This document shows, one piece after another, positions 1-64,000 of a stretch of DNA of 64,000 bases (positions are counted from its first letter, which is position 1; the number at the start of each line of letters is the position of its first letter). A program made the translations under genes and the position numbers. Where the stretch lies: positions 1 through 64,000 of the forward strand of contig JAKACD010000005.1 of NCBI GenBank assembly GCA_021821785.1, given 5' to 3'. The notes below the pieces were generated by a model. That model was not told the origin of the DNA, did not search any database, and worked only from the letters and a program-made list of their open reading frames with translations. This DNA comes from Thermoplasmata archaeon (GTDB lineage Archaea; Thermoplasmatota; Thermoplasmata; Lutacidiplasmatales; UBA184).

Positions 1-103
1 CTGGCGGTTGTTCGGTTGCATGCTATCGCGTGAGGATTCAGCCAACGAATCGGCTTTATGGGCGAATCGCTACTCTTCGACAGCCGCTGGGGAGGTAGAG
101 AGA

Positions 104-505
104 GTGGAGATTGACCACGTCAACGCATACGCTCTGACCGTCCGTGATGTCAAGCGGTGCGCTGAGTTCTATCGTGACAAGCTGGGGCTGAAGGTTGCGG
201 AGCTCTCGGACAATTTCGCGTACTTGAAGTTCGGCGACAAAGGTGGGCCTGGAGTCGCATTAGTCTCTGCCCTGGGACTCTCTCGCGAGATACCGAAGGA
301 GCGGGTTCGACCGGAGGAGCACCTTGTTCAGCGAAACTACTTCGCGGTTTTCTTGGACGATGCGGACCGCGCGTATGAGGAGCTCCGCCAGAAGGGGGTT
401 CGGTTCTTGCAGCCGCCTGCCACTCGACCGGACGGACAGCGGTTTGCGTTCTTCGAGGATCCCGAAGGGAATCTTTGGGAGGTTTCGCACTTTCCGAAGA
501 AGTAA
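104..505 (+). CDS. VOC/glyoxalase-bleomycin resistance family protein
   Basis: ORF 8..505. GTG at 104 follows GGAGGTAG. Protein VEIDHVNAYALTVRDVKRCAEFYRDKLGLKV...FEDPEGNLWEVSHF is typical of the VOC fold. Confidence 0.85.
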   Translation: MEIDHVNAYALTVRDVKRCAEFYRDKLGLKVAELSDNFAYLKFGDKGGPGVALVSALGLSREIPKERVRPEEHLVQRNYFAVFLDDADRAYEELRQKGVRFLQPPATRPDGQRFAFFEDPEGNLWEVSHFPKK

Positions 506-543
506 GGGGACGCAGAGCCGGGGTCGGCGGAAGGGAGCATATC

Positions 544-1107
544 ATGACCAACCGAGGGGCTCGGGCCTCGGGACCGAAGCAAAAATCCCCGGGGCGCAGC
601 ATCTCGGAAGTGGACTTGGCGAGGGCGTGGATCCAGTGGCTCGTGGAGACGCGAAAGGGCTACCTGGAGAAGTTGCTGGAGTTGCCGCCGAAGGAACGCC
701 TCCGGGATCGGGGCGCGTCCTTCCCTTCGATTCAGGATATCTTCCTTCACATCCTCGACAACAACGTTTGGTGGCTCGATAGCGTTCCCCGGAATCGCCA
801 GGAATCCCATACCGAGGTGAAGGGAAATCTGTCGCCGTCCGAAATACGGCGAGCGGCGGGTCGCATCGGCCGTGCCAGTCAGGCCCTGGCGAAGTCGCTG
901 ACCCCGGCCCGACTCGATCAGAGTTTCGTTGTCCGAGGAGAGCAGGGGAACGGCAAACTGTTTGAAATGAGGTCGAACCTTCGTACTATCATCTGGCACC
1001 TGATCGAGGAAGAGCTCCAGCACCGCGGCGAAATGAACGCCCTCTTCTGGCAGATGGATGTCGAGGCTCCGACGCGCGCGTGGTTCAGCAGCGCGTTGGC
1101 GGCGTGA
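544..1107 (+). CDS. DinB-like four-helix protein
   Basis: ATG 544 in ORF 475..1107. Pattern FPSIQDIFLHILDNNVWWLD...IIWHLIEEELQHRGEMNALFWQ resembles DinB/DUF664. Confidence 0.7.
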   Translation: MTNRGARASGPKQKSPGRSISEVDLARAWIQWLVETRKGYLEKLLELPPKERLRDRGASFPSIQDIFLHILDNNVWWLDSVPRNRQESHTEVKGNLSPSEIRRAAGRIGRASQALAKSLTPARLDQSFVVRGEQGNGKLFEMRSNLRTIIWHLIEEELQHRGEMNALFWQMDVEAPTRAWFSSALAA

Positions 1108-1377
1108 AGTGGGTCCGCTCTGACGGAGCAGATGATCGATCGAGGAAATCGAGGGAGACCTTGCCGGGTCGAGGCTCGTGGTCGTCTATCGCCCCGATGG
1201 CCCAAGGACCCGGGTCGACGCCTCGGGGACATTCAATGCAAGGCGAAACCCCCGGGGCCGCATGCGGGCGGCGGGCCGCCGCGACATGTTTCCGTACCGT
1301 CAAGGAACCGGCGCGGATTAGGATCCCCGACACGGAGGGCTCAGCCGCCGGGGTCTCTCCTTGGAAAGCCGTGGAAA

Positions 1378-1449
1378 TGGACACGGGGGGATTTGAACCC
1401 CCGACCTCTGCTTTGCGAAAGCAGCGATCTTCCGCTGATCTACGTGCCC
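1378..1449 (-). tRNA. tRNA-Ala(CGC), no intron
   Basis: Minus strand GGGCACG...CTGCT-TTCGCAA-AGCAG...GGTTCAAATCC...CGTGTCC-A. 7-bp acceptor with one wobble; anticodon CGC. Confidence 0.93.
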
Positions 1450-1515
1450 GCGGAAGGCGGGGAGGTCCGGGCTCGCTTAAAGTTTGGGTCCTCGGCCCGC
1501 CGGGCCCGCTCGGGT

Positions 1516-2076
1516 TCAATGCTCGTGCTTCAGCACGCGCGTGAACCGGGCGAGCTCGACCAGGTGGTCACGGATGAACTTTCGGCTGACCTCGTCCGTC
1601 AGACGGCCCTGAGCATCGAACTTCGGGGCGCAGAAGGGGACCATCACTTCGGGCCGATTGATCGGGAACATATTGATGAAGACCATCGACTGGCGCAGCT
1701 CGTACTGAGCCCGCGCGCCGGCGATCATGCCGGTGGAGGCGCTCATGATCCCCGCCGGCTTTCCGTTCCAGGCGTTGTCGTTGTGCGGGCGCGAGCACCA
1801 GTCGATGACGTTCTTCTCGGCGGCCGAGAGCCCGTAGTTGTGCTCGTTGATCGAGAAGAGGACCGCGTCGGCCGCCCGGACCTTCTCCTTGAAGCGGCGG
1901 ACGACCTCGGGCGGGTTCGTCTCGTCGTCCTGGTTGAAGAGCGGGAAGCCGCGGATGTCGGCGATCTCGATATGGACCTCGGAGGGCGCGAGTTCGGCCG
2001 CCGCGTGGAGCAGCCCGAGGCTGTAGGCGTTCTTTCGCAAGCTGCCGGGAACCCCAAGGATCCGAAGCTCGGTCAT
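1516..2076 (-). CDS. NADPH-dependent FMN reductase family protein
   Basis: MTELRILGVPGSLRKNAYSLGLLHAA...SINEHNYGLSAAEKNVIDWCSRP; flavodoxin-like fold. Confidence 0.88.
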   Translation of the reverse strand: MTELRILGVPGSLRKNAYSLGLLHAAAELAPSEVHIEIADIRGFPLFNQDDETNPPEVVRRFKEKVRAADAVLFSINEHNYGLSAAEKNVIDWCSRPHNDNAWNGKPAGIMSASTGMIAGARAQYELRQSMVFINMFPINRPEVMVPFCAPKFDAQGRLTDEVSRKFIRDHLVELARFTRVLKHEH

Positions 2077-2164
2077 GGGCAGGACGCCTTCGACAACGCC
2101 GCGCGGAGATTTAGCCCCCACGATGCGCGACGCAACGAGGAGGCGCGGGGGCGACCGCGAGCCG

Positions 2165-2788
2165 TTAGGCGTTGATCGAGGCGAGACCGGCCGTCCGCGA
2201 GCCGGGGTCGACCGGGACCGCCTCGGACTTACCGGCCCGTGCGACGGACGGGGCATTGCCGGTCGGGGTCGCCGGCCCGCCCGACGGGGGTGGGCGGTTC
2301 GCCCCGGGGCGGCTGGAGGGCCGCCGGACCATCACGAGGCGGCGGTGGTCCGTGTCGTAGCGGAAGAGGTCGGCGTACCGCCCCCAGTTGACGATGTTCT
2401 GCACGGCCTCCTCGGCCGGCGCGGTCGTCAGGGAGATGATCTGGCCGAGCTCCTCGTCGGAGAGGCAGTGCTCGGGCGCGCTCTCGAGCGCCCGCAGGAG
2501 CGTCCGGAAGAGCGTGGTCCGCTTGAGCTGGTCTCGCAGGATCGACTTCCGCTCCCGGATTGTGCCGCCCGCGAGCCGCTTTCCGAGGTCGGTGAAGACG
2601 ACCCGACCGTCGCTCACCTTCACGAAGTCGAGGACCTCGGCGAACTCGAGCGAGGGGAGGATCTCGTCGATCTCGAGGTCGAGGTCGTCGGCGAGCAGCG
2701 CGACGTCCTCGGCGCCCTTGTGGGAGTTGAGGAGCACCAGGAGCCCCATCATCTCGGTGGGGCTCGCCTTGGGGTATGCGGTCGGCAC
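2165..2788 (-). CDS. AAA-associated (ABC ATPase C-terminal type) domain protein, stand-alone
   Basis: MMGLLVLLNSHKGAEDVALLADDLDLEIDEILPSLEFAEVLDFVKVSDGRVVFTDLGKRL resembles the AAA-assoc C domain; next to an ABC transporter. Confidence 0.7.
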   Translation of the reverse strand: MPTAYPKASPTEMMGLLVLLNSHKGAEDVALLADDLDLEIDEILPSLEFAEVLDFVKVSDGRVVFTDLGKRLAGGTIRERKSILRDQLKRTTLFRTLLRALESAPEHCLSDEELGQIISLTTAPAEEAVQNIVNWGRYADLFRYDTDHRRLVMVRRPSSRPGANRPPPSGGPATPTGNAPSVARAGKSEAVPVDPGSRTAGLASINA

Positions 2789-2837
2789 GGTTCGACTCGG
2801 GGGAATCCTCCCTACGCGGGGTCCGGACTATAAGCGT

Positions 2838-3644
2838 TTATCCCACGGGGGAGGCCCCTCCGTCCCCCGACGGCCCTCCCGCCGGTGGACCCCCCTGGGT
2901 GATCAGGGAGTAAACCCGGTCGGTGAGGTCGTAGAACGCCGCCGATTTCCGGTCGCGGGGACGGGGGAGATTGACCGCTACCTCGGCGAGGAGGTGCCCC
3001 GGGCGGCGAGAGAGGACGATGACCCGGTCGGCGAGCTCGATCGCCTCTTCGATGTTGTGGGAGACCAGGAGGACCGCTTCGGGTGGTAGCTGCGGGTCGC
3101 GCCAGAGTTGGAGCACCTCGTCCCGGAGGTTCGCGGCCGTGAGCGGATCGAGGGCGCTGAACGGCTCGTCCATGAGCAGCACCGCCGGCTCCACCGCCAG
3201 GGCCCGGGCCAAGCCGACCCGCTGGCGCATCCCCCCCGAGAGCTCCCGCGGATAGGCCTCCTGGAATCCATCGAGCCCGATGACGGAGATGTACCGCTCG
3301 ACCTGCGGGGCGATCCGCTCGGGCGGCCAGCCCAGCGCCTCGAGCCCGAACGCCACGTTCTGGGCGACCGTGAGCCAGGGGTAGAGGGCGAAGTTCTGGA
3401 AGACCATCGCCATCTGGCGGCAGACCTGGTCGACCGCCTGGTCCCGAAAGAAGATCTGTCCCTTCGTGGGCCGGTCAAGGCCCTGGATCAACCGCAGGAG
3501 GGTCGACTTGCCGCACCCCGACGGCCCCACGATCGCAAGGAAGTCCGAGTCCTTGACCGCGAAGCTGATGTCCTGCATGATCGAGATCGAGGTATGCCGG
3601 GACGCGAAGCTCTTCGAGACGTGCTCGACCCGGATCAGCGCCAT
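2838..3644 (-). CDS. ABC transporter ATP-binding protein, nitrate/sulfonate/taurine type
   Basis: Walker A GPSGCGKSTLL, LSGGMRQRVGLARAL, Walker B LLMDEP. Confidence 0.92.
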   Translation of the reverse strand: MALIRVEHVSKSFASRHTSISIMQDISFAVKDSDFLAIVGPSGCGKSTLLRLIQGLDRPTKGQIFFRDQAVDQVCRQMAMVFQNFALYPWLTVAQNVAFGLEALGWPPERIAPQVERYISVIGLDGFQEAYPRELSGGMRQRVGLARALAVEPAVLLMDEPFSALDPLTAANLRDEVLQLWRDPQLPPEAVLLVSHNIEEAIELADRVIVLSRRPGHLLAEVAVNLPRPRDRKSAAFYDLTDRVYSLITQGGPPAGGPSGDGGASPVG

Positions 3645-3680
3645 CCTATCCCTCCGCGCGACCGACCTCGTCCCGGCCCC

Positions 3681-5291
3681 TCAATCGTACCGGTACTGAG
3701 TGACGGCCCGGCGGTAGAGCGGCTTCCATATGACCTCATTGATGGTGATGACCGTCGCGACGAGCGTGAGCAGGGCGACCGCCATCAATGCGTAGCCGCT
3801 CGACTGAAGTTGCTGGCCGATATCGATCAGCTGCCCGATCCCGAGCACGCTGAGCTGCTGGCCGTTCTCGAGGTTGAGGTACTCCGCGACGATGAGCGTG
3901 TTCCAGCCGCCCCCGAACGCGGTGATCGACCCGGTCACGAGCGCGGGGAAGATACCCGGTAAGAGCACCCGACGATAGAAGCTCCGCCCTTTGACCCCGT
4001 AGGCGTGGGCCGCCTCCACGAGGTCGGGGGGCAGCGCGCGCACTCCCGACAGTAGGTTGAAGAACAGGTACCAGAGCATCCCGGTCAGCAGCATGAGGAC
4101 CGAGGCGCCATTCGGCGAAAGGTACGGCACGAGCCCGAAGATGATCACCGGGAAGAGCGCCGTGGCCGGGAACGACGCGACCACCTCGATCACGGGCAGG
4201 CCGTAGCGGCTCGCCCGGGAGCTTCGCGCCGTGTGGATCGCGAGCGGCAGAGCGATCGCGAGACAGATCGCGTACGCCCCCACGACCCGGAGGATCGAAG
4301 CTCCCATGGCCAGGGGGACGAGGGCGATCTCCTGACGGGGGTAGGCCTGGATCGGCGCCGTGAAGACGTCAAAGATCGCGACGACCATCGTGATGAGCAA
4401 TAGCCAGATGAGTACGAGCATCGCTCCGAGGGTCACGTAGTAGATGGCCGAGCGACGACGGGGGCTCGGCGTGCGTCCCGGACGGACGGTGATCGCGGCG
4501 AGCTGGACGAACGGGGTACTGATCCGCGAGACCCCCGTACGGACCCCGCGGGTGACCAGGGTCGTCGCCCGGCGGAAGCGGCCGGCCTGAAACGGGGCCG
4601 CCCCGACCTCGCCGCCCTCGCCCGAGGGGCTCTGGTCGTAGCGGAACCGTTCCGCCCAGCGCCCGAGGGGTCTCCACACGAAGAAGTCGAGCAGCGCGAT
4701 GACGAGGACCAGGAGCACGATCCCCGCGAGGAACTCGCTCAGGTTCCCGTGCTGGGCGGAGACGAGGAGGTAGCTCCCGATCCCCGGGAGCGTGAAGTTC
4801 GAGTTGGTCGTGCTGAAGATCTCGGCCTCGACGAGGAAGAACCAGCCCGCCGTCCAGGAAAGCACGGAGTTGTAGACGAGACGGTTGACCGTGGCGGGGA
4901 AGAGCACCCGTCGGAAGAGCAGGTAGCCCCGGAGGCCGAACGTGTCGGCCGCCTCCTTGAGGTCCCCGGGGAGCGTCTTCAGCGACTCGTAGACGCCGAA
5001 GACCATGTTCCAGGCCATCGAGGTGAAGATGAGGAACACCGACGCGAAGTTCGGTCCGAAGAAGCTACCGGGGGTCGCCTCGGCAAAGATCGCGATCGCG
5101 AACGGAAAGAACCCGAGGATTGGGATCGACTGGAGGATGTCCAGCACCGGGATCATCACGCGCTCGCCGCCCCGGTGTGTCGCTGCGTAGTAGCCGTACG
5201 CGAGCGAGAACGCGAGCGAGAGCGCGTACGCGGCGACCATCCGCAGGAACGAGAAGGTGACGTCGACGCTCGCGAGGGGGAGGAAGTCCAC
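3681..5291 (-). CDS. ABC transporter permease, two fused BPD_transp_1 halves
   Basis: Two repeats with EAA-like loops (LKEAADTFGLRGYLLFRRVLFPA and LVEAAHAYGVKGRSFYRRVLLPG). GTG start is tool-assigned; coding-like sequence continues upstream. Confidence 0.9.
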   Translation of the reverse strand: MDFLPLASVDVTFSFLRMVAAYALSLAFSLAYGYYAATHRGGERVMIPVLDILQSIPILGFFPFAIAIFAEATPGSFFGPNFASVFLIFTSMAWNMVFGVYESLKTLPGDLKEAADTFGLRGYLLFRRVLFPATVNRLVYNSVLSWTAGWFFLVEAEIFSTTNSNFTLPGIGSYLLVSAQHGNLSEFLAGIVLLVLVIALLDFFVWRPLGRWAERFRYDQSPSGEGGEVGAAPFQAGRFRRATTLVTRGVRTGVSRISTPFVQLAAITVRPGRTPSPRRRSAIYYVTLGAMLVLIWLLLITMVVAIFDVFTAPIQAYPRQEIALVPLAMGASILRVVGAYAICLAIALPLAIHTARSSRASRYGLPVIEVVASFPATALFPVIIFGLVPYLSPNGASVLMLLTGMLWYLFFNLLSGVRALPPDLVEAAHAYGVKGRSFYRRVLLPGIFPALVTGSITAFGGGWNTLIVAEYLNLENGQQLSVLGIGQLIDIGQQLQSSGYALMAVALLTLVATVITINEVIWKPLYRRAVTQYRYD

Positions 5292-5653
5292 GAACCCTCC
5301 GAGCGACGAGCCAAGTGAGGCGGCGTAGGCCGCTGCGGCGACCGGGACCGCGAGGTAGATCGCCGCCGACCGCCAGGCGGGGGGGAACTTCAGGGGGGAC
5401 CGGACCCGATGCGCGTCGCCCGCGGCCTCCTCGCTCCGGGGGTCAGTGACCCCCGTCGTCGCTCCCGGACCCTCGACCCGGCGGACCGTAACTCCCCCTC
5501 GCCATGCGTTCGGTCGGGCATGGACCGGGGTGCGACGGCGCTGGCATATTTGTGGAGTATGGTGGAATCGGGCGCTCCCTCAGCCAGAGGAGGCCCGCGC
5601 CGCCGCTCCGCCCGCGGCAACGTTTATCAACGGCCCGACGCTGGCCGACGCGT

Positions 5654-5760
5654 AGCCCCGTAGTGTAGTGGCCAATCATGCGAGACTCTGGATCTCGCGA
5701 CGCAGGTTCGAACGCCGCGGGTACACGCGGATCCCACGGCCGGAACTCCTGCCGGGGCTA
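5654..5760 (+). tRNA. tRNA-Gln(CTG) with 34-nt intron in the T loop (5713..5746)
   Basis: Acceptor AGCCCCG/CGGGGCT-A; anticodon arm CGAGA-CTCTGGA-TCTCG. T-stem GCAGG pairs with CCTGC only if 5713-5746 is removed. BHB: TTCG/CGGA central helix, bulges AAC and ACT, distal GCCG/CGGC. Confidence 0.9.
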
Positions 5761-5787
5761 CTTTCTGCGACCTCTCCCTCTCATCGT

Positions 5788-5932
5788 GCGGGGGTGCTCC
5801 AGCTCGGCCAAACCGTTCTCCGAGAACGGGGCCACCGAGGCAGGGCTTAGGACCCTGTTGCCTAGGGCATGCGCCGGTTCAAAGGGCCGATCGGCGGTCG
5901 CCGCCGACGGCCGGGAACTCCGGCCCCCCGCA
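5788..5932 (+). tRNA. tRNA-Leu(TAG) with two BHB introns (5812..5835 and 5884..5918)
   Basis: Acceptor GCGGGGG/CCCCCGC-A; anticodon arm CAGGG-CTTAGGA-CCCTG; variable arm TGCC-TAG-GGCA; T-stem GCCGG/CCGGC. First BHB is CTC-GGCC-AAA-CCGTTCT..AGAACGG-GGCC-ACC-GAG. Confidence 0.87.
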
Positions 5933-5962
5933 CCTGGCTAGTCCTCCCCAGGTCCTTCGAAG

Positions 5963-6868
5963 ATGCACGCGACCGAGGTCCTGACGCCCGAGGAGATCCT
6001 CGCCCTGGACCCAGAAGGGGCCGACCGTCTGCTCGATGCCCTCGAGCGAACGGTACCGGTACGGTCGCCGCTCCTTCCGATCCCGTCCCGCCCGAACGCC
6101 GAGCTTCTCGTCTTCGGGGATACCCACGGGGACTGGCGTTCGACCCTCGCCGCGGTCGAGATGGCCTCCGCTCCCGGGACCGAGCGATGGCTGCTCGGCT
6201 TGGGCGATTATGTTGACCGGGCTCCGGACGACCTCCCGAACGGCTCGGTTGCGAACGCGCTGCATCTTCTCTCCCTCGCGGCGCGCTATCCGGAGCGGGT
6301 CTACCTGCTCCAAGGGAATCACGAGACCTCCCGCCGGATTCCTTGCTATCCGCACAATTTGCCGGAGGAGGTCGACGACCTCTGGGGGCCCGAGGCCGAA
6401 CGGTACCACCGCCTGGTCGGGCTACTCGAGCGGGGTGCGTACGCAGCCGTGACCGAAAGCGGCGCCTACCTCGCCCACGCGGGGTTTCCCCGCACCCTGC
6501 CGTCCGGATCCTGGCGGTCGGCTTTCGAGGCGATGGATGACGACCGCCTTTCCGAGATCGTCTGGGCCGAGTGCGACGCCTCCCGCATCCGTCGCGGCGC
6601 CGCCCCGTCCTGGGGGGCGCAGGCGCTCTCGGAGTTCCTTGGGGTGACCGGCCTCGGGGTCGTCCTTCGAGGTCACGACCCGGACGTGGTCGGCCGCCCG
6701 CTCTACGACGGGCGGTGCCTCACGCTTCACACGACCCGGATCTACGAACGCTACGGAGGGGTCATTGTGGCGGTAGTCCCACTCGGCCGTCGGCTCGAGA
6801 GCGTGAACGATCTCCGGATCGAGCATCTGCTGACGGAAGGGCGGTCGTACACGGACGACCGGGACTGA
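5963..6868 (+). CDS. PPP-family serine/threonine phosphatase (metallophosphoesterase)
   Basis: GDTHGDW, GDYVDRAP, GNHE and HAGFP motifs. Confidence 0.9.
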   Translation: MHATEVLTPEEILALDPEGADRLLDALERTVPVRSPLLPIPSRPNAELLVFGDTHGDWRSTLAAVEMASAPGTERWLLGLGDYVDRAPDDLPNGSVANALHLLSLAARYPERVYLLQGNHETSRRIPCYPHNLPEEVDDLWGPEAERYHRLVGLLERGAYAAVTESGAYLAHAGFPRTLPSGSWRSAFEAMDDDRLSEIVWAECDASRIRRGAAPSWGAQALSEFLGVTGLGVVLRGHDPDVVGRPLYDGRCLTLHTTRIYERYGGVIVAVVPLGRRLESVNDLRIEHLLTEGRSYTDDRD

Positions 6869-6945
6869 GCCCGGTCGTCCGCGGTGCATTCGGCTCGCAC
6901 CACCGCCCGGGGAGATGCCCCCGCGCGGACCGAGCGCCTCCTCGC

Positions 6946-7521
6946 CTAAGCCCCTCCGAACAACCGCCGCTCCTCGGCGAGGACCGAGGGGGCGCTCCGC
7001 GCCCGTTGGTATGCCTCCAGGCGCTCGCGATTGATCTCGAAGAACGCGTTTCCGCCGGGGAAGCCCGCCAGCATCGCCCGTGCCGACCCCGCCTCGCCGA
7101 GCAGGTAGAGCCCGGCGGCGAGCGCCTCCGCCGTGTTGAGCTCGCCCACCCGACCGTAGTGCTGCGGGTTCGCCGCGAGCAGGAGCGGCAGGCGTCGGTG
7201 GACGCCGCCCCTCGGAAGGCCGCGTTCCGAGCCCCCGAACGATCCGCGTTCCGACAGGCGGTTCCAGGAGCAGTCGACCGCGAGGAGACCTCCCCGCACC
7301 GCGGTCGCCCGGTCCCGCGCCGAGAGGGGCGCCGGGGCGAACGGGTCCAGGACGATCGGCGGGAACCCCCGCTCGTTCGTCCGGTGGAACGGGTCCGCGA
7401 GCCCTCGGTAGAGGAGGCGCCGTCCCGTGCAGCGCTTCGGGTGGTCGTCGCCGACGACCAGCACGAGGCGCCGGACGGGCGCCCTAGGCCGGGGGCTGGG
7501 CGTACTCTCGGAAGATCGCAT
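6946..7521 (-). CDS. tsr3: DUF367/Tsr3-like 18S/16S rRNA aminocarboxypropyltransferase
   Basis: AVDCSWNRL...[33 protein letters not shown] matches the Tsr3 core. Confidence 0.83.
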
Positions 7522-8458
7522 GCAGCTCGCGGGTCAGGCGGAGCGCCTCGGCCCGGGGGCGCTGCCAGAGGTTACGGCCGAAGATAATCCCGGTGGCGCC
7601 GGCGTCCATCGAGGCCCGGACCTTCGCGAGCAGCTCCGTGTCGCCGACCTTCTCGCCCCCCGAGACCAGCACGAGGGTGCGGCCGGCGCTCTCCACGACC
7701 TTGCGGAACGCGTCCCCCGGCGAGAGCCGGAGCGCGTTGTAGGGGGGCGGGCTCTCCGCGTCCTTCTCGGAGGCGACCGGATAGTTCACCTTCACGATGT
7801 CGGCGCCGAGCTCGAGCGCGACCCGCGCCGCATAGTCGACCGCGTAGAGGCTCTCCTTCCCGCCCTTCTTCGCAACGGCCTCCCCGCGCGGGTACGCCCA
7901 GACGACCACCGGCATCCCGAACCGGTCGGCCTCCCGCCGCACCTCCATGAACTGCCGAAAGTCCCGGTCCTGGGCGGGCGAGCCGACGTAGACCGTGTAG
8001 CCGACCGCGTCGGCCCCGAGCCGGACCGCGTCCTCCACGGTCCCGGTCAGCGGGCTGAACGCCTGGTTGTCCGAGGGGATGGTGGTCTTGCCGTTCAGCT
8101 TCAGGATGAGCGGGACGTCCCCCGCGAACTCGTGGCCGTACTTCTCGGCGAGTCCGATGTGGAGGGCGATCGCACTGAACTTCCCCTCGTGGGCGAGCTC
8201 GTACTGGTAGTGAGGGTCGAGCGACTCCGGGTTCGAGAAGAAGTCGATCGGGCCGTGCTCGAGCCCCTGGTCGATCGGAAGGACGAGCAGGGTCCCACCC
8301 CCCGGGCCGTGGTCGTAGAGGAGGCGCTTCAGTCGGGTGCGCTTCCCGGGGGAAAGCCCGAGCCGGGAGAGCGCGGGTCGGGGGAATCGGCGGGGGGACA
8401 CGGGGCCGCCACCGGGGGCGGTGGAAGCCGGAATGGAGCGGAGGCTGGAGTCGCTCAT
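7484..8458 (-). CDS. archaeal-type class I fructose-bisphosphate aldolase
   Basis: [19 protein letters not shown]...ADIVKVNYP...[10 protein letters not shown]...[15 protein letters not shown]. Confidence 0.9.
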
Positions 8459-8593
8459 GGGAGGACCTCGGGCCGAGCACCGGCTCGCGCGATTTAACAG
8501 TTGGTCTCCTCGACCGGTGGGCCGCCCCCGGCCGAGGATTTATCCCCCGCCCTCCCGTAGCACGGAGCGGCAGGAACGGGATCCCTCGGGTCG

Positions 8594-9478
8594 ATGCGTC
8601 CCCAGGTCGTCATCATCGCAACGGTCGTGCTCAACGCGCTGCTGTTCGTGGCGAACCTGATCATCGCTCGCCTCTCGAACAGCGACGCCGTACTCGCCCA
8701 GGCGATTTACACGATCACCGACCTGGTCGGCTCCGCGCTCCTCCTGTGGGGGCTCTATCTCTCCCGCTTGCCGGCCGACTACCTCTACCCCTTCGGCCGG
8801 GGGAAGGAGCGGTTCTTCTGGGCGTTCGCCTCGATCCTCGTCACGTTCACGACCGCGGGGATCATCGCCATCGTCGCGGGCTTCGACCAGGCGCTTGCCC
8901 CGAAGCCGATCTCCCACATCGGCTTCGCGCTCGCGGTGGTCGTCGTCTCGCTCCTCGTCAGCATCGGCGGCATCTCGATCACCCTGCGCGAGCTGCGGAT
9001 CGGCCGCCAGACGCTCCGGGCACTCCTCGAGTCGGCGAACCAGGGGCTCAAGTCGATCTTCTACCAGGACCTCGTCACGATCGCCGGTTGTGCCGTCGCG
9101 GTCGGGGGGCTCACGGTCGTCTACCGGACCGGGCTCGACTACGTCGACGGGCTCACTGCGATCCTCGAGGGGTTCCTCCTCGTCGCGACCGGCTTCGTCC
9201 TGACCGCAGAGAGCCGGGAGTATCTCATCGGGCGGGCGCTCGACCCCGGGGTCGCCCGGGAGATCCTGCATCTCGTCGAGCACGACGCCCGGGTCGCGCG
9301 CGTGCGCAGCCTGCAATCGATGATCCTGGGCCCCGAGGATGCCCTCCTCGCCCTAAGGATCAACTTCCGGGACGGGCTCACGACCGACCAGATCGAGCGT
9401 ACGGTCGATGAGGTCGGGCAGTCGCTGAAGGAGCACTACCCGATGCTCAGGCACATCGTCATCGAACCGGAGTCCTGA
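8594..9478 (+). CDS. cation diffusion facilitator (CDF) family transporter
   Basis: TM helices, LYPFGRGKERFFW motif and C-terminal cytoplasmic domain. Confidence 0.9.
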   Translation: MRPQVVIIATVVLNALLFVANLIIARLSNSDAVLAQAIYTITDLVGSALLLWGLYLSRLPADYLYPFGRGKERFFWAFASILVTFTTAGIIAIVAGFDQALAPKPISHIGFALAVVVVSLLVSIGGISITLRELRIGRQTLRALLESANQGLKSIFYQDLVTIAGCAVAVGGLTVVYRTGLDYVDGLTAILEGFLLVATGFVLTAESREYLIGRALDPGVAREILHLVEHDARVARVRSLQSMILGPEDALLALRINFRDGLTTDQIERTVDEVGQSLKEHYPMLRHIVIEPES

Positions 9479-10745
9479 GCGCGCCCTCCGGCCGAAGGCT
9501 GGTTTCCCGGTACCGCAGGATCGTAAGCACGACCAGGGCGACCGCGATCGAGCCGAAGAAGAGGTAGAGCCCCGGGTTCCCGAAGTACGCGAAGAGCCCG
9601 GTGGAGGCGACGAGCCCGAGGACCATCCCCGCGCTGATGGAGAGAGAGTAGATCGCCATCGTCGTCGCGCGGCTGATCTCCACGGAGAGGTCGGCGAGCG
9701 CTGCGAGCGCGGCCGGGCCGTAGGCGAGGGCGGCCGGGACGCTCACTCCAAGGCCGACCAGGATCTCGACCCGCGCTCCGAAGGCGACCACGAGCGAGGC
9801 GAAGATCATCAGCGAGGTGAAGCCGATGGCCCCGACCGTCATGAGCCGGGTCCGGCCCCAGCGATCGGAGAGCCGACCGAAGTACGGCTGGGTGACCACG
9901 AGCAGTAGGCCCCCGACCGCGATCACGCCCGCGAGGAGCTCCGTCGGGACCCCCACGCCGCTCGCGGCGGAGCCGAGGAAGATGAGCGCGGTGCCGATGA
10001 GCATGTAGATGACGAGCCAGGGGAGCGTGACGAGGAGGACGCTGCGCCGGAAGACGTGCCCAAGGACGTCGCGGAAGACGTAGTTCGCCCCCGCCGCGTG
10101 GGGGGGGAGGCCACGGGCAAGGGAGCGGGCCGAGAAGAGGCCGATCGCAAGCACGACGGCCCCGACCGCGAAGACGAACCAGAGCTCGGAGTTGGGGACC
10201 AGCCCGAGGGCGGCAAAGCCGAAGGCGAAGCCTCCGACCCAGCCGAAGAGGTTCATCGCATCGAAGCGGCCCATCTCGAACCCGCGCTCGTTGGCGCCCG
10301 ACCAGTCTCCGATGAGCGCGAGGCTCGCGGCGAGGATCGCCCCGCTCGCCACCCCGAAGAGGAGATTGAGGGTGCCGAGGGCGAGCGGCCACCGGGTCGT
10401 GGCCTTCAGCGCGAAGATCACCGCGGACCCCCCGATGCCGGCGAACAGGACGGGGAATCGTCCGTAGCGGTCCGCAACGGCCCCCGAGAGCAGGACCGTT
10501 GCGAGCTCGCCCACGGGGGCCATGGCGCTGACGAGGCCGACGACCCCGACCTCCCCCTGGCCGATCCCGGCGGTCGAGCGGGTGATGTAGCTCGCGAAGA
10601 CCGCGGTCGTGATCCCGAAGGCGAACCGAACGAAGAACGTCGACGAGAAGACCGCGAGGAAGGCCCGACGTCGGGACGATGCGGCCGCCGGTTCGAGCGC
10701 GCCGGACACGATCGGTCCGTCAGGCCCCCACCGACGTGGGCTCAA
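9459..10745 (-). CDS. MFS transporter
   Basis: About 12 hydrophobic segments with GAVADRYGRFPVL and GRLSDRWGRTRLM loops. Confidence 0.9.
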   Translation of the reverse strand: MSPRRWGPDGPIVSGALEPAAASSRRRAFLAVFSSTFFVRFAFGITTAVFASYITRSTAGIGQGEVGVVGLVSAMAPVGELATVLLSGAVADRYGRFPVLFAGIGGSAVIFALKATTRWPLALGTLNLLFGVASGAILAASLALIGDWSGANERGFEMGRFDAMNLFGWVGGFAFGFAALGLVPNSELWFVFAVGAVVLAIGLFSARSLARGLPPHAAGANYVFRDVLGHVFRRSVLLVTLPWLVIYMLIGTALIFLGSAASGVGVPTELLAGVIAVGGLLLVVTQPYFGRLSDRWGRTRLMTVGAIGFTSLMIFASLVVAFGARVEILVGLGVSVPAALAYGPAALAALADLSVEISRATTMAIYSLSISAGMVLGLVASTGLFAYFGNPGLYLFFGSIAVALVVLTILRYRETSLRPEGALRTPVR

Positions 10746-11109
10746 TGAGCTCGATCCAGACGTCGTTCGGGTCCAGCAGGAACGCGATCCGGGACGACCC
10801 CCCCGAGAGGCGGTACGGTTCCTTCGCTACCCGGACGCCTTTCGCGCGAATGCGGGCGAGGAACCCATCCAGGTCCGGAACCTCGAAGGCGAGATGGTCG
10901 AGCTGCTCCCCCGCCTCGAACGACTCCTTCCCGTCCCAGTGCGTGAGCTCGATCCGGGCGCCCGAGGCCGGGTCGCGGACGAACGCGATCTCCGCGTGGT
11001 TCTCCGGGATCGCGCGGCGGCGCTCGAACTCGAGACCGAGGACGTCCGTGTAGAACGCGAGGCTCTCGTCCATCCGTCGGACCGTGATCGAGGTATGCAG
11101 GAACTTCAT
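10720..11109 (-). CDS. VOC/lactoylglutathione lyase-like protein
   Basis: MKFLHTSITVRRMDESLAFYTDVLGLEFERR...HLAFEVPDLDGFLARI. Confidence 0.9.
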   Translation of the reverse strand: MKFLHTSITVRRMDESLAFYTDVLGLEFERRRAIPENHAEIAFVRDPASGARIELTHWDGKESFEAGEQLDHLAFEVPDLDGFLARIRAKGVRVAKEPYRLSGGSSRIAFLLDPNDVWIELIEPTSVGA

Positions 11110-11168
11110 CCCTTCTCTCCTCCGCCTTCTCGGGAGCGGTTCCCGAGCCTACTAACGTTTCGCCCGGG

Positions 11169-12899
11169 CTAGGGGTGGCCGTAGACGACCTTGAGCGGGC
11201 CCGCAACGGCCGCGCCGCCGTCCTCGACGCGCACGAAACCGACCCGCTCGAACTGGAAGGTCTCCCGGGGCCGTGCGGCCCGGAGCGCGGACTCCCCGAT
11301 CCCGGCCGTGCGCTGGCCATCGATGCCGAGGAGGTCGACCGCCACCGCCTCCCGCTCGCCCACCCACTGGAGGCGGGGGAGCTTGCGGTTCTCCCGGCTC
11401 GTGAACGTGGCGCTCAGAGTCTTGCCCGGCCCCGGCCGCTCCGTCGGGAGCGAGATGTTCACGAGGTCCTTCAACCGAACCTCTTGTCCCGCGAACCGCT
11501 CCACGTCGCCCCGCGCGAGGTAGAACGTCGGACCGGCGAAGGCGGTGCGCACGCCCAGCTCCGCCCGGTCGGGGTGGTTCGGCAGCGCGACCGAGGCGAG
11601 GTCGAACGGGTAGCCCTCGACCGCGACGTGGACCGGGTCCGCGACGAACGAGCGGCGGGCCGTCGTCGCGTCGATCAGCTTGCGGTTCTCCGCATAGAGC
11701 GTCTCGGCCGGGACCTCGATGTCGGCGAGGGACAGTCCGAACGAGAGGGTGAACTCGCGCAGCGCGGCCATCGAGATCCCCCGCCGGTCGAGCGAGCGGA
11801 GCGACCAGGTCCGGGGGTCCGCCCATCCGTCGTACTGCCCGGACTTGACCTCGGCGTACGACTTGCTCTTCGAGACCTTCGCCTCGCGCACGCGCAGGAG
11901 CCCCCAGTGGAGGAACGGCGGCGCCCGGATCCCGAGAAGCTGCCAGATGTACTGCTGCATGCGGTCCTCCATCACGAGGTCCTTGCCCCGGAGGACGTGC
12001 GTGATCCCGAGCTCGATGTCGTCCACCGCCCAGGAGAATTCGAGGAGCGGCCAGACCCGGTAGGTGTGGCCGACGCGGGGATGATCCTGCTCGCTGATGC
12101 GGAAGAGGACCCGGTCGCGGAAGGCGGGGTCGGGGTCGGTGAGGCTCGTCCGCAGCCGAAGGACCGCTTCCCCCTCCGCGTACCCGCCGCTCAGCATCTT
12201 CTCCCACTCCGCCAGGGTCTCGGCGACGGTCTGGGCGCGCTCGGGGCACGCCCGTCCCGCGGCCCGGTTCTCCCGCAGGATCTCGGCCGGGCAGCGACAG
12301 ACGTAGGCGCCCCCCTTCTCGATCACTCGGACGGCCCAGGGGTAATGGCGCCCGATGCGGTCCGACTTGTAGTAGACCGCATCCGGGCGGATCCCCGCGA
12401 GCTCGAGGTCGCCGAGGATCAGGTCGAAGAACTCCGTCTCGACCCGCTTCGTCTCCGAGCCGATCGTGTCATCGAAGACAAGCAGAAGGCGGCCGTGGTA
12501 CCGCTCCCGGTAGTACTGGTTCACGAAGAGCATCCGGCCGTTCCCGATGTGGAGGGCGCCGCTGGGGAACGGGGCCATCCGCAGGACGACCTGGCCCGGC
12601 ACCGCGCCGAGGAGCTCGGGGAACCCCTCGGGCGCCGACCGGCTCCCCTTCGGACGCTCGGGCTCGGGTCCGCCGAGCGCCGCGAGGCGGTCGTCGAGCT
12701 CCGCGACGGGGAGGCTCCGGATCTCAGCCACGATCGAAGAGACGAGCGCGCGGAGCTCCGCGGCCTGGGGGCGGAGGGCTGGCTCGGTCGCGAGGAGTCG
12801 GGAGAGTACGGGGCCAGTCTGAGCCTCGCCGTCGTGCGCGACGGCGTTCTCCAGGGCCAGGCGACGCACCCGCCGCTCGGTCTCGGGGGGAAGCACCAC
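11169..12899 (-). CDS. gltX: glutamyl-tRNA synthetase, archaeal type
   Basis: MAPFPSGALHIGNGRMLFVNQYYRERYHGRLLLVFDDT; VSKSKSYAEVKSGQYDGWADPRTWSLRSLDRRGI. Confidence 0.93.
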   Translation of the reverse strand: MVLPPETERRVRRLALENAVAHDGEAQTGPVLSRLLATEPALRPQAAELRALVSSIVAEIRSLPVAELDDRLAALGGPEPERPKGSRSAPEGFPELLGAVPGQVVLRMAPFPSGALHIGNGRMLFVNQYYRERYHGRLLLVFDDTIGSETKRVETEFFDLILGDLELAGIRPDAVYYKSDRIGRHYPWAVRVIEKGGAYVCRCPAEILRENRAAGRACPERAQTVAETLAEWEKMLSGGYAEGEAVLRLRTSLTDPDPAFRDRVLFRISEQDHPRVGHTYRVWPLLEFSWAVDDIELGITHVLRGKDLVMEDRMQQYIWQLLGIRAPPFLHWGLLRVREAKVSKSKSYAEVKSGQYDGWADPRTWSLRSLDRRGISMAALREFTLSFGLSLADIEVPAETLYAENRKLIDATTARRSFVADPVHVAVEGYPFDLASVALPNHPDRAELGVRTAFAGPTFYLARGDVERFAGQEVRLKDLVNISLPTERPGPGKTLSATFTSRENRKLPRLQWVGEREAVAVDLLGIDGQRTAGIGESALRAARPRETFQFERVGFVRVEDGGAAVAGPLKVVYGHP

Positions 12900-12921
12900 G
12901 GGTCGGCGACCCCGGCTCGGA

Positions 12922-13761
12922 TTATAGCGGTTCGTGCCGGTGCGCCCGACGGCCCGGGGTGGGGGCCGGTGGGAGCAGGCGGGCCGTCGCCTCGTCGAGC
13001 GCCTCGGCCAGGGTGATCTCCCCGCGAAGGACGCGGTGGGCCGACGAACGGGAGATCGTCACCCGCCCGCCGCTTCCCTCTCGGCTTAACCGTTGCAGGT
13101 TCGACACCTCGCCCGGGGTGATCGTTATCTCGAGCGGCGCCCGAACCGAGTGGCCCGGGGTCTGCGCGATCGAGCGGGCCGCCAGCGCGTCCCGCGGCCG
13201 CCGGTGGCCCCGAGGGGTGGTCCCCTGCTCGTCGACGAGCTCGACCGAGCGCTGATGCTCAAGAAGCGCGTTCACGATCCGGTTGCGCGCGGAGGGGTCT
13301 CCGGCACCGACCCGGAAGAGGACGTGGCGGGAGGCAAAGCGGTGGCGCAGATGGCTCGCGAACGGCTCGGCCGCCTCCGGCGACTCGAGGATCCCCTCCC
13401 CAAGCACGCTCGCGCCGGCCAGGACGGAATAGCCCGGTCGAGGCCCGGGGTCGATCCCGACGATGATCCCCTCCTGGGAATTCCCTGACTCGAGCGCATG
13501 GCGCACGGCGGCCGCGAGCGCCCGGCGGTCGAACTCCTCTCCGACGACCAGGATGTTCGGGTGACTGATGAGGGCGGCCTCGGCGGGCGAGGTGAGCACG
13601 ACCGCGACCCGGTCCGGAATCCGTTCCCCCGGTAGCAGGCTCAGGGTCGGCCACCGTCGCTCCCTCAGGAAACCCGCGAGCTCATGGTAGAGCGCGGGGT
13701 CTCTAGTGACGAGTGCGACCGACCGGGTTCTCACCGTACACCTGACGGTGATATACGCCAT
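12922..13761 (-). CDS. uncharacterised archaeal protein with RNase H-like/RuvC-like signature
   Basis: ATG at 13761 inside ORF 12922..14157. IIVGIDPGPRPGYSVLAG followed by acidic and basic residues; VDEQGTTPRGHRRPRDALAA. Confidence 0.65.
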   Translation of the reverse strand: MAYITVRCTVRTRSVALVTRDPALYHELAGFLRERRWPTLSLLPGERIPDRVAVVLTSPAEAALISHPNILVVGEEFDRRALAAAVRHALESGNSQEGIIVGIDPGPRPGYSVLAGASVLGEGILESPEAAEPFASHLRHRFASRHVLFRVGAGDPSARNRIVNALLEHQRSVELVDEQGTTPRGHRRPRDALAARSIAQTPGHSVRAPLEITITPGEVSNLQRLSREGSGGRVTISRSSAHRVLRGEITLAEALDEATARLLPPAPTPGRRAHRHEPL

Positions 13762-13779
13762 TAACCTTGCCCCCCGGCG

Positions 13780-14163
13780 ATGCCGGTCTGCCTGCACTGC
13801 GGCGAGCTCGGCCCGGAGGGGGCGCTCTTCTGCCCCAAATGCGGCTACACCCTCCCCCAGGTCGAATCCACTCCCGCGGCTCCGGCGACCCCGCCGGCGG
13901 GGAGCTCCTCCTCCGCACCGCACCCTCCTCCGGGGGTCATCGCGCCGTCCCCCACGGTCTCGCGCTCCCCTTCGGTGCCCCCGCCGGGGGTCCCGTACTT
14001 CTACCCCGCCGGGGGTCCTCCGGTGGCGTACCTGGCCCCGCTCCCCGCCGGCGCGAGCGGCCCGATCCCCCCTCCCCCGGGGGGTAAGTACTGCACCCGG
14101 TGCCGAACTGTCATCTCCTTCGCCGCGGTCTATTGCCCGGTATGCCAGCAGCCCCAACCGTGA
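13780..14163 (+). CDS. proline-rich protein with N- and C-terminal zinc ribbons
   Basis: CLHCGELGPEGALFCPKCG at the N-terminus and CTRCRTVISFAAVYCPVC at the C-terminus. Confidence 0.75.
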   Translation: MPVCLHCGELGPEGALFCPKCGYTLPQVESTPAAPATPPAGSSSSAPHPPPGVIAPSPTVSRSPSVPPPGVPYFYPAGGPPVAYLAPLPAGASGPIPPPPGGKYCTRCRTVISFAAVYCPVCQQPQP

Positions 14164-14198
14164 GACGGAGCGGCCGGCGCGGCCGTCGAACGGGCGCG

Positions 14199-14612
14199 AT
14201 GGTTCGCATCGCCCAGGAGCGGGTCACCGATCTCTTTGGGCTGGCCCAGCGGGCGGCCCCGGGGGACCACCCCGAGCTCGCCGACCGGTACGTTCGGCTC
14301 GCCCGGCGGATCGGGATGCGCTACAACGTCCGGCTCCTGCCCGAGTTCCGCGAGCTCTACTGTCGGAGCTGCTCCACTTTCTGGGTCGAGGGCCGGACGG
14401 TTCGCACCCGACTCCGAGACGGCCATCGCGTGAGGACCTGTCTCAACTGCGGGCGGGTCCGCCGGACCCGGGTCGGCCGTTCGGTTCCGAAAGGACCCGG
14501 TGGGATCGAGGCGGACCTGCGTCCTCTCCTTCGGGATGAGGGCGCGCTCATCGACTTTCCTTCGGAGCCACCGAGGGAGGAACCTTCCGACGAGGAGACG
14601 GAAGAACCATAA
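14199..14612 (+). CDS. rnp4: ribonuclease P protein component 4 (Rpp21/Rpr2)
   Basis: MVRIAQERVTDLFGLAQ...YVRLARRIGMRYNVRLLPEFRELYCRSCSTFW...VRTCLNCGRVRR. Confidence 0.9.
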   Translation: MVRIAQERVTDLFGLAQRAAPGDHPELADRYVRLARRIGMRYNVRLLPEFRELYCRSCSTFWVEGRTVRTRLRDGHRVRTCLNCGRVRRTRVGRSVPKGPGGIEADLRPLLRDEGALIDFPSEPPREEPSDEETEEP

Positions 14613-14638
14613 GCACCGGTCTCCCCTCGACCCGGTGC

Positions 14639-14721
14639 GCCGGGGTGGCCGAGCGGCCAAAGGCGGCAGACTCAAGATCTGCTCTCGCAGGAGTTCCCAG
14701 GTTCGAATCCTGGCCCCGGCA
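14639..14721 (+). tRNA. tRNA-Leu(CAA), no intron
   Basis: GCCGGGG...GCAGA-CTCAAGA-TCTGC...CCCAGGTTCGAATCCTGG-CCCCGGC-A. Confidence 0.95.
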
Positions 14722-14883
14722 TGCAGGGTGTCCCGGCCGGTCCGGTTCTGGCAGAGTGCGCTGTCGCAACTTTCGTGATCGAGGGCCATGAATGGACTTC
14801 CCCCGGATTGGGCGGAAGGCAGTCTCCTCCTCGGCCCGGCGGCGATTACAAAGTGCTAAAATCAAACCACGGGATTGAGGGCC

Positions 14884-16008
14884 ATGACAGGGCAAGACTC
14901 GGCCGATACATCTTCGGTCGAATCGTGGGTCGTCTCGGCGGGGCGGGACCGACGTCCGGGTTCACCCCTGAACGTGCCGCCTTGGCCTGCGTCGAACTTC
15001 GTGCTGGGCGAGGGCCGCTCGTATGCCCGCGACGACGGCACCCCCGGTTGGGCGGCCCTGGAAACGATCGTCGGCGGCCTCGAAGGTGGCTCCGCGATCT
15101 CCTTCGCCTCCGGCATGGCAGGCATCGCGGCGATATTCAACCAGCTTCCTTCGGGCTCCGTGGTGGCCCTGCCGGACGACTGCTACCACGGCGTGGCGGA
15201 GCTCGCCCACGCCGGAGAGCGCCGAGGCCGATGGACCGTGCATCGCCTCGCCGTGATCGACACTCCGGCCTGGGTCAAGGTGTGCGGCGAGGCCGACCTG
15301 GTCTGGTTGGAGTCGCCTTCGAACCCGCTGCTCACCGTGGCTGACCTGGACGTCATCTGCGCCGCACCGCGGAAGCGCGGCGCGATCCTGGGGGTGGACA
15401 ACACTTTCGCTACGCCGCTCAACCAGCGTCCGCTGGCGCTCGGGGCCGATGTATCGGTCCAATCGGTTACGAAGTTCATCGGTGGACACTCGGACCTCCT
15501 TGGCGGGGTCATCACCGTGCGCGACGAGAACCTCTTCGCGGCGTTGCGACGCTCTCGGGAGCTTACGGGGGCCACCCCCGGCACGCTCGAGACATTCCTC
15601 GCCGTCCGCGGGGCGAGGACGCTCGCCGTGCGGCTGGAGCGGGCGCAGCGCAACGCGATGGCCCTGGCCGAGCGCCTCTCACGCCATCCCAAGGTCACTC
15701 TGACGCGCTATCCGGGACTGGCGAGCCACCCGACTCACGCCGCCGCGAAACGCCAACTCAAGGGCTTCGGCACGATCATCTCGTTCGACGTACGGGGCGC
15801 GGCGTCGGCCGCGGACGCGGTCTGCACCGGACTCCAGCTCATCCAGCACGCCACCAGCCTGGGCGCGGTCGAGTCCACCATCGAGCGCCGGGCCAGCGTT
15901 TCGGGGCAGGAGCACCTCCCGCCGACGCTCCTGCGGCTGAGCGTGGGAATCGAGAATGTCGAGGACCTTTGGACCGACCTGGACCGCGCGCTTCGCAATG
16001 TGCCGTAG
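14884..16008 (+). CDS. PLP-dependent trans-sulfuration enzyme (cystathionine gamma-synthase/lyase family)
   Basis: SFASGMAGI, VDNTFATPLNQRPLALGADVSVQSVTKFIGGHSDLLGG (PLP lysine motif). Confidence 0.92.
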   Translation: MTGQDSADTSSVESWVVSAGRDRRPGSPLNVPPWPASNFVLGEGRSYARDDGTPGWAALETIVGGLEGGSAISFASGMAGIAAIFNQLPSGSVVALPDDCYHGVAELAHAGERRGRWTVHRLAVIDTPAWVKVCGEADLVWLESPSNPLLTVADLDVICAAPRKRGAILGVDNTFATPLNQRPLALGADVSVQSVTKFIGGHSDLLGGVITVRDENLFAALRRSRELTGATPGTLETFLAVRGARTLAVRLERAQRNAMALAERLSRHPKVTLTRYPGLASHPTHAAAKRQLKGFGTIISFDVRGAASAADAVCTGLQLIQHATSLGAVESTIERRASVSGQEHLPPTLLRLSVGIENVEDLWTDLDRALRNVP

Positions 16009-16154
16009 GTCCAGGACGGGTTCTACGCGCGGATCTCGCTGCGCGAAAGATTCCCTCTACCCGGATCGCGGAAGGCCGTCGATCGAGGTCCCGCGGTTCG
16101 GGACGCCCGGACCTCCGCGTCCGAGTTCGGGGCGTGCGGCTTCGCGCCGCGTCC

Positions 16155-16940
16155 CTATCCGGTAAGGGAGTCAGTGACGACCTTCGCTTCCGCGCGGCGG
16201 AGTAGCTCGGCCACCGTGCTTCGGCTCACGCCGAGGGCGCGGCTCACATCGGAGAGCCGACCCTTCCGGGGAAACGCGTAGTATCCCAGGCTCTGCGCCG
16301 TCTCGAGGGCGCGGGACTGGCGCTCCGTCATTCCCTTCGAGGGACGGAACGCGCGCATCGGCACGACCTCGCCCCGTGCGGTCCCGCCCGTCGCGCCGAA
16401 CGACCGGAGGACCTGCTGCGCGACCGGTCCTTTCGGGAGGACCACCGTCCAGGGTGGCATGCCGGGGGCCGTGCCGGCGAGGAAGCGGCAGGAGGTGCAG
16501 AACGCACCCTCGGAGATCAACCGGGTGCACACCGGGTTCGCCTTCTCCACGGTCCGAGCGAAGAGCTTCGTCGGACCGGCCCGGACCATCGACAGCTGCC
16601 GCAGCTCGGGTCGGTGACGCAGGAAGCGCTCGACCGACGGCATCGCCTCCGGGCGGACCGAGATCTCCGAGACCTGGAGGAGCCGCCTTCCGTCCCGACC
16701 GATCGTACGGCAGCTTCGGAGGCGGATCCGCGCGTCCCATCGGCTCACGAGTTCTCGGGCCCAGTGAGGGTCCCCGGGGTTCGGGAGGCGGAACTCGAGG
16801 AGGGGCGGCTCCCCGCGATGCGCGACCGAAGGACCCGGGGACGGCCGGCCCTCCCGTCGGGACGGCCGCGCGGGCCGTGCACGGGCGACGGAGCCGCTCG
16901 ATCGGCGGCCGAGTTGGCGCCTCACGCCCGCCGGCGACAC
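16155..16940 (-). CDS. bacterio-opsin activator-type HTH_10 transcriptional regulator
   Basis: C-terminal MTERQSRALETAQSLGYYAFPRKGRLSDVSRALGVSRSTVAELLRRAEAK; internal CTRLISEGAFCTSC. Confidence 0.85.
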   Translation of the reverse strand: MSPAGVRRQLGRRSSGSVARARPARPSRREGRPSPGPSVAHRGEPPLLEFRLPNPGDPHWARELVSRWDARIRLRSCRTIGRDGRRLLQVSEISVRPEAMPSVERFLRHRPELRQLSMVRAGPTKLFARTVEKANPVCTRLISEGAFCTSCRFLAGTAPGMPPWTVVLPKGPVAQQVLRSFGATGGTARGEVVPMRAFRPSKGMTERQSRALETAQSLGYYAFPRKGRLSDVSRALGVSRSTVAELLRRAEAKVVTDSLTG

Positions 16941-17038
16941 GGCCCCCCGTCAAGAACCCACCGTCGAATCGTTCGAACGAAGCGTGACGTCTCCGCCGCC
17001 GGGCCGTACTCGCGGGGGGTGAACTGTCCCATGGGGCG

Positions 17039-17458
17039 TTACGGCGCGGGAGCGTCTTCGAGCGGGAACGTTCGCGTGAGCGCGGCGCTCGGAGACGACC
17101 GCTTCCGCTTCGAGCGTCGCGGCAGGACCCCCTTTTCCACCGGCGCGGCCAAGGTCTTCTTCGAAGCGCTCGCGACGGAGATGAACCGGGTCTTCCCCGA
17201 AGCCACGGCGGCGGTCACCACCTTCTCCGCCAGCACCGGGTCGCCCCCCAGGTCCTGGGCCCACTCCCGGGCACGCCGACGCACCCGCTCCTCCTGTCCT
17301 ACATCGAGGAGGGGAAGCGATCGACGCTGCTTCCGTTCGAGCAGCTCCCACTGGGCCCGCTCGCGGGCGGCGAGGGCACGGACGAGCGAGCGATCGATCC
17401 GAGCCAGGCGGCGGCGCAGCCGCCGGACGGTCGGGTCCGTGGGCTCTCCAGAACGCAT
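17039..17458 (-). CDS. chorismate mutase type II-like domain protein with basic C-terminal tail
   Basis: RRLRRRLARIDRSLVRALAARERAQWELLERKQRRSLPLLDVGQEERVRRRAREWAQDLGGDP. Confidence 0.65.
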   Translation of the reverse strand: MRSGEPTDPTVRRLRRRLARIDRSLVRALAARERAQWELLERKQRRSLPLLDVGQEERVRRRAREWAQDLGGDPVLAEKVVTAAVASGKTRFISVASASKKTLAAPVEKGVLPRRSKRKRSSPSAALTRTFPLEDAPAP

Positions 17459-17508
17459 CGGTTCGACAGCCTCCGAGAGAGCATAGGCAGAAGCCCGTAC
17501 AGGTACGG

Positions 17509-18774
17509 GTGTCTCCTTACGCCTCAGTCGGGCTCTTCAGGGCGATGGAGCTCGTACTGGCTTCGAACTTCGACGATGCGCTGATCCAGGGGACCGCCGC
17601 GTTGCCGGTCTCTACCTTCTTCGGGAACTTCCCGGTGGGTCTCACCGGGGGAGGACGGCCTCCCCACATCTTGCCCCAGATCGACGATGAGCGCTTCCGC
17701 GCCCACGTGCGGACGATCCACGCGCAGGGCCGGAAGTTCTTCGCGACCCTGAACTCGAACGACCTTGGCCTCAAGGAGTACACTCCGGGGTTCGAGCGCG
17801 CGTTCTTGGACGAGGTCGGCCGGCTCCTCGACCTCGGGGTCGACGGCTTCGTGGTCGCCGTGCCCCTCTTGATCGAGATGATCCACCGGGCCTATCCCGA
17901 GGTTCCGATCTCGGTCTCGACGTTCGCCCGGATCCGGACGGTCACCCAGGGCGAGTTTTTCCTCCGCCTTGGCGCGAGCATCCTCGTGATCGAGGAAGCG
18001 AACCGGGATTTCGCGCTCCTGCGGGGGCTCGTCCGCCGCGGCGCGTCGGTCGAGATCCTGGTGAACCAGACCTGCCTTCAGGGCTGCCCGTTCCGGGGCC
18101 ACCACCTCAACACGAGCTCGCTCGCCTCGCAGCCGGGGCAACCTTGCCCGGCCCTCGAGTATCCGATCGCCGAATGCGGATGGGAGATGGTCCAGGATCC
18201 GCGACGGCTGGTCGGCGCGATCTACGTCCGCCCCGAGGACCTCGAAGTGTACGAGGACATCGGGATCTCCCGGTTCAAGGTCTCCGGGCGCAACAAACCG
18301 ACCAGCTGGCTCGTGCGGGCCGCGAGCGCCTACGCGCACCGCACCTATTCGGGAGACCTCCTCGACATTCTGAGCTACGTTCAGGTGCGCGCGCCGCTCC
18401 ATTACCTGCGATCGATCACTCCTCCCGCGAGCGCGCCGGCGGAGGAGGTCGTCGAGCTCCGCGACGCGTACGGACGCCTCGGGGAGGTGTCGATCGACAA
18501 CCGGGCCTATCCCAAGGGATTCCTGCGTCGCATCGCCGCCACCGACTGCGAGCACACGTCGTGCGACGAGTGCGGGTACTGCGGCACGGTGGCGCAGAAG
18601 GTGCTTCGCATCGGAGGAAAGCCGCTCTCCGAGTACCGCCCCCCTACCCGCATCCCGCCGCTCGCGGTGCTCTCCCGGATCGAGAACGTACCTCCGAACG
18701 GGGTTCCGCGCGCTTCGGACGAGACCGGGACCACCGGGGTGGCGCGCGCCGCTCCCGTGCACTCCGCGCACTGA
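17509..18774 (+). CDS. U32 peptidase family protein
   Basis: MELVLASNFDDALIQG...VDGFVVAVPLLIEMIHRAYPEVPISVSTFARI...VEILVNQTCLQGCPFRGHH. Confidence 0.8.
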   Translation: MSPYASVGLFRAMELVLASNFDDALIQGTAALPVSTFFGNFPVGLTGGGRPPHILPQIDDERFRAHVRTIHAQGRKFFATLNSNDLGLKEYTPGFERAFLDEVGRLLDLGVDGFVVAVPLLIEMIHRAYPEVPISVSTFARIRTVTQGEFFLRLGASILVIEEANRDFALLRGLVRRGASVEILVNQTCLQGCPFRGHHLNTSSLASQPGQPCPALEYPIAECGWEMVQDPRRLVGAIYVRPEDLEVYEDIGISRFKVSGRNKPTSWLVRAASAYAHRTYSGDLLDILSYVQVRAPLHYLRSITPPASAPAEEVVELRDAYGRLGEVSIDNRAYPKGFLRRIAATDCEHTSCDECGYCGTVAQKVLRIGGKPLSEYRPPTRIPPLAVLSRIENVPPNGVPRASDETGTTGVARAAPVHSAH

Positions 18775-18846
18775 GCGCGTCGAACGGTCGCATCGGGCCC
18801 CGCCCCGAACTCACCCACAGAATTCGTGGGGGGATCCACAGCCGCC

Positions 18847-18866
18847 CGCCGTTCGCCGGAACGGCG
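18847..18866. terminator. possible hairpin terminator
   Basis: CGCCGTTC-GCCG-GAACGGCG, perfect 8-bp stem, between convergent genes. Confidence 0.4.
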
Positions 18867-18926
18867 CGGTTGAGCCATGCAAGCAATCCCCCCGGTGTCT
18901 CGCCGGAAGAAGGGCCGAACGGCGCC

Positions 18927-18977
18927 TTACTTCTTCTTCCCCTTCTTCCCCTTCTTTCCCTTCTTGGCCTTGGGCAT
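18927..18977 (-). CDS. lysine-rich 16-aa micro-ORF MPKAKKGKKGKKGKKK
   Basis: ATG preceded by GGAGGTACCCGAACA; AT-richer promoter-like sequence just upstream; TAA stop. Confidence 0.5.
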   Translation of the reverse strand: MPKAKKGKKGKKGKKK

Positions 18978-19227
18978 TGTTCGGGTACCTCCGGCCGGCG
19001 ACCGGATTCAATACGACATAGACGTTCGGCTATTTCAAATGCGAGTTTTTTCCTCGGGGCGACCACCCCGAATGGCCCTCACAACGCAGAACCCTGCAAA
19101 ACACCCTCCGACCGCGACCGCCCCAACCCACTGAGCTGTGCTCGACCCCAGGTAAGTCTGAGCTCGCGGATCCGCGGGCCGAAGGCTCTTTTCCCTGGGG
19201 CGACGTGCGGCTCTCTCGAGACGGGAG

Positions 19228-19524
19228 ATGGGTCAGATCCGGATTTGGGCTCGGCCGGGGAGCGCCGAAGAGGCACTCGCGTGGGACCCCTGGCGCGCGC
19301 GCTGGGTCGTCTCGTGCCGTGCGCCCGCCGAATCCGGGGCGGCGAATGCGGCGATCGCTGCGTTCCTCGCAGATAGGATCGGGGTCGCAGTGACGGAGGT
19401 CCGCTGGGTCCATGCCGGTCGATCTCGCGCGAAGCAGCTCGAGGCGGCGGGTCTCTCGGACGAGGAACTGGATCGGCGACTCCGCCGGGTCGTTCCATCG
19501 AGGGACCTAGAGGAGAGTCCCTAG
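19228..19524 (+). CDS. DUF167 (YggU) family protein
   Basis: RPGSAEEALAWDPWRARWVVSCRAPAESGAANAAIAAFLADRIGV. Confidence 0.83.
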   Translation: MGQIRIWARPGSAEEALAWDPWRARWVVSCRAPAESGAANAAIAAFLADRIGVAVTEVRWVHAGRSRAKQLEAAGLSDEELDRRLRRVVPSRDLEESP

Positions 19525-19623
19525 GGACCGAACGCCCTCGTCCGCGCGATTCTGGGCGCTCGCTCGCATTTGCGCTCGGCGGTGCCCGCTCCCTAGATAA
19601 GCGGCCGCGCCGTCCGCCGAAAC

Positions 19624-20331
19624 ATGGACTACCGCGATCGATGCGAGCGGTGCCACGCCCCCCTCGAGCTCCTTGCCGAGGCGTACCTCTGTTCCTATGA
19701 CTGCACCTTCTGTCCCCACTGCGCCAGCTCGTTCCGGCACACGTGCCCGAACTGCTCCGGAGAGCTCGTACGTCGACCGCGTCGGTCGGCGCTCGGGGGC
19801 GCGGCGATAGGAAGAAGGGAGTCCTCTGAGAAGCGCGAGGGCGTTCCGCTCCCACCGTTCGGACCGGCGGAGCGCATCGGTCCGGCGGAGGTGGATGAGG
19901 TCGCGCCTCTCTTTGACGCCTACCGGCAGTTCTACCGAGAGTCCCCCGATCCCGCCCTGGCGCGGCAGTTCCTCTCGGACCGCCTTGAGCGAGGGGAGTC
20001 CACGATCTACGTCGTGCGGAGCGAGGGGCGGGCGATCGGGTTCTCGCAGCTCTATCCGATGTTCTCGTCGACGGCCTGCACCCCGCTCTGGGTGCTGAAC
20101 GACCTCTACGTCGTTCCGGAGCAGAGGGGTCGCGGGGTAGCGACCCTACTGTTGGAACGGGCGAAGTCACTCGCCCGCGAGACCGGGGCGAGCGGGGTCA
20201 TCCTCGACACCGCGGTCGACAACCCCGCCCAGCACCTGTACGAAGCGCACGGCTGGCGGCAGGATCGCGCGTTTCTCCACTACGAGTGGATGCGGGACAC
20301 GGGAGATCGGGACCCGCCTACGCGAGCCTGA
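19624..20331 (+). CDS. DUF1272-like zinc domain fused to GNAT acetyltransferase
   Basis: CERCHAPLELLAEAYLCSYDCTFCPHCASSFRHTCPNCSGELVRRPRR plus GNAT core VLNDLYVVPEQRGRGVATLLLERA. Confidence 0.88.
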   Translation: MDYRDRCERCHAPLELLAEAYLCSYDCTFCPHCASSFRHTCPNCSGELVRRPRRSALGGAAIGRRESSEKREGVPLPPFGPAERIGPAEVDEVAPLFDAYRQFYRESPDPALARQFLSDRLERGESTIYVVRSEGRAIGFSQLYPMFSSTACTPLWVLNDLYVVPEQRGRGVATLLLERAKSLARETGASGVILDTAVDNPAQHLYEAHGWRQDRAFLHYEWMRDTGDRDPPTRA

Positions 20332-20869
20332 GCCCCGCCGAGACGAGGACATCGCCGTGCGAACGGGCGAACTCCGCGGGGCGGAGTGTCCGCGTGTCCA
20401 CGAACTTGAGCTCCGTCCAGGCCGGCACGTGACCAACCTTCGCCTGGTCGATCTCCCCGTCGAAGAGGAACTCGATGTCCCAGTGGCCCCCCTGGCCCGA
20501 AGCTCGGCCCGGTCCCCAAACTTCCGAGATTACCTGAGGTCCGCTCAGCGGGATCTCCGCAAGGCCAAGCTGCTCGGAAAGGACGCGACGCGCCGCAGCC
20601 TCCGGCGCCTCGCCGAAGATAAGGTGTGAAGAAGGGATCATCCAGCCCTTTCGATGGGACTCCACGCGCTCTCGATCCATCGCTCCAATGTGGTCCCACG
20701 CGGCGGCGGGGTCCATGTGGCCCAGGAGGACCGCCGAGGGATTCGCGCGAGACCGCAGGATCACGAACGACGAGAGGCAGAACCCCTCTTCGGGGATCTG
20801 GTTGATGGAAATGGGCGCCACTTTGGGCGAGTTCGCGAACCTGCAGAACTTCCGGTCGGTCGTCATGTG
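20318..20869 (-). CDS. NUDIX-like hydrolase/uncharacterised protein
   Basis: ATG 20869 inside ORF to 20932. EGFCLSSFVILRSRANPSAVLLGHMD...PSSHLIFGEAPEAAARRVLSEQLGL. Confidence 0.6.
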   Translation of the reverse strand, partial: HMTTDRKFCRFANSPKVAPISINQIPEEGFCLSSFVILRSRANPSAVLLGHMDPAAAWDHIGAMDRERVESHRKGWMIPSSHLIFGEAPEAAARRVLSEQLGLAEIPLSGPQVISEVWGPGRASGQGGHWDIEFLFDGEIDQAKVGHVPAWTELKFVDTRTLRPAEFARSHGDVLVSAGLRLA

Positions 20870-21141
20870 CGTCGGAACTCGGGAGAGGATTAGACCTCTG
20901 TGGCACCGGACCCGAGGCTCCATGCGCCCCACCCGCGCCTCTCACGCGATCCCGGGCGTCGCTGCATCGACCTCAGGGTCGTGTCGCCCATGATTCTCAA
21001 CCCGAAGGACCGGATACGATAAATCGCGGTAGCGGTACGAGTCCGCTCACGAACTCGAGCTCCCGGTCCGCCGCGCCCACGCCGCTCACTTCCGAGGCCC
21101 AAGATCCCCGAAATGCCAGTCGAGGCCTTCGGCTCCTCTTC

Positions 21142-22302
21142 GTGAGCCGACTGGCCCGCGGGATCGCTGCCGGTCTCGTGACCATCGGGTTCCCGTACCT
21201 CGTCCTCACCGACCTCCGCACCGGCGCCTTTCTGCTCGGGCTCCTCTACGCCTTGGGCGCCTTCTCGACCGCCCTCCTTACCTATGCGCTGGGCCGGCTC
21301 GGCAGTCGGCGGGCGCTGAGGGGATCGTATCTCGCCAGTCTGACCCTCTTGCCAATCGCGTGCGCATTGCTGGTCCTTCCGCCGGCGTTCCCGTTGGCGC
21401 TCGCGGCGAGCGTGCTGGGAGGGTTCAGCGCCACCGGCTCGCTTGCGGGCGGCGGAGTCGGCGGCGCGGCGATGCCGCTTCAGTCGGCGGTGCTCAGCGA
21501 TCTCGTCGACCCGAACGACCGCACTCGCTGGTTCAGCCTCTTCACCTTCTCCGCCGGCGTCTCGGCGTCGTTCGGGGCGCTCCTGGCAGGCTTTGGGACC
21601 CTCACCGATGTGTTTGTGGCCGCCCTCATCCTAAGCCTCTTCTCGGTGCTGGTCGCGATCCCGATCCCTATCCGACCGATCGCGCGCGGTCGCCGGCCTT
21701 CCCGATCGAGCCAGGGCGTGATCCGTCGGTTCACCATCACCGGTATCTTGAACGGATTCTCCCAGGGCCTCCTCACGCCGTTCCTGATCCCGTTCTTCGT
21801 CCTGATCTTTGGCATCCACCGGTCCGAGATGGCGGTCTACACCACCGCCGCCAGCCTGCTGGGGACTTTCTCGGTGCTCGCGGCCCCCTACCTCAACCGT
21901 CGGTGGGGGTTCGTACAAGCGGTCGTCGGCACCCGGGCCGTCGCCGCGGGGGTCGTGCTCGCCATGCCGTTCGTCTCGCTCTACCCGGCGCTGATCCTGT
22001 ACATCCTGCTTCCAGCGTTCCGCGTCGCGGCCCTGCCCGCGCAGTCGGCGGCGCTGATGGACCGGCTACCTCATGCGGACCGCTCGGAAGGGGCTGGGAC
22101 GAACCAGGCCGCCCGTGTGGGAGCGGCCAGCGCGGCCACGGCCTTTGGCGGGTTCGCGCTGGAGGACCTCGCCGTCTCCATACCTTTCATCGGATACTCG
22201 GTCGCCTTGGCCGCGAACGCCTACCTCTACGTACGGTTCTTCGGCTGGCATGGAGAACGCATCCCCAGGACAGAGCAAGGTCGACCCTCCTCGGACGGAT
22301 GA
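21142..22302 (+). CDS. MFS-like transporter
   Basis: About 12 hydrophobic segments; MFS-like loops. Confidence 0.82.
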   Translation: MSRLARGIAAGLVTIGFPYLVLTDLRTGAFLLGLLYALGAFSTALLTYALGRLGSRRALRGSYLASLTLLPIACALLVLPPAFPLALAASVLGGFSATGSLAGGGVGGAAMPLQSAVLSDLVDPNDRTRWFSLFTFSAGVSASFGALLAGFGTLTDVFVAALILSLFSVLVAIPIPIRPIARGRRPSRSSQGVIRRFTITGILNGFSQGLLTPFLIPFFVLIFGIHRSEMAVYTTAASLLGTFSVLAAPYLNRRWGFVQAVVGTRAVAAGVVLAMPFVSLYPALILYILLPAFRVAALPAQSAALMDRLPHADRSEGAGTNQAARVGAASAATAFGGFALEDLAVSIPFIGYSVALAANAYLYVRFFGWHGERIPRTEQGRPSSDG

Positions 22303-22427
22303 GCCTCGCCCGGGACTCCGCTTCCCCCTGCTCCGGCTTCCGGCCGAGCAGGAGGGTTCTGGACTCGATTCCTGCAGGAGAAAGATACGGAGGAACGGGT
22401 TGGCCAGCGGACCATCACACGGGGGGC

Positions 22428-23000
22428 CTAGCTGCCAGTGACTGTCACGTCGATCCCATCGACGACCGGCTGAGCCGCGTTCAGCGCCACACCGGTGTCA
22501 ATGTTGAGCACAACCTGGCAGGTATTGCCGGTGGAGCTCTGCGTAGTGCATCCGATGGCTGCGGAGCTGGTGGTAAAGGTTGTCGTGGGCGTCGAGGCCG
22601 TTCCGAATTCCGACGAGACCACAAACGTGTCGGTGTAGGTCTTGCCGGCGGTGAGGGTGTTGTTCGAAGTGAAGGTGATCTGCATGATGTAGTCCAGCGC
22701 GCTCCCACAGGCAGTAGGCGACCCGCTGAGCCAAGCCGTCACCACGGTGGTCGTCGTTCCGCTCGTCGCACTGGAGGTCGACCCGCACGTGTAGGCCGTC
22801 GTGGGGTTCCAGAACAGGGTGTCCGTTACCCCATTCCCGTAGATGGTGGTCCCGGCGGTGATAGACGACTGATTCCCATGCACCGTCGTGCTCGTAAACC
22901 CGCCAAAGAGCCCAGCCGCAAACGTGAACCCGCTGATCACGACCAGCATGCCCACGAGAGTCGCCGCATACACCGTTCTTCGCTTCAAGAGAGGCTTCAT
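22428..23000 (-). CDS. secreted Thr/Ser-rich surface protein
   Basis: MKPLLKRRTVYAATLVGMLVVISGFTFAAGLFGGF N-terminal membrane/signal segment and Thr-rich ectodomain. Confidence 0.65.
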   Translation of the reverse strand: MKPLLKRRTVYAATLVGMLVVISGFTFAAGLFGGFTSTTVHGNQSSITAGTTIYGNGVTDTLFWNPTTAYTCGSTSSATSGTTTTVVTAWLSGSPTACGSALDYIMQITFTSNNTLTAGKTYTDTFVVSSEFGTASTPTTTFTTSSAAIGCTTQSSTGNTCQVVLNIDTGVALNAAQPVVDGIDVTVTGS

Positions 23001-23044
23001 TGCCGCACCTGGTAACGACTAACAGGCCACGAATGTGTATTTAT

Positions 23045-23059
23045 ACGTATTCAATACGT
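23045..23059. promoter_or_regulatory. palindromic operator candidate ACGTATT-C-AATACGT overlapping a TATA-like box
   Basis: Perfect 7+7 palindrome between the divergent genes 22428(-) and 23141(+). Confidence 0.5.
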
Positions 23060-23140
23060 CTTCATAGTCGGTCGATGATGCCCCATCGAGCGAGGGAAAC
23101 GGGCCCGTAGATCGGGGCGACGCACGCGGGTGGAAAGGGG

Positions 23141-23728
23141 ATGAACGACCCGGGGGAGGCGCGCGTGCCTCCAGGCACTGGCTCGCTCGCCGATGGGTTC
23201 CGGGAGAGCGTGCCGCTCATTTTGATCTCGTTCGCGTGTTTCGCCGCGGGGATTTACGCGAACGATGAGGACATCACGGTCGGGGCGGGCCACTACCCGA
23301 TCGCCGGCGTGCTCATCATTCTCGCCTTCATCTCGGCGATCGGTGCCGTGCTCTCCTGGTTCTTTGCCGGTTCGGCCCGCGACGCGGCCCTTCTAGCCTC
23401 GCGAAGATACCGAAGCCCTCGCCCCCCTCCGTGGCGCGAGCCCGAAGAGTGGGTCGGCGGGCACCCGCGACCGAGCGTGCGCATTGACTCGACTGCCCGA
23501 GCTCGAATACCGTACACTTCACGCGAGCCCTGGGATGAGGGTCCCGCGGAAGCCCCTCCTCGCCCCCGACAGGTACGGCCCCGCCCGGGACCGGCGGCCC
23601 GAGAGACCCTCCAGGAGCTGGAGGGGATCCAGGAGGACCTGCTCGCGCACCGCGACGGACAGGGCCCGACAACCGTGACGGTCCGGCCCCGCCGCCCGCC
23701 GCTCGAACCGGAATCTCCCGAGCCCTAG
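23141..23728 (+). CDS. two-TM membrane protein with proline/arginine-rich cytoplasmic tail
   Basis: ESVPLILISFACFAAGIYAND...GVLIILAFISAIGAVLSWFFAG. Confidence 0.65.
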   Translation: MNDPGEARVPPGTGSLADGFRESVPLILISFACFAAGIYANDEDITVGAGHYPIAGVLIILAFISAIGAVLSWFFAGSARDAALLASRRYRSPRPPPWREPEEWVGGHPRPSVRIDSTARARIPYTSREPWDEGPAEAPPRPRQVRPRPGPAARETLQELEGIQEDLLAHRDGQGPTTVTVRPRRPPLEPESPEP

Positions 23729-23756
23729 GGTGGGACTCGGGATACGCTACCGCGCG

Positions 23757-23876
23757 CTAGTCCTTGATGACGGTGGAGAACGTGTACTTCGCCGCCTCGG
23801 CGTGGGTCATCAGGTGCTCGGTGATCTCGGTCGTCCGTAGGGTCTGGAACCCACAAACTAGGCACCGATAGAGCAT
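23757..23876 (-). CDS. 39-aa C2H2 zinc-finger-like mini-protein
   Basis: MLYRCLVCGFQTLRTTEITEHLMTHAEAAKYTFSTVIKD; C-x2-C-x12-H-x3-H; absent from the supplied ORF list because it is under 60 aa. Confidence 0.72.
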   Translation of the reverse strand: MLYRCLVCGFQTLRTTEITEHLMTHAEAAKYTFSTVIKD

Positions 23877-24187
23877 CAGTTCACTCGGGCGACCACCCAC
23901 TGCTCCCGAAAGGGACGATCCGGCCATGGTGGTTCAAGTAAGCGAGGCGAGGTCGAAATAGATTTCCCTGCGCGCGAGGGCCCGTGCCCCCGCGCGGGAG
24001 ACACGGTTCTGCCCGAGAGTCGACTGCTTCTCGCCGCGGCCGCTCTCGTGGTCCTTCTCACGGTCCCGACGCGTACCCACCGCGAGGACAGAGCCACCTC
24101 GCGTCGCGACCCGGGGGGCCCGCCCCGAAGTGGGACCCGTCCCTTTCAACATAATATAAATACTTAGATGCAGCTAGAACTCTCGTC

Positions 24188-24754
24188 ATGCGGCTCGAGG
24201 CCAGCCTTCGGCGTGAACCGGGGGAGCGTCCGCTCCCCCGCGCGATGTTGGTCAGCGGGCCGAAGAGCCGGGGCCGGCCCCGCAAGGAGTACCGGCCTCA
24301 CGTCCGGGGGCCCGAGGACGTCGAGCGGCTGCGGAAGCATCGTGTCCCCGCCCTGCTGATCACCCCGGAGTGGGTCAGCCAATCCGGCTACCCGGTACGG
24401 TTCCGTCCCTGGCTGGCGCTGCCAGAGGGGATCTCCAACCAAGTGACGTCGGAGTACCGGATTCTCCCAGTCAAGGACCAGGAGGCCCTCCGAGAGCCGG
24501 GGATCGTGGAGCTGGTGGCGCTCCTCCTGCGCTTCGACCCGCTCGCCGCGCGATTGGTCGCAAAGCGCAACCGGGGGAAGATCGACCCGAACGAGCTCTA
24601 CCGCCGGGTGCGTAACGAGGGTCTCGAACGGCCCGCGACGCGGGTCCGGCTCCAGGAGTTCGCTCCGGCGATCCCGGTGTCCGGCAAGGCACTCCCTCGC
24701 GAAGAGCTGCGCTGGATCGAACGGAACAATCCCCGTCTTGAGGAGGCTGGATGA
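24188..24754 (+). CDS. uncharacterised protein with AT-hook-like RGRPRK, first gene of a two-gene operon
   Basis: ATG 24188 downstream of AT-rich AACATAATATAAATAC; stop overlaps next start (ATGA). Confidence 0.7.
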   Translation: MRLEASLRREPGERPLPRAMLVSGPKSRGRPRKEYRPHVRGPEDVERLRKHRVPALLITPEWVSQSGYPVRFRPWLALPEGISNQVTSEYRILPVKDQEALREPGIVELVALLLRFDPLAARLVAKRNRGKIDPNELYRRVRNEGLERPATRVRLQEFAPAIPVSGKALPREELRWIERNNPRLEEAG

Positions 24755-25329
24755 TCGAGCCCGAGGTCAAGGCCGCGGCCGAGATCCTCCGGCGGCACGA
24801 CATTCGCTACGTGGTCATCGGCGGGCAGGCGATCGCCCGTACCGCGGCGACCGCGACGCACGACATCGACGTCATGGTGGCGACAGCCGACTTCAGTTGG
24901 ACCCTCGCCCGACTGCGGACCGACACGGCGCTCGCGTTCGATTGGGAGGATCATCAGCTCGCGCGCTTTCGTATCAAGCCCGAAGGGGGGGTCCCGCTCG
25001 ACGTCATCAACTCCTCGGCGTTCGCGGGCGATGCCAGCGGGGCGGAGTTCTTCCGCTTCCTCTCCGAGGAGGGTTCGACCGAGAGCGACGGGATCTCCTA
25101 CGCGACCCCCGAAGTGGTCTGGTACACGCGCCTCCTCACGAAGCGCTGGAAGGCGTACGCGGAGAAAATCGTCACCAACGTGATCGATGGCGTGGCCGCG
25201 ACCCGGCTCGGGCAGGTCGAGGACATCGGGCGACGCTTCGGTATGGAGGCGAAACTCCGGGAGCGCGTGGCGTACGTCCGCGAGGAGCTCGCCCGGCCCG
25301 AGGTCGCGTCACTGGTTCGAGGTCGATAG
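24751..25329 (+). CDS. nucleotidyltransferase-fold protein (AbiEii/MNT-like)
   Basis: YVVIGGQAIARTAATATHDIDVMVATADF (GG..DxD motif). Confidence 0.78.
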   Translation: MIEPEVKAAAEILRRHDIRYVVIGGQAIARTAATATHDIDVMVATADFSWTLARLRTDTALAFDWEDHQLARFRIKPEGGVPLDVINSSAFAGDASGAEFFRFLSEEGSTESDGISYATPEVVWYTRLLTKRWKAYAEKIVTNVIDGVAATRLGQVEDIGRRFGMEAKLRERVAYVREELARPEVASLVRGR

Positions 25330-25436
25330 CGGCCGCCCGAGCGGCGGCGAGGTTGAACCCCGGCCCCCGACCGGATCGATCCCGCGGACCTGGTAGGATC
25401 GTCGAGCCCGAAAGTCGAGCGCGGTTTTGGGCCGCT

Positions 25437-26825
25437 TCAGAGAATGATCCGCTCGTTCTGACCCGGTCGGTGGTCCAGTGAGAGTCGGTCGACGCGGTAT
25501 ACGTGCCCATCGAACAGGCGTGCCTCGGGTTTCCCGTCGAACTTCGCCGTGACGATCCTGCCGATCGAGTCGGCCTTCATGACCCCGCTACCGGAATCCC
25601 CCGCTGCGAAGAGGATCCCGGCCTCCGTGTCGGCCACTACCGGGAGCCCGTCCGGGCTCACGTGGTAGTAGCCGCCCCAGGAGCTTTCGAGGCGGAGTCC
25701 GCTCGATTCGAGCTTGGGGAGGTACGGGCTGAGGGCCGGGAGGACGTCGGTCGCGAACGCGTCCCGGTCCCCCATGGCCGCCATGCTGTAGTCGAGCCGC
25801 CCGTCCCGCGCCGGGTCCTCCCGAGTCCCGATCGGATGCGCGACCACGTCGGCGTAGCCGATCCACATCTGGCGCTGGGTGAAGATCGGTTTCAGGAACG
25901 CCCCGGTCGGCAAAATGACGAACGGGAAGCGCGGCGATCCCCCCGGAGCATCGATCGGACGTAGCGCCGGCACCCACCGAAGGAGTTCCTCGACCGCCGG
26001 ACCCGAGACCGAAAAGAGGAGTTGAGGGCGGGCGCTGCAGCCGGTCGCGATCCCCAGCGGGTGGAGCAGCCGTTCGGTCCAGCCCCCCGCCGTCACCACG
26101 ATCCGGTCGGCGTGGACCGTCCTCCCATCGCCGAGATGGAGGGCCGAAACGCGCAGCCGTCCTCGCATCCGTTCCTGGAATGCGAAGGGAAGCCCGGACC
26201 GCTCGTGGAGCAGGATCTCCTCTCGTCCGTCGAAGGAGAGACGCTGAACGCAGGCGTTGAACTCGAACTCGACGCCCCGCCGCTTCGCCTCCTCATAGTA
26301 GAAGTGCGCGAGCAGGTCCGGGGCGACCGCGCCGCAATTCCTTCCGAAGAGACCGCCGGTGATCGGCTCGGGGGGCGCCGCTCCGTCCCCCTCGTACCAC
26401 CGCCGCGGGGCGAGGTCGAGGCCGGGGAGGGTACGCAGCACGTCAAGGTCGACCGACGTCGCATCGATCGAGCCCGCGCTTCCGGCGACGATCCCTGCGT
26501 ATTCCGCACGGTGGCTCTCGGGAAGGAGCCAGAGGTAACCGTAGAGGTCGAGCAGGGGGACGGGAGTCCGCAGGTCCTCGCGCTCCGCCATCAGCGACCG
26601 GTAGAACGTGATCGCGCTCTTCGCGAGCCGGTGGTTGTCCGGGGAGCTGAAGACGTCCCGGACCATCGCATTACTCGCGCCCATCGAGCCTTCGCCGGGA
26701 CCGGCGCGAGCCTCGACGACCAGGATCGACAGCTTCGGGTCGCGGACGGCCAGGTGGTAGGCCGACGCGAGGCCCATCGCGCCCGCGCCGACGATCGCGA
26801 CGTCGTACCGTCCGCCCTCCCGCAT
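25437..26825 (-). CDS. FAD-dependent oxidoreductase (DAO/sarcosine oxidase beta-like)
   Basis: YDVAIVGAGAMGLASAYHLA; SSWGGYYHVSPDGLPVVAD. Confidence 0.9.
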   Translation of the reverse strand: MREGGRYDVAIVGAGAMGLASAYHLAVRDPKLSILVVEARAGPGEGSMGASNAMVRDVFSSPDNHRLAKSAITFYRSLMAEREDLRTPVPLLDLYGYLWLLPESHRAEYAGIVAGSAGSIDATSVDLDVLRTLPGLDLAPRRWYEGDGAAPPEPITGGLFGRNCGAVAPDLLAHFYYEEAKRRGVEFEFNACVQRLSFDGREEILLHERSGLPFAFQERMRGRLRVSALHLGDGRTVHADRIVVTAGGWTERLLHPLGIATGCSARPQLLFSVSGPAVEELLRWVPALRPIDAPGGSPRFPFVILPTGAFLKPIFTQRQMWIGYADVVAHPIGTREDPARDGRLDYSMAAMGDRDAFATDVLPALSPYLPKLESSGLRLESSWGGYYHVSPDGLPVVADTEAGILFAAGDSGSGVMKADSIGRIVTAKFDGKPEARLFDGHVYRVDRLSLDHRPGQNERIIL

Positions 26826-26960
26826 CGAGAGACCCCGCCTCCCCGCCGCGCCGCCGACGATGGGGGTGGAGCGTATGAAGCCCACCGCCGGTGGCCGAGT
26901 GTCGTCCCTCGCGCGCCCCCCTGGGGGGAGGGTATATCTCGCTCCGTCCTAGGCCGGTTT

Positions 26961-27356
26961 GTGGCGAAGGTCAAGATCGCATTCGTCTATGCGGGCCTTC
27001 GGGTCCGGAACCTCGCGCGGTCGCTCGAGTTCTACCGCCGGCTCGGGTTCCGGGTACACCGACGCGGCAAGATGGGTCACGGAGGCCTTTGGGTCCATCT
27101 CGCGTTCCCCGGGGCGGCCCAGCGCGTGGAGCTCAACTACTACCCCCGCTCCAACCGGTTCTACGAGCCGTTCCGCCGCGGCACGGAGTTCGACCACCTC
27201 GGTTTCCGGGTCTCGAACGTCGAAGGTTGGGAGAGCGAACTTCGCCGCCGGCGCATGCCGATCGTCGCTCGCATCCGGGAGTCGGGAGAGAATATCGTCT
27301 ACACCCGCGATCCGGACGGCAACTGGATCGAGTTCTTCGGTCCGGTCCCCGAATAG
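26961..27356 (+). CDS. VOC/glyoxalase family protein
   Basis: GTG 26961. LRVRNLARSLEFYRRLGFRV...FDHLGFRVSNVEGWES...DPDGNWIEFFGP. Confidence 0.88.
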   Translation: MAKVKIAFVYAGLRVRNLARSLEFYRRLGFRVHRRGKMGHGGLWVHLAFPGAAQRVELNYYPRSNRFYEPFRRGTEFDHLGFRVSNVEGWESELRRRRMPIVARIRESGENIVYTRDPDGNWIEFFGPVPE

Positions 27357-27955
27357 GGCCCCCGGCGAACGCGACCGACGCCGCGGCGGTCCACCGGATC
27401 AAGGGGGTGGCGCCGGGCGACTGGAGTTGGGTGCGGGGCTCTATCGCTCGGGTTCTGGCCGTACCGTCGCGGAACAGGAGCGCCCCGTTCAACACACTAA
27501 AAATCGCCTAAGGGATTCAGTGGCAACACGTTTCCTGACGAGGATCTCGGGTCAGGTCATAGAGATCCCCTCGGCCGTAGGTGGGGCAGGGGTACACGGA
27601 GGACGGCCGCAACGGCTCCGACAGCTGGTTCCAGTTCCCGAGCAGAACGCCGGCGCCTCCCGACCCGCCGCCGACCCGAAAGTTGAGTTCGCCGGTCCGC
27701 GTCATGGGAGTGCGACAGGGGGGGGCAGGTCGGTGCCGTCGAAGCGGGCGAGACGACGACCGGTTGATCGAGCGGTCAGCCATAGCCCGAGCAGTTGGGT
27801 GACGAAGCCGGGAGATCGGAGCCACCGTTCGGGCCGGACGCCATCGCGCCTGCTGTCGCCATCGCCCAGGTATCGCTGCGTCTGACCGTGCGTCAGGTCA
27901 ATGGACGATACCGTGAAGTAAGTCGTTGTGGGTGCCCGGCCAAGGGCCCCGTTGG

Positions 27956-28368
27956 ATGTCGGTGGTCGGTCCGCTACCGGGCAGATGCCCTCACTGTAGC
28001 GCGCCCCCGCCGGCGCAACCACGTGCCAGTACTGCGCCAGCGCGCTCGCCCCAGCGGGCTCGCCGACGGGGCCGTTCGGCGCGCCCCCTCCGGGTACCTT
28101 CCGTCGGGGAACGCCCTCGCCGTCGGCGAGCCCGCTCGCGGTCCCGCTCCTCATCGGCGGCGTCGTGATGGTATTGATCGGCCCCACCCTCTTGGCCACG
28201 GCGGCGGCGGTCCACCAGTCGGTCTCTTCCTTCAATCAGGCCTGCGCCCAGAACTCGCTCTGTCAGCCGCAGCCCGACCCCAGCGGAGGCATGACCGCGG
28301 GCGGTGTACTGCTCCGGGTCATCGCAGTCCTCCTCGTCGCGGTCGGAGTGTCACGATATCGGTCGTAA
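27956..28368 (+). pseudogene. zinc-ribbon/TM protein with apparent frameshift
   Basis: GRCPHCSAPPPA in one frame continues as ATTCQYCASALAP...VPLLIGGVVMVLIGPTLLATAAA in another; junction at a C-rich run near 28000-28015. Confidence 0.5.
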
Positions 28369-28656
28369 TCGGTCCGGGCTTCCGCCGCGGATGCCGGCGA
28401 GAAATACCTCTGGGCGCACTCGACGAACGTCCCGGCTAGCGCGAGCCGCGGGTCCTCTCAGCCCCGAAGCCGTGATCGAACGCGGCGCCTCGGCCGCGCG
28501 CCCGGAAGCGGCCCCGCCGCGGCCGGGCCTATCTTCCGGGGGCGACGGCACACCCTTTAGTCGGGGCGCCGCCTGGCGCTCCATGGCGACGGGGGACGCG
28601 GTATCCGGTACGGCCAGCGCAACCCCCGGACGTCCCTTACCGAGGAGGAGAGAACG

Positions 28657-29235
28657 ATGGCCGAGATGGGTCGGTTCGGGCGCTGGGCGGTGAACGTTCT
28701 CACCGAGTCCCGAGCCCGTCGGGTTCTCGCCCAGCTGGGCTCCCACCTGGCGGTCCGGGAAGGGGCCCACGTGCTCGAGTTGGGGATGGGCGGGGGCGGC
28801 CTCGTCGCGCTGATCCAGGAGCGGTACCGACCCGCCCGGCTCGTGGGGACCGATTTCGATCCAGCGCAGGTGTCGGCGACGGACGCTCGGCTCCGGCGGC
28901 GTTGGGGCACGATTCCGGCCGGGGTCGCGACCCAAGTCGCGGACGCCCTCGCCCTGCCGTTCCCCGACGCCTCGTTCGATTTCGTGTTCGCGATCGCGAT
29001 GCTCCACCACGTCGAGGCGCACCACACCGAGTACTCGCAGCGGCCTCGCGCGCTTGCCGAGATTCGTCGGGTGCTCCGCCCGGGCGGCCGTCTCGTCTAT
29101 TCCGACCTGTTTCGCCGGGAGGAGATCCGCCGATCGCTCGCCGAGCTGGGCTTCCGGGAGGAGTTCCTCCGCTCGGGATTGCGCCACGATCTCGCCATTT
29201 ACCGGGCCCCATCCCCGCCCGTGGCGACCTCCTAG
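28657..29235 (+). CDS. class I SAM-dependent methyltransferase
   Basis: VLELGMGGGGLVALIQERY, VGTDFDPAQV, FDFVFAIAMLHHVEAH. Confidence 0.88.
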   Translation: MAEMGRFGRWAVNVLTESRARRVLAQLGSHLAVREGAHVLELGMGGGGLVALIQERYRPARLVGTDFDPAQVSATDARLRRRWGTIPAGVATQVADALALPFPDASFDFVFAIAMLHHVEAHHTEYSQRPRALAEIRRVLRPGGRLVYSDLFRREEIRRSLAELGFREEFLRSGLRHDLAIYRAPSPPVATS

Positions 29236-29355
29236 CCACGGTCCGTGTCTGGGTGGGCCGGGGGTGAGGTCGCCTCGCGCCCGCCGCAGTGCGCCGCTCG
29301 CCTTGAGATCGCTTCTCCCGAGCGAGAGGCCGTGCCCCGGTCCTCGCGGCGTGGG

Positions 29356-30327
29356 CTACTCCACCCGAGAGAGGACGGTCAAGGCCCGGAGCGTGATGAT
29401 CTTACTCGGGCGGCCGACCGTCTCGAACTGGAGCGGCGTCGGCCGGTCGCGGGGGTGGCTCGCATACCACCGGGCCGTCGCCCCCTCGACATCGGGATGG
29501 ACCGCGTCGAGGTTCCATCGGCCGTCCCGACGCCGCTTCTTTCGTAGATGCGAGAGCGCGAACTCGAGTCGGGGATCGTCCCCGTAGCCGAGCTCCGTGA
29601 GGACCTCGAGGCCCACGAGGAGGTCATAGTAGTAGTGCACGGGCCAGTGGAAGCGATACCATGGCTCGTAGCGCGGCCCCTGCAGATGGAGCTGCTTGCC
29701 GAGGTAGAACTCCGCTCCCCGCTCGACGCAGTCCTTCATCGCCGGGCTCCACTTCGAGCGGGGATACGCCCCAAAGGCGCTCAGCCCCTCCCAGGAGTCG
29801 AGCGTCCGCGACGGAGCCGGACCGTCTCCGAAAGCCCAGCAGGTCCAGCCGCCCTTCGGATGGGACGTACGGACGAGCCACTCGAGGGCCTGGCGGACCC
29901 GCGGGTCGTCACCGTAGCCGAAGCGAATGAGCGCCCTCGCCATGTTCCCCGTGTAGCAGTGGTGGCCGTTTCCTTTCGACGACCCCCCGACTCCCCCGCC
30001 CTTGAGGGGAGAGCGTGCGATCCAGAGTTCGCAGGAGTCGCCCACTTCGGGGATCGCTCGGGTCGCTCCGAGATCCGAGAGGGCGAGCAGGTTCCAGTTC
30101 GCGGAAAGGTACTTGGGTGTGTAGAGGCTTTTTTCGTGGATCCACCAGCCCGCGGCATTCCGGCGGGCGAGGATCTCCGCTGCCCAGCCGACCAACGGGA
30201 TCCGCGCCTTGGCCGCGCGGACCTCGGGATCCTGTTCCTTCCGTCCCAGTAGTCGGGTCAGCGTCAGGTAACGAATCGACGGTTGCTCGGGCCCGAGGAG
30301 CCAATCCAGGACCTGCTGAGCCAGCAC
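29356..30327 (-). CDS. terpenoid-cyclase/prenyltransferase-like alpha/alpha-toroid protein
   Basis: Repeated GYGDDPR...AL and GGW(T)CW motifs; GTG start near 30327 is more plausible than 30603. Confidence 0.65.
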   Translation of the reverse strand: MLAQQVLDWLLGPEQPSIRYLTLTRLLGRKEQDPEVRAAKARIPLVGWAAEILARRNAAGWWIHEKSLYTPKYLSANWNLLALSDLGATRAIPEVGDSCELWIARSPLKGGGVGGSSKGNGHHCYTGNMARALIRFGYGDDPRVRQALEWLVRTSHPKGGWTCWAFGDGPAPSRTLDSWEGLSAFGAYPRSKWSPAMKDCVERGAEFYLGKQLHLQGPRYEPWYRFHWPVHYYYDLLVGLEVLTELGYGDDPRLEFALSHLRKKRRRDGRWNLDAVHPDVEGATARWYASHPRDRPTPLQFETVGRPSKIITLRALTVLSRVE

Positions 30328-30575
30328 GAAGACGGGCAGCGCACGGCCACTTATCAGGCGCCGTGGGGGCGACGAAACACCGGGCGACCCGCCCCTTCGG
30401 CGGGAGCATCTGTGAAATGGGGAGCTCCTCGTGGCCCACGGAGGCCCTCGCCGGACCGCCGGCGGAAGGCCGGAGTTCTCGTCAGGAACAGGGGACCGGG
30501 GGAGACTTCGGCGGACCGGCCAAGAGTCGCGCGGGCCGCGTGCGCCGAGTGGGTCATGGTCCGGTCGCGAAGGTC

Positions 30576-31133
30576 TCAGCGCGGGCGGTCGTTGGGAACC
30601 CACCCCTGTCGGGTCAGGTCCCGGAGCAACTGGGCCGCGGACTCCGCCGGGGCGGGCGAGGTGGTGTCGAGGACGATTTCCGGAGACTCGGGGACCTCAT
30701 ACGGATCGTCGATCCCGGTCATCTCCTTGAGCTCCCCCGCGCGGGCCCGGCGGTACAGCCCTTTCGCGTCGCGGGACTCGCAGACTGCGAGCGGCGTGCT
30801 CAGGTAGACCTCCACGAAGCGTCCGATCTCCTGCCGTGCCTTCGCCCGGGATCGTTCGTACGGCGAGATGAGGGCGACAATCGGGACAACCCCGTGCCGG
30901 ACCAGCGCCTTCGCGAGGAAGACGACCCGCGCGGCGTGGGCCTCCCGCGACGCCCGATCGAAGCCGAGGTCGGCGCTGAGCCCGCGCCGGATCTCGTCCC
31001 CGTCCAGGAGCTCCGTATCGAGTCCCCGCTCGCGCAAGAGAATCTCGACCTCCCTGGCCAGGGTCGTCTTCCCCGAGGAGGGCAACCCGGTGAACCAGAG
31101 ACAGAATCCGGGGCCGGGGCGTGCCGTCGACAC
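30576..31133 (-). CDS. cysC: adenylylsulfate (APS) kinase
   Basis: LWFTGLPSSGKTTLA, LLDGDEIRRGLSADLGF, FVEVYLSTPLAVCESRDAKGLYRRARAGELKEMTGIDDPYE. Confidence 0.92.
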   Translation of the reverse strand: MSTARPGPGFCLWFTGLPSSGKTTLAREVEILLRERGLDTELLDGDEIRRGLSADLGFDRASREAHAARVVFLAKALVRHGVVPIVALISPYERSRAKARQEIGRFVEVYLSTPLAVCESRDAKGLYRRARAGELKEMTGIDDPYEVPESPEIVLDTTSPAPAESAAQLLRDLTRQGWVPNDRPR

Positions 31134-31342
31134 GACCGTACTGGTGGAAGTCGAGTTAAGACCCTTGCGCGGAGGTTCGCTTCACCCTCCCGTTCCGCTC
31201 CGCACCGTCCGGAGAAGGAGACGTCGAACCAGATGCTCCGGGACCTGCCGCCGTTCGGCCGACGGAGCGGCTCGCCCAACGAGAATCTCTGCGCGTATCC
31301 TGCGAACGCGCCGCACGAGCCGTCGGGGCGCCGGACCGCGAC

Positions 31343-31936
31343 CTACCGCCGTGACGATCTCGCGACCTCGGAGCGATCCGGGGTCGGCACCGCCTCCGCG
31401 ACGTCCCGCTCGAAGAAGCGGGTGCCAGGCACCGGATGGGACCAGTAGGCCGGGATGCCCCGGAACCCCATCTCCTGGTAGTAGGCGATGGCGGCGATCA
31501 TCGTCGGGATCGCGTCCACGCGGATCCGCTCGTAGCCGAGCTCGCGGGCCCGGTCAAGGAGCGCCCGGATGAGCTTGGGACCAAACCCCGGTCCCCGGTG
31601 GTCGGGACGCACATAGATCCTCTCGATCTGTCCCACGCGCGGCTCCCACTCACGGAGCACTCCGCACGCTGCCCGCTCGCCGTCTCGCTCGGCAAGGAGG
31701 ACATCGCCGCGAGGGGGCCCGTACACCCCGGGCAAATCGGCGATCGCGCGATCTACCATCGCGAGTCCCGGGGGGAGAGACGAGGTTCCCTCGGAAGAGA
31801 CGCCGGCGTGCTCGGCCAGCCAATCGCGGTACTCGCGGAAGAACTGCGAGACGCTCTCTCGATCTTTCGCCCAGTTGACTCGTCGTATCTGGGTCGTGGC
31901 GTAGTCGTCGGACTCGGAGCGAACTGGAGCGACCAT
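31343..31936 (-). CDS. GNAT acetyltransferase
   Basis: IERIYVRPDHRGPGFGPKLIRALLDRARELGYERIRVD. Confidence 0.88.
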   Translation of the reverse strand: MVAPVRSESDDYATTQIRRVNWAKDRESVSQFFREYRDWLAEHAGVSSEGTSSLPPGLAMVDRAIADLPGVYGPPRGDVLLAERDGERAACGVLREWEPRVGQIERIYVRPDHRGPGFGPKLIRALLDRARELGYERIRVDAIPTMIAAIAYYQEMGFRGIPAYWSHPVPGTRFFERDVAEAVPTPDRSEVARSSRR

Positions 31937-32039
31937 CTTCCGAACGGGCCACCCGCGCCGGCGGTCGTAGAAAGCCCCCGGGCGCTAAGAAGGCTCGGAC
32001 CGCCGTCTTCTCGCGTGCGCGACCGAGCGTTGGAGGTGC

Positions 32040-32912
32040 TCAATAGGTGGCGATAGTGCCATCGACCTTGGTTCGGCGAAGGGTCGCATGGAAGAGGAAG
32101 AGGCCGAGCGGGACCGAGACGAGCGCATAGACGGCCATCCACAGGAGCGGCGCGGCGTTGCTCGCGACGGATCCCCCCTGGAGGAGGCCCGATCGGAGGG
32201 CGTTGAGCCCGAAGGTGAGCGGCACCGAATAGGCAAGGAACTGCACCGCCCCCGGCAGCACGGAGACGGGGAACAGCACTCCGGCGAAGAACTGGGTGAA
32301 GAGCGTGAAGAACGTGGCGACCGGGTTCCCCTGCTTCGTCCACATGATGAACGCCGCGGCGACCAGTCCGAGGCCGGTGCTCGAGACCGCCAGTAGGACC
32401 GTGGCCAGAACGACGGTCGGTAGGCTGACGGCGAAATGGACCCCGAGCACCCCCCACCCCACGCCGAGGATCACGATCGTCGCGGTCACGTTCAGCACGA
32501 TGCCGAAGAGCGACGAGTAGGCCAGGACCGCTCCCGGCGACGTGGGCGAAAGGAAGACGTGCTCGAGCGTCCCCATCATCTGCTCGTTGCGGATCCGCTG
32601 CGCCAGCAACCCTACGAGATTGCTGACGAACCCCTGGTACGCCAGGCCGACCACGAAGAAGGCGACGTAGGAGTCCCCGTCCAGCGCCGCGATCGAGGAA
32701 CCCGCGGCACCGAGGAAGACGGCCAAGAGGAAGAACAGGAAGACGGGGACCAGCCATCCCACCAGCGTGAGGGCGACCTGAGCGCGATAGCTTGACCAGA
32801 CCAGCCAGCCGCGCAGGTAGGTGAAGAGGTACGCCTTCCGCAGCACATTCCGCCACGCCGGCGAGCTCTCGGACGTGGGGGTCCCGCGGGCCGGCAGAGC
32901 GTTAGCCAAGGG
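32040..32912 (-). CDS. ABC-2 type transporter permease
   Basis: Six-TM ABC-2 membrane domain in ORF 32040..33176; true start probably just after or overlapping the ATPase stop (about 32900). Confidence 0.82.
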   Translation of the reverse strand, partial: PLANALPARGTPTSESSPAWRNVLRKAYLFTYLRGWLVWSSYRAQVALTLVGWLVPVFLFFLLAVFLGAAGSSIAALDGDSYVAFFVVGLAYQGFVSNLVGLLAQRIRNEQMMGTLEHVFLSPTSPGAVLAYSSLFGIVLNVTATIVILGVGWGVLGVHFAVSLPTVVLATVLLAVSSTGLGLVAAAFIMWTKQGNPVATFFTLFTQFFAGVLFPVSVLPGAVQFLAYSVPLTFGLNALRSGLLQGGSVASNAAPLLWMAVYALVSVPLGLFLFHATLRRTKVDGTIATY

Positions 32913-33927
32913 ACGGCGCCTCCTCCGGCTCCGGGCGACTCGCTTCGACCCGCCGGATGAACTCTTCCTCGAGGACGAACGGCCGCAGGTCGACCTGCTC
33001 GACCGCGAGGCCCTCCCGCCAGAGGTGGTCCAACAGGGCCGGGACGACGCGCCGGACATCCGCGGTCTCGGCCCGGATCGCCACGATCCCGGCCCGCTCC
33101 TCCACTTCCCACTCCGCGGCGAGAGCGCCGATCGGACCAGAGGACAGCCCGCGAACCGCGGCCCGCGCGACGTCACCGGTTCCTCGAACGAATACGCGGA
33201 CGGTGCGCTCCACCGCCGCGCCCGTGGGGGCTCCGATCATCTCGAGCCGACCCCGGTGGATGATCGCGACGCGGTCGGCCAACCGCTCGACATCCAACAG
33301 GTTGTTCGCGCTGAGCAGGACGGTCTGACCTCGTCCGCGGCATTCCGCGGAGATGGCATGTCGGATCTCCTCGGCCGAGACCGGGTCGAGGCTCGACGTC
33401 GGCTCATCCAGGAAGAGGAGCGGCGTCTGGAGGACGAAGGCCCGGGTGAACTGCAGCTTGCGCTGCATCCCGGTCGAATAGGTCCGGTAATCCCGGCGCA
33501 GGATCTCATCGGTCAGTCCGAGGCTTTCGGCCACGGGAGCCACCCGCGACTCGAGTACCTGCGGGGCGATGTTGTACAGGCTCGCGAAGAATCGCAGATT
33601 CTGCCAGCCGCTCAAGCGGTAGTAGAAGCTCCGCTCGGTGTTGGTGACCAGCGCGATCTGCGCGCGGGTCCACGCTTCGTCCGACACCACATCGTGGCCC
33701 CGGATGTGGGCGCTGCCCGAGCTCGGGAGCAAGAGCGTCGAGAGGATCTTGAGCAGTGTCGTCTTCCCGGCACCGTTCGGCCCGATGAGGGCAAAGACCT
33801 CACCGGGGGCGACCTCGAAGGAGACTCGGTCGAGCGCCACCGTCGCGGGGCGAGGCGGCCGCCACGGGTAGATCCGATCCCCCGGGAACTGCTTCGACAG
33901 GTCCCTGACCTCGATCGCGGAGGGCAC
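32902..33927 (-). CDS. ABC-2 type transporter ATP-binding protein
   Basis: GPNGAGKTTLLKIL, YSTGMQRKLQFTRAF, LLFLDEPTSSLDP. Confidence 0.93.
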   Translation of the reverse strand: MPSAIEVRDLSKQFPGDRIYPWRPPRPATVALDRVSFEVAPGEVFALIGPNGAGKTTLLKILSTLLLPSSGSAHIRGHDVVSDEAWTRAQIALVTNTERSFYYRLSGWQNLRFFASLYNIAPQVLESRVAPVAESLGLTDEILRRDYRTYSTGMQRKLQFTRAFVLQTPLLFLDEPTSSLDPVSAEEIRHAISAECRGRGQTVLLSANNLLDVERLADRVAIIHRGRLEMIGAPTGAAVERTVRVFVRGTGDVARAAVRGLSSGPIGALAAEWEVEERAGIVAIRAETADVRRVVPALLDHLWREGLAVEQVDLRPFVLEEEFIRRVEASRPEPEEAPSLG

Positions 33928-34190
33928 GGCCCCTCAGACCGCGCGGCGGCCTTAGCGCTTGGCGCCGGTCAGTGACCTCACCCCGGTGCCGGACGGTGCA
34001 CCCGCCCGGCCGATGGCCGGCCAAGGATGCTTGATGGTCAGACCTACCGCGGGAAGGGACGCGTCGCCTTCGCAAAGCACGCACGCCAACGTGGTGGGTT
34101 CTACGAAACGGTGACTGCCCTCGACTGCGATCGGTCCACCCGACCGCTCTCGAGGCGGTAACTGGCTCGGCGTCGGCTCGGCGTACCGGC

Positions 34191-35414
34191 TCAGCGCGAG
34201 CCGGAGAGCGGGCGAAGCGCGGGGATGTCGGCTCGCGCGATCCCCCCGTTGACTCGACCCGGCTGGACTCCTGGAGACGCGGACTCGACCGACTCCGGTG
34301 GGACTACGATGGAGCTGCCCGGTCCAATCCGAAGTATAGTTTCGGGTTCGAGCTGCCGGTTGATGGTGATCTCGTTGACCAGCACGAGCATCTCGACCGC
34401 CATCACGAGATCCCAGGAGACGCGGCGTCTCCGGACCGTGGTGGTCTCCTCCCGGGGCTGGACCCGGCTGTCCGGATGGTCGCCCGGGCCGTATTGCTGG
34501 GAAAGCCATCGATTGATGTCGTTGAGTGTCGCGTTGGCGTTCCAGACCGATGGGCCGATGTAGGCCTCCATGGTCCGCTTCTGGAAGGAATCGAAATCGT
34601 CCAGCATGTGGCTGAGATCGTCCCCGGCCCTCGGTGGAAGGTCCTTTTCGTTGAGGAGCGCCGTCTCGAGCTCGCGACCCACGTCGGAGAGGAGGTCCCC
34701 GATCACCTCCAGCATCTTTGCGACGACGCGACTCCCGATCTGGAACCGATGGCTCGTGACGCCGATGTCCGTGGCGACCCGGAAGTCGTCCGAGGCGAGC
34801 AGCAGCTGGCGTACCATCAGAAGGTAGAACCGATCGATCTCGTCCTCGACGAGGGGGAGCCGGTCGAGGACGGATGGATCCCGCCGCTCGAGGGCATGGC
34901 GATACATCGTGACCTCCTGCTCGAGCAGCCGGGCGATCCGCTGGACCAGGCGGGGGAACTCGTGCTTCCCCGGGTCGACGGAGATCTGGACCTCGATCTG
35001 ATTGGCGGACTCCTCGACCAGCGTCATGCCGAGAACTCGTTTCACCGTGTCGCTGACCTCGGTGCGCTGGGTGTCGGTGAACGCCTCGCGGGCCAGGAGC
35101 AAGACGCGGTCGTAGCCGGTGACGAAGGCACCCACCAGGAGCCGCGCGAGCAGATTCGGGGCCAGGGCGCGAATGTCGATGCGGAGCGTCTTCTGCCTCG
35201 TCCCGGGGGGCCGCCCCACGTCCGCTACCGAGAGCTCGAGCCGCCCTCCCACGAGTTCCTTGAACTCGAGGACGTCCCCCGGGTGGATGCTCGCGGAGGC
35301 GATCCAGGACTGGGGCAATGTCACCGAGAGCGAAGAGTGCCCGCTCCGTTGGACCCGACGCAGGAAGCGGAGCTCGTCCGTGCGGTCCACGTCCTCCGTA
35401 ACCTGCTCGGGCAT
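34191..35414 (-). CDS. PhoU-domain phosphate uptake regulator with N-terminal AbrB-like domain
   Basis: LRFLRRVQRSGHSSLSVTLPQSWIASASIHPGDVLEFKEL (AbrB-like) plus PhoU helices. Confidence 0.82.
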   Translation of the reverse strand: MPEQVTEDVDRTDELRFLRRVQRSGHSSLSVTLPQSWIASASIHPGDVLEFKELVGGRLELSVADVGRPPGTRQKTLRIDIRALAPNLLARLLVGAFVTGYDRVLLLAREAFTDTQRTEVSDTVKRVLGMTLVEESANQIEVQISVDPGKHEFPRLVQRIARLLEQEVTMYRHALERRDPSVLDRLPLVEDEIDRFYLLMVRQLLLASDDFRVATDIGVTSHRFQIGSRVVAKMLEVIGDLLSDVGRELETALLNEKDLPPRAGDDLSHMLDDFDSFQKRTMEAYIGPSVWNANATLNDINRWLSQQYGPGDHPDSRVQPREETTTVRRRRVSWDLVMAVEMLVLVNEITINRQLEPETILRIGPGSSIVVPPESVESASPGVQPGRVNGGIARADIPALRPLSGSR

Positions 35415-35570
35415 CTCCCTTCCTTTGAGCCTACTCCGCCGGCGTTTCTCCCACCGTCTTCCGTGCCCCAAGAGCAGGCATGGTAAGTATGGATGGTGTA
35501 ATGCGATTCACCTACCGTTCCCGCCGCGCTACCGGCGATCCTCATTGGCGAGGGCTACCTAAGTGACTGG

Positions 35571-35661
35571 CGACAGTACCGTACTGACAGTACTGTCGAA
35601 ATGTCCGTTTCCTATCGATAGCGAGCTCATTTCGTGCATTCTGAACAGACAGACTAGTCTG
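35571..35661. promoter_or_regulatory. cluster of perfect palindromes in a divergent intergenic region
   Basis: CAGTAC-C-GTACTG (35574-35586), GACAGTACTGTC (35586-35597), CTATCGATAG (35612-35621), CAGACTAGTCTG (35650-35661). Confidence 0.7.
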
Positions 35662-35889
35662 ACAAGGCACAACGAATAACTTGCGTCCCACAGTCTCGAA
35701 CCCGATGGCCTGTTGGCGGTTGTGCGAGGAGAGACCGGACAGACTGGACTGTCTCAACCGGTCCCTCGGACCAACCGTCCCGATCGGGAGTGAGGCACGA
35801 AGGCGCCTCTCCCGGGCTCGACCGCCCCTCGGCAAGACCGCAGGGTCGGCCACCGGCAGGCTACACCAGGGCGCAATGTATTCAGAGGT

Positions 35890-37317
35890 TTGGTGATGTC
35901 GGGCAACGCTGAGGGGACGGATTCGCGGTCTGCGCCATTCTTGGATGACGACATTTCCGAGCGTTTGGCTTGGCTCACGCCGCGTCGGGTCGCCCTGTTC
36001 CTCATCTTCTGGGTAACGATGTTCTTCGCGGGCAGCGTGTTCGTCAACAACCCGTTCGTGGGCGGGCCCGGCAACCCGACGTGGGAGATAGGGGCGGCCT
36101 ACTCGAGCTACTACTGGGTCGTGATGTACCTGCACGGCCTGAACACCTGCCTCGTGGGTCTGGCCGCCCTGCTGGCCTGCGATCTTCTCGAAATCTCCTC
36201 ACCGCACGTCCGCAAGGGAGTGCTCATCGGCGTGCTGATCGCCGGTATCCTTTCCCCCATCGGCGCGATCTTCAACACCTCGGCCCCCTGGAACGCGGGA
36301 GCGGGGCTGTGGATCCAGGTGACCGGCTTCCTTGCTCTGGACGAAGTGGTGATCCTCCTGCTCTGGGGGATGGTCGGGGTCTGGCGCGAGGGCAAGCCGA
36401 TGAGCCAAACGTTGCCCTTCCTCACCGTGGGCCTTGTCGGCCTCACCATGCTGTTCGCGGCGGTCATCGGGCACCTCGCGGGCATCATCCTTGGGTTCGG
36501 GAACAATCCGTCGATCATCGGATGGTACGCCACCCAACAGCTCGGCGAGACGATCGACGACTTCGCGTTCGACCTCATCGGAGCCCACGCCTACCTCATG
36601 ATGTCCGCCGTCCCGGTAGGGGTGGTCTCGCTGGTCGCCATTCGATTCGGCTACTACCGCCTTCAAGGGTGGGTGAAGAACGTCGCGCGAGTCGGGTTCG
36701 TGATGATGGGTCTCGATCTCGTGCTCCAGTCCGGGATGGCGCTCATGTCGGGGTTCGAGACGTTCCCCGGTGACCTTCCCCCGTTCGTGGCCTCGATGCC
36801 GTGGGTCCCGAGCTTCCTCGCGCTGAACGACCTCATCAACTTCCTCTTCCTGATCCTGGGAGGCATACTCGTACTGTTCACCATCGCCATCGGGAACGAG
36901 CGGGTTCGGGGTTGGAAGCTGCCGGCGGGGCTGCCCTTGCGGATCTTCCCGCTCCTGATGTTCGTCATGTTCACCGTGGTGACGACCATCACCGAACCGT
37001 CGGCGACGAGCGCGACCAGTGTCGGGACCCCGGAGCAAGCCTGGATCCGGTTGTTCATCGGCTTCTTCCTGACCATGCTGGCCGTGCTCGTGATCGTGGG
37101 CGCGGAACGGCTGTTCGGGTTCGCCCAGCTTGTTCGCGTCGGCTGGACCTCGCTCGCGGGCGCGGCGCTCGTGTTCACCGGGGTCGGGATCTACATCCAA
37201 GAGGGGGCGTACTTCGGAGGCTACCTCGCCGTCGTCGGGATCGTGCTCGTGGGCCTGTCCTGGTTCCTTACGGGCCAGTACGGCTTGATCGTGCACCCCC
37301 GACCCGCGCACCAATAG
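35890..37317 (+). CDS. polytopic (about 12 TM) membrane protein with conserved-looking intramembrane His
   Basis: Hydrophobic segments throughout; YWVVMYLHGLNT, AAVIGHLAGIILG, DLIGAHAYLMMS. Confidence 0.75.
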   Translation: MVMSGNAEGTDSRSAPFLDDDISERLAWLTPRRVALFLIFWVTMFFAGSVFVNNPFVGGPGNPTWEIGAAYSSYYWVVMYLHGLNTCLVGLAALLACDLLEISSPHVRKGVLIGVLIAGILSPIGAIFNTSAPWNAGAGLWIQVTGFLALDEVVILLLWGMVGVWREGKPMSQTLPFLTVGLVGLTMLFAAVIGHLAGIILGFGNNPSIIGWYATQQLGETIDDFAFDLIGAHAYLMMSAVPVGVVSLVAIRFGYYRLQGWVKNVARVGFVMMGLDLVLQSGMALMSGFETFPGDLPPFVASMPWVPSFLALNDLINFLFLILGGILVLFTIAIGNERVRGWKLPAGLPLRIFPLLMFVMFTVVTTITEPSATSATSVGTPEQAWIRLFIGFFLTMLAVLVIVGAERLFGFAQLVRVGWTSLAGAALVFTGVGIYIQEGAYFGGYLAVVGIVLVGLSWFLTGQYGLIVHPRPAHQ

Positions 37318-37359
37318 CTCGCCCGAGCGCGGGCCGTCCGCGTACGTAGGGGAACGGAG

Positions 37360-37950
37360 GTGCGAGCGATGGGCCCAAGGGGATGGACCGGGGCGGCCCT
37401 AGTGGCAGCACTCGTTCTCGTGGTGGTGGTCACCTCGTCGCTCACCTTGGGCTGGCCGCCGTCGCCGCTGGGCGCGACCGGCGCCGCGGCGAGCTCACTC
37501 CCCCCCGCGACTCCCACCGTGTACCGCAACCTCACCATCTCCTTCGCCCCCTCTGTCGGGGGGTTCTCCTATGCCCCGACAGAACTGGAGGTTCCCGCCC
37601 ACGTGGCCGTGGTCTTTACGATCACGAACGACGACCCTTCTGTCGCTACGGTACCAACTCCATCGGACGCCCAGGTCCGTGGAACGACGAACGGGGCGAT
37701 GGTAGTGACGGAGGGCGGCGTGGCCACCACTCTCACCGCGCTGCCGATCGACCAGATCGCGCACACGTTCACGATCTCGGATTCGTACTACCAGGCCAAC
37801 GTCCCGATCCTGGCCGCGGAGAATGGGCCGGTGCAGGTCTCGTTCACGATGGTGTTCGACTTCCCCGGCGCCTTCGCCTGGGGGTGCGTCGTGCTATGCG
37901 ACGGAGGCATGCCGGGAACCATGTACGGAAGCCTGACCGTCGTTCCGTAG
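37360..37950 (+). CDS. membrane-anchored cupredoxin, CoxII/CuA-like variant
   Basis: N-terminal TM; IAHTFTI...FDFPGAFAWGCVVLCDGGMPGTMYG aligns with CoxII HSFxI...PGxYxGQCxELCGxxHxxM. Confidence 0.72.
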   Translation: MRAMGPRGWTGAALVAALVLVVVVTSSLTLGWPPSPLGATGAAASSLPPATPTVYRNLTISFAPSVGGFSYAPTELEVPAHVAVVFTITNDDPSVATVPTPSDAQVRGTTNGAMVVTEGGVATTLTALPIDQIAHTFTISDSYYQANVPILAAENGPVQVSFTMVFDFPGAFAWGCVVLCDGGMPGTMYGSLTVVP

Positions 37951-38017
37951 GAGTTCGTAGGCTCTCGAGCCCGCCCCGAGCTGAACCAGCTCGAGCTGCC
38001 ACTAGGGGGGCCGACGA

Positions 38018-38722
38018 TCAACGGGCGAGTTGGATCAGATCGTTCGCCAGCGGCTCCGGCTTCGTTAGCATCGGCCAATGGCCGGTCTCAAGGATTGTGT
38101 GCGGGCCTACCAGCGCCCCCCATTTGCCGGCAACGATCTCGTCCACCGGGTCTCCGCTCAGCGAGCAGAACACGTACGCTTCCTTGACCGCGTCGTACTG
38201 GCTCGACAGCGTGATCGGGTCCTTGGCCATCCGAATCGGCCAGGGCGTCGCGAGAGCCAGCATCCGGCGGCGGCGGGGTCCTTGCAGATCCTTCCCGATC
38301 GTGTCGATGATCGTCTCGGTGAGCGGGACGCCCAGAGCGCCCTCCGGGACCGGTCCGAACTCCTTGGTCGGGTCAAATCCGGCCTGCGGTTCTCGCACCC
38401 GCTCCGGCCGGAACGAATCCACGTAGATCACCTTCCGCACCTTCGGGTGGGCACGGTCGGCGACGGCGGCAGCGACCTTGCCGGCGAAGCTGTGCCCGAC
38501 CAGCACTACCTCTTCCTCGAGTTCGCCGTACCGCATGAGATTCAGGACATCGTGGAACGCGGTTTCCATGCCGACGTCCGGGCCGGCCAGATGGACCCGT
38601 TCTCCCATGCCGGTGAGCGTGACGGGGTACGCCTCATGACCCGCTCTTTCGAGGTGGCGGGCCACGTCCTTCCACGCCCACGCTCCTAGCCACGCCCCTG
38701 GGATCAAGACGAAACGCGTCAT
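38018..38722 (-). CDS. alpha/beta hydrolase
   Basis: FVLIPGAWLGAWAWKDVARHLERAGHEAYPVTLTGMGER; VLVGHSFAGKVAAAVADR. Confidence 0.9.
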   Translation of the reverse strand: MTRFVLIPGAWLGAWAWKDVARHLERAGHEAYPVTLTGMGERVHLAGPDVGMETAFHDVLNLMRYGELEEEVVLVGHSFAGKVAAAVADRAHPKVRKVIYVDSFRPERVREPQAGFDPTKEFGPVPEGALGVPLTETIIDTIGKDLQGPRRRRMLALATPWPIRMAKDPITLSSQYDAVKEAYVFCSLSGDPVDEIVAGKWGALVGPHTILETGHWPMLTKPEPLANDLIQLAR

Positions 38723-38998
38723 CGTGCCGACGGGATTCTTCCCCTCGATTATACGCGACCGGGGAGGTCATGAAACACGTCCGGTCCGGCCGTTCCTCGG
38801 GCGGCCCTCGAGGCGCCTCTTGCTCCGTGTGGTCTTCGTGCCTCAACACCCCCTGGATCGAATCCCCGCGCCTCGACCGGGCGCCGTAGCCCCACGCCCT
38901 CGCGAGGTACGGTCATCGCGCCGGGCTCGCCGCCGCATCGGACAGGTCTTAGGCCCGCTGGGAATGGCTGTCTCGGGTTAGAGAGGCGAGCATCGAAG

Positions 38999-39205
38999 AT
39001 GGACCCGAATTGCCCCGAATGTGGCCCGCCGATGGCGGCCGGTAGCCTCGGCTCCATGTCCTTCCTGGGCGGAGCCCAGTGGTATGCGCATCGCTCTCTC
39101 CTCCCGCTGGACGGCGAGAAGATCTCCACCAAGCCGCCCGGCGGGATGATCTGACTCGACGGATTCCGTTGCCCGAACTGTCGCATCTTGGTACTCAAGC
39201 ACTGA
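38999..39205 (+). pseudogene. DUF6487-like zinc ribbon interrupted by an in-frame TGA
   Basis: MDPNCPECGPPMAAGSLGSMSFLGGAQWYAHRSLLPLDGEKISTKPPGGMI-TGA(39152)-LDGFRCPNCRILVLKH-TGA. Confidence 0.6.
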
Positions 39206-39222
39206 TCCCCTCCGACCCGGTC

Positions 39223-39236
39223 GTGGGCATGCCCAC
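39223..39236. repeat. perfect 14-bp palindrome GTGGGCATGCCCAC
   Basis: Direct reading; lies after the zinc-ribbon ORF. Confidence 0.7.
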
Positions 39237-39362
39237 CTGCGGGTAGCCCCGAAGGAGAGGGGGCCTCCGTCCCCGGCGGGTCGATGCCCGTTCTCTCGTT
39301 GGTACCGAAGGTCCGAAGGCAACGGGATTCCCTTATCTGCGGTCCGGGCCGGGTTGAGGGCA

Positions 39363-39994
39363 TGAACATCTTCGCCAGCTCCTCCTCCCCGGAGCGCTCG
39401 GCGCGGGCGCTCGACGACCGCCGGGTCCTCAAGATGGCGGTCGAGTCAGCCCAGCTGCTCTCGACGGCCATGCACCAGCGTGGCCTCGTCGCCCCCTACC
39501 GCCCAACCCATACGGCCCATCCCGCGGTAAAGTGGACCGGGACGTGCCAGGGCAACTTTCGCTGGGTCCTCCGCCACTTCGACGCGCTCACGTCCGAATA
39601 CACTCGACGCTTCGGCCGTCGCCACGCCTGCGCGCGCTGGTCGAGGACGTTCTGGGAAGCGCTCGACCAGATCCCGCCGGGCCGGCGGCAGACCTTCGTG
39701 AACCTCTCCGGCCACCCCCGAGTTGTGCCGGCCACGGAAGCCTACCGTCGGGGTCTCAGAGACAAATGGCGACTCTCGAAATACCCACCCCGCTGGACCC
39801 GCGCCCGGCCGCCCCGCTGGACCCGCGCGACGCGGCACGTTCGTCGCGCCGTCAACTCGTCTTCCGTTTCTTCTCGTTCTCAAGGATCCGCTGGAGCTCC
39901 CGAACGTTCGTCCTCAGATACACAAGGTCGGAGTGGAACAGCGCGACCCCCTTCTTCAGGCGGGAGAACTCGCCCGAGAACTTCGGGGAAGTGA
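39363..39994 (+). CDS. pyrimidine dimer glycosylase-like (Pyr_excise/phage-type) protein with abnormal C-terminus
   Basis: MNIFASSSSPERSARALDDRRVLKMAVESAQLLSTAMHQRG...YRPTHTAHPAVKWTGTCQGNFRWVLRHFDALTSEYTRRFGRRHAC. Confidence 0.65.
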
Positions 39995-40160
39995 GCAATC
40001 GTTCCAGCTCTCGGGCGTGCTTGCGTAGCGGATCGACTCGCAGGCGTACCCAGTCGGTGGGAGTGCGGAGCTTGGAGAACTCCCCGCGCAACCGTTCGAT
40101 CGATTTCCTCAGTTCGGGGACCCCGCCCTTGTACACCCGATCCACCATGCGCACCGTCAA
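39852..40160 (-). CDS. helical (coiled-coil) uncharacterised protein
   Basis: RVYKGGVPELRKSIERLRGEFSKLRTPTDWVRLRVDPLRKHARELERLL; overlaps the convergent ORF 39363..39994. Confidence 0.5.
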   Translation of the reverse strand: MTVRMVDRVYKGGVPELRKSIERLRGEFSKLRTPTDWVRLRVDPLRKHARELERLLTSPKFSGEFSRLKKGVALFHSDLVYLRTNVRELQRILENEKKRKTS

Positions 40161-40266
40161 ACGGGCATGGGAGTCGACCTTTTCTACTTACGCGAAGCCG
40201 GCCCCCGCTCGGCGGGGACCCCGCTGAGAGATGGTGTGGTACCAAGGCCGAGGCGGTCCGGTGTTC

Positions 40267-41262
40267 CTATTCCCGTGCGGGTCCTGCGCGACGTGCCCGG
40301 GGCGCCCGAAAGGTCGCGCCCAGCCACACCACGGCGCCCACGATCAGGGCGCCGCCGAAGTACTGTGCGGGCGTCAGCACTACGCCGAGGACAACGAATC
40401 CGGCAATCGCCGCGACGATCGGTTCCAGCGAACCGGCGAGCGCGGTCTCGGTGGCCCTCAGGTCCCGGAGCCCCCAGATATACAGTGTGTAGGCGAGCAG
40501 GGTCCCTCCCACGACGACGAAGAGGATGAGCCCGACCAAGAGGCCGTCGTGGGCGATCGACGTGGGCCAAGAGTAGCGGCTGAGGCCCCACGCGCCCAGG
40601 GGTGCCGTGACGACCCCTCCGAGCAGGAACCCCCAGGTCGTCACCCACGGCGCGCTCTCGGCGTGGACGAACCGACGCGAGCCGAGCAAGTAGTAGGCGC
40701 CGCTCGCCGCCGAGAGGAGACCGAAGGCAAGACCCAGCGGAGTCACCGCCACGGAGATCCCGTGGACGGTGAACGTCCCCACCAACAGTACCGTACCCAC
40801 CGTTACGAGGAAGAGCAGGGCCGCCCACTGAGCCGTCCATCGCAACGCGCCGGTCGCGAGCTCGAACACGGCCACGATCGGGAGCGTCAGGAACTGGAGG
40901 AGGGTCGCCGTGGTGACCCCCGTGTAGAAGATCGCTTCCAGATAGGTCGCCTGGGAACCGGCCAGGCCGAAAACCGCGAGGGAGGCGAAGGGGAGCGTCC
41001 ACGGCCGCGGCCACTTCGGCCGGAGGACCACGAAGAGGAGGAGCGAGGCGCCCAGCATCCGGATCGTGACAAGTCCCCATACCGGGAATCCCGACCCCTC
41101 AAAGATCACCTGAGCCGCGGTGCCCGAGAGTCCCCAGAGCGAAGAACCGGTGACCGCCGCGAGGAACCCGGCCCGCGACGCTTTCACACCCCTATCGGGC
41201 CGTCCGGCCTTATCACGGTATTTCCGGGGGAAGGTCCGGCCTTCCGATGGGGTCGGTCGCAT
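40267..41262 (-). CDS. EamA/DMT-family transporter
   Basis: Ten TM helices, EamA repeats; the N-terminal part of ORF 40267..42009 is antisense to the next gene. Confidence 0.88.
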   Translation of the reverse strand: MRPTPSEGRTFPRKYRDKAGRPDRGVKASRAGFLAAVTGSSLWGLSGTAAQVIFEGSGFPVWGLVTIRMLGASLLLFVVLRPKWPRPWTLPFASLAVFGLAGSQATYLEAIFYTGVTTATLLQFLTLPIVAVFELATGALRWTAQWAALLFLVTVGTVLLVGTFTVHGISVAVTPLGLAFGLLSAASGAYYLLGSRRFVHAESAPWVTTWGFLLGGVVTAPLGAWGLSRYSWPTSIAHDGLLVGLILFVVVGGTLLAYTLYIWGLRDLRATETALAGSLEPIVAAIAGFVVLGVVLTPAQYFGGALIVGAVVWLGATFRAPRARRAGPARE

Positions 41263-41442
41263 CCCGCCCGCGAGCCGCCTCGCTGGGCAACGTGGTTTCC
41301 TCGGCGTCTCCAAGCCCTTATATGCTAACTTTCCGACACCTGATATCGAAATGAAAGCGAATGCGGCACTCGCCCGTACCGAGGGCACGAGACCGAAGCG
41401 CGTGACGAACGAACTCCCCGATGCCCCGGGGGCGACGACCCA

Positions 41443-42012
41443 ATGATCCGCGTCGGTATCATCCTCGGTAGCACCCGGCCCGGCCGCCTCGGCGAGGCCG
41501 TGGCCCACTGGGTCTACGAACACGCCAAGACCCGCACGGACGCGGAGTTCGAGATCGTCGACCTCAAGGACTATCACCTTTCCCTGCTCGACGAGCCGAT
41601 CCCCGCCTCCGCCGGCCAGTATTCCCAGGAGCACACCAAGACCTGGGCGAAGAAGATCGCCTCGCTCGATGCGTTCGTGTTCGTCACTCCGGAGTACAAC
41701 CACAGCACTTCGGGCGCGCTCAAGAACGCGATCGACTTCGTGTACGCGGAGTGGAACAACAAGGCGGCCGGCTTCGTTAGCTACGGGAGCGCGGGCGGGG
41801 TCCGCGCGGTGGAGCATCTTCGCCTGATCATGGCCGAGGTCCAGGTCGCGGACGTGCGGGCCCAGGTAGCGTTCTCTCTCTTCACGGAGTTCGAGAACTA
41901 CCGCACGTTCCGGCCCGACCCGTCGAAGGTCCAGTCGCTCACCACGATGCTGGACCAGCTGGTCGCCTGGGGCACCGCGCTGAAGACGGTGCGAGCCGCG
42001 AAGGCGCACTAG
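41443..42012 (+). CDS. NADPH-dependent FMN reductase
   Basis: IRVGIILGSTRPGRLGEAVAHWV...FVFVTPEYNHSTSGALKNAIDF. Confidence 0.93.
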   Translation: MIRVGIILGSTRPGRLGEAVAHWVYEHAKTRTDAEFEIVDLKDYHLSLLDEPIPASAGQYSQEHTKTWAKKIASLDAFVFVTPEYNHSTSGALKNAIDFVYAEWNNKAAGFVSYGSAGGVRAVEHLRLIMAEVQVADVRAQVAFSLFTEFENYRTFRPDPSKVQSLTTMLDQLVAWGTALKTVRAAKAH

Positions 42013-42154
42013 GTCGCTCTCGACCCAGCCGCGCCCCGCCTGAACCTCTTCCGCCTTCTCCCTCGCGCGACGGACAGGTTGGTCCGCACGGGGCTCTCAT
42101 CGAGCGCGCTTGGGGGAAGAGCCGTTATCTCTGCGGGAGCCAGTGGTAAAGCCG

Positions 42155-42928
42155 ATGGAGTCGAAGAGGCGCCCCGCGCCGAAGCGACCTCCGCGGTCGA
42201 CCGGTAAGGCCCGCGGGAAGGGGACGGAGCTCTCCCCCGCCGAAGCCTCGCCGGGACTCCCGGAACTTCCGCTCATGGAGATCGATGTCGACGCCGGCCC
42301 CTCCACCCACTGGATCCGTGAGGTGATCGACCGCTGGCACCTTCGGGTCCGCATCGACGTCTGCCGGTCCACGGGCGCGGACGGCTCCTCGCTCCTGCAG
42401 GTCGTCGAGCTCATGGGCAACCCGGGCGATCTCGGCGCCGCGGAACGATTCCTCCGCCACCGTGGCGACATCCAGTCGCTCACGGTCATGTCGCCCTCTC
42501 CGTCCCGCCGCTTCGTGCGTGCGGTGATGGCGTTGCCCGACGCCTGCCGACGCGTATTCGAGGTCGGGGCGATCTGCGGCAACTGCAAGTTCGCGCCGAC
42601 GTCGCGGCCGAACAGCCCGGCCGCGCGATGGACCCTGGTCGTCCCCCGTACGCCCGACTCGCTGCGCGCGGTGGCGCGCGCCCAGTCGGGCCCGAGCAGC
42701 CCTCCGGCGCCGATCCTTCGGATGCGGCGTTTCGTACCTCCCCGGACCCTCACCCCCCGGCAGACGGCCGCGCTCGAGACCGCGTATCGTCTCGGCTTCT
42801 ACGCGTTCCCCCGCCGTTCGAACCTCCGGGAGATCTCTCGTATTCTCGGAGTGAGCCGATCCACGACCGCCGAGCTCCTGCGTCGGGCCGAGGGCAAGAT
42901 GCTCGCCCAGCAGATCGGCGAGACCTGA
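42155..42928 (+). CDS. bacterio-opsin activator-type HTH_10 transcriptional regulator
   Basis: LTPRQTAALETAYRLGFYAFPRRSNLREISRILGVSRSTTAELLRRAEGK; internal CRRVFEVGAICGNC; paralogue of 16155..16940. Confidence 0.87.
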   Translation: MESKRRPAPKRPPRSTGKARGKGTELSPAEASPGLPELPLMEIDVDAGPSTHWIREVIDRWHLRVRIDVCRSTGADGSSLLQVVELMGNPGDLGAAERFLRHRGDIQSLTVMSPSPSRRFVRAVMALPDACRRVFEVGAICGNCKFAPTSRPNSPAARWTLVVPRTPDSLRAVARAQSGPSSPPAPILRMRRFVPPRTLTPRQTAALETAYRLGFYAFPRRSNLREISRILGVSRSTTAELLRRAEGKMLAQQIGET

Positions 42929-42976
42929 CACTCCTGGGCCGCCGCGCTGCGACATCGCGCCGGTCGTGAACGGGGG

Positions 42977-43867
42977 CTAGCGGCTCCGTCGCTTCGACTT
43001 CTTCGCGAAGCCGCTCACCGCGGCCCGATTCTCGTCGCTCCCCCGAAGGGGCTCCGCGAGATCCTGCTCGAGCTGTAGCCCATCGACGAGCGCCAGATCG
43101 AGACCTCGGCGGATCGACTCCCGCGCGTGGCGAACCGCCCGGGGCGGATGTGTGGCGATCCGGGTCGCAACCGCGAACGCCTCGGACCTCAGACGGTCGA
43201 GGGGCACGATCCGGTTGATGAGCCCGATCTCGTAGGCCCGCGCGGCGGGGATCGGCTCTCCGGTCAGGATCATCTCGAGGGCGAGGTTCGGCGCGATCGC
43301 TCGGGGCAGCCGCTGCGTGCCGCCCTGACCGGGGATGATGCCCCACCGGACCTCGGGGAGACCGAAGATCGCGTTCGGACTGGCCAGGCGTACATCGCAT
43401 GCGAGGGCGAGCTCGAGTCCAAGACCGAGACAGTAGCCGTTGATCGCCGCGACGACCGGCTTACCTGTGTCGAGATTGCGGGTAAGGCCCCCGATGCCCG
43501 GCTCGCGGGCCCAGCGCGCCCGCCGCTCGCCCGGCTGGGATTCCGCGTAGAACTCCGAAAGGTGCTTGAGGTCGATCCCGGCCGAGAAGGCCCGGTCGCC
43601 CGCCCCGGTGAGGAGGCCCACCCGCAGCCGGTCATCCTCCCGGAGCCGCTTCCAGGCTGCGAGCAGCTGCGCGTGCGAGGCGGGGTCGATCGCGTTGAGC
43701 GCCTCGGGACGGTCGAGTGTGATGGTCAGTACCGGTCCTCGCGCGCGTACTCGCACCGGCACGGGGCTCGCGAGCGGCCCGGGGTTCTTGTGATTATCCC
43801 CGTGTCCGGTCCCGGGTCTCGAGCCCAGGGGCCCGAACGACCCGGTCAGGGGAGGGTCCACCCGCAC
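42977..43867 (-). CDS. enoyl-CoA hydratase/isomerase family protein
   Basis: VLTITLDRPEALNAID...AGDRAFSAGIDLKHL...AAINGYCLGLGLELALACD; start uncertain (about 43760-43867). Confidence 0.9.
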   Translation of the reverse strand: MRVDPPLTGSFGPLGSRPGTGHGDNHKNPGPLASPVPVRVRARGPVLTITLDRPEALNAIDPASHAQLLAAWKRLREDDRLRVGLLTGAGDRAFSAGIDLKHLSEFYAESQPGERRARWAREPGIGGLTRNLDTGKPVVAAINGYCLGLGLELALACDVRLASPNAIFGLPEVRWGIIPGQGGTQRLPRAIAPNLALEMILTGEPIPAARAYEIGLINRIVPLDRLRSEAFAVATRIATHPPRAVRHARESIRRGLDLALVDGLQLEQDLAEPLRGSDENRAAVSGFAKKSKRRSR

Positions 43868-44005
43868 CGGTCAGGCCGGGACTAGAAAATAATCCGGCGC
43901 TGGCGCGCCCCGACTTTCGGCGCCTCGGGGAGGGCTCACGGGAATCCCTTACAGGTACGGGGGAATGGACTTCGCGGCTCTTCCTGATAGCGCCGCGAGG
44001 GAGTC

Positions 44006-45118
44006 TTGTCGGCGCGCACCCGTCCCACCGCGGTCCGAGAGTCGGAGGACGAGGCAGCGGCCGACCCAATCACCCCGCTCGAGCCGGAGTCCGCCACGTT
44101 CCACGACGTTCTCCTCGAGCGGTCCGGGGGCATCGCCCGCATCACGCTGAACCGGCCGGAGGCGTACAACGCCTACAGCACACGCACACTCCGCGAGCTC
44201 GCCCGAGCGACGTGGGAAGCGGCGGTCGACGACCACGTCGGGGTCATCGTCCTTACCGGGGCCGGGACCCGCGCCTTCTGCACCGGCGGCGACGTGAAGG
44301 AGTATGCCCGTCGGTTCCTCAAGCGACCGCACGACTACTGGAAGTACATGGCCGTCTTCCGAGAGGCGGTCGAAGCGCTCCTGCGGTGCGGGAAGCCCGT
44401 GATCGCGCGCCTCAACGGGATGGCCGTTGGGGGCGGCAACGAACTCCACCTCGCCTGCGACATGTCCGTGGCCGCGTCCCACATCTACATCGGCCAAGTC
44501 GGGGTCGGCGTCGGCTCGGTCGCTGCCGGCGGGGCGACCCAGTGGCTTCCGCTCGTCGTCGGGGACCGCAGGGCCCGCCAGATGCTGTTCCTGAACGAGC
44601 GGATCCCCGCCGCCCGCGCGGAGGAGTGGGGGCTCGTGACCGCCACGGCACCCTCGGTCGTTCGAAACGGAGAGTGGGTGGCCTCCCCGACTGCGGAGGA
44701 GATCGGCTGGGCCCAGAAGGAGGAGCGAGGGTATCGCATCGACCTTCGGAAGCTCGACGATGCCGTCGACGGCCTCGCGAAGCGCCTTCTCGGAATGTTC
44801 CCCGAGTGCCTCCGGTACACGAAGGCCCAGACCAATTACTGGAAGGAGCTCGTCTGGAACCAGACGGTCCCGCATGCCCAGGAGTGGCTCGCGCTCCACT
44901 TCGCCACCGCCGAGCCGTTCGAAGGGATGCACGCGTTCGTCGACAAGCGGCCGGCCCGGGTCGCTGAGCTCCGCCAGCGGATCGCCAAGGACGGCAGCGG
45001 CGACTACCTCCACGGCAGTCCATCGCGATCGTGCGGCAGCTGCGGCGAGACCGGGCTCGCCGAGCAGTTCCGGTACTGCGGCCGCTGCGGTTCTCCGTTG
45101 GCCCCCGAGGGCGGCTAA
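44006..45118 (+). CDS. oah: 6-oxocyclohex-1-ene-1-carbonyl-CoA hydrolase-like (Oah/BamA) with C-terminal zinc ribbon
   Basis: Crotonase fold with GGGNELHLACD and GSVAAGGATQWLPLVVGDRRARQMLFLNERIPAARAEEWGLV; CGSCGETGLAEQFRYCGRCGSPL at the C-terminus. Confidence 0.85.
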   Translation: MSARTRPTAVRESEDEAAADPITPLEPESATFHDVLLERSGGIARITLNRPEAYNAYSTRTLRELARATWEAAVDDHVGVIVLTGAGTRAFCTGGDVKEYARRFLKRPHDYWKYMAVFREAVEALLRCGKPVIARLNGMAVGGGNELHLACDMSVAASHIYIGQVGVGVGSVAAGGATQWLPLVVGDRRARQMLFLNERIPAARAEEWGLVTATAPSVVRNGEWVASPTAEEIGWAQKEERGYRIDLRKLDDAVDGLAKRLLGMFPECLRYTKAQTNYWKELVWNQTVPHAQEWLALHFATAEPFEGMHAFVDKRPARVAELRQRIAKDGSGDYLHGSPSRSCGSCGETGLAEQFRYCGRCGSPLAPEGG

Positions 45119-45159
45119 CGGCGTCGGGCCGGTAGGGGTCGGAAGGAGGTCTTGGGTCG

Positions 45160-46437
45160 ATGGCAGCAGCGAAACCCGAGCCCGCATTCCTCACGACCGC
45201 GCGCGACCGCCAGCGCGAGATGGTGGAGCAGTACTACTCGGATCTCGCGAGCGCCGGCGGTCCGAAGCGGCCCGTCGCGTACATGCTCGTGGGCGGGAAC
45301 CTCACCGAGATCGTACGGTCGTTCGGCTTCGAGGTCGTCTTCCCGGAGATCGTCGCGCTGAACTGCGCGATCAAGCACGTTTCGCTCCCCAACATCCTGC
45401 ATGCCGAATCCCAGGGGTACGGGCTCGACGTCTGCGGCTATGTGAAGAACGACCTCGGGCTCCAGGAGCTCGGGGGCCAGACCCCGTTCGGCCGGATCCC
45501 GCCGCCCGACCTGCTCGTCTGTAGCTTCTCGGGCTGCTATGTCTACGTGAAGTGGTGGGAGGCGCTCGCCGAGAAGTACGGCTGTCCCCTGTTCATGCTG
45601 GACGTCCCGTACATGCGGGACGCCGAGCCCCAGGCCGAGGACATCCAGTACCTCGTCACCCAGCTGAACGAGTTCATCGCGCTCCTCGAGAAGATCACGG
45701 GCCGTTCGTTCGACCTGGCCGAGCTGCGCAAGACCCTCGCGCGCTCCCGGAAGGCCGAACAGGGGTGGGTCGACTACCTCGCCTCCGGTAAGCATCGACC
45801 GTCGCCGATCGAGGCGTACTTCGAGGCGGTGTTCTACATGTTCCCGATCAACGTCCTGCGCGGGACCGACGTCGCGGCCGACTTCTACGCCACGGTGAAC
45901 GAGGAGGTGCGGGCGCGGATCGCGGAGGGGCACTACCCCGTCCCGGAAGAGAAGTTCCGTCTCGTCGTCGAGGGGGTGCCCCCGTACCCGAGCTACCGGA
46001 CCTTCTGGGACTTCTTCCGCAAGTGGGGGGCGGTCTCGGTCGCCGCTACCTACCCGAAGGTGGGGGGACTGTTCGACCGGGGCTTCCTGCACGACCCGGC
46101 GCGGCCGCTCGAAAGCATCGCCGAGTACTCCCTCGGCGCCTACGTCAACCAGTCCTGGCCGCTACGTCGCCAGATCATCGGGGAGTACATCCGCGACTTC
46201 GAGGCCGATGCCGTGCTCATTCACGGGATCAAGTCGTGCCGATCGTTCACGGCCGGTCAGGGCGACCTGCGTGACCGGCTGATCCACGACCACGGGATCC
46301 CCACCCTGTACATCGAGTCGGACCACGAGGACCCCCGCTACTTCGCCCCGGCGCAGATCAAGAACCGGATGGACGCGTTCTTCGAGTCGCTCGACCGACG
46401 CCGCGGGTCCGTCCCGCTCCCGGTGGTGAACGCATGA
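45160..46437 (+). CDS. bcrB: benzoyl-CoA reductase subunit B-like
   Basis: HgdB/BcrB family: YMLVGGNLTEIVRSFGFEVVFPEIVALNCAIKH...DVCGYVKNDLG...CSFSGCYVYVKWWEALAEKYG. Confidence 0.87.
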   Translation: MAAAKPEPAFLTTARDRQREMVEQYYSDLASAGGPKRPVAYMLVGGNLTEIVRSFGFEVVFPEIVALNCAIKHVSLPNILHAESQGYGLDVCGYVKNDLGLQELGGQTPFGRIPPPDLLVCSFSGCYVYVKWWEALAEKYGCPLFMLDVPYMRDAEPQAEDIQYLVTQLNEFIALLEKITGRSFDLAELRKTLARSRKAEQGWVDYLASGKHRPSPIEAYFEAVFYMFPINVLRGTDVAADFYATVNEEVRARIAEGHYPVPEEKFRLVVEGVPPYPSYRTFWDFFRKWGAVSVAATYPKVGGLFDRGFLHDPARPLESIAEYSLGAYVNQSWPLRRQIIGEYIRDFEADAVLIHGIKSCRSFTAGQGDLRDRLIHDHGIPTLYIESDHEDPRYFAPAQIKNRMDAFFESLDRRRGSVPLPVVNA

Positions 46438-47222
46438 CGCTGGTCGCCGGGGTCGACATCGGCTCGACGACGGCGAAGTGCGCCCTCCTCGAGGCCGGCG
46501 AGGTCGTGGGAAAGTCGCTCGCCCCTGTCGGCGTCGAGCTCGTCAAGGACGCGGAGCGGGCCCTCGAGCAGGCGCTCGCCGAAGCCGGTCGCGAGCGGCG
46601 CGAGGTGGCGGTGGTGACCGGGACCGGCTACGGCCGCTTCAAGGTGAAGTTCGGGCAGTTTGCGGTGACGGAGATCGGGTGCCACGCGAAGGGGGCCCAC
46701 TACCTGTTCCCGGCCACCCACCTGGTGCTCGACATCGGGGGCCAGGACACGAAGGCGATCAAGGTCGACGCGCAGGGCGAGGTGGTCGACTTCGCGATGA
46801 ACGACAAGTGCGCGGCGGGAACGGGGCGGTTCCTCGACGTCTGCGCCGCGGCGCTCGGCTACGACGTGAGCGAGATCGGGACCCTCTCGCAGGGCGCGCG
46901 TCGCCCGGTGAAGGTCACGAACACCTGCACGGTGTTCGCCGAGTCGGAGGTCACCTCCTACGTGGCCCGCGGCAAGGACCCGCGCGACATCCTGGCGGGG
47001 CTCTACGCGGGGATCGTCAGCCGATCGCTCTCGCTGATGCAGCGGGTCGGGGTCGAGCCCGAGGTCACCTTCACCGGCGGGGTCTCGAAGAACGAGGGGA
47101 TGGTGCGGACCCTCGAGCAGCGGCTCGGCTTCAAGGTGAACGTGAGTCCGCTCTCCCAGTACGTCGGGGCGATCGGAGCGGCCCTCTACGGGCTCGAGCG
47201 CACGGAGGGCACCAGCGCATGA
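46434..47222 (+). CDS. benzoyl-CoA reductase activase ATPase subunit (BcrA/BcrD family)
   Basis: AGVDIGSTTAKCALLE, LDIGGQDTKAIKV, NDKCAAGTGRFLDVCA; ATGA overlap with the previous gene. Confidence 0.9.
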   Translation: MTLVAGVDIGSTTAKCALLEAGEVVGKSLAPVGVELVKDAERALEQALAEAGRERREVAVVTGTGYGRFKVKFGQFAVTEIGCHAKGAHYLFPATHLVLDIGGQDTKAIKVDAQGEVVDFAMNDKCAAGTGRFLDVCAAALGYDVSEIGTLSQGARRPVKVTNTCTVFAESEVTSYVARGKDPRDILAGLYAGIVSRSLSLMQRVGVEPEVTFTGGVSKNEGMVRTLEQRLGFKVNVSPLSQYVGAIGAALYGLERTEGTSA

Positions 47223-48037
47223 TCACCTGCGGGCTCGACCTCGGCGCGGGGACGACGAAGGGGGTCCTCCTCGAGGACGGCCGCACCCTCCTGACGTCCG
47301 GCCTCGTCCCGACCCGTGGCAACCCGGTCGAGGCGGGGCGCACGGTCCTCGAACGGATGGTCGAGGACATCAACCTCCTTCCCGACGAGGTCGACTACCT
47401 CTGCACGACCGGGGGGGCGCGGTACACGTACCCCGACCGGCACCTCCAGGTGAGCGACATCACCGCCTCGGGCCGAGGCGCGGTCTTCCTCTTCCCGAAC
47501 ACCCGGCACGTGGTGGACATCGGCAACCAGTCGTCCCGCGCGATGTCGGTCACCGAGACCGGGCGGGTCGTTCGGTTCAAGATGAACGAGAAGTGCGCCG
47601 CGGGGGCGGGGCGCTTCGTGGACCGCTGCGCGAAGTACCTCCAGGTCCCGCTCGACGAGATGGCGCCGAAGGCGCTCACCGCCGCCCACCCGAAGACGAT
47701 CTCGAGCGTCTGCGCGGTGCTCGCCGAGACGGAGATCATCAACAACGTGGCCGAGGAGGTCCCGTTGCCGGACATCCTGATGGGGGTCTTCCTCTCCCTG
47801 GCCCAGCGCGCCTACATCCTGATGCGCAATGTCGGGATCCAGCCTGAGGTCTCGCTCGTGGGCGGCCTCGTGCAGAGCGAGGCGATGGTGCGGGCTCTCG
47901 AGCAGACCGCCCACGTTACGATCAACGCCGATCGTCGAGCGCAGCACGCCGCGGCGATCGGGGCGGCGATGCTCGGCTACGCCCGGCTCCAGAAGCTCGG
48001 CACCCGACCGACCCCGTTACCGGCGGCGGTGGCGTAG
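47219..48037 (+). CDS. benzoyl-CoA reductase activase ATPase subunit (BcrA/BcrD family), second
   Basis: CGLDLGAGTTKGVLLEDG, VVDIGNQSSRAMSV, NEKCAAGAGRFVDRCA; ATGA overlap. Confidence 0.9.
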   Translation: MITCGLDLGAGTTKGVLLEDGRTLLTSGLVPTRGNPVEAGRTVLERMVEDINLLPDEVDYLCTTGGARYTYPDRHLQVSDITASGRGAVFLFPNTRHVVDIGNQSSRAMSVTETGRVVRFKMNEKCAAGAGRFVDRCAKYLQVPLDEMAPKALTAAHPKTISSVCAVLAETEIINNVAEEVPLPDILMGVFLSLAQRAYILMRNVGIQPEVSLVGGLVQSEAMVRALEQTAHVTINADRRAQHAAAIGAAMLGYARLQKLGTRPTPLPAAVA

Positions 48038-48040
48038 CCG

Positions 48041-49276
48041 ATGGCGGCGTCACCGGCCCTGGAGTCCTCCGCGTCCCTCGACTCGCCGCCTTCCCTCGAG
48101 CTGAGCGACTCGTTCGAGGAGTTCCGCCGCGCGGCCTCGATCGATGCGATCACCCGACTCGCCCGAGAGGTGCTGCTCGACCCGACGTATCCGACCGTCC
48201 GGGCCTGGACCCGCGCGGGGCGGGGCGCCGTGGGCTGCTTCCCGGTCTACACTCCGCAGGAGCTCATCCACTCGATGGGCCTGCTTCCCGTCTCGCTGCA
48301 CGGCGGCGGCGAGAGCGTGGAGATCAGCCACGCCGACGCGCCGCTCGGCTCGTTCCTCTGCTCGATCAGCAAGTCGACGCTCGAGCTCGCCATGACGGGG
48401 CTCATGGCCCCGTTCCGGGCGTTCGTGTTCCCGTACATCTGCGACGTGAGCCGGAACCTCGAGGGGATCTTCTCCCGGGCGGTTCCGAACGCGACGACCC
48501 ACATGCTCCACCTTCCCCAGAACTTCCAGTCGAAGGCCTCCGTGCCGTTCCTCGTCGCCGAGTACCGCCGCCTGATCGCGAAGCTCGAGAAGGCGGGCGG
48601 CGAGCCGTACCGGCCCGAGCGCCTCGTGGAGTCGATCGAGCTGTTCAACCGGCAGCGGGCCGAGATCGCCCAGCTCACCGCGACCCAGCGCGCGGAGCCG
48701 GGGAAGCTCACGCTCACCGAGTCCTACCTTATCCGTCGGCTCGGCGGGCTCCTCCCCCGGGAGGTCCATCTCGAGCTGCTCGGGCGCGTCCGGAAGGAGC
48801 TCGGGGCGCGACCGAACCGGAGGAAGGACGCGATCCGGGTCCTGCTCGTCGGATCGTTCTGCGAGCAGCCGACCCTCGACCTCATCGACCTCATCGAGCA
48901 GGTCGGCTGTTACGTGGTCGACGATGAGCTGCTCCAGCTCCACCGCTGGTACGACCGTGTCGAGCCCTCCGGCGATCCGCTCGAGAACCTCGCGGCGACC
49001 TACGTGAGGAGCCCCGTCGATATCGGGGTCCGGGCCGCGCCGACCACCAAGGCCGCGGCGATACGACAACGCGTGGATGCGGCCGATGCCCAGGGCGTGA
49101 TCTTCCTCACGGCGAAGTTCTGCGAGCCGGCGCTCGAGGACGTGGTGCTGTACCGGAAGGCCCTCGACGAGCGGAAGATCCCGTACCTGCATCTCGAGTT
49201 CGAGGAGCGTTCGGCCGCGTACGAGCAGTCCCGCCTGCAGCTCGAGACGTTCGTCGAATCGATCCTGTTCGACTGA
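48041..49276 (+). CDS. bcrC: benzoyl-CoA reductase subunit C-like
   Basis: VGCFPVYTPQELIHSMGLLPVSLHGGGESVEISHADAPLGSFLCSISKSTLELA...FPYICDVSRNLEG. Confidence 0.88.
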   Translation: MAASPALESSASLDSPPSLELSDSFEEFRRAASIDAITRLAREVLLDPTYPTVRAWTRAGRGAVGCFPVYTPQELIHSMGLLPVSLHGGGESVEISHADAPLGSFLCSISKSTLELAMTGLMAPFRAFVFPYICDVSRNLEGIFSRAVPNATTHMLHLPQNFQSKASVPFLVAEYRRLIAKLEKAGGEPYRPERLVESIELFNRQRAEIAQLTATQRAEPGKLTLTESYLIRRLGGLLPREVHLELLGRVRKELGARPNRRKDAIRVLLVGSFCEQPTLDLIDLIEQVGCYVVDDELLQLHRWYDRVEPSGDPLENLAATYVRSPVDIGVRAAPTTKAAAIRQRVDAADAQGVIFLTAKFCEPALEDVVLYRKALDERKIPYLHLEFEERSAAYEQSRLQLETFVESILFD

Positions 49277-49290
49277 GGAGGTCGATCGAG

Positions 49291-50058
49291 GTGGCCCCGG
49301 GAACGGTGACCGTCGCGCGAGAGGGCCCGCGCGCGAGCGTGACGTGGGACCGGCCGCCCCTCAATGTCTTCGACATCCCCCTTCTCACGGAGCTCGCGGC
49401 GGCGCTCCGCAGCGAGCCGGTCCGCTCGGCGCACGTCGTGGTCGTCGGCGGGGCCCGCCATCGGTGGAGCGCGGGCTTCTCCGTCGAGGACCACATGGCC
49501 GACCGGGTCCATCCGATGTTCGCCGCGTTCCGCGATGTGCTGACCGCGTTCTCGGAGCTCCCGCCCCCCATCGTGGCCCGGGTCGAGGGTCCGTGCCTCG
49601 GAGGCGGGCTCGAGATGCTGCTCGCCTGCGACCTCGCGATCGCCGGGGCGTCCGCGACCTTCGGGCAGCCCGAGATCCGTCTCGGCGTCTTCCCTCCCTT
49701 CGCGGCCGCGGTGATGGAGTCGGCCGTGGGGCCCCAGCGGGCCGCGGAGCTCCTCCTCCTCGGGGAGACGCTGGGTGCGGAGCGGGCGGCGGCGATCGGG
49801 CTCGTCTCCCGGGTCGTGCCCGAGGAGGCGCTCGAGGCCGAGGTGGATCGGACCGCGACCCGCCTTTGCGGGCTCCGGCGCGAGGCGCTCGTTCTCCTCA
49901 AGAGCGCGATGCGACGGGAGGGTTCTTCCGTCGCGAGCCGTCTCGCCCGGGCCGAGAAGATCTACCTCGAGGAGCTGATGCGCCTACCGTCCGCCGAAGA
50001 GGGACTCCGGGCCTTTCTCGAGAAGCGCGAGCCGGTCTGGCCGGCCGGGGGACCGTGA
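49291..50058 (+). CDS. dch: cyclohexa-1,5-dienecarbonyl-CoA hydratase-like
   Basis: PPLNVFDIPLLTEL...SAGFSVEDHMADRVHPMF...GPCLGGGLEMLLACDLAIAGASATFGQPEIRLGVFPPFAA. Confidence 0.87.
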   Translation: MAPGTVTVAREGPRASVTWDRPPLNVFDIPLLTELAAALRSEPVRSAHVVVVGGARHRWSAGFSVEDHMADRVHPMFAAFRDVLTAFSELPPPIVARVEGPCLGGGLEMLLACDLAIAGASATFGQPEIRLGVFPPFAAAVMESAVGPQRAAELLLLGETLGAERAAAIGLVSRVVPEEALEAEVDRTATRLCGLRREALVLLKSAMRREGSSVASRLARAEKIYLEELMRLPSAEEGLRAFLEKREPVWPAGGP

Positions 50059-51089
50059 GCGCGACGATGCGGGCCGCGGTCCTTCCGGCGCTCGGCGAGA
50101 AGCTCCGTCTCGCGGAGATCCCGAAGCCGGAGCCTGGCCCGGGCGAGGCCCGCGTGGCCGTGATCGCCTGCGGGTTCTGTCACACCGACCTCCACTACCT
50201 CGACCATGGGGTCGCGACGGCCAAGGCCCCTCCTATCGTCCTGGGCCACGAGATCTCCGGACGGGTCGACGCCCTCGGTCCCGCGGCCGAGGGGGTCGCG
50301 ATCGGGGACCGGGTCCTGGTCCCCGCAGTGCTTCCGTGCGGGTCCTGCGAGTACTGCCGGACCGGGCGCGAGAACATCTGCCCGAAGATGCGGATGGTCG
50401 GGAACCACATCGATGGCGGCTTCGCGGAGTTCGTCGTGGTGCCCGCGAAGGACCTCATTCGCCTCCCCTCGGAGATCGACCCGGTCACGGGCTGCGTCAT
50501 CTCCGACGCGCTCACGACGCCGTACCACGCGGTGGTGAATCGAGCGCAGGTCCGCGCGGGCGAGCGGGTGGTGGTCGTGGGATGCGGGGGGGTCGGGATC
50601 AACGCGGTCCAGTTCGCCCGGGTGGCGGGAGCGGAGGTCATCGCGGTCGACCTCAACGACCGCAAGCTCGAGGTGGCCCGCACCCTCGGGGCCACGGAGA
50701 CGGTCAACCCGACCCGCGTCGACGACGTCGGGAAGGCGGTCCGTAAGCTCTGGGTCGACGGGGCCGACGCGACGATCGAGGCGGTCGGCAGCCCCACGAC
50801 GATCGCCACCGCCTTCTCGACCTTGCGCCGGGGGGGGCGTCTCTGCCTCCTCGGGTACAGCAGTGCGCCCGCGGTCCTGCCGGCCCCCCGCGTGATGTTC
50901 CTCGAGTACTCCGTCATCGGGTCGCTGGGCTGCCGCCCCGGCGACTATCCCCGGGTCGTCGAGCTCGTTCGGCAGGGTCGCGTCCGTCTCGACCCGGTCG
51001 TGACCGGGCGCGTTCCGCTCGAGGAGATCGAATCGGCGGCCGCCCTCCTTCGCAAGGGAGAGGGCTTCCGTACCGTAGTCCAACCATAG
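50055..51089 (+). CDS. had: 6-hydroxycyclohex-1-ene-1-carbonyl-CoA dehydrogenase-like (zinc MDR)
   Basis: Zinc MDR: CGFCHTDLHYLDHG, LGHEISG, PCGSCEYCRTGRENIC; GTGA overlap with dch; cluster context. Confidence 0.85.
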   Translation: MSATMRAAVLPALGEKLRLAEIPKPEPGPGEARVAVIACGFCHTDLHYLDHGVATAKAPPIVLGHEISGRVDALGPAAEGVAIGDRVLVPAVLPCGSCEYCRTGRENICPKMRMVGNHIDGGFAEFVVVPAKDLIRLPSEIDPVTGCVISDALTTPYHAVVNRAQVRAGERVVVVGCGGVGINAVQFARVAGAEVIAVDLNDRKLEVARTLGATETVNPTRVDDVGKAVRKLWVDGADATIEAVGSPTTIATAFSTLRRGGRLCLLGYSSAPAVLPAPRVMFLEYSVIGSLGCRPGDYPRVVELVRQGRVRLDPVVTGRVPLEEIESAAALLRKGEGFRTVVQP

Positions 51090-51159
51090 CGGGATCCCGA
51101 CGCGGACCCGCTCCGGAGCGGAACCCGCGGGCGAGGCTCGAACGCTCGCCGAGGCCCCC

Positions 51160-52038
51160 TCACGGGGTCGCGGGGGTCGCTTCCAGGATCGATCGCGTGA
51201 GCGTCAGCACGGCCGACTCGACCTCGAGGGGGTAGTGCCAGCGGTTCGCCTTCGCCACCTCCTGGGCGAGGTCGGAGTAGAGCCGCCCCGTCTCGTCGAG
51301 CCCCCTCTGGAGGTCGTGAAGCTCGTACCGGCAGAAAGTGGAAGGGAACCGGGCGAGCGCGGGGGGTTCGGCCCACCGCTCGAGGAACCGACCCGCGTGC
51401 CAGGTGTCCACGTCCTCGCCCTTCTGCGCGGCGGCGTGCCAGCCGATCATCTCGACCAGGAGTCGCTTGAGATAGCCATCGATGGCCTGCTTGGCCGTCC
51501 AGAGCTCGCCGCGCCGCAGCTTCTTCGCCGCCCACGGCACGTGATACCAGAAGTCGGCGACCGAGGCCTGGAACTTCGCTTCGCTCGGCCGGAGAAGGGG
51601 TGCGACCGCCACCGGCGGGACCGGATGGGGGTCGCCCGGGAACCGATGATCCTTGTCGACGAGGACCCGGTACCCCCGCCCGAGGACGGCGAGGCCCTCG
51701 GGGCTCTCCCCGATCTGCCGGGTCGCCTCCGCCGGAAAGACCGCGAAATCGACGTCCCGGCCCTCCGCGTAGAGGACCCGTCGCTCCCGGCCCCCCAGGA
51801 CCGCGGTCGGCTCGACTATCGTGAGGACCACCGAACCGAACTGGCGGATCCAGTCGGTCGAGCCAATGAGCCGCTCGGGCGCGGTGTGAAAGATCACGAT
51901 ATCGAGGTCGGACCACTCGTCCGCGGGTACGACCGTGCGCGCCTGCGAGCCCACGATCAGGGCCGCCCGGACGGCGGGTTCTTCGGCGGCCCATGCCCGG
52001 AACCGCTCCACGAGCGGGCCGACCCAGGCCGGCGGCAT
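51160..52038 (-). CDS. nucleotidyltransferase, aminoglycoside 6-adenylyltransferase-like
   Basis: RAALIVGSQARTVVPADEWSDLDIVIF...FWYHVPWAAKKLRRGELWTAKQAIDGYLKRLLVEMI. Confidence 0.83.
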   Translation of the reverse strand: MPPAWVGPLVERFRAWAAEEPAVRAALIVGSQARTVVPADEWSDLDIVIFHTAPERLIGSTDWIRQFGSVVLTIVEPTAVLGGRERRVLYAEGRDVDFAVFPAEATRQIGESPEGLAVLGRGYRVLVDKDHRFPGDPHPVPPVAVAPLLRPSEAKFQASVADFWYHVPWAAKKLRRGELWTAKQAIDGYLKRLLVEMIGWHAAAQKGEDVDTWHAGRFLERWAEPPALARFPSTFCRYELHDLQRGLDETGRLYSDLAQEVAKANRWHYPLEVESAVLTLTRSILEATPATP

Positions 52039-52189
52039 CGCCCGCGGAACCTGGGCGCAGATATACGCAGCACCCTTCCGCGGCCGGATTCGCCCCCCGG
52101 CACGACGTCGTCCGGCCTCCGAGAAGCGGGAGCGCGGCGTCCCGGGGGCGGTCGAGGCTATCTAATCCGTCCCGCCTACGCGGGGGATC

Positions 52190-52669
52190 ATGATCCGACT
52201 CGTTCCGATGGACGAGAACGATTTCGCCCGCTATCTGGCCCGCGCGATACCTCGCCGGGCCGAACGATACGTTGCCCGGGGGGTCTGGAAGGAGGAGCGC
52301 GCCCTGGAGACGAGCCGTCAGCTCTACGCCCAACTCCTCCCCCAGGGCGCCTCGACCCCGCACCAGCACTTCGTGCGGATCGTGGAAAGCGCTACCGAGA
52401 CGAGCGTGGGCGAGGCCTGGTACCACACCGAGGAGGTGGGCGGGGTGGTCCAGTTTTGGATCGAATGGATCACCATCGAGCCCGAGCATCGTCGGAAAGG
52501 GTACGCCTCGGCCGCCCTAGATCTCCTCGAACAGGAAGCGCGGCGGCTCGGCGCCACGCGGACCGGGCTCGACGTCTGGTCCGACAACCCCGGGGCGTTC
52601 GAGCTCTATCGAAAGCAGGGCTACCGGACGATCCGCCAGAGCCTGGTCAAGCCGCTCGACGACAAGTGA
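52190..52669 (+). CDS. GNAT acetyltransferase
   Basis: FWIEWITIEPEHRRKGYASAALDLLEQEARRLGATRTGLDVWSDNPGAFELYRKQGYR. Confidence 0.92.
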   Translation: MIRLVPMDENDFARYLARAIPRRAERYVARGVWKEERALETSRQLYAQLLPQGASTPHQHFVRIVESATETSVGEAWYHTEEVGGVVQFWIEWITIEPEHRRKGYASAALDLLEQEARRLGATRTGLDVWSDNPGAFELYRKQGYRTIRQSLVKPLDDK

Positions 52670-52681
52670 GAGCCGCTTCGC

Positions 52682-53113
52682 CTACGCTTCCGAGAGGCAC
52701 TTGTAGAGGTGGCCGGCGACCCCCCAGCTCTTCCCCATCGCCCGCCCCTCCAGCTCGGCGAGGAGGTAGGTCTCCGTCCACGGGCGGAGCCGCGCGTGGG
52801 CCGACCAGAGCGTGATCCCGCACGTGACGATCCGGCGAGCCGGGTGGGCGCTCGGGTCCTTGATCGAGATCCCGTCCATCGTGAAGAACATCTTCTCGCC
52901 CTCGTGGGTGGTGAGGATCCCGCGCAAGGTCGGAGTGAACCCTCCGTCCGGCCGCTGGCGGGCCAGGTTCGTGGCGTGCACGGTACCGCGGAGGCCATCG
53001 GCCTCCAAGTTCCCTGTCAACAGGCCGTACACTTGTCCCCCCTCGGCGTAGGGGAACTCCTCGTCGACCTCGGTATAGGTCAGTTCCAGGCGTCCCGTCT
53101 TCTCGAGCTTCAT
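52682..53113 (-). CDS. DUF3237-like protein
   Basis: LELTYTEVDEEFPYAEGGQVYGLLTGNLEADGLRGTVHATNLARQRPDGGFTPTLRGILTTHEG. Confidence 0.6.
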   Translation of the reverse strand: MKLEKTGRLELTYTEVDEEFPYAEGGQVYGLLTGNLEADGLRGTVHATNLARQRPDGGFTPTLRGILTTHEGEKMFFTMDGISIKDPSAHPARRIVTCGITLWSAHARLRPWTETYLLAELEGRAMGKSWGVAGHLYKCLSEA

Positions 53114-53256
53114 GGCGACCCGCTTCGGCGCCAGGCGAAGCCGGGTTGTCAACCCATCGGTCGGCGCGGATTTCTGCCCTCTCGACGGGCATGCTTCTGC
53201 TGAGACCCCGCTCCATCGGGAGCCGCGGGCCTCGGTCCCTCGACCGAACTGTTTAA

Positions 53257-54192
53257 ATGGCTCATCCAGCGCTGATTACGGCAATGTCCGCTACGCCGAC
53301 TCCGGCTCCGAGTGCGTCCGCGAATCCCCCCCCGCCGGCCCAGGTAGGGTCGCTTCCCCCTCTTCGCCGGCCGAACCGGAAGCCGATCTACATCGGGATC
53401 GCGGTGGCCGTCGTGGTGATCCTGCTCCTGTTGGTGTTCGTGCTCCCGGGCAACGGTGGCTCGGGAGGGAGCGCGGGGGCCATACCGTACTCCAAAGCGG
53501 CGCCCGCCGCGGCGAACGCGATCTCGAACTATCAGGGTACGAGCTGGGCCCTCTTCGTCGCGGTCGGTCTCACCAGTCCCACCGCCGTTTCTGTCCCGTT
53601 GAACACCTCCACCACGAGCAGCTCCAACTGCACGGTGACCCCGGCTCCTGGGGTATCGGGGAATCTTTCGTTCTCGGCCTATACGGGGAACCAGAGCGCG
53701 GGCGTCGCCTCGCTGTGGGAGTTCCTGTTCCGCGACGCCGGGGGAGCGATCGCGATCGTGACCGTGACGAACGGGGCGTCGACCGTCTTCGGCACACTCA
53801 CGGGTTCCTGCGCGGCGTTCTTCGGCCTCCTCCAGCCCGTCCCGGCCAACGTCATCGACAGCACTCAGGCGGCGGCCGCGGTAGAGCCCGATGCCGCGAG
53901 CTTCCTCGCCCAGCATCCGAACGCCTCGTCCGGGTTTGGTCTCATCGGGGGCATCTCGTTCCTCGGCAAAACGATCGGGGCGGAATGGACCGTGGCCTAC
54001 TCGACCTGCCCGGTGGCCGTAGCCAATTCCACGGCGACCGGCGCGGAGTTCAATGCCACTGTCAACGCCACCACCGGTCAGGTGATCTACTCGCAGAACC
54101 AGACCTCCGTGACCTGCGGATCGAGCGGGACCCTGATCCTGGCCCACGCCGCCGGACCGGCCCGGCTCAACCTGCTGCTCGCACGACCGTAG
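53257..54192 (+). CDS. single-TM anchored extracellular protein
   Basis: KPIYIGIAVAVVVILLLLVFVLPGNGG TM followed by a Ser/Thr/Ala-rich ectodomain. Confidence 0.65.
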   Translation: MAHPALITAMSATPTPAPSASANPPPPAQVGSLPPLRRPNRKPIYIGIAVAVVVILLLLVFVLPGNGGSGGSAGAIPYSKAAPAAANAISNYQGTSWALFVAVGLTSPTAVSVPLNTSTTSSSNCTVTPAPGVSGNLSFSAYTGNQSAGVASLWEFLFRDAGGAIAIVTVTNGASTVFGTLTGSCAAFFGLLQPVPANVIDSTQAAAAVEPDAASFLAQHPNASSGFGLIGGISFLGKTIGAEWTVAYSTCPVAVANSTATGAEFNATVNATTGQVIYSQNQTSVTCGSSGTLILAHAAGPARLNLLLARP

Positions 54193-54271
54193 CCCGCTTC
54201 GGCAGGCCGTTCGGCCGCTTCGGCGCGAAGCGGCCGACGACCATTTTGACCTCGGGGGTTATCCCGGGGTC

Positions 54272-54661
54272 ATGAGCGAGGTCATTGCAGGTCTCCACTC
54301 CGTGACCCTCCACATCCGGGACGTCACGGCCGCGAGCTCGTTCTACCGAGAGGTACTCGGGCTCCGGGAGCTCCTCGTCGACTCGCGGCAAGGTCGCGCC
54401 GTCTACGCGATCCCCGGTACTTCCACGCTCCTCACTATGCACGTTCAGCGGCCGGGCGAAGGCGGGCGGGAGCCCGGTACGGTCTCGGGGCTCGTGTTCC
54501 ATCACCCGGACCCGGCGGCCGCCTGCGCCGAGATCCGGCGGCGGGGAGGAACGATCACGATGGAGCCGGTCGAGTTCGAGACGTCGATCGGTAAGTTCGT
54601 CCGGGCCGTCATCGCCGACCCGGACGGGAACGAGTTCATCATCTCGAACCGCACCGATTGA
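54272..54661 (+). CDS. VOC/glyoxalase family protein
   Basis: GLHSVTLHIRDVTAASSFYREVLGLRELL...IADPDGNEFIIS. Confidence 0.9.
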   Translation: MSEVIAGLHSVTLHIRDVTAASSFYREVLGLRELLVDSRQGRAVYAIPGTSTLLTMHVQRPGEGGREPGTVSGLVFHHPDPAAACAEIRRRGGTITMEPVEFETSIGKFVRAVIADPDGNEFIISNRTD

Positions 54662-54680
54662 TGGGCGGACGGGCGCGCGA

Positions 54681-54911
54681 CTACGATCGGCGCAGGGACC
54701 GTCTTCGTCGGTGGAGGCCCACGATCAGCAGGGTGACGCCGGCGACCCCGAAGCCCGTCTCCTCCGCGAGGCCGAGCACCAAGAGGCTGGACCAGGAACC
54801 GAAGAGGACGGCGAACAGAATCCCCGCGAGGAGGCAGGCCGCCCCGACGGTGATGTACAGCTCCCACGGGGCCGTGGGCCGGCGGCCGCCGAGAAGCCCG
54901 TACCGTATCAT
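54681..54911 (-). CDS. small two-TM membrane protein
   Basis: ELYITVGAACLLAGILFAVLFGSWSSLLVLGLAEETGFGVAGVTLLIVGL. Confidence 0.5.
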   Translation of the reverse strand: MIRYGLLGGRRPTAPWELYITVGAACLLAGILFAVLFGSWSSLLVLGLAEETGFGVAGVTLLIVGLHRRRRSLRRS

Positions 54912-55003
54912 CCGACCCTAGAAGGGGCCCTCTCCGTAATCAAGGATGCCGCGGCCACGGGCCGGGCCTTCGAGGAGAGGGAGTGACCGCGGGCCCCCGC
55001 CGC

Positions 55004-55831
55004 TCAGCGGGCCGGAGGGGTCGGCGGAGGAGCCTGGATCGGCAGGGGATTCCCGCAGGTATCGCAGAAGCGGGCCCCAAACCGATTGGGGACCCCGCAG
55101 CTCGGACACGCGCGTCCGAGCGGCTGGGACCGGAGCAGGAGGAGGGTGGTCCCGAGGGTGGCCACCGCACCGAGATCGAGGAACCAGCCGATGTCCGGGT
55201 ACCAGCTCAGGTTCGTCTGGACGCACGTGCCCTGCTGGCAGCCGACCCCACTCGCGTAGCCGAAGAAACTGTTGCACGGGGTCGACGAGGCGTTGTAGCC
55301 CGTGCACTGTCCGAGATCGTTGAGCGCCGGGCCCTGGAGGACCGGCAACGATACCGCTCCCGCGGCCGCGACCGCGAGCGCGAGGATCACGAGTAGAACG
55401 AACGCCCGCTGGCTTCGACGCGCCCGCATCCTTCCCCCGAAACCCGAGAGGAACACCGCGATACCGGTGACCGAGAGGACGGCGAGCGCGACCGTGGCAC
55501 CGAGCAGCCAGAGGTAGAGCTCCGACAGCACCTCCGAGCCGCTGCCGGTCGAGTACGGGTACCCGACGTTGCCGCAAGCCGTGAAATGGCCCGTGTAGTA
55601 GGTGATGCAGGAGGAGGTGTACCCGGCCGGTCCCGGAGTGAAGTACACGACGTAGGTGGTGCTGATGTTCGGTTGCGAGATCGTTCCGCCCTGCGCGTAC
55701 CACGGGGTGACGGCCGAGAACGCCGCGAGGACCGCCGCGGCCACCACCAGACCGAGGATGGCGTAGAGCCGCCGGGGGACCGGCGCCGCCCCCTCCTCCT
55801 TGGCGATCTCGATGTACGCCTTGTACGACAT
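55004..55831 (-). CDS. four-TM membrane protein with C-terminal zinc ribbon
   Basis: TM segments plus CPSCGVPNRFGARFCDTCGNPL. Confidence 0.75.
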   Translation of the reverse strand: MSYKAYIEIAKEEGAAPVPRRLYAILGLVVAAAVLAAFSAVTPWYAQGGTISQPNISTTYVVYFTPGPAGYTSSCITYYTGHFTACGNVGYPYSTGSGSEVLSELYLWLLGATVALAVLSVTGIAVFLSGFGGRMRARRSQRAFVLLVILALAVAAAGAVSLPVLQGPALNDLGQCTGYNASSTPCNSFFGYASGVGCQQGTCVQTNLSWYPDIGWFLDLGAVATLGTTLLLLRSQPLGRACPSCGVPNRFGARFCDTCGNPLPIQAPPPTPPAR

Positions 55832-56068
55832 GGGCCGGTCCGTAACAACTGCTCCTCGTCAGCGAATCGCGCCGCTTAAGCCCCTCGGCCGCGGACGCGG
55901 ACCCCGCGGCGGGTCGTCGGTTCCGTGGGGAAGGGGTGGGTTCCCGTGGCCTCGCCTCGTTGCCAAGGCCGCTCAAGTGGCAAACGTGGGGCCGCTTCCA
56001 TCGCTATAGATAACAATGCTAAAAGTCTAGGCGGGTATTGGTGTACGTACCCAAGGCCCGAGCCGCTC

Positions 56069-56640
56069 ATGCGCGGCTACGCACCTACTCCTGTCGTCGG
56101 CCTGGTCGTCGCCGGGGCGCTGCTCATCCTCCGTGAAGGGGCGTTCGAGGTCGCGGCATCCGATGCGGTAGTACAGGTCGGGCTACCCGTACCCGGCGCT
56201 TTCGCGGTGGTTCCCGCGCTGACGATCTTTCTCGGCATCGTATTGCTCTTCGCAGCGTGGAGCTACACGGCGGTGCCTTCGTGGGGGTGGGAGTGCTCTT
56301 CCTCATCCTCGGGGGCCTGAGCTTCCTTCTGGGGGGCGGCTTCCTCGTGGGCGGGGTTCTGATCCTCATCGGCGGTGGGCTGGCCTGCTTCGCCGAATCG
56401 GTCGACCCTTCTCTGGGAGTTCAGCTTCTTCGCGGTGATCTCGCTGGCCGTGGTCCTTCCGGGGGTCGCGAGGATGGGCCGGACCTACGAGCTTTGGCTC
56501 ACCGACCACCGCTCGGTACCCCGTGCGGTTCCCCGGGTCGGCGTGACGACTGCCTCGTCGCTCCCGAGCCCGGCGGCTCGGGAAACGCCCCTGGGGAGCG
56601 CGGCGCCCGCCCCCCCCATCGGCGAACGGCTTATCCCCGC
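56069..56640 (+). pseudogene. multi-TM membrane protein with two apparently compensating frameshifts
   Basis: MRGYAPTPVVGLVVAGALLIL..FLGIVLLFAAWSYTAV (frame 2), then VGVGVLFLILGGLSFLLGGGFLVGGVLILIGGG (frame 1), then LLWEFSFFAVISLAVVLPGVARMGRTYELW (frame 2). Confidence 0.45.
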
Positions 56641-56675
56641 GCTCGATAGGAACCCGACCGAAGGGAGTCGTTGGG

Positions 56676-57191
56676 ATGGCCGAGGACGAGGCGGTTTCAC
56701 CCGCGCTCCGAGCTTCCCGTTGGATCCCCCACGCGCCCGCTCGCGTATGGACCGCCTGCACCACGAAGCAAGCCCTCGAACTATGGTGGAGTCCCGAGGA
56801 CCTTCGGACCACCGTCCGCAAGCTCGAGGTCCGCCCGGGCGGCGGGGTCGACCTCCACGTTCGCTACGTTCCCGCCCTCCTCGGTCCGGCCAGCGCCGAG
56901 GCGTTCCAAGCGGCACGGATTCCGATCGCCTTTGACCTGCGGGGACGACTGTCCGAGGTCGAGGAGGAACGCCTCCTTACGTTCGACCTGGCGCTCGAGA
57001 TCGGAAAGGGAGGCGCGAGCGTCGAGATGGTCACCACGCTTGAACTGATCCCCGAGAACTCCGGCACCCGGGTCAACCTGATCGGGCGAGGAGAGAAGAC
57101 GCCGCATTGGGTCGCGCTCGGCCAGAAGAACCTCGAGGCCCAGCTGGAACGGCTGGCCCTGGCCGTCGAACTCTCCTCCTCGTCGCCGTAG
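56676..57191 (+). CDS. SRPBCC/AHSA1 family protein
   Basis: SRWIPHAPARVWTACTTKQALELWWSPED...GGVDLHVRYVP; start/helix-grip pattern. Confidence 0.8.
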   Translation: MAEDEAVSPALRASRWIPHAPARVWTACTTKQALELWWSPEDLRTTVRKLEVRPGGGVDLHVRYVPALLGPASAEAFQAARIPIAFDLRGRLSEVEEERLLTFDLALEIGKGGASVEMVTTLELIPENSGTRVNLIGRGEKTPHWVALGQKNLEAQLERLALAVELSSSSP

Positions 57192-57330
57192 GTCCTCAGA
57201 GCCGCGACGGAATCCGCTCGCTCGTGTGGTCCGCCGGCCGTCCGATCTCCCCCCCTTCGGCGATCCTTCCTGTCGGGGCCTTCCTCGCCGGTCAGAAAAC
57301 TCTTTGACGGAAGGGGGCCCTCACCCCCTC

Positions 57331-57636
57331 GTGGAAGGGTCGGTTCCTCCTCCGCAAGAGCCGCCGGTCTCGGTCGCGAGCGTCCACCTGGAACGGACGA
57401 TCCGATTCACCGCGTATCTCCTCGGCGGCATCCTGGCCCTGAGCTCGGGGATCCTCAGCTTTGCGGCCGGCATGGGAGCAACGCTCAACTGCATCTTCCG
57501 AACGCCGGCCTGTCCGTCCGATGGGACCTACTTTGAGTATGACATCCTGCCGACCGCCCTGGCGGGGGCGACCCTCATCGTGGTCGCGGTCGTTCTGCTT
57601 CTCTTGGCGCGTCGGGCTCACCGGTCGCCGAACTAA
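57331..57636 (+). CDS. small two-TM membrane protein
   Basis: FTAYLLGGILALSSGILSFAAGMG...TALAGATLIVVAVVLLLLARRAHR; start uncertain. Confidence 0.5.
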   Translation: MEGSVPPPQEPPVSVASVHLERTIRFTAYLLGGILALSSGILSFAAGMGATLNCIFRTPACPSDGTYFEYDILPTALAGATLIVVAVVLLLLARRAHRSPN

Positions 57637-57891
57637 CGCGGCCAGTGGATCCTGTCTCTAGGGGCCCCCCGCAAGCCGACTCGCCCTAGGGTTGCTTCTC
57701 TGGGCATCGGGCCGGCGGCGTCTTCCGCTCCGATGGCAGGCCGTTTCGCCCGCGTATCCTCGCCGCCGTGCCCCGTACGGATGGTTCCCACCGCGCCGCG
57801 CGGTTCGTTCGTTGCGGTCGAGACTCGGCAGCGGGCCTTCGCTCCTCGCTCGATAGAAACCCGGCCCAGCAATCGAGGTGCGGCGGATCCC

Positions 57892-58965
57892 TCACGTCCC
57901 GGGAGGGGAGAACGGCCCATACGGAGTGGAGGCTGGGCTCCCGAACACGCCGTGGGGGAGCGGTCCGACCGATACGGGAACGCCTCCCACGGGGACCGTC
58001 GGATCGGGGCGGGCGATGAGGTCGTAGGCGACGGCGGAAAGGATCACGAGCCAGGAGGCGGTGATCGCGTTCGCGAGCGTGACGAGTATGACCGTCAGTA
58101 ACCCGGCCCCGACCAACGAACCCGGGATCGCCATTCCCTCCTCGATCGCCGAGCTCACAATGCCGACCACCAGGATCGCCCCGAACAGCGACAGCCGATG
58201 CCCCTTCGTGAGGCGCCAGCTCCGCTCGAGCCCGCCGATCGCGGTGGTATTCTCCATCATGATCGCCGGGGCGAAGAGGCAGAGGGCCAAGCCAAGGTAT
58301 ACCGCGAGAACGAGGGCGACCATGAGGCCGACAAAGAAGAGCGGCAAGAAAGGGAACGCCGGTCCTCCCAGTGCGAGGCGAAAGATGAGGAGGATCGGGA
58401 AGACGAGCAATCCTCCCACGATGAGATAGACCAGCAGCGTGGCACCGAGTATGCTCGGGAACTTTGCGACCCCGCGCCGGAGCGCGTCCCCGACCCGCAT
58501 CGCCTCGCCGCGAAAGCGGCGAACCGAGTACTCGGCCATTCCCCCGGTCACGGCCGCGGTGAGGACGGCCGTGGCGAGCAGCACCGCCAGCGAGTAGAGC
58601 AGTGCCTCTCCCGCAGTCGGAGCCGGTAGCGAGACCCCCACGGGCAATCCTCCGAACCCGCCGGCGACCACGTAGTTCAGGAGCAGCAAACCGAACACCA
58701 CGGAGATCGCCGCCAGGATCAGGTTGAGGACCAAGTACACCCCGATGTAGCTCCGTAGGTTGTCCCACCAGGTTCGGAATAGGCCCGAGAGGATGGTGCC
58801 GGCATCCGCTCGACGGAGGAAGAGAGGGGGCGGAGCGTACGACCCGGGAACCCCCGGCGTCCCCGCCGGAAGCAGGGAGAGCGGACTTCCGCAGTGCGTA
58901 CAGTACGTTGCACCGGGGACGCGAGGGGTTCCGCACGCCGAGCAATATCCCGCAGAACTCATGCG
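57892..58965 (-). CDS. zinc-ribbon plus polytopic membrane protein
   Basis: MSSAGYCSACGTPRVPGATYCTHCGSPL followed by about six TM segments. Confidence 0.8.
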   Translation of the reverse strand, partial: RMSSAGYCSACGTPRVPGATYCTHCGSPLSLLPAGTPGVPGSYAPPPLFLRRADAGTILSGLFRTWWDNLRSYIGVYLVLNLILAAISVVFGLLLLNYVVAGGFGGLPVGVSLPAPTAGEALLYSLAVLLATAVLTAAVTGGMAEYSVRRFRGEAMRVGDALRRGVAKFPSILGATLLVYLIVGGLLVFPILLIFRLALGGPAFPFLPLFFVGLMVALVLAVYLGLALCLFAPAIMMENTTAIGGLERSWRLTKGHRLSLFGAILVVGIVSSAIEEGMAIPGSLVGAGLLTVILVTLANAITASWLVILSAVAYDLIARPDPTVPVGGVPVSVGPLPHGVFGSPASTPYGPFSPPGT

Positions 58966-59288
58966 GTCCACGTTCCCCGTTGGGTTCGTCGGCACGTCAC
59001 AGGGCTCGCCCTCCCCGTCGTAGGGTCTCGCCGGTGCCCGACAAGAACCCGCGCGCGATTTACCCCTTCCCCACCGGTGGGCCATCTCTCCGGTCACGGT
59101 GGTTCACTCGTAGAGCCCCGGTCTCCCCTGTCGGGGACGGGGTGGCCGGAAGACTCACCGCCACCTCCGGTGCGAGCCGGAGATAGTACCTACCCCCCTC
59201 GGCTCTCGGTCGGCCCGTCCTCGGGGCGGTGCTCGCGGCGATAGGGTAGGTCCGTCCGGCTTCGCGGCGCATGCCGTCCTTGCCCTCG

Positions 59289-60182
59289 TCAGGTGAACAG
59301 ATCCTCGAGCGGGTTCTCCATCTCGCGAACCTCACGGAGACGGACTCCCTGCGACTCGAGCTCGTGGATGAGCCCCGGGACCGCCCCCGGTCCCGAGAGC
59401 TCCCGCAGGTAGTAGTCTCCGCTCCGCTCCCACCCCTCGGGCGCCGGGCTCAGCGGGAGCGTTCGGATCCCGATCACGTAGTGGGCAGCCCGTACATTCT
59501 CCATCCGCTCGAACAGGGTGAGCGCGCCGCCCTTGAGCGCGATCACGTGGCGACCGATCTCCCGAGCCTCGAAGAGGTTGTGCGAGGAATAGAGCACGAT
59601 CCGGTTCCGGCTCAGGTTGAGGATGAGCGTTCGGATCTCGCGGGCCACCTTCGGATCCAGGTTCGCCGTCGGCTCGTCCAGAAGATAGATCTCGCGCTCG
59701 CGAAGGAACACCCTCGCGATCGACGCGCGCTTGCGCTGGCCCGCGCTCAGCTTCGAGATGAACGTGTCCCGGAACTCCCGAATCTCGAGCTGGTCGAGGA
59801 CCCGTTCCACGTCGGCGGTCGAGGCCCGCTCCACCCTCGCGTAGAAGTCGAGGCACTCCCGCACCGTCAGGCCATCCGGCATGCCGTCCATGTGGGAGAG
59901 ATAGTGGAGGCGGTCCCGCGAGGTCTGCTGGTCGATGGGGACGCCGTCGATCAGCACCGCACCGGCCGTGGGCCGAAGGATCCCGGCGATCGTCCGGAAG
60001 AGCGTGGTCTTGCCGGCGCCGTTCGGCCCGAGGACGACGTAGACGGACGGTTCGTCGATGGTGAACGAGATGTCGCGCAGCACCGGCGTCTTCGCGTACC
60101 CCGAGTGCAGGGCGCGACAGCTCACGGAGACCGGGCCGTCACGGGGGGCGCTCGGAAGCGCCGTGGAACTCCCTCCTAGCAT
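59289..60182 (-). CDS. ABC transporter ATP-binding protein
   Basis: LGPNGAGKTTLFRTIAGIL, LSAGQRKRASIARVFL, IYLLDEPTANLDP; ATG 60182. Confidence 0.93.
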   Translation of the reverse strand: MLGGSSTALPSAPRDGPVSVSCRALHSGYAKTPVLRDISFTIDEPSVYVVLGPNGAGKTTLFRTIAGILRPTAGAVLIDGVPIDQQTSRDRLHYLSHMDGMPDGLTVRECLDFYARVERASTADVERVLDQLEIREFRDTFISKLSAGQRKRASIARVFLREREIYLLDEPTANLDPKVAREIRTLILNLSRNRIVLYSSHNLFEAREIGRHVIALKGGALTLFERMENVRAAHYVIGIRTLPLSPAPEGWERSGDYYLRELSGPGAVPGLIHELESQGVRLREVREMENPLEDLFT

Positions 60183-60201
60183 GGCCTCGAGTCCTCCCCG
60201 G

Positions 60202-60921
60202 CTACGCCGGCGACAAGAGCCGTTCCGTGGGCATGAACCGGTCGGTCCGTGCGAGCAGGGAGGCGAGCAGGACGAAGACGACCAGCTCGCCCACGAGGAG
60301 TACCCGGGACGCTTCGGCACCCAGGGCGATGGCGACGATCATGAGGAGCGTGGTCGGGAGGACTCCGATGAGAGGGAGGACCCCGAGGGGGCTGTTGAGC
60401 CCGGACCGCGGTGACGAAAGGGAGGTCCAGAAGACCCCTATCGTCGTCATCAAGGTCACGGAGAGGTAGCTCATCGGGAAGGTGTACCCGAGCAGGATCT
60501 CGGGAAGGGTGGATGTCAGGGCGTTGCCGCTGAGCAGGTAGGCGGTGAGTCCGGCGGCCAAGCCGACGCCGAGAATGATGGTGACCTGAACGATCCCGGC
60601 GATGAGCGCGTTGGCCAGGATCCGCCGGGGGGAGATGCCGTAGGCGACCAGATATTCGAGGACTCCCTTCGTCCGGTCATTCGTGAAGACCAGGGCCCCA
60701 CCTATCCCTCCCGAGACCGCAAAGACCGGGAGAATGACCGTGCCCACGCTGACGAACAACGGCCCTGCGATACCAAAGAGGGCGGAGTAGAACACAACCA
60801 TGCCTCCGCCAATAACGAGCGACATACGCCCCACTACCATCGAGCGGCGGAGGGTGATGCCCAGCAGGGTGGGCAAGCGCGGGTCGGTCCCCGATTCCAT
60901 GGGCCCCACCCGGGTAGACAC
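60202..60921 (-). CDS. ABC-2-like transporter permease
   Basis: Six TM segments; GTG 60921 preceded by GAGGAG; adjacent to the ATPase. Confidence 0.75.
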   Translation of the reverse strand: MSTRVGPMESGTDPRLPTLLGITLRRSMVVGRMSLVIGGGMVVFYSALFGIAGPLFVSVGTVILPVFAVSGGIGGALVFTNDRTKGVLEYLVAYGISPRRILANALIAGIVQVTIILGVGLAAGLTAYLLSGNALTSTLPEILLGYTFPMSYLSVTLMTTIGVFWTSLSSPRSGLNSPLGVLPLIGVLPTTLLMIVAIALGAEASRVLLVGELVVFVLLASLLARTDRFMPTERLLSPA

Positions 60922-61140
60922 GTCCTCCTCACCTTCAGGGAGATACTTAGCCCGAGTGACGCTCATGGCACAATGCGGCCTGCCGTGACAGTGCCAACGC
61001 CGGGTCGTGCGGATCCTTTGGCCCCGGTGGCTCCGGCACCTTCCCACCGGTGCGGGGTCTCGGAGACCTTAGCGGGGCGGCCGGAACGGCAAGCGACGTC
61101 GGGATCCTAGGCTGTACGGGCCAAGTCAACCCAGGCTGTA

Positions 61141-61734
61141 GTGACTGAGCGCCCTTTCAGGACCATGCCTTCCGACTGCCCGCGGTGTGGCGGACCCAAT
61201 CTCCCGGGAGCCACGATGTGCCAGTGGTGCAGCTCGGCGCTTCCGAGACCCCGGGCCCCGACCGCTCCTCCCGTCCCCTCGCAAGGCCCTCTCCCGACCC
61301 CGGTGTCGATTCCCGCGGGCCGAACCTCCTCGGCAGCGCTGATCGGTGGGATCGTGCTCGTGGCGGTGAGGGTCGTGATCGCAGTCGCCTTCGTGTCCGT
61401 AGCCTCCAATCCGCCATCCACCCCTCCCCCCGGCGCATCCGTCGACATCACTGGCGTTCACCTGGTCTCTTTGGACACTGCTTGCGGGCTTAACGGCGAT
61501 AGCTCCGGGACCGTGACCCTTCATCCGCCCCGCGGATTTCCATTCATCATTTGGGGCGTGCCGGGACCGAGCGGGAGCGTGCCGTGCACGGTTCAGAGCG
61601 TTACAACGAACACACCGGGGTTCGAGCGGTTCGCCAGTTTTCCCGTCAACGTGACCCGGGCCCCCGGCGTGCTCCTGGTTTCGATGCTCCCTCCCCCCTC
61701 GTTCGTCGGCGTGCTGAATGTGACCTTCACCTAG
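61141..61734 (+). CDS. zinc-ribbon, TM and extracellular beta domain protein
   Basis: CPRCGGPNLPGATMCQWCSSAL, proline linker, SSAALIGGIVLVAVRVVIAVAFVSVA, ectodomain. Confidence 0.7.
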   Translation: MTERPFRTMPSDCPRCGGPNLPGATMCQWCSSALPRPRAPTAPPVPSQGPLPTPVSIPAGRTSSAALIGGIVLVAVRVVIAVAFVSVASNPPSTPPPGASVDITGVHLVSLDTACGLNGDSSGTVTLHPPRGFPFIIWGVPGPSGSVPCTVQSVTTNTPGFERFASFPVNVTRAPGVLLVSMLPPPSFVGVLNVTFT

Positions 61735-61912
61735 CCCGCTGTCGGCAAATAGCGGACTCCTGCCGAACTTGATCCACCGGGCAGCTGTCTCTACCTCGGC
61801 AGGGGAGAAGGGCTGTCCGTCCCCGAAACGACACTAACTCCGTCGACCCGACCCCGGGCGGGTGACGCAGTCTTATGGAACTCTTGCCCTGCGCTTCCGA
61901 GAGGCAACACCC

Positions 61913-62383
61913 ATGAAGTGGGTAACTCGCGAGAAGGCAAGGGTGGATCGGATCGCGTGCCCGTGGCTCATCCAACGTTTCGTGGATCCGAAGGCAGAGT
62001 TCCTCTACGTTCCTCGGGACCGAGTGCTGGAGGTGGCGAAGAAGGAAGGCGCGACGGCGTTCGACACGCCGGGAGCCGAGCTCTTCCATTTCGAAGAAGG
62101 CGGCGAGGAGTTCGTGACCTTCGACGCGGTCATCCGCCGGTTCCAGCTCAAGGACCCCGCCCTGCTCGAGCTCGCCAAGATCGTTCGAGTTGCCGACGGG
62201 GGCTCCGGCAAGGCCGCGGAGGCCGCTGGATTGGAGGCGGCCGCCACGGGATTCCGAGTGATCGCGAAGGATGACCTCGAGAACCAGCGCCTTCAGTTCC
62301 CGTTGTACGACGCCCTCTACGCCTACTGCAAGTGGCGGGTGGAAGAGGGCGGTCATTTGGAGCATACGGGTGGACCCGCCTGA
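61913..62383 (+). CDS. ChrB C-terminal (chromate resistance) domain protein
   Basis: WVTREKARVDRIACPWLIQRFVDPKAEFLYVP...FDTPGAELFHFEEGGEEFVTFDAVI. Confidence 0.87.
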   Translation: MKWVTREKARVDRIACPWLIQRFVDPKAEFLYVPRDRVLEVAKKEGATAFDTPGAELFHFEEGGEEFVTFDAVIRRFQLKDPALLELAKIVRVADGGSGKAAEAAGLEAAATGFRVIAKDDLENQRLQFPLYDALYAYCKWRVEEGGHLEHTGGPA

Positions 62384-62404
62384 ACGAGGGATCGGGGCGG
62401 TCGC

Positions 62405-63349
62405 ATGACGCTCCAGAAGGTCGCCTCCATCCCGCTGCCGGTCCACCGCGGGGAGAGCGGGTTCGACCATGCCGCCGTCGACGCGGCCAGCGCGAAACTC
62501 TTCGTCGCCCACACCGCGAACGATGCGGTCGACGTGATCGACCTAGCCGCGCGAAAGTACGAACGCTCGATTTCAGGTTTGACCGGCGTGGCCGGAGTGT
62601 GGACCGCGGGCTCCGAGCCCCTCTTGTTCACGTCGAACCGCGGGGAAGACACTGCGAGCATCTTCCGTCTACCCCTCGGGGAGGAACTCTTCCGGGTGGC
62701 CACCGGTTCCCGACCGAACGGAATGGCGTTCGACCCCAACCACAAGGTGCTGCTCGTCGCGGGAGTAGGGAACGCGGAGCGGCACCGACCTCCGACCGCG
62801 ACGCTGTTCGACGTGCGGACGGGCGAGCTCGTCCGGCAACTCGAGCTCTCCGGCCGGACCCGGTGGGCGGTCTACAACCCGTACCTGAAGGCGTTTCTCG
62901 TGAACATCGCGCGCCCTGCGCAGATCGCGGTGGTGCCTCTCCAGGGCCCCGAGCGTCCCGCTGACTTCATTGAGGTCCCCGCCTCGGGCCCCCATGGGCT
63001 CGAGCAGAGCCCGGACGGGCGCACCCTCTATTGTGCGTGCGACGACGCGAAGCTCGTGACGGTGGATCTCCCCGCTCGGAAAGCCAAGGTCGTGGCCGAG
63101 CTGGCGGGACCGCCGGACGTGCTTTGGATGCACTCGCGCCTGAGCCAGCTCTACGTCGCGATCGGCGATCCCGGTGTGGTCCAAATGTATCGGACGGACT
63201 CCGACCAGCTCGCGGATACCCTTCCCACCGCGGAGGGTGCCCACACCCTGACGGTCGACCCGAGCCGAAACGAGGTGCACGTGTTTCTGCCGGACACCCA
63301 CGAAGACCTCGTTCTCCGGGCTCTGCCGGACCCCGAAGAAAACCGTTAG
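62405..63349 (+). CDS. YncE-like beta-propeller protein
   Basis: FDHAAVDAASAKLFVAHTANDAVDVIDLAARK...LLVAGVGN...LYCACDDAKLVTVDL repeats. Confidence 0.82.
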   Translation: MTLQKVASIPLPVHRGESGFDHAAVDAASAKLFVAHTANDAVDVIDLAARKYERSISGLTGVAGVWTAGSEPLLFTSNRGEDTASIFRLPLGEELFRVATGSRPNGMAFDPNHKVLLVAGVGNAERHRPPTATLFDVRTGELVRQLELSGRTRWAVYNPYLKAFLVNIARPAQIAVVPLQGPERPADFIEVPASGPHGLEQSPDGRTLYCACDDAKLVTVDLPARKAKVVAELAGPPDVLWMHSRLSQLYVAIGDPGVVQMYRTDSDQLADTLPTAEGAHTLTVDPSRNEVHVFLPDTHEDLVLRALPDPEENR

Positions 63350-63608
63350 GGGCTAGGGCCGAGCGCCGCCCGGGGGCGGTGGAAGTGAGCGCGTCGAGCT
63401 ACGGGTCCAGGGCGATCGACCCGACGAGTGCTCGCAGGAGGCTGGACCCTCTCGCAAACAGCCAGCCTGACTCGACCAGCGTGCAGCGTCGTCCGAAGCA
63501 ACACCGCGGTTCTCGCGGTCGCAACAGTCCCTGCACCTGCGCCCGCGCATTCCGACAGGTGCCGTAAGCTAGTCCATCTGAGTCCAGCGCGATTTGGCAT
63601 GGCGTAGG

Positions 63609-63663
63609 TTGACCCCCACAATTTCACAGAATAGATAAATTTACACAATCATGTGGGGGTCAA
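63609..63663. repeat. 55-bp AT-rich element bounded by perfect 12-bp inverted repeats
   Basis: TTGACCCCCACA-ATTTCACAGAATAGATAAATTTACACAATCA-TGTGGGGGTCAA. Confidence 0.8.
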
Positions 63664-63691
63664 ATGGCGAGCGTCAAGGTCGGGACGTCGC

Positions 63692-63973
63692 TCATGCCGC
63701 CTTGATCTGCTCTCGTGCCGCCGTGTGAGATCGCCAGGCCAAATACAGAAGAGACAACCCCACTAGAACGAACACGACCGACACAAAGGCCGAGACACCC
63801 ACGTCCACCCAGAAATGAGAGCCCGGGCCGGGCGCTGGGCCAGGCACGAATGTATCGTAGAGGGAAAGTAAAACGCTGACGAGTGCTTGAAACCCAAGAA
63901 GGCCAATCACCAGGCCACCTACGAGGTAGATCGCCCGTTCGACGCGAACCGAGCTCAGATTCCCGTCCGGCAT
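63692..63973 (-). CDS. small two-TM membrane protein
   Basis: AIYLVGGLVIGLLGFQALVSVLLSLYDTF...FVSVVFVLVGLSLLYLAW. Confidence 0.6.
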   Translation of the reverse strand: MPDGNLSSVRVERAIYLVGGLVIGLLGFQALVSVLLSLYDTFVPGPAPGPGSHFWVDVGVSAFVSVVFVLVGLSLLYLAWRSHTAAREQIKAA

Positions 63974-64000
63974 GACGGCGGGAAGCTGGCAGGCAGGATT

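Follow-up and report, generated by a model that had tools for sequence, protein, structure and literature searches.

Bulge-helix-bulge introns in the D-loop and T-loop of the tRNA-Leu(UAG) gene of a soil archaeon from the Thermoplasmata

tRNA genes with more than one bulge-helix-bulge (BHB) intron, located at non-canonical sites in genomes rich in such introns, are known from the Thermoproteales (Sugahara 2008 and Fujishima 2010, cited in PMC4033280 and PMC8450103), and intron gain by transposition was proposed there. A burst of non-canonical introns, with multiple introns per gene, was also found in an uncultured soil lineage, the wetland-soil Asgard archaea, in which it affects 92–95% of the tRNA genes (PMC11291895). 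Efficient cutting of relaxed introns has been reported as restricted to (αβ)2 and ε2 splicing endonucleases and tied to their CSL or ASL loops, of which the CSL comprises 15–18 residues and the ASL is shorter, with a lysine near the active site (PMC6379350, PMC12397907). The loop-less two-repeat enzyme type, represented by the α′2 endonucleases of A. fulgidus and T. acidophilum (2GJW, 2OHC), is reported as narrow (PMC6379350). The EndA of M. kandleri, likewise without CSL or ASL, cuts relaxed junctions weakly and is described as having constrained broad specificity (PMC6379350). The loop-bearing Korarchaeum has been named the sole α2 archaeon with non-canonical introns (PMC4033280).

The tRNA-Leu(UAG) gene described here, found in a 64,000-nt stretch of archaeal DNA (the window), belongs to the known class of multi-intron archaeal tRNAs with non-canonical BHB introns. 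In contrast to the Thermoproteales, its host is a member of the Thermoplasmata with a fused two-repeat endonuclease that lacks the crenarchaeal loop, and its introns are concentrated at position 59/60. The host shares the intron burst and the soil habitat with the Asgard archaea, from which it differs in phylum, in the proportion of affected genes (16 of the 38 found, 14 of them non-canonically) and in the preference for 59/60. The nearest named relatives of its endonuclease are mostly metagenome-assembled genomes from soil and acidic environments within the Lutacidiplasmatales/UBA184 clade, including Ca. Lutacidiplasma silvani and UBA184, the best being 83% identical; the host is a soil archaeon of this clade. 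An origin in the Thermoproteota was rejected on the same evidence, since these closest named relatives are Thermoplasmata genomes. The gene is laid out as follows.

5788–5932, + strand: tRNA-Leu(UAG) gene with two introns and an 86-nt mature product (removal of both inserts in ARAGORN; 30/30 aligned loci, 29 from relatives).
5788–5811, + strand: exon 1, acceptor 5′ strand and D-arm to A21 (near-invariant in 30 loci).
5812–5835, + strand: intron 1, 24 nt, D-loop position 21/22, strict BHB (covariation; missing in genus g17).
5836–5883, + strand: exon 2, remainder of the D-arm, anticodon arm (TAG), variable arm and T-arm to A59 (near-invariant in 30 loci).
5884–5918, + strand: intron 2, 35 nt, T-loop position 59/60, BHB with a 3-bp central helix and an A·G mismatch (covariation and T-arm covariance model; missing in g17, g19 and g20).
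5919–5932, + strand: exon 3, U60, T-stem 3′ strand, acceptor 3′ strand and discriminator A (invariant in 30 loci).

The unspliced gene is 145 nt long, and without both inserts (that in the D-loop, 5812–5835, being ACCGTTCTCCGAGAACGGGGCCAC, 24 nt) it becomes an 86-nt class II tRNA with anticodon UAG. ARAGORN called tRNA-Leu(tag) for the doubly spliced sequence only and made no call for the unspliced or either half-spliced form; applied to the unprocessed window, both ARAGORN and Rfam reported only tRNA-Ala(CGC) and tRNA-Leu(CAA) and missed Leu(UAG). The initial annotation had proposed a single tRNA-Leu(UAG) with two BHB introns at non-canonical sites, which becomes a normal tRNA of 86 nt once both inserts are removed, and this is confirmed by ARAGORN on the sequence spliced in silico as well as by the covariation and orthologs discussed below. 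An intact second Leu(UAG) gene, which would have cast doubt on the locus, was found neither in the host genome (91% complete; Rfam and custom-model searches) nor in a relative rated 100% complete. CTA codons are rare yet used, with 6 occurrences among the 2734 codons of seven genes in the window.

The D junction consists of an outer helix CTC 5803–5805/GAG 5837–5839, a central helix GGCC 5806–5809/GGCC 5830–5833, 3-nt bulges AAA 5810–5812 and ACC 5834–5836, and a 7-bp inner hairpin 5813–5819/5823–5829; a cut two nucleotides into each bulge would free the 24 nt inserted at position 21/22. It is a strict BHB with the helices, bulges and hairpin originally claimed for it, so that the textbook description holds for this junction; the T junction is a relaxed one. 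In the latter the outer helix is the T-stem GCCGG/CCGGC, the bulges are AAG and ACT (3 nt each), the inner helix is GGCCG/CGGCC, and the central helix, in which U54–C56 face intron bases of the form GRR, comprises U54-A, U55-G and C56-G followed by a mismatch of A57 with G. The three base pairs are formed in every aligned locus, with the A·G mismatch opposite A57. The pairing of this junction was absent from the initial annotation. An alternative T junction with the central helix GUUC/GAAC (G53–C56) was discarded; it would break the T-stem, and GAAC is not conserved in the relatives.

Directly upstream of the Leu gene lies a second interrupted tRNA gene.

5654–5760, + strand: tRNA-Gln(CUG) with one T-loop intron and a 73-nt mature product, upstream of Leu (30 aligned loci; ARAGORN).
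5713–5746, + strand: T-loop 59/60 intron of tRNA-Gln(CUG), 34 nt, 4-bp central helix UUCG/CGGA (RNAalifold consensus of 30 loci; missing in g21).
5622–5631, + strand: likely TATA box about 30 nt 5′ of tRNA-Gln (T/A-rich from −31 to −28 in 30 aligned loci).

RNAalifold recovered the BHB of the Gln T-loop unaided from the 30 loci, as a strict junction with UUCG/CGRR. The intron-bearing gene had been overlooked by the first reading of the sequence, by ARAGORN and by Rfam at the gathering threshold. The TATA-like element reads TTTATC in most aligned loci, and the spacer between the two genes is 27 nt in 27 of the 30. As such a box precedes Gln while none is visible in the 27-nt spacer of the aligned loci, Gln and Leu are probably co-transcribed.

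The tRNA inventory of the 91%-complete host genome, compiled from Rfam and custom-model searches, comprises 38 genes. Introns occur in 16 of them, and 14 carry a total of 15 non-canonical introns, 12 of which are at 59/60: in Leu-UAG, Gln-CUG, Asn-GUU, Arg-UCU, Arg-UCG and Gly-UCC, and in Ser-GCU, Ser-GGA, Ser-CGA, Ala-GGC, Asp-GUC and His-GUG. Canonical anticodon-loop introns are present in Tyr and Leu-UAA, and D-loop introns in three tRNAs, namely Leu-UAG and the following two.

G000:C36:39200-39600 (L020): D-loop intron of the initiator tRNA-Met.
G000:C53:400-800 (L082): D-loop intron of tRNA-Arg(GCG).

A covariance model of T-arm plus intron retrieved exactly the 12 tRNAs with 59/60 introns at E <1e-4, eleven of which were in its training set while His-GUG was outside it. 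An automated BHB and ARAGORN scan of the tRNA regions also recovered the T-loop introns; it is permissive, placing spurious junctions in intact tRNAs, and was used as support only. Isoacceptors of Ile, Pro and Trp as well as Lys-UUU, Glu-CUC and Thr-UGU were not found by the Rfam and custom-model searches of this genome, and may lie outside the assembly or be more heavily interrupted. An identical tRNA-Ser(UGA) is located at the end of contig C51 (L011) and at the start of C36 (L023) of G000, probably reflecting an assembly overlap.

When base 57 was compared by hand with the intron base facing it in the 12 tRNAs, G57 was opposite C in 5/5 cases, and A57 was opposite G, A or U in 7/7; such a perfect split would arise by chance with a probability of 1/792. 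The orthologous tRNA-Asp genes of two genera (g17, L256 and L262, versus g1, L313 and L086) differ in the same way, one genus combining A57 with intron G and the other G57 with intron C, as would be expected if the two bases lie opposite each other in the junction. In the remaining central pairs Asn is exceptional: the 3′ side CCCAAA of the 59/60 insert in Asn(GUU) (L019, G000:C92, second tRNA, minus strand) cannot pair with UUCG in the usual way.

It is very probable that the sole Leu(UAG) gene would be matured by excision of its two BHB introns by the fused endonuclease, followed by joining of the exons by RtcB. From the sequence we infer transcription, cutting and joining, and the order of these steps. 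The precursor, probably shared with tRNA-Gln(CUG), would fold two BHB junctions; a single α′2-like endonuclease would cut two nucleotides into each 3-nt bulge to free introns of 24 and 35 nt; and RtcB would ligate the three exons to an ordinary 86-nt tRNA. At the T junction, the universal T-loop motif UUCR would serve as one strand of the central helix, with the intron bringing the other, NGRR. With one strand already provided by UUCR, the repeated use of a single design at 59/60 across many tRNAs of the family would be accounted for. Furthermore, since U54–C56 would be paired inside the junction, the D-loop/T-loop elbow would form only after splicing.

Both enzyme genes are present in the host. 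There is one gene for RtcB, and the endonuclease is a protein of 364 aa with two fused PF01974 repeats in one frame, in which the Tyr-His-Lys triad (Y302, H310, K341) is found in the second repeat only and is invariant among the aligned relatives. The monomer model has a pLDDT of 89. Its best match in sequence and fold is the M. kandleri fusion construct (5X89), and the A. fulgidus α′2 enzyme is also among the best; the Foldseek E-values to the A. fulgidus and T. acidophilum α′2 enzymes (2GJW, 2OHC) are 5e-23 and 8e-17. The M. kandleri enzyme is an (αβ)2 with separate subunits, the crystal being that of a fusion. Like the two α′2 enzymes, the host protein is encoded by one gene, has two fused repeats with the second catalytic and lacks CSL and ASL, but it is longer than theirs (289–305 aa), and its genome, in contrast to the narrow specificity described for that type, is full of D- and T-loop introns. 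The three units (αN-α-βC) of the ε2 enzyme of ARMAN are not seen; there are two repeats, and superposition on 4FZ2 is poor (rmsd 10). Determination of the endonuclease type, suggested at the outset as a check, thus gave a single fused two-repeat α′2-like protein with a catalytic second repeat.

The catalytic repeat can be aligned from end to end with M. jannaschii EndA, with gaps of 1–2 residues only, and as this alignment is almost gap-free it leaves no room for a crenarchaeal or ARMAN loop; no CSL/ASL-type insertion was found in the host enzyme relative to M. jannaschii EndA or in the aligned relatives. In Korarchaeum cryptofilum a homodimeric endonuclease likewise occurs together with non-canonical tRNA introns, but that enzyme is reported to carry the specific loop (PMC4033280), which the host enzyme lacks. 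Efficient cutting of the T junction would therefore not be guaranteed by precedent, given the A·G mismatch and an enzyme type reported as narrow. Judged from sequence, the Lutacidiplasmatales clade does not fit a simple rule linking the loop to broad specificity.

One alternative accepts both introns as real and assigns the cutting of the T-loop intron to a broad-specificity activity, whether through an unrecognised determinant in the same endonuclease or through an unfound subunit. It would refine the explanation preferred here and is compatible with it. Although the A57·G mismatch of the Leu T junction, the intron burst in a family without a known CSL or ASL loop and the published loop rule (PMC6379350, PMC12397907) all point in this direction, a complete 4-bp central helix, which a narrow enzyme should cut, is present in the D junction and in the T junctions of Gln, His, Asp, Gly and Arg-UCG, homodimers are reported to act on some bulge-helix-loop substrates (PMC6379350, PMC8707768), and no second PF01974 gene was found in the host genome, so that we consider it rather unlikely. 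In a wider and tentative proposal, possible though short of probable, the family would tolerate many introns without CSL or ASL, its fused two-repeat endonuclease having either gained or kept broad specificity by another route, and the 59/60 introns would have spread between tRNAs through the half-junction offered by UUCR.

Two BHB introns at exactly the positions given above are also what the comparison within the genus indicates. A DNA search gave matches in 59 of 61 sampled genomes of the genus, weak or partial in a few, and the Leu alignment was built from 30 retrieved loci, one being that of the window and 29 coming from relatives. In all 30 the Gln and Leu genes are in tandem and contain all three introns; the exons are near-invariant, while the introns diverge strongly and yet keep the BHB pairing by compensatory changes. 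In the two BHB structures, 93.1% of the cells are paired, compared with 85.4% after shuffling and 31–59% after a slide by 1–3 columns. Cells changed on both sides number 67 (21.1 in shuffled alignments), and the covariation score is 0.239 (0.105 shuffled), with 0/500 shuffles as high in either case. The central helix of the D junction is 100% paired across the loci, with compensatory changes in the inner helix, and RNAalifold recovered the D-loop BHB from the Leu alignment with no structure supplied. It is clear that the BHB pairing in the Leu locus is not due to chance.

The same Gln-Leu pair is present in sister genera of the family. In g17 (three genomes) Leu(UAG) is intronless, is called as it stands by Rfam and ARAGORN, and equals the predicted spliced product arm for arm, with an identical T-arm GCCGGTTCAAATCCGGC; the gene of g19 and g20 (three genomes) contains the D intron alone, and that of g18 (two genomes) and g1 contains both. 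In g21 tRNA-Gln(CUG) is intronless. As orthologs carry none, one or both, the introns were gained or lost at different times within the family.

Intron boundaries displaced by at least one nucleotide might also be considered; at 5883–5917, for instance, the T-loop would read TTCAACT, which is likewise compatible with the consensus. Such a shift is very improbable, and the 5883–5917 boundary is ruled out by conservation and by the intronless orthologs: all 30 loci have A at 5883 and T at 5919, the flanking exon bases, whereas the intron-end bases 5884 and 5918 vary, which fixes the boundaries, and the intronless orthologs read TTCAAAT, their D-arms being as long as predicted. The limits 5812–5835 and 5884–5918 and the mature T-loop TTCAAAT, as given in the initial annotation, are therefore exact, in agreement with both intronless and one-intron orthologs. 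Decay or disruption into a pseudogene, with the inserts as damage and CUA read by another tRNA, might be suspected because the locus escapes standard gene finders, but this is extremely improbable and was rejected given the near-invariant exons and compensatory intron changes in 30 loci, the intronless orthologs equal to the spliced product, and the lack of any other Leu(UAG) in the host or the 100%-rated relative. Leu(UAG) is thus taken to be a real locus and, by comparative evidence, a functional one.

The spread of T-loop introns was surveyed with the T-arm covariance model in 150 members of the class with a completeness of 80% or more. Each of the 24 family genomes contains 5–16 such introns and the other 126 contain 0–6, about half having none; counts outside the genus are lower bounds because the model was trained on the host's genus. 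Isolated 59/60 introns in Pro(CGG), Pro(GGG) and Met occur in other Thermoplasmata families (L238, L242, L259, L263, L264), in isotypes for which no 59/60 interruption was seen in the host genome, and are possibly independent gains. No report on non-canonical tRNA introns in Thermoplasmata was found in a search of mainly freely accessible literature, and the paper on the Lutacidiplasmatales makes no mention of introns (PMC9287336); the lineage, the 59/60 burst and the mismatch with a loop-less enzyme appear to be undescribed in the literature searched.

About one third of the host tRNA genes are missed or misfolded by standard finders, so that genomes of this kind can look incomplete. The orthologs, which at a single syntenic position carry zero, one or two introns, form a natural series that documents stepwise intron turnover within the family. 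In the literature, non-canonical introns are explained by co-evolution with loop-bearing endonucleases, whereas this Thermoplasmata family with its 5–16 T-loop introns lacks the loop, and the loop rule is now directly testable with one recombinant protein.
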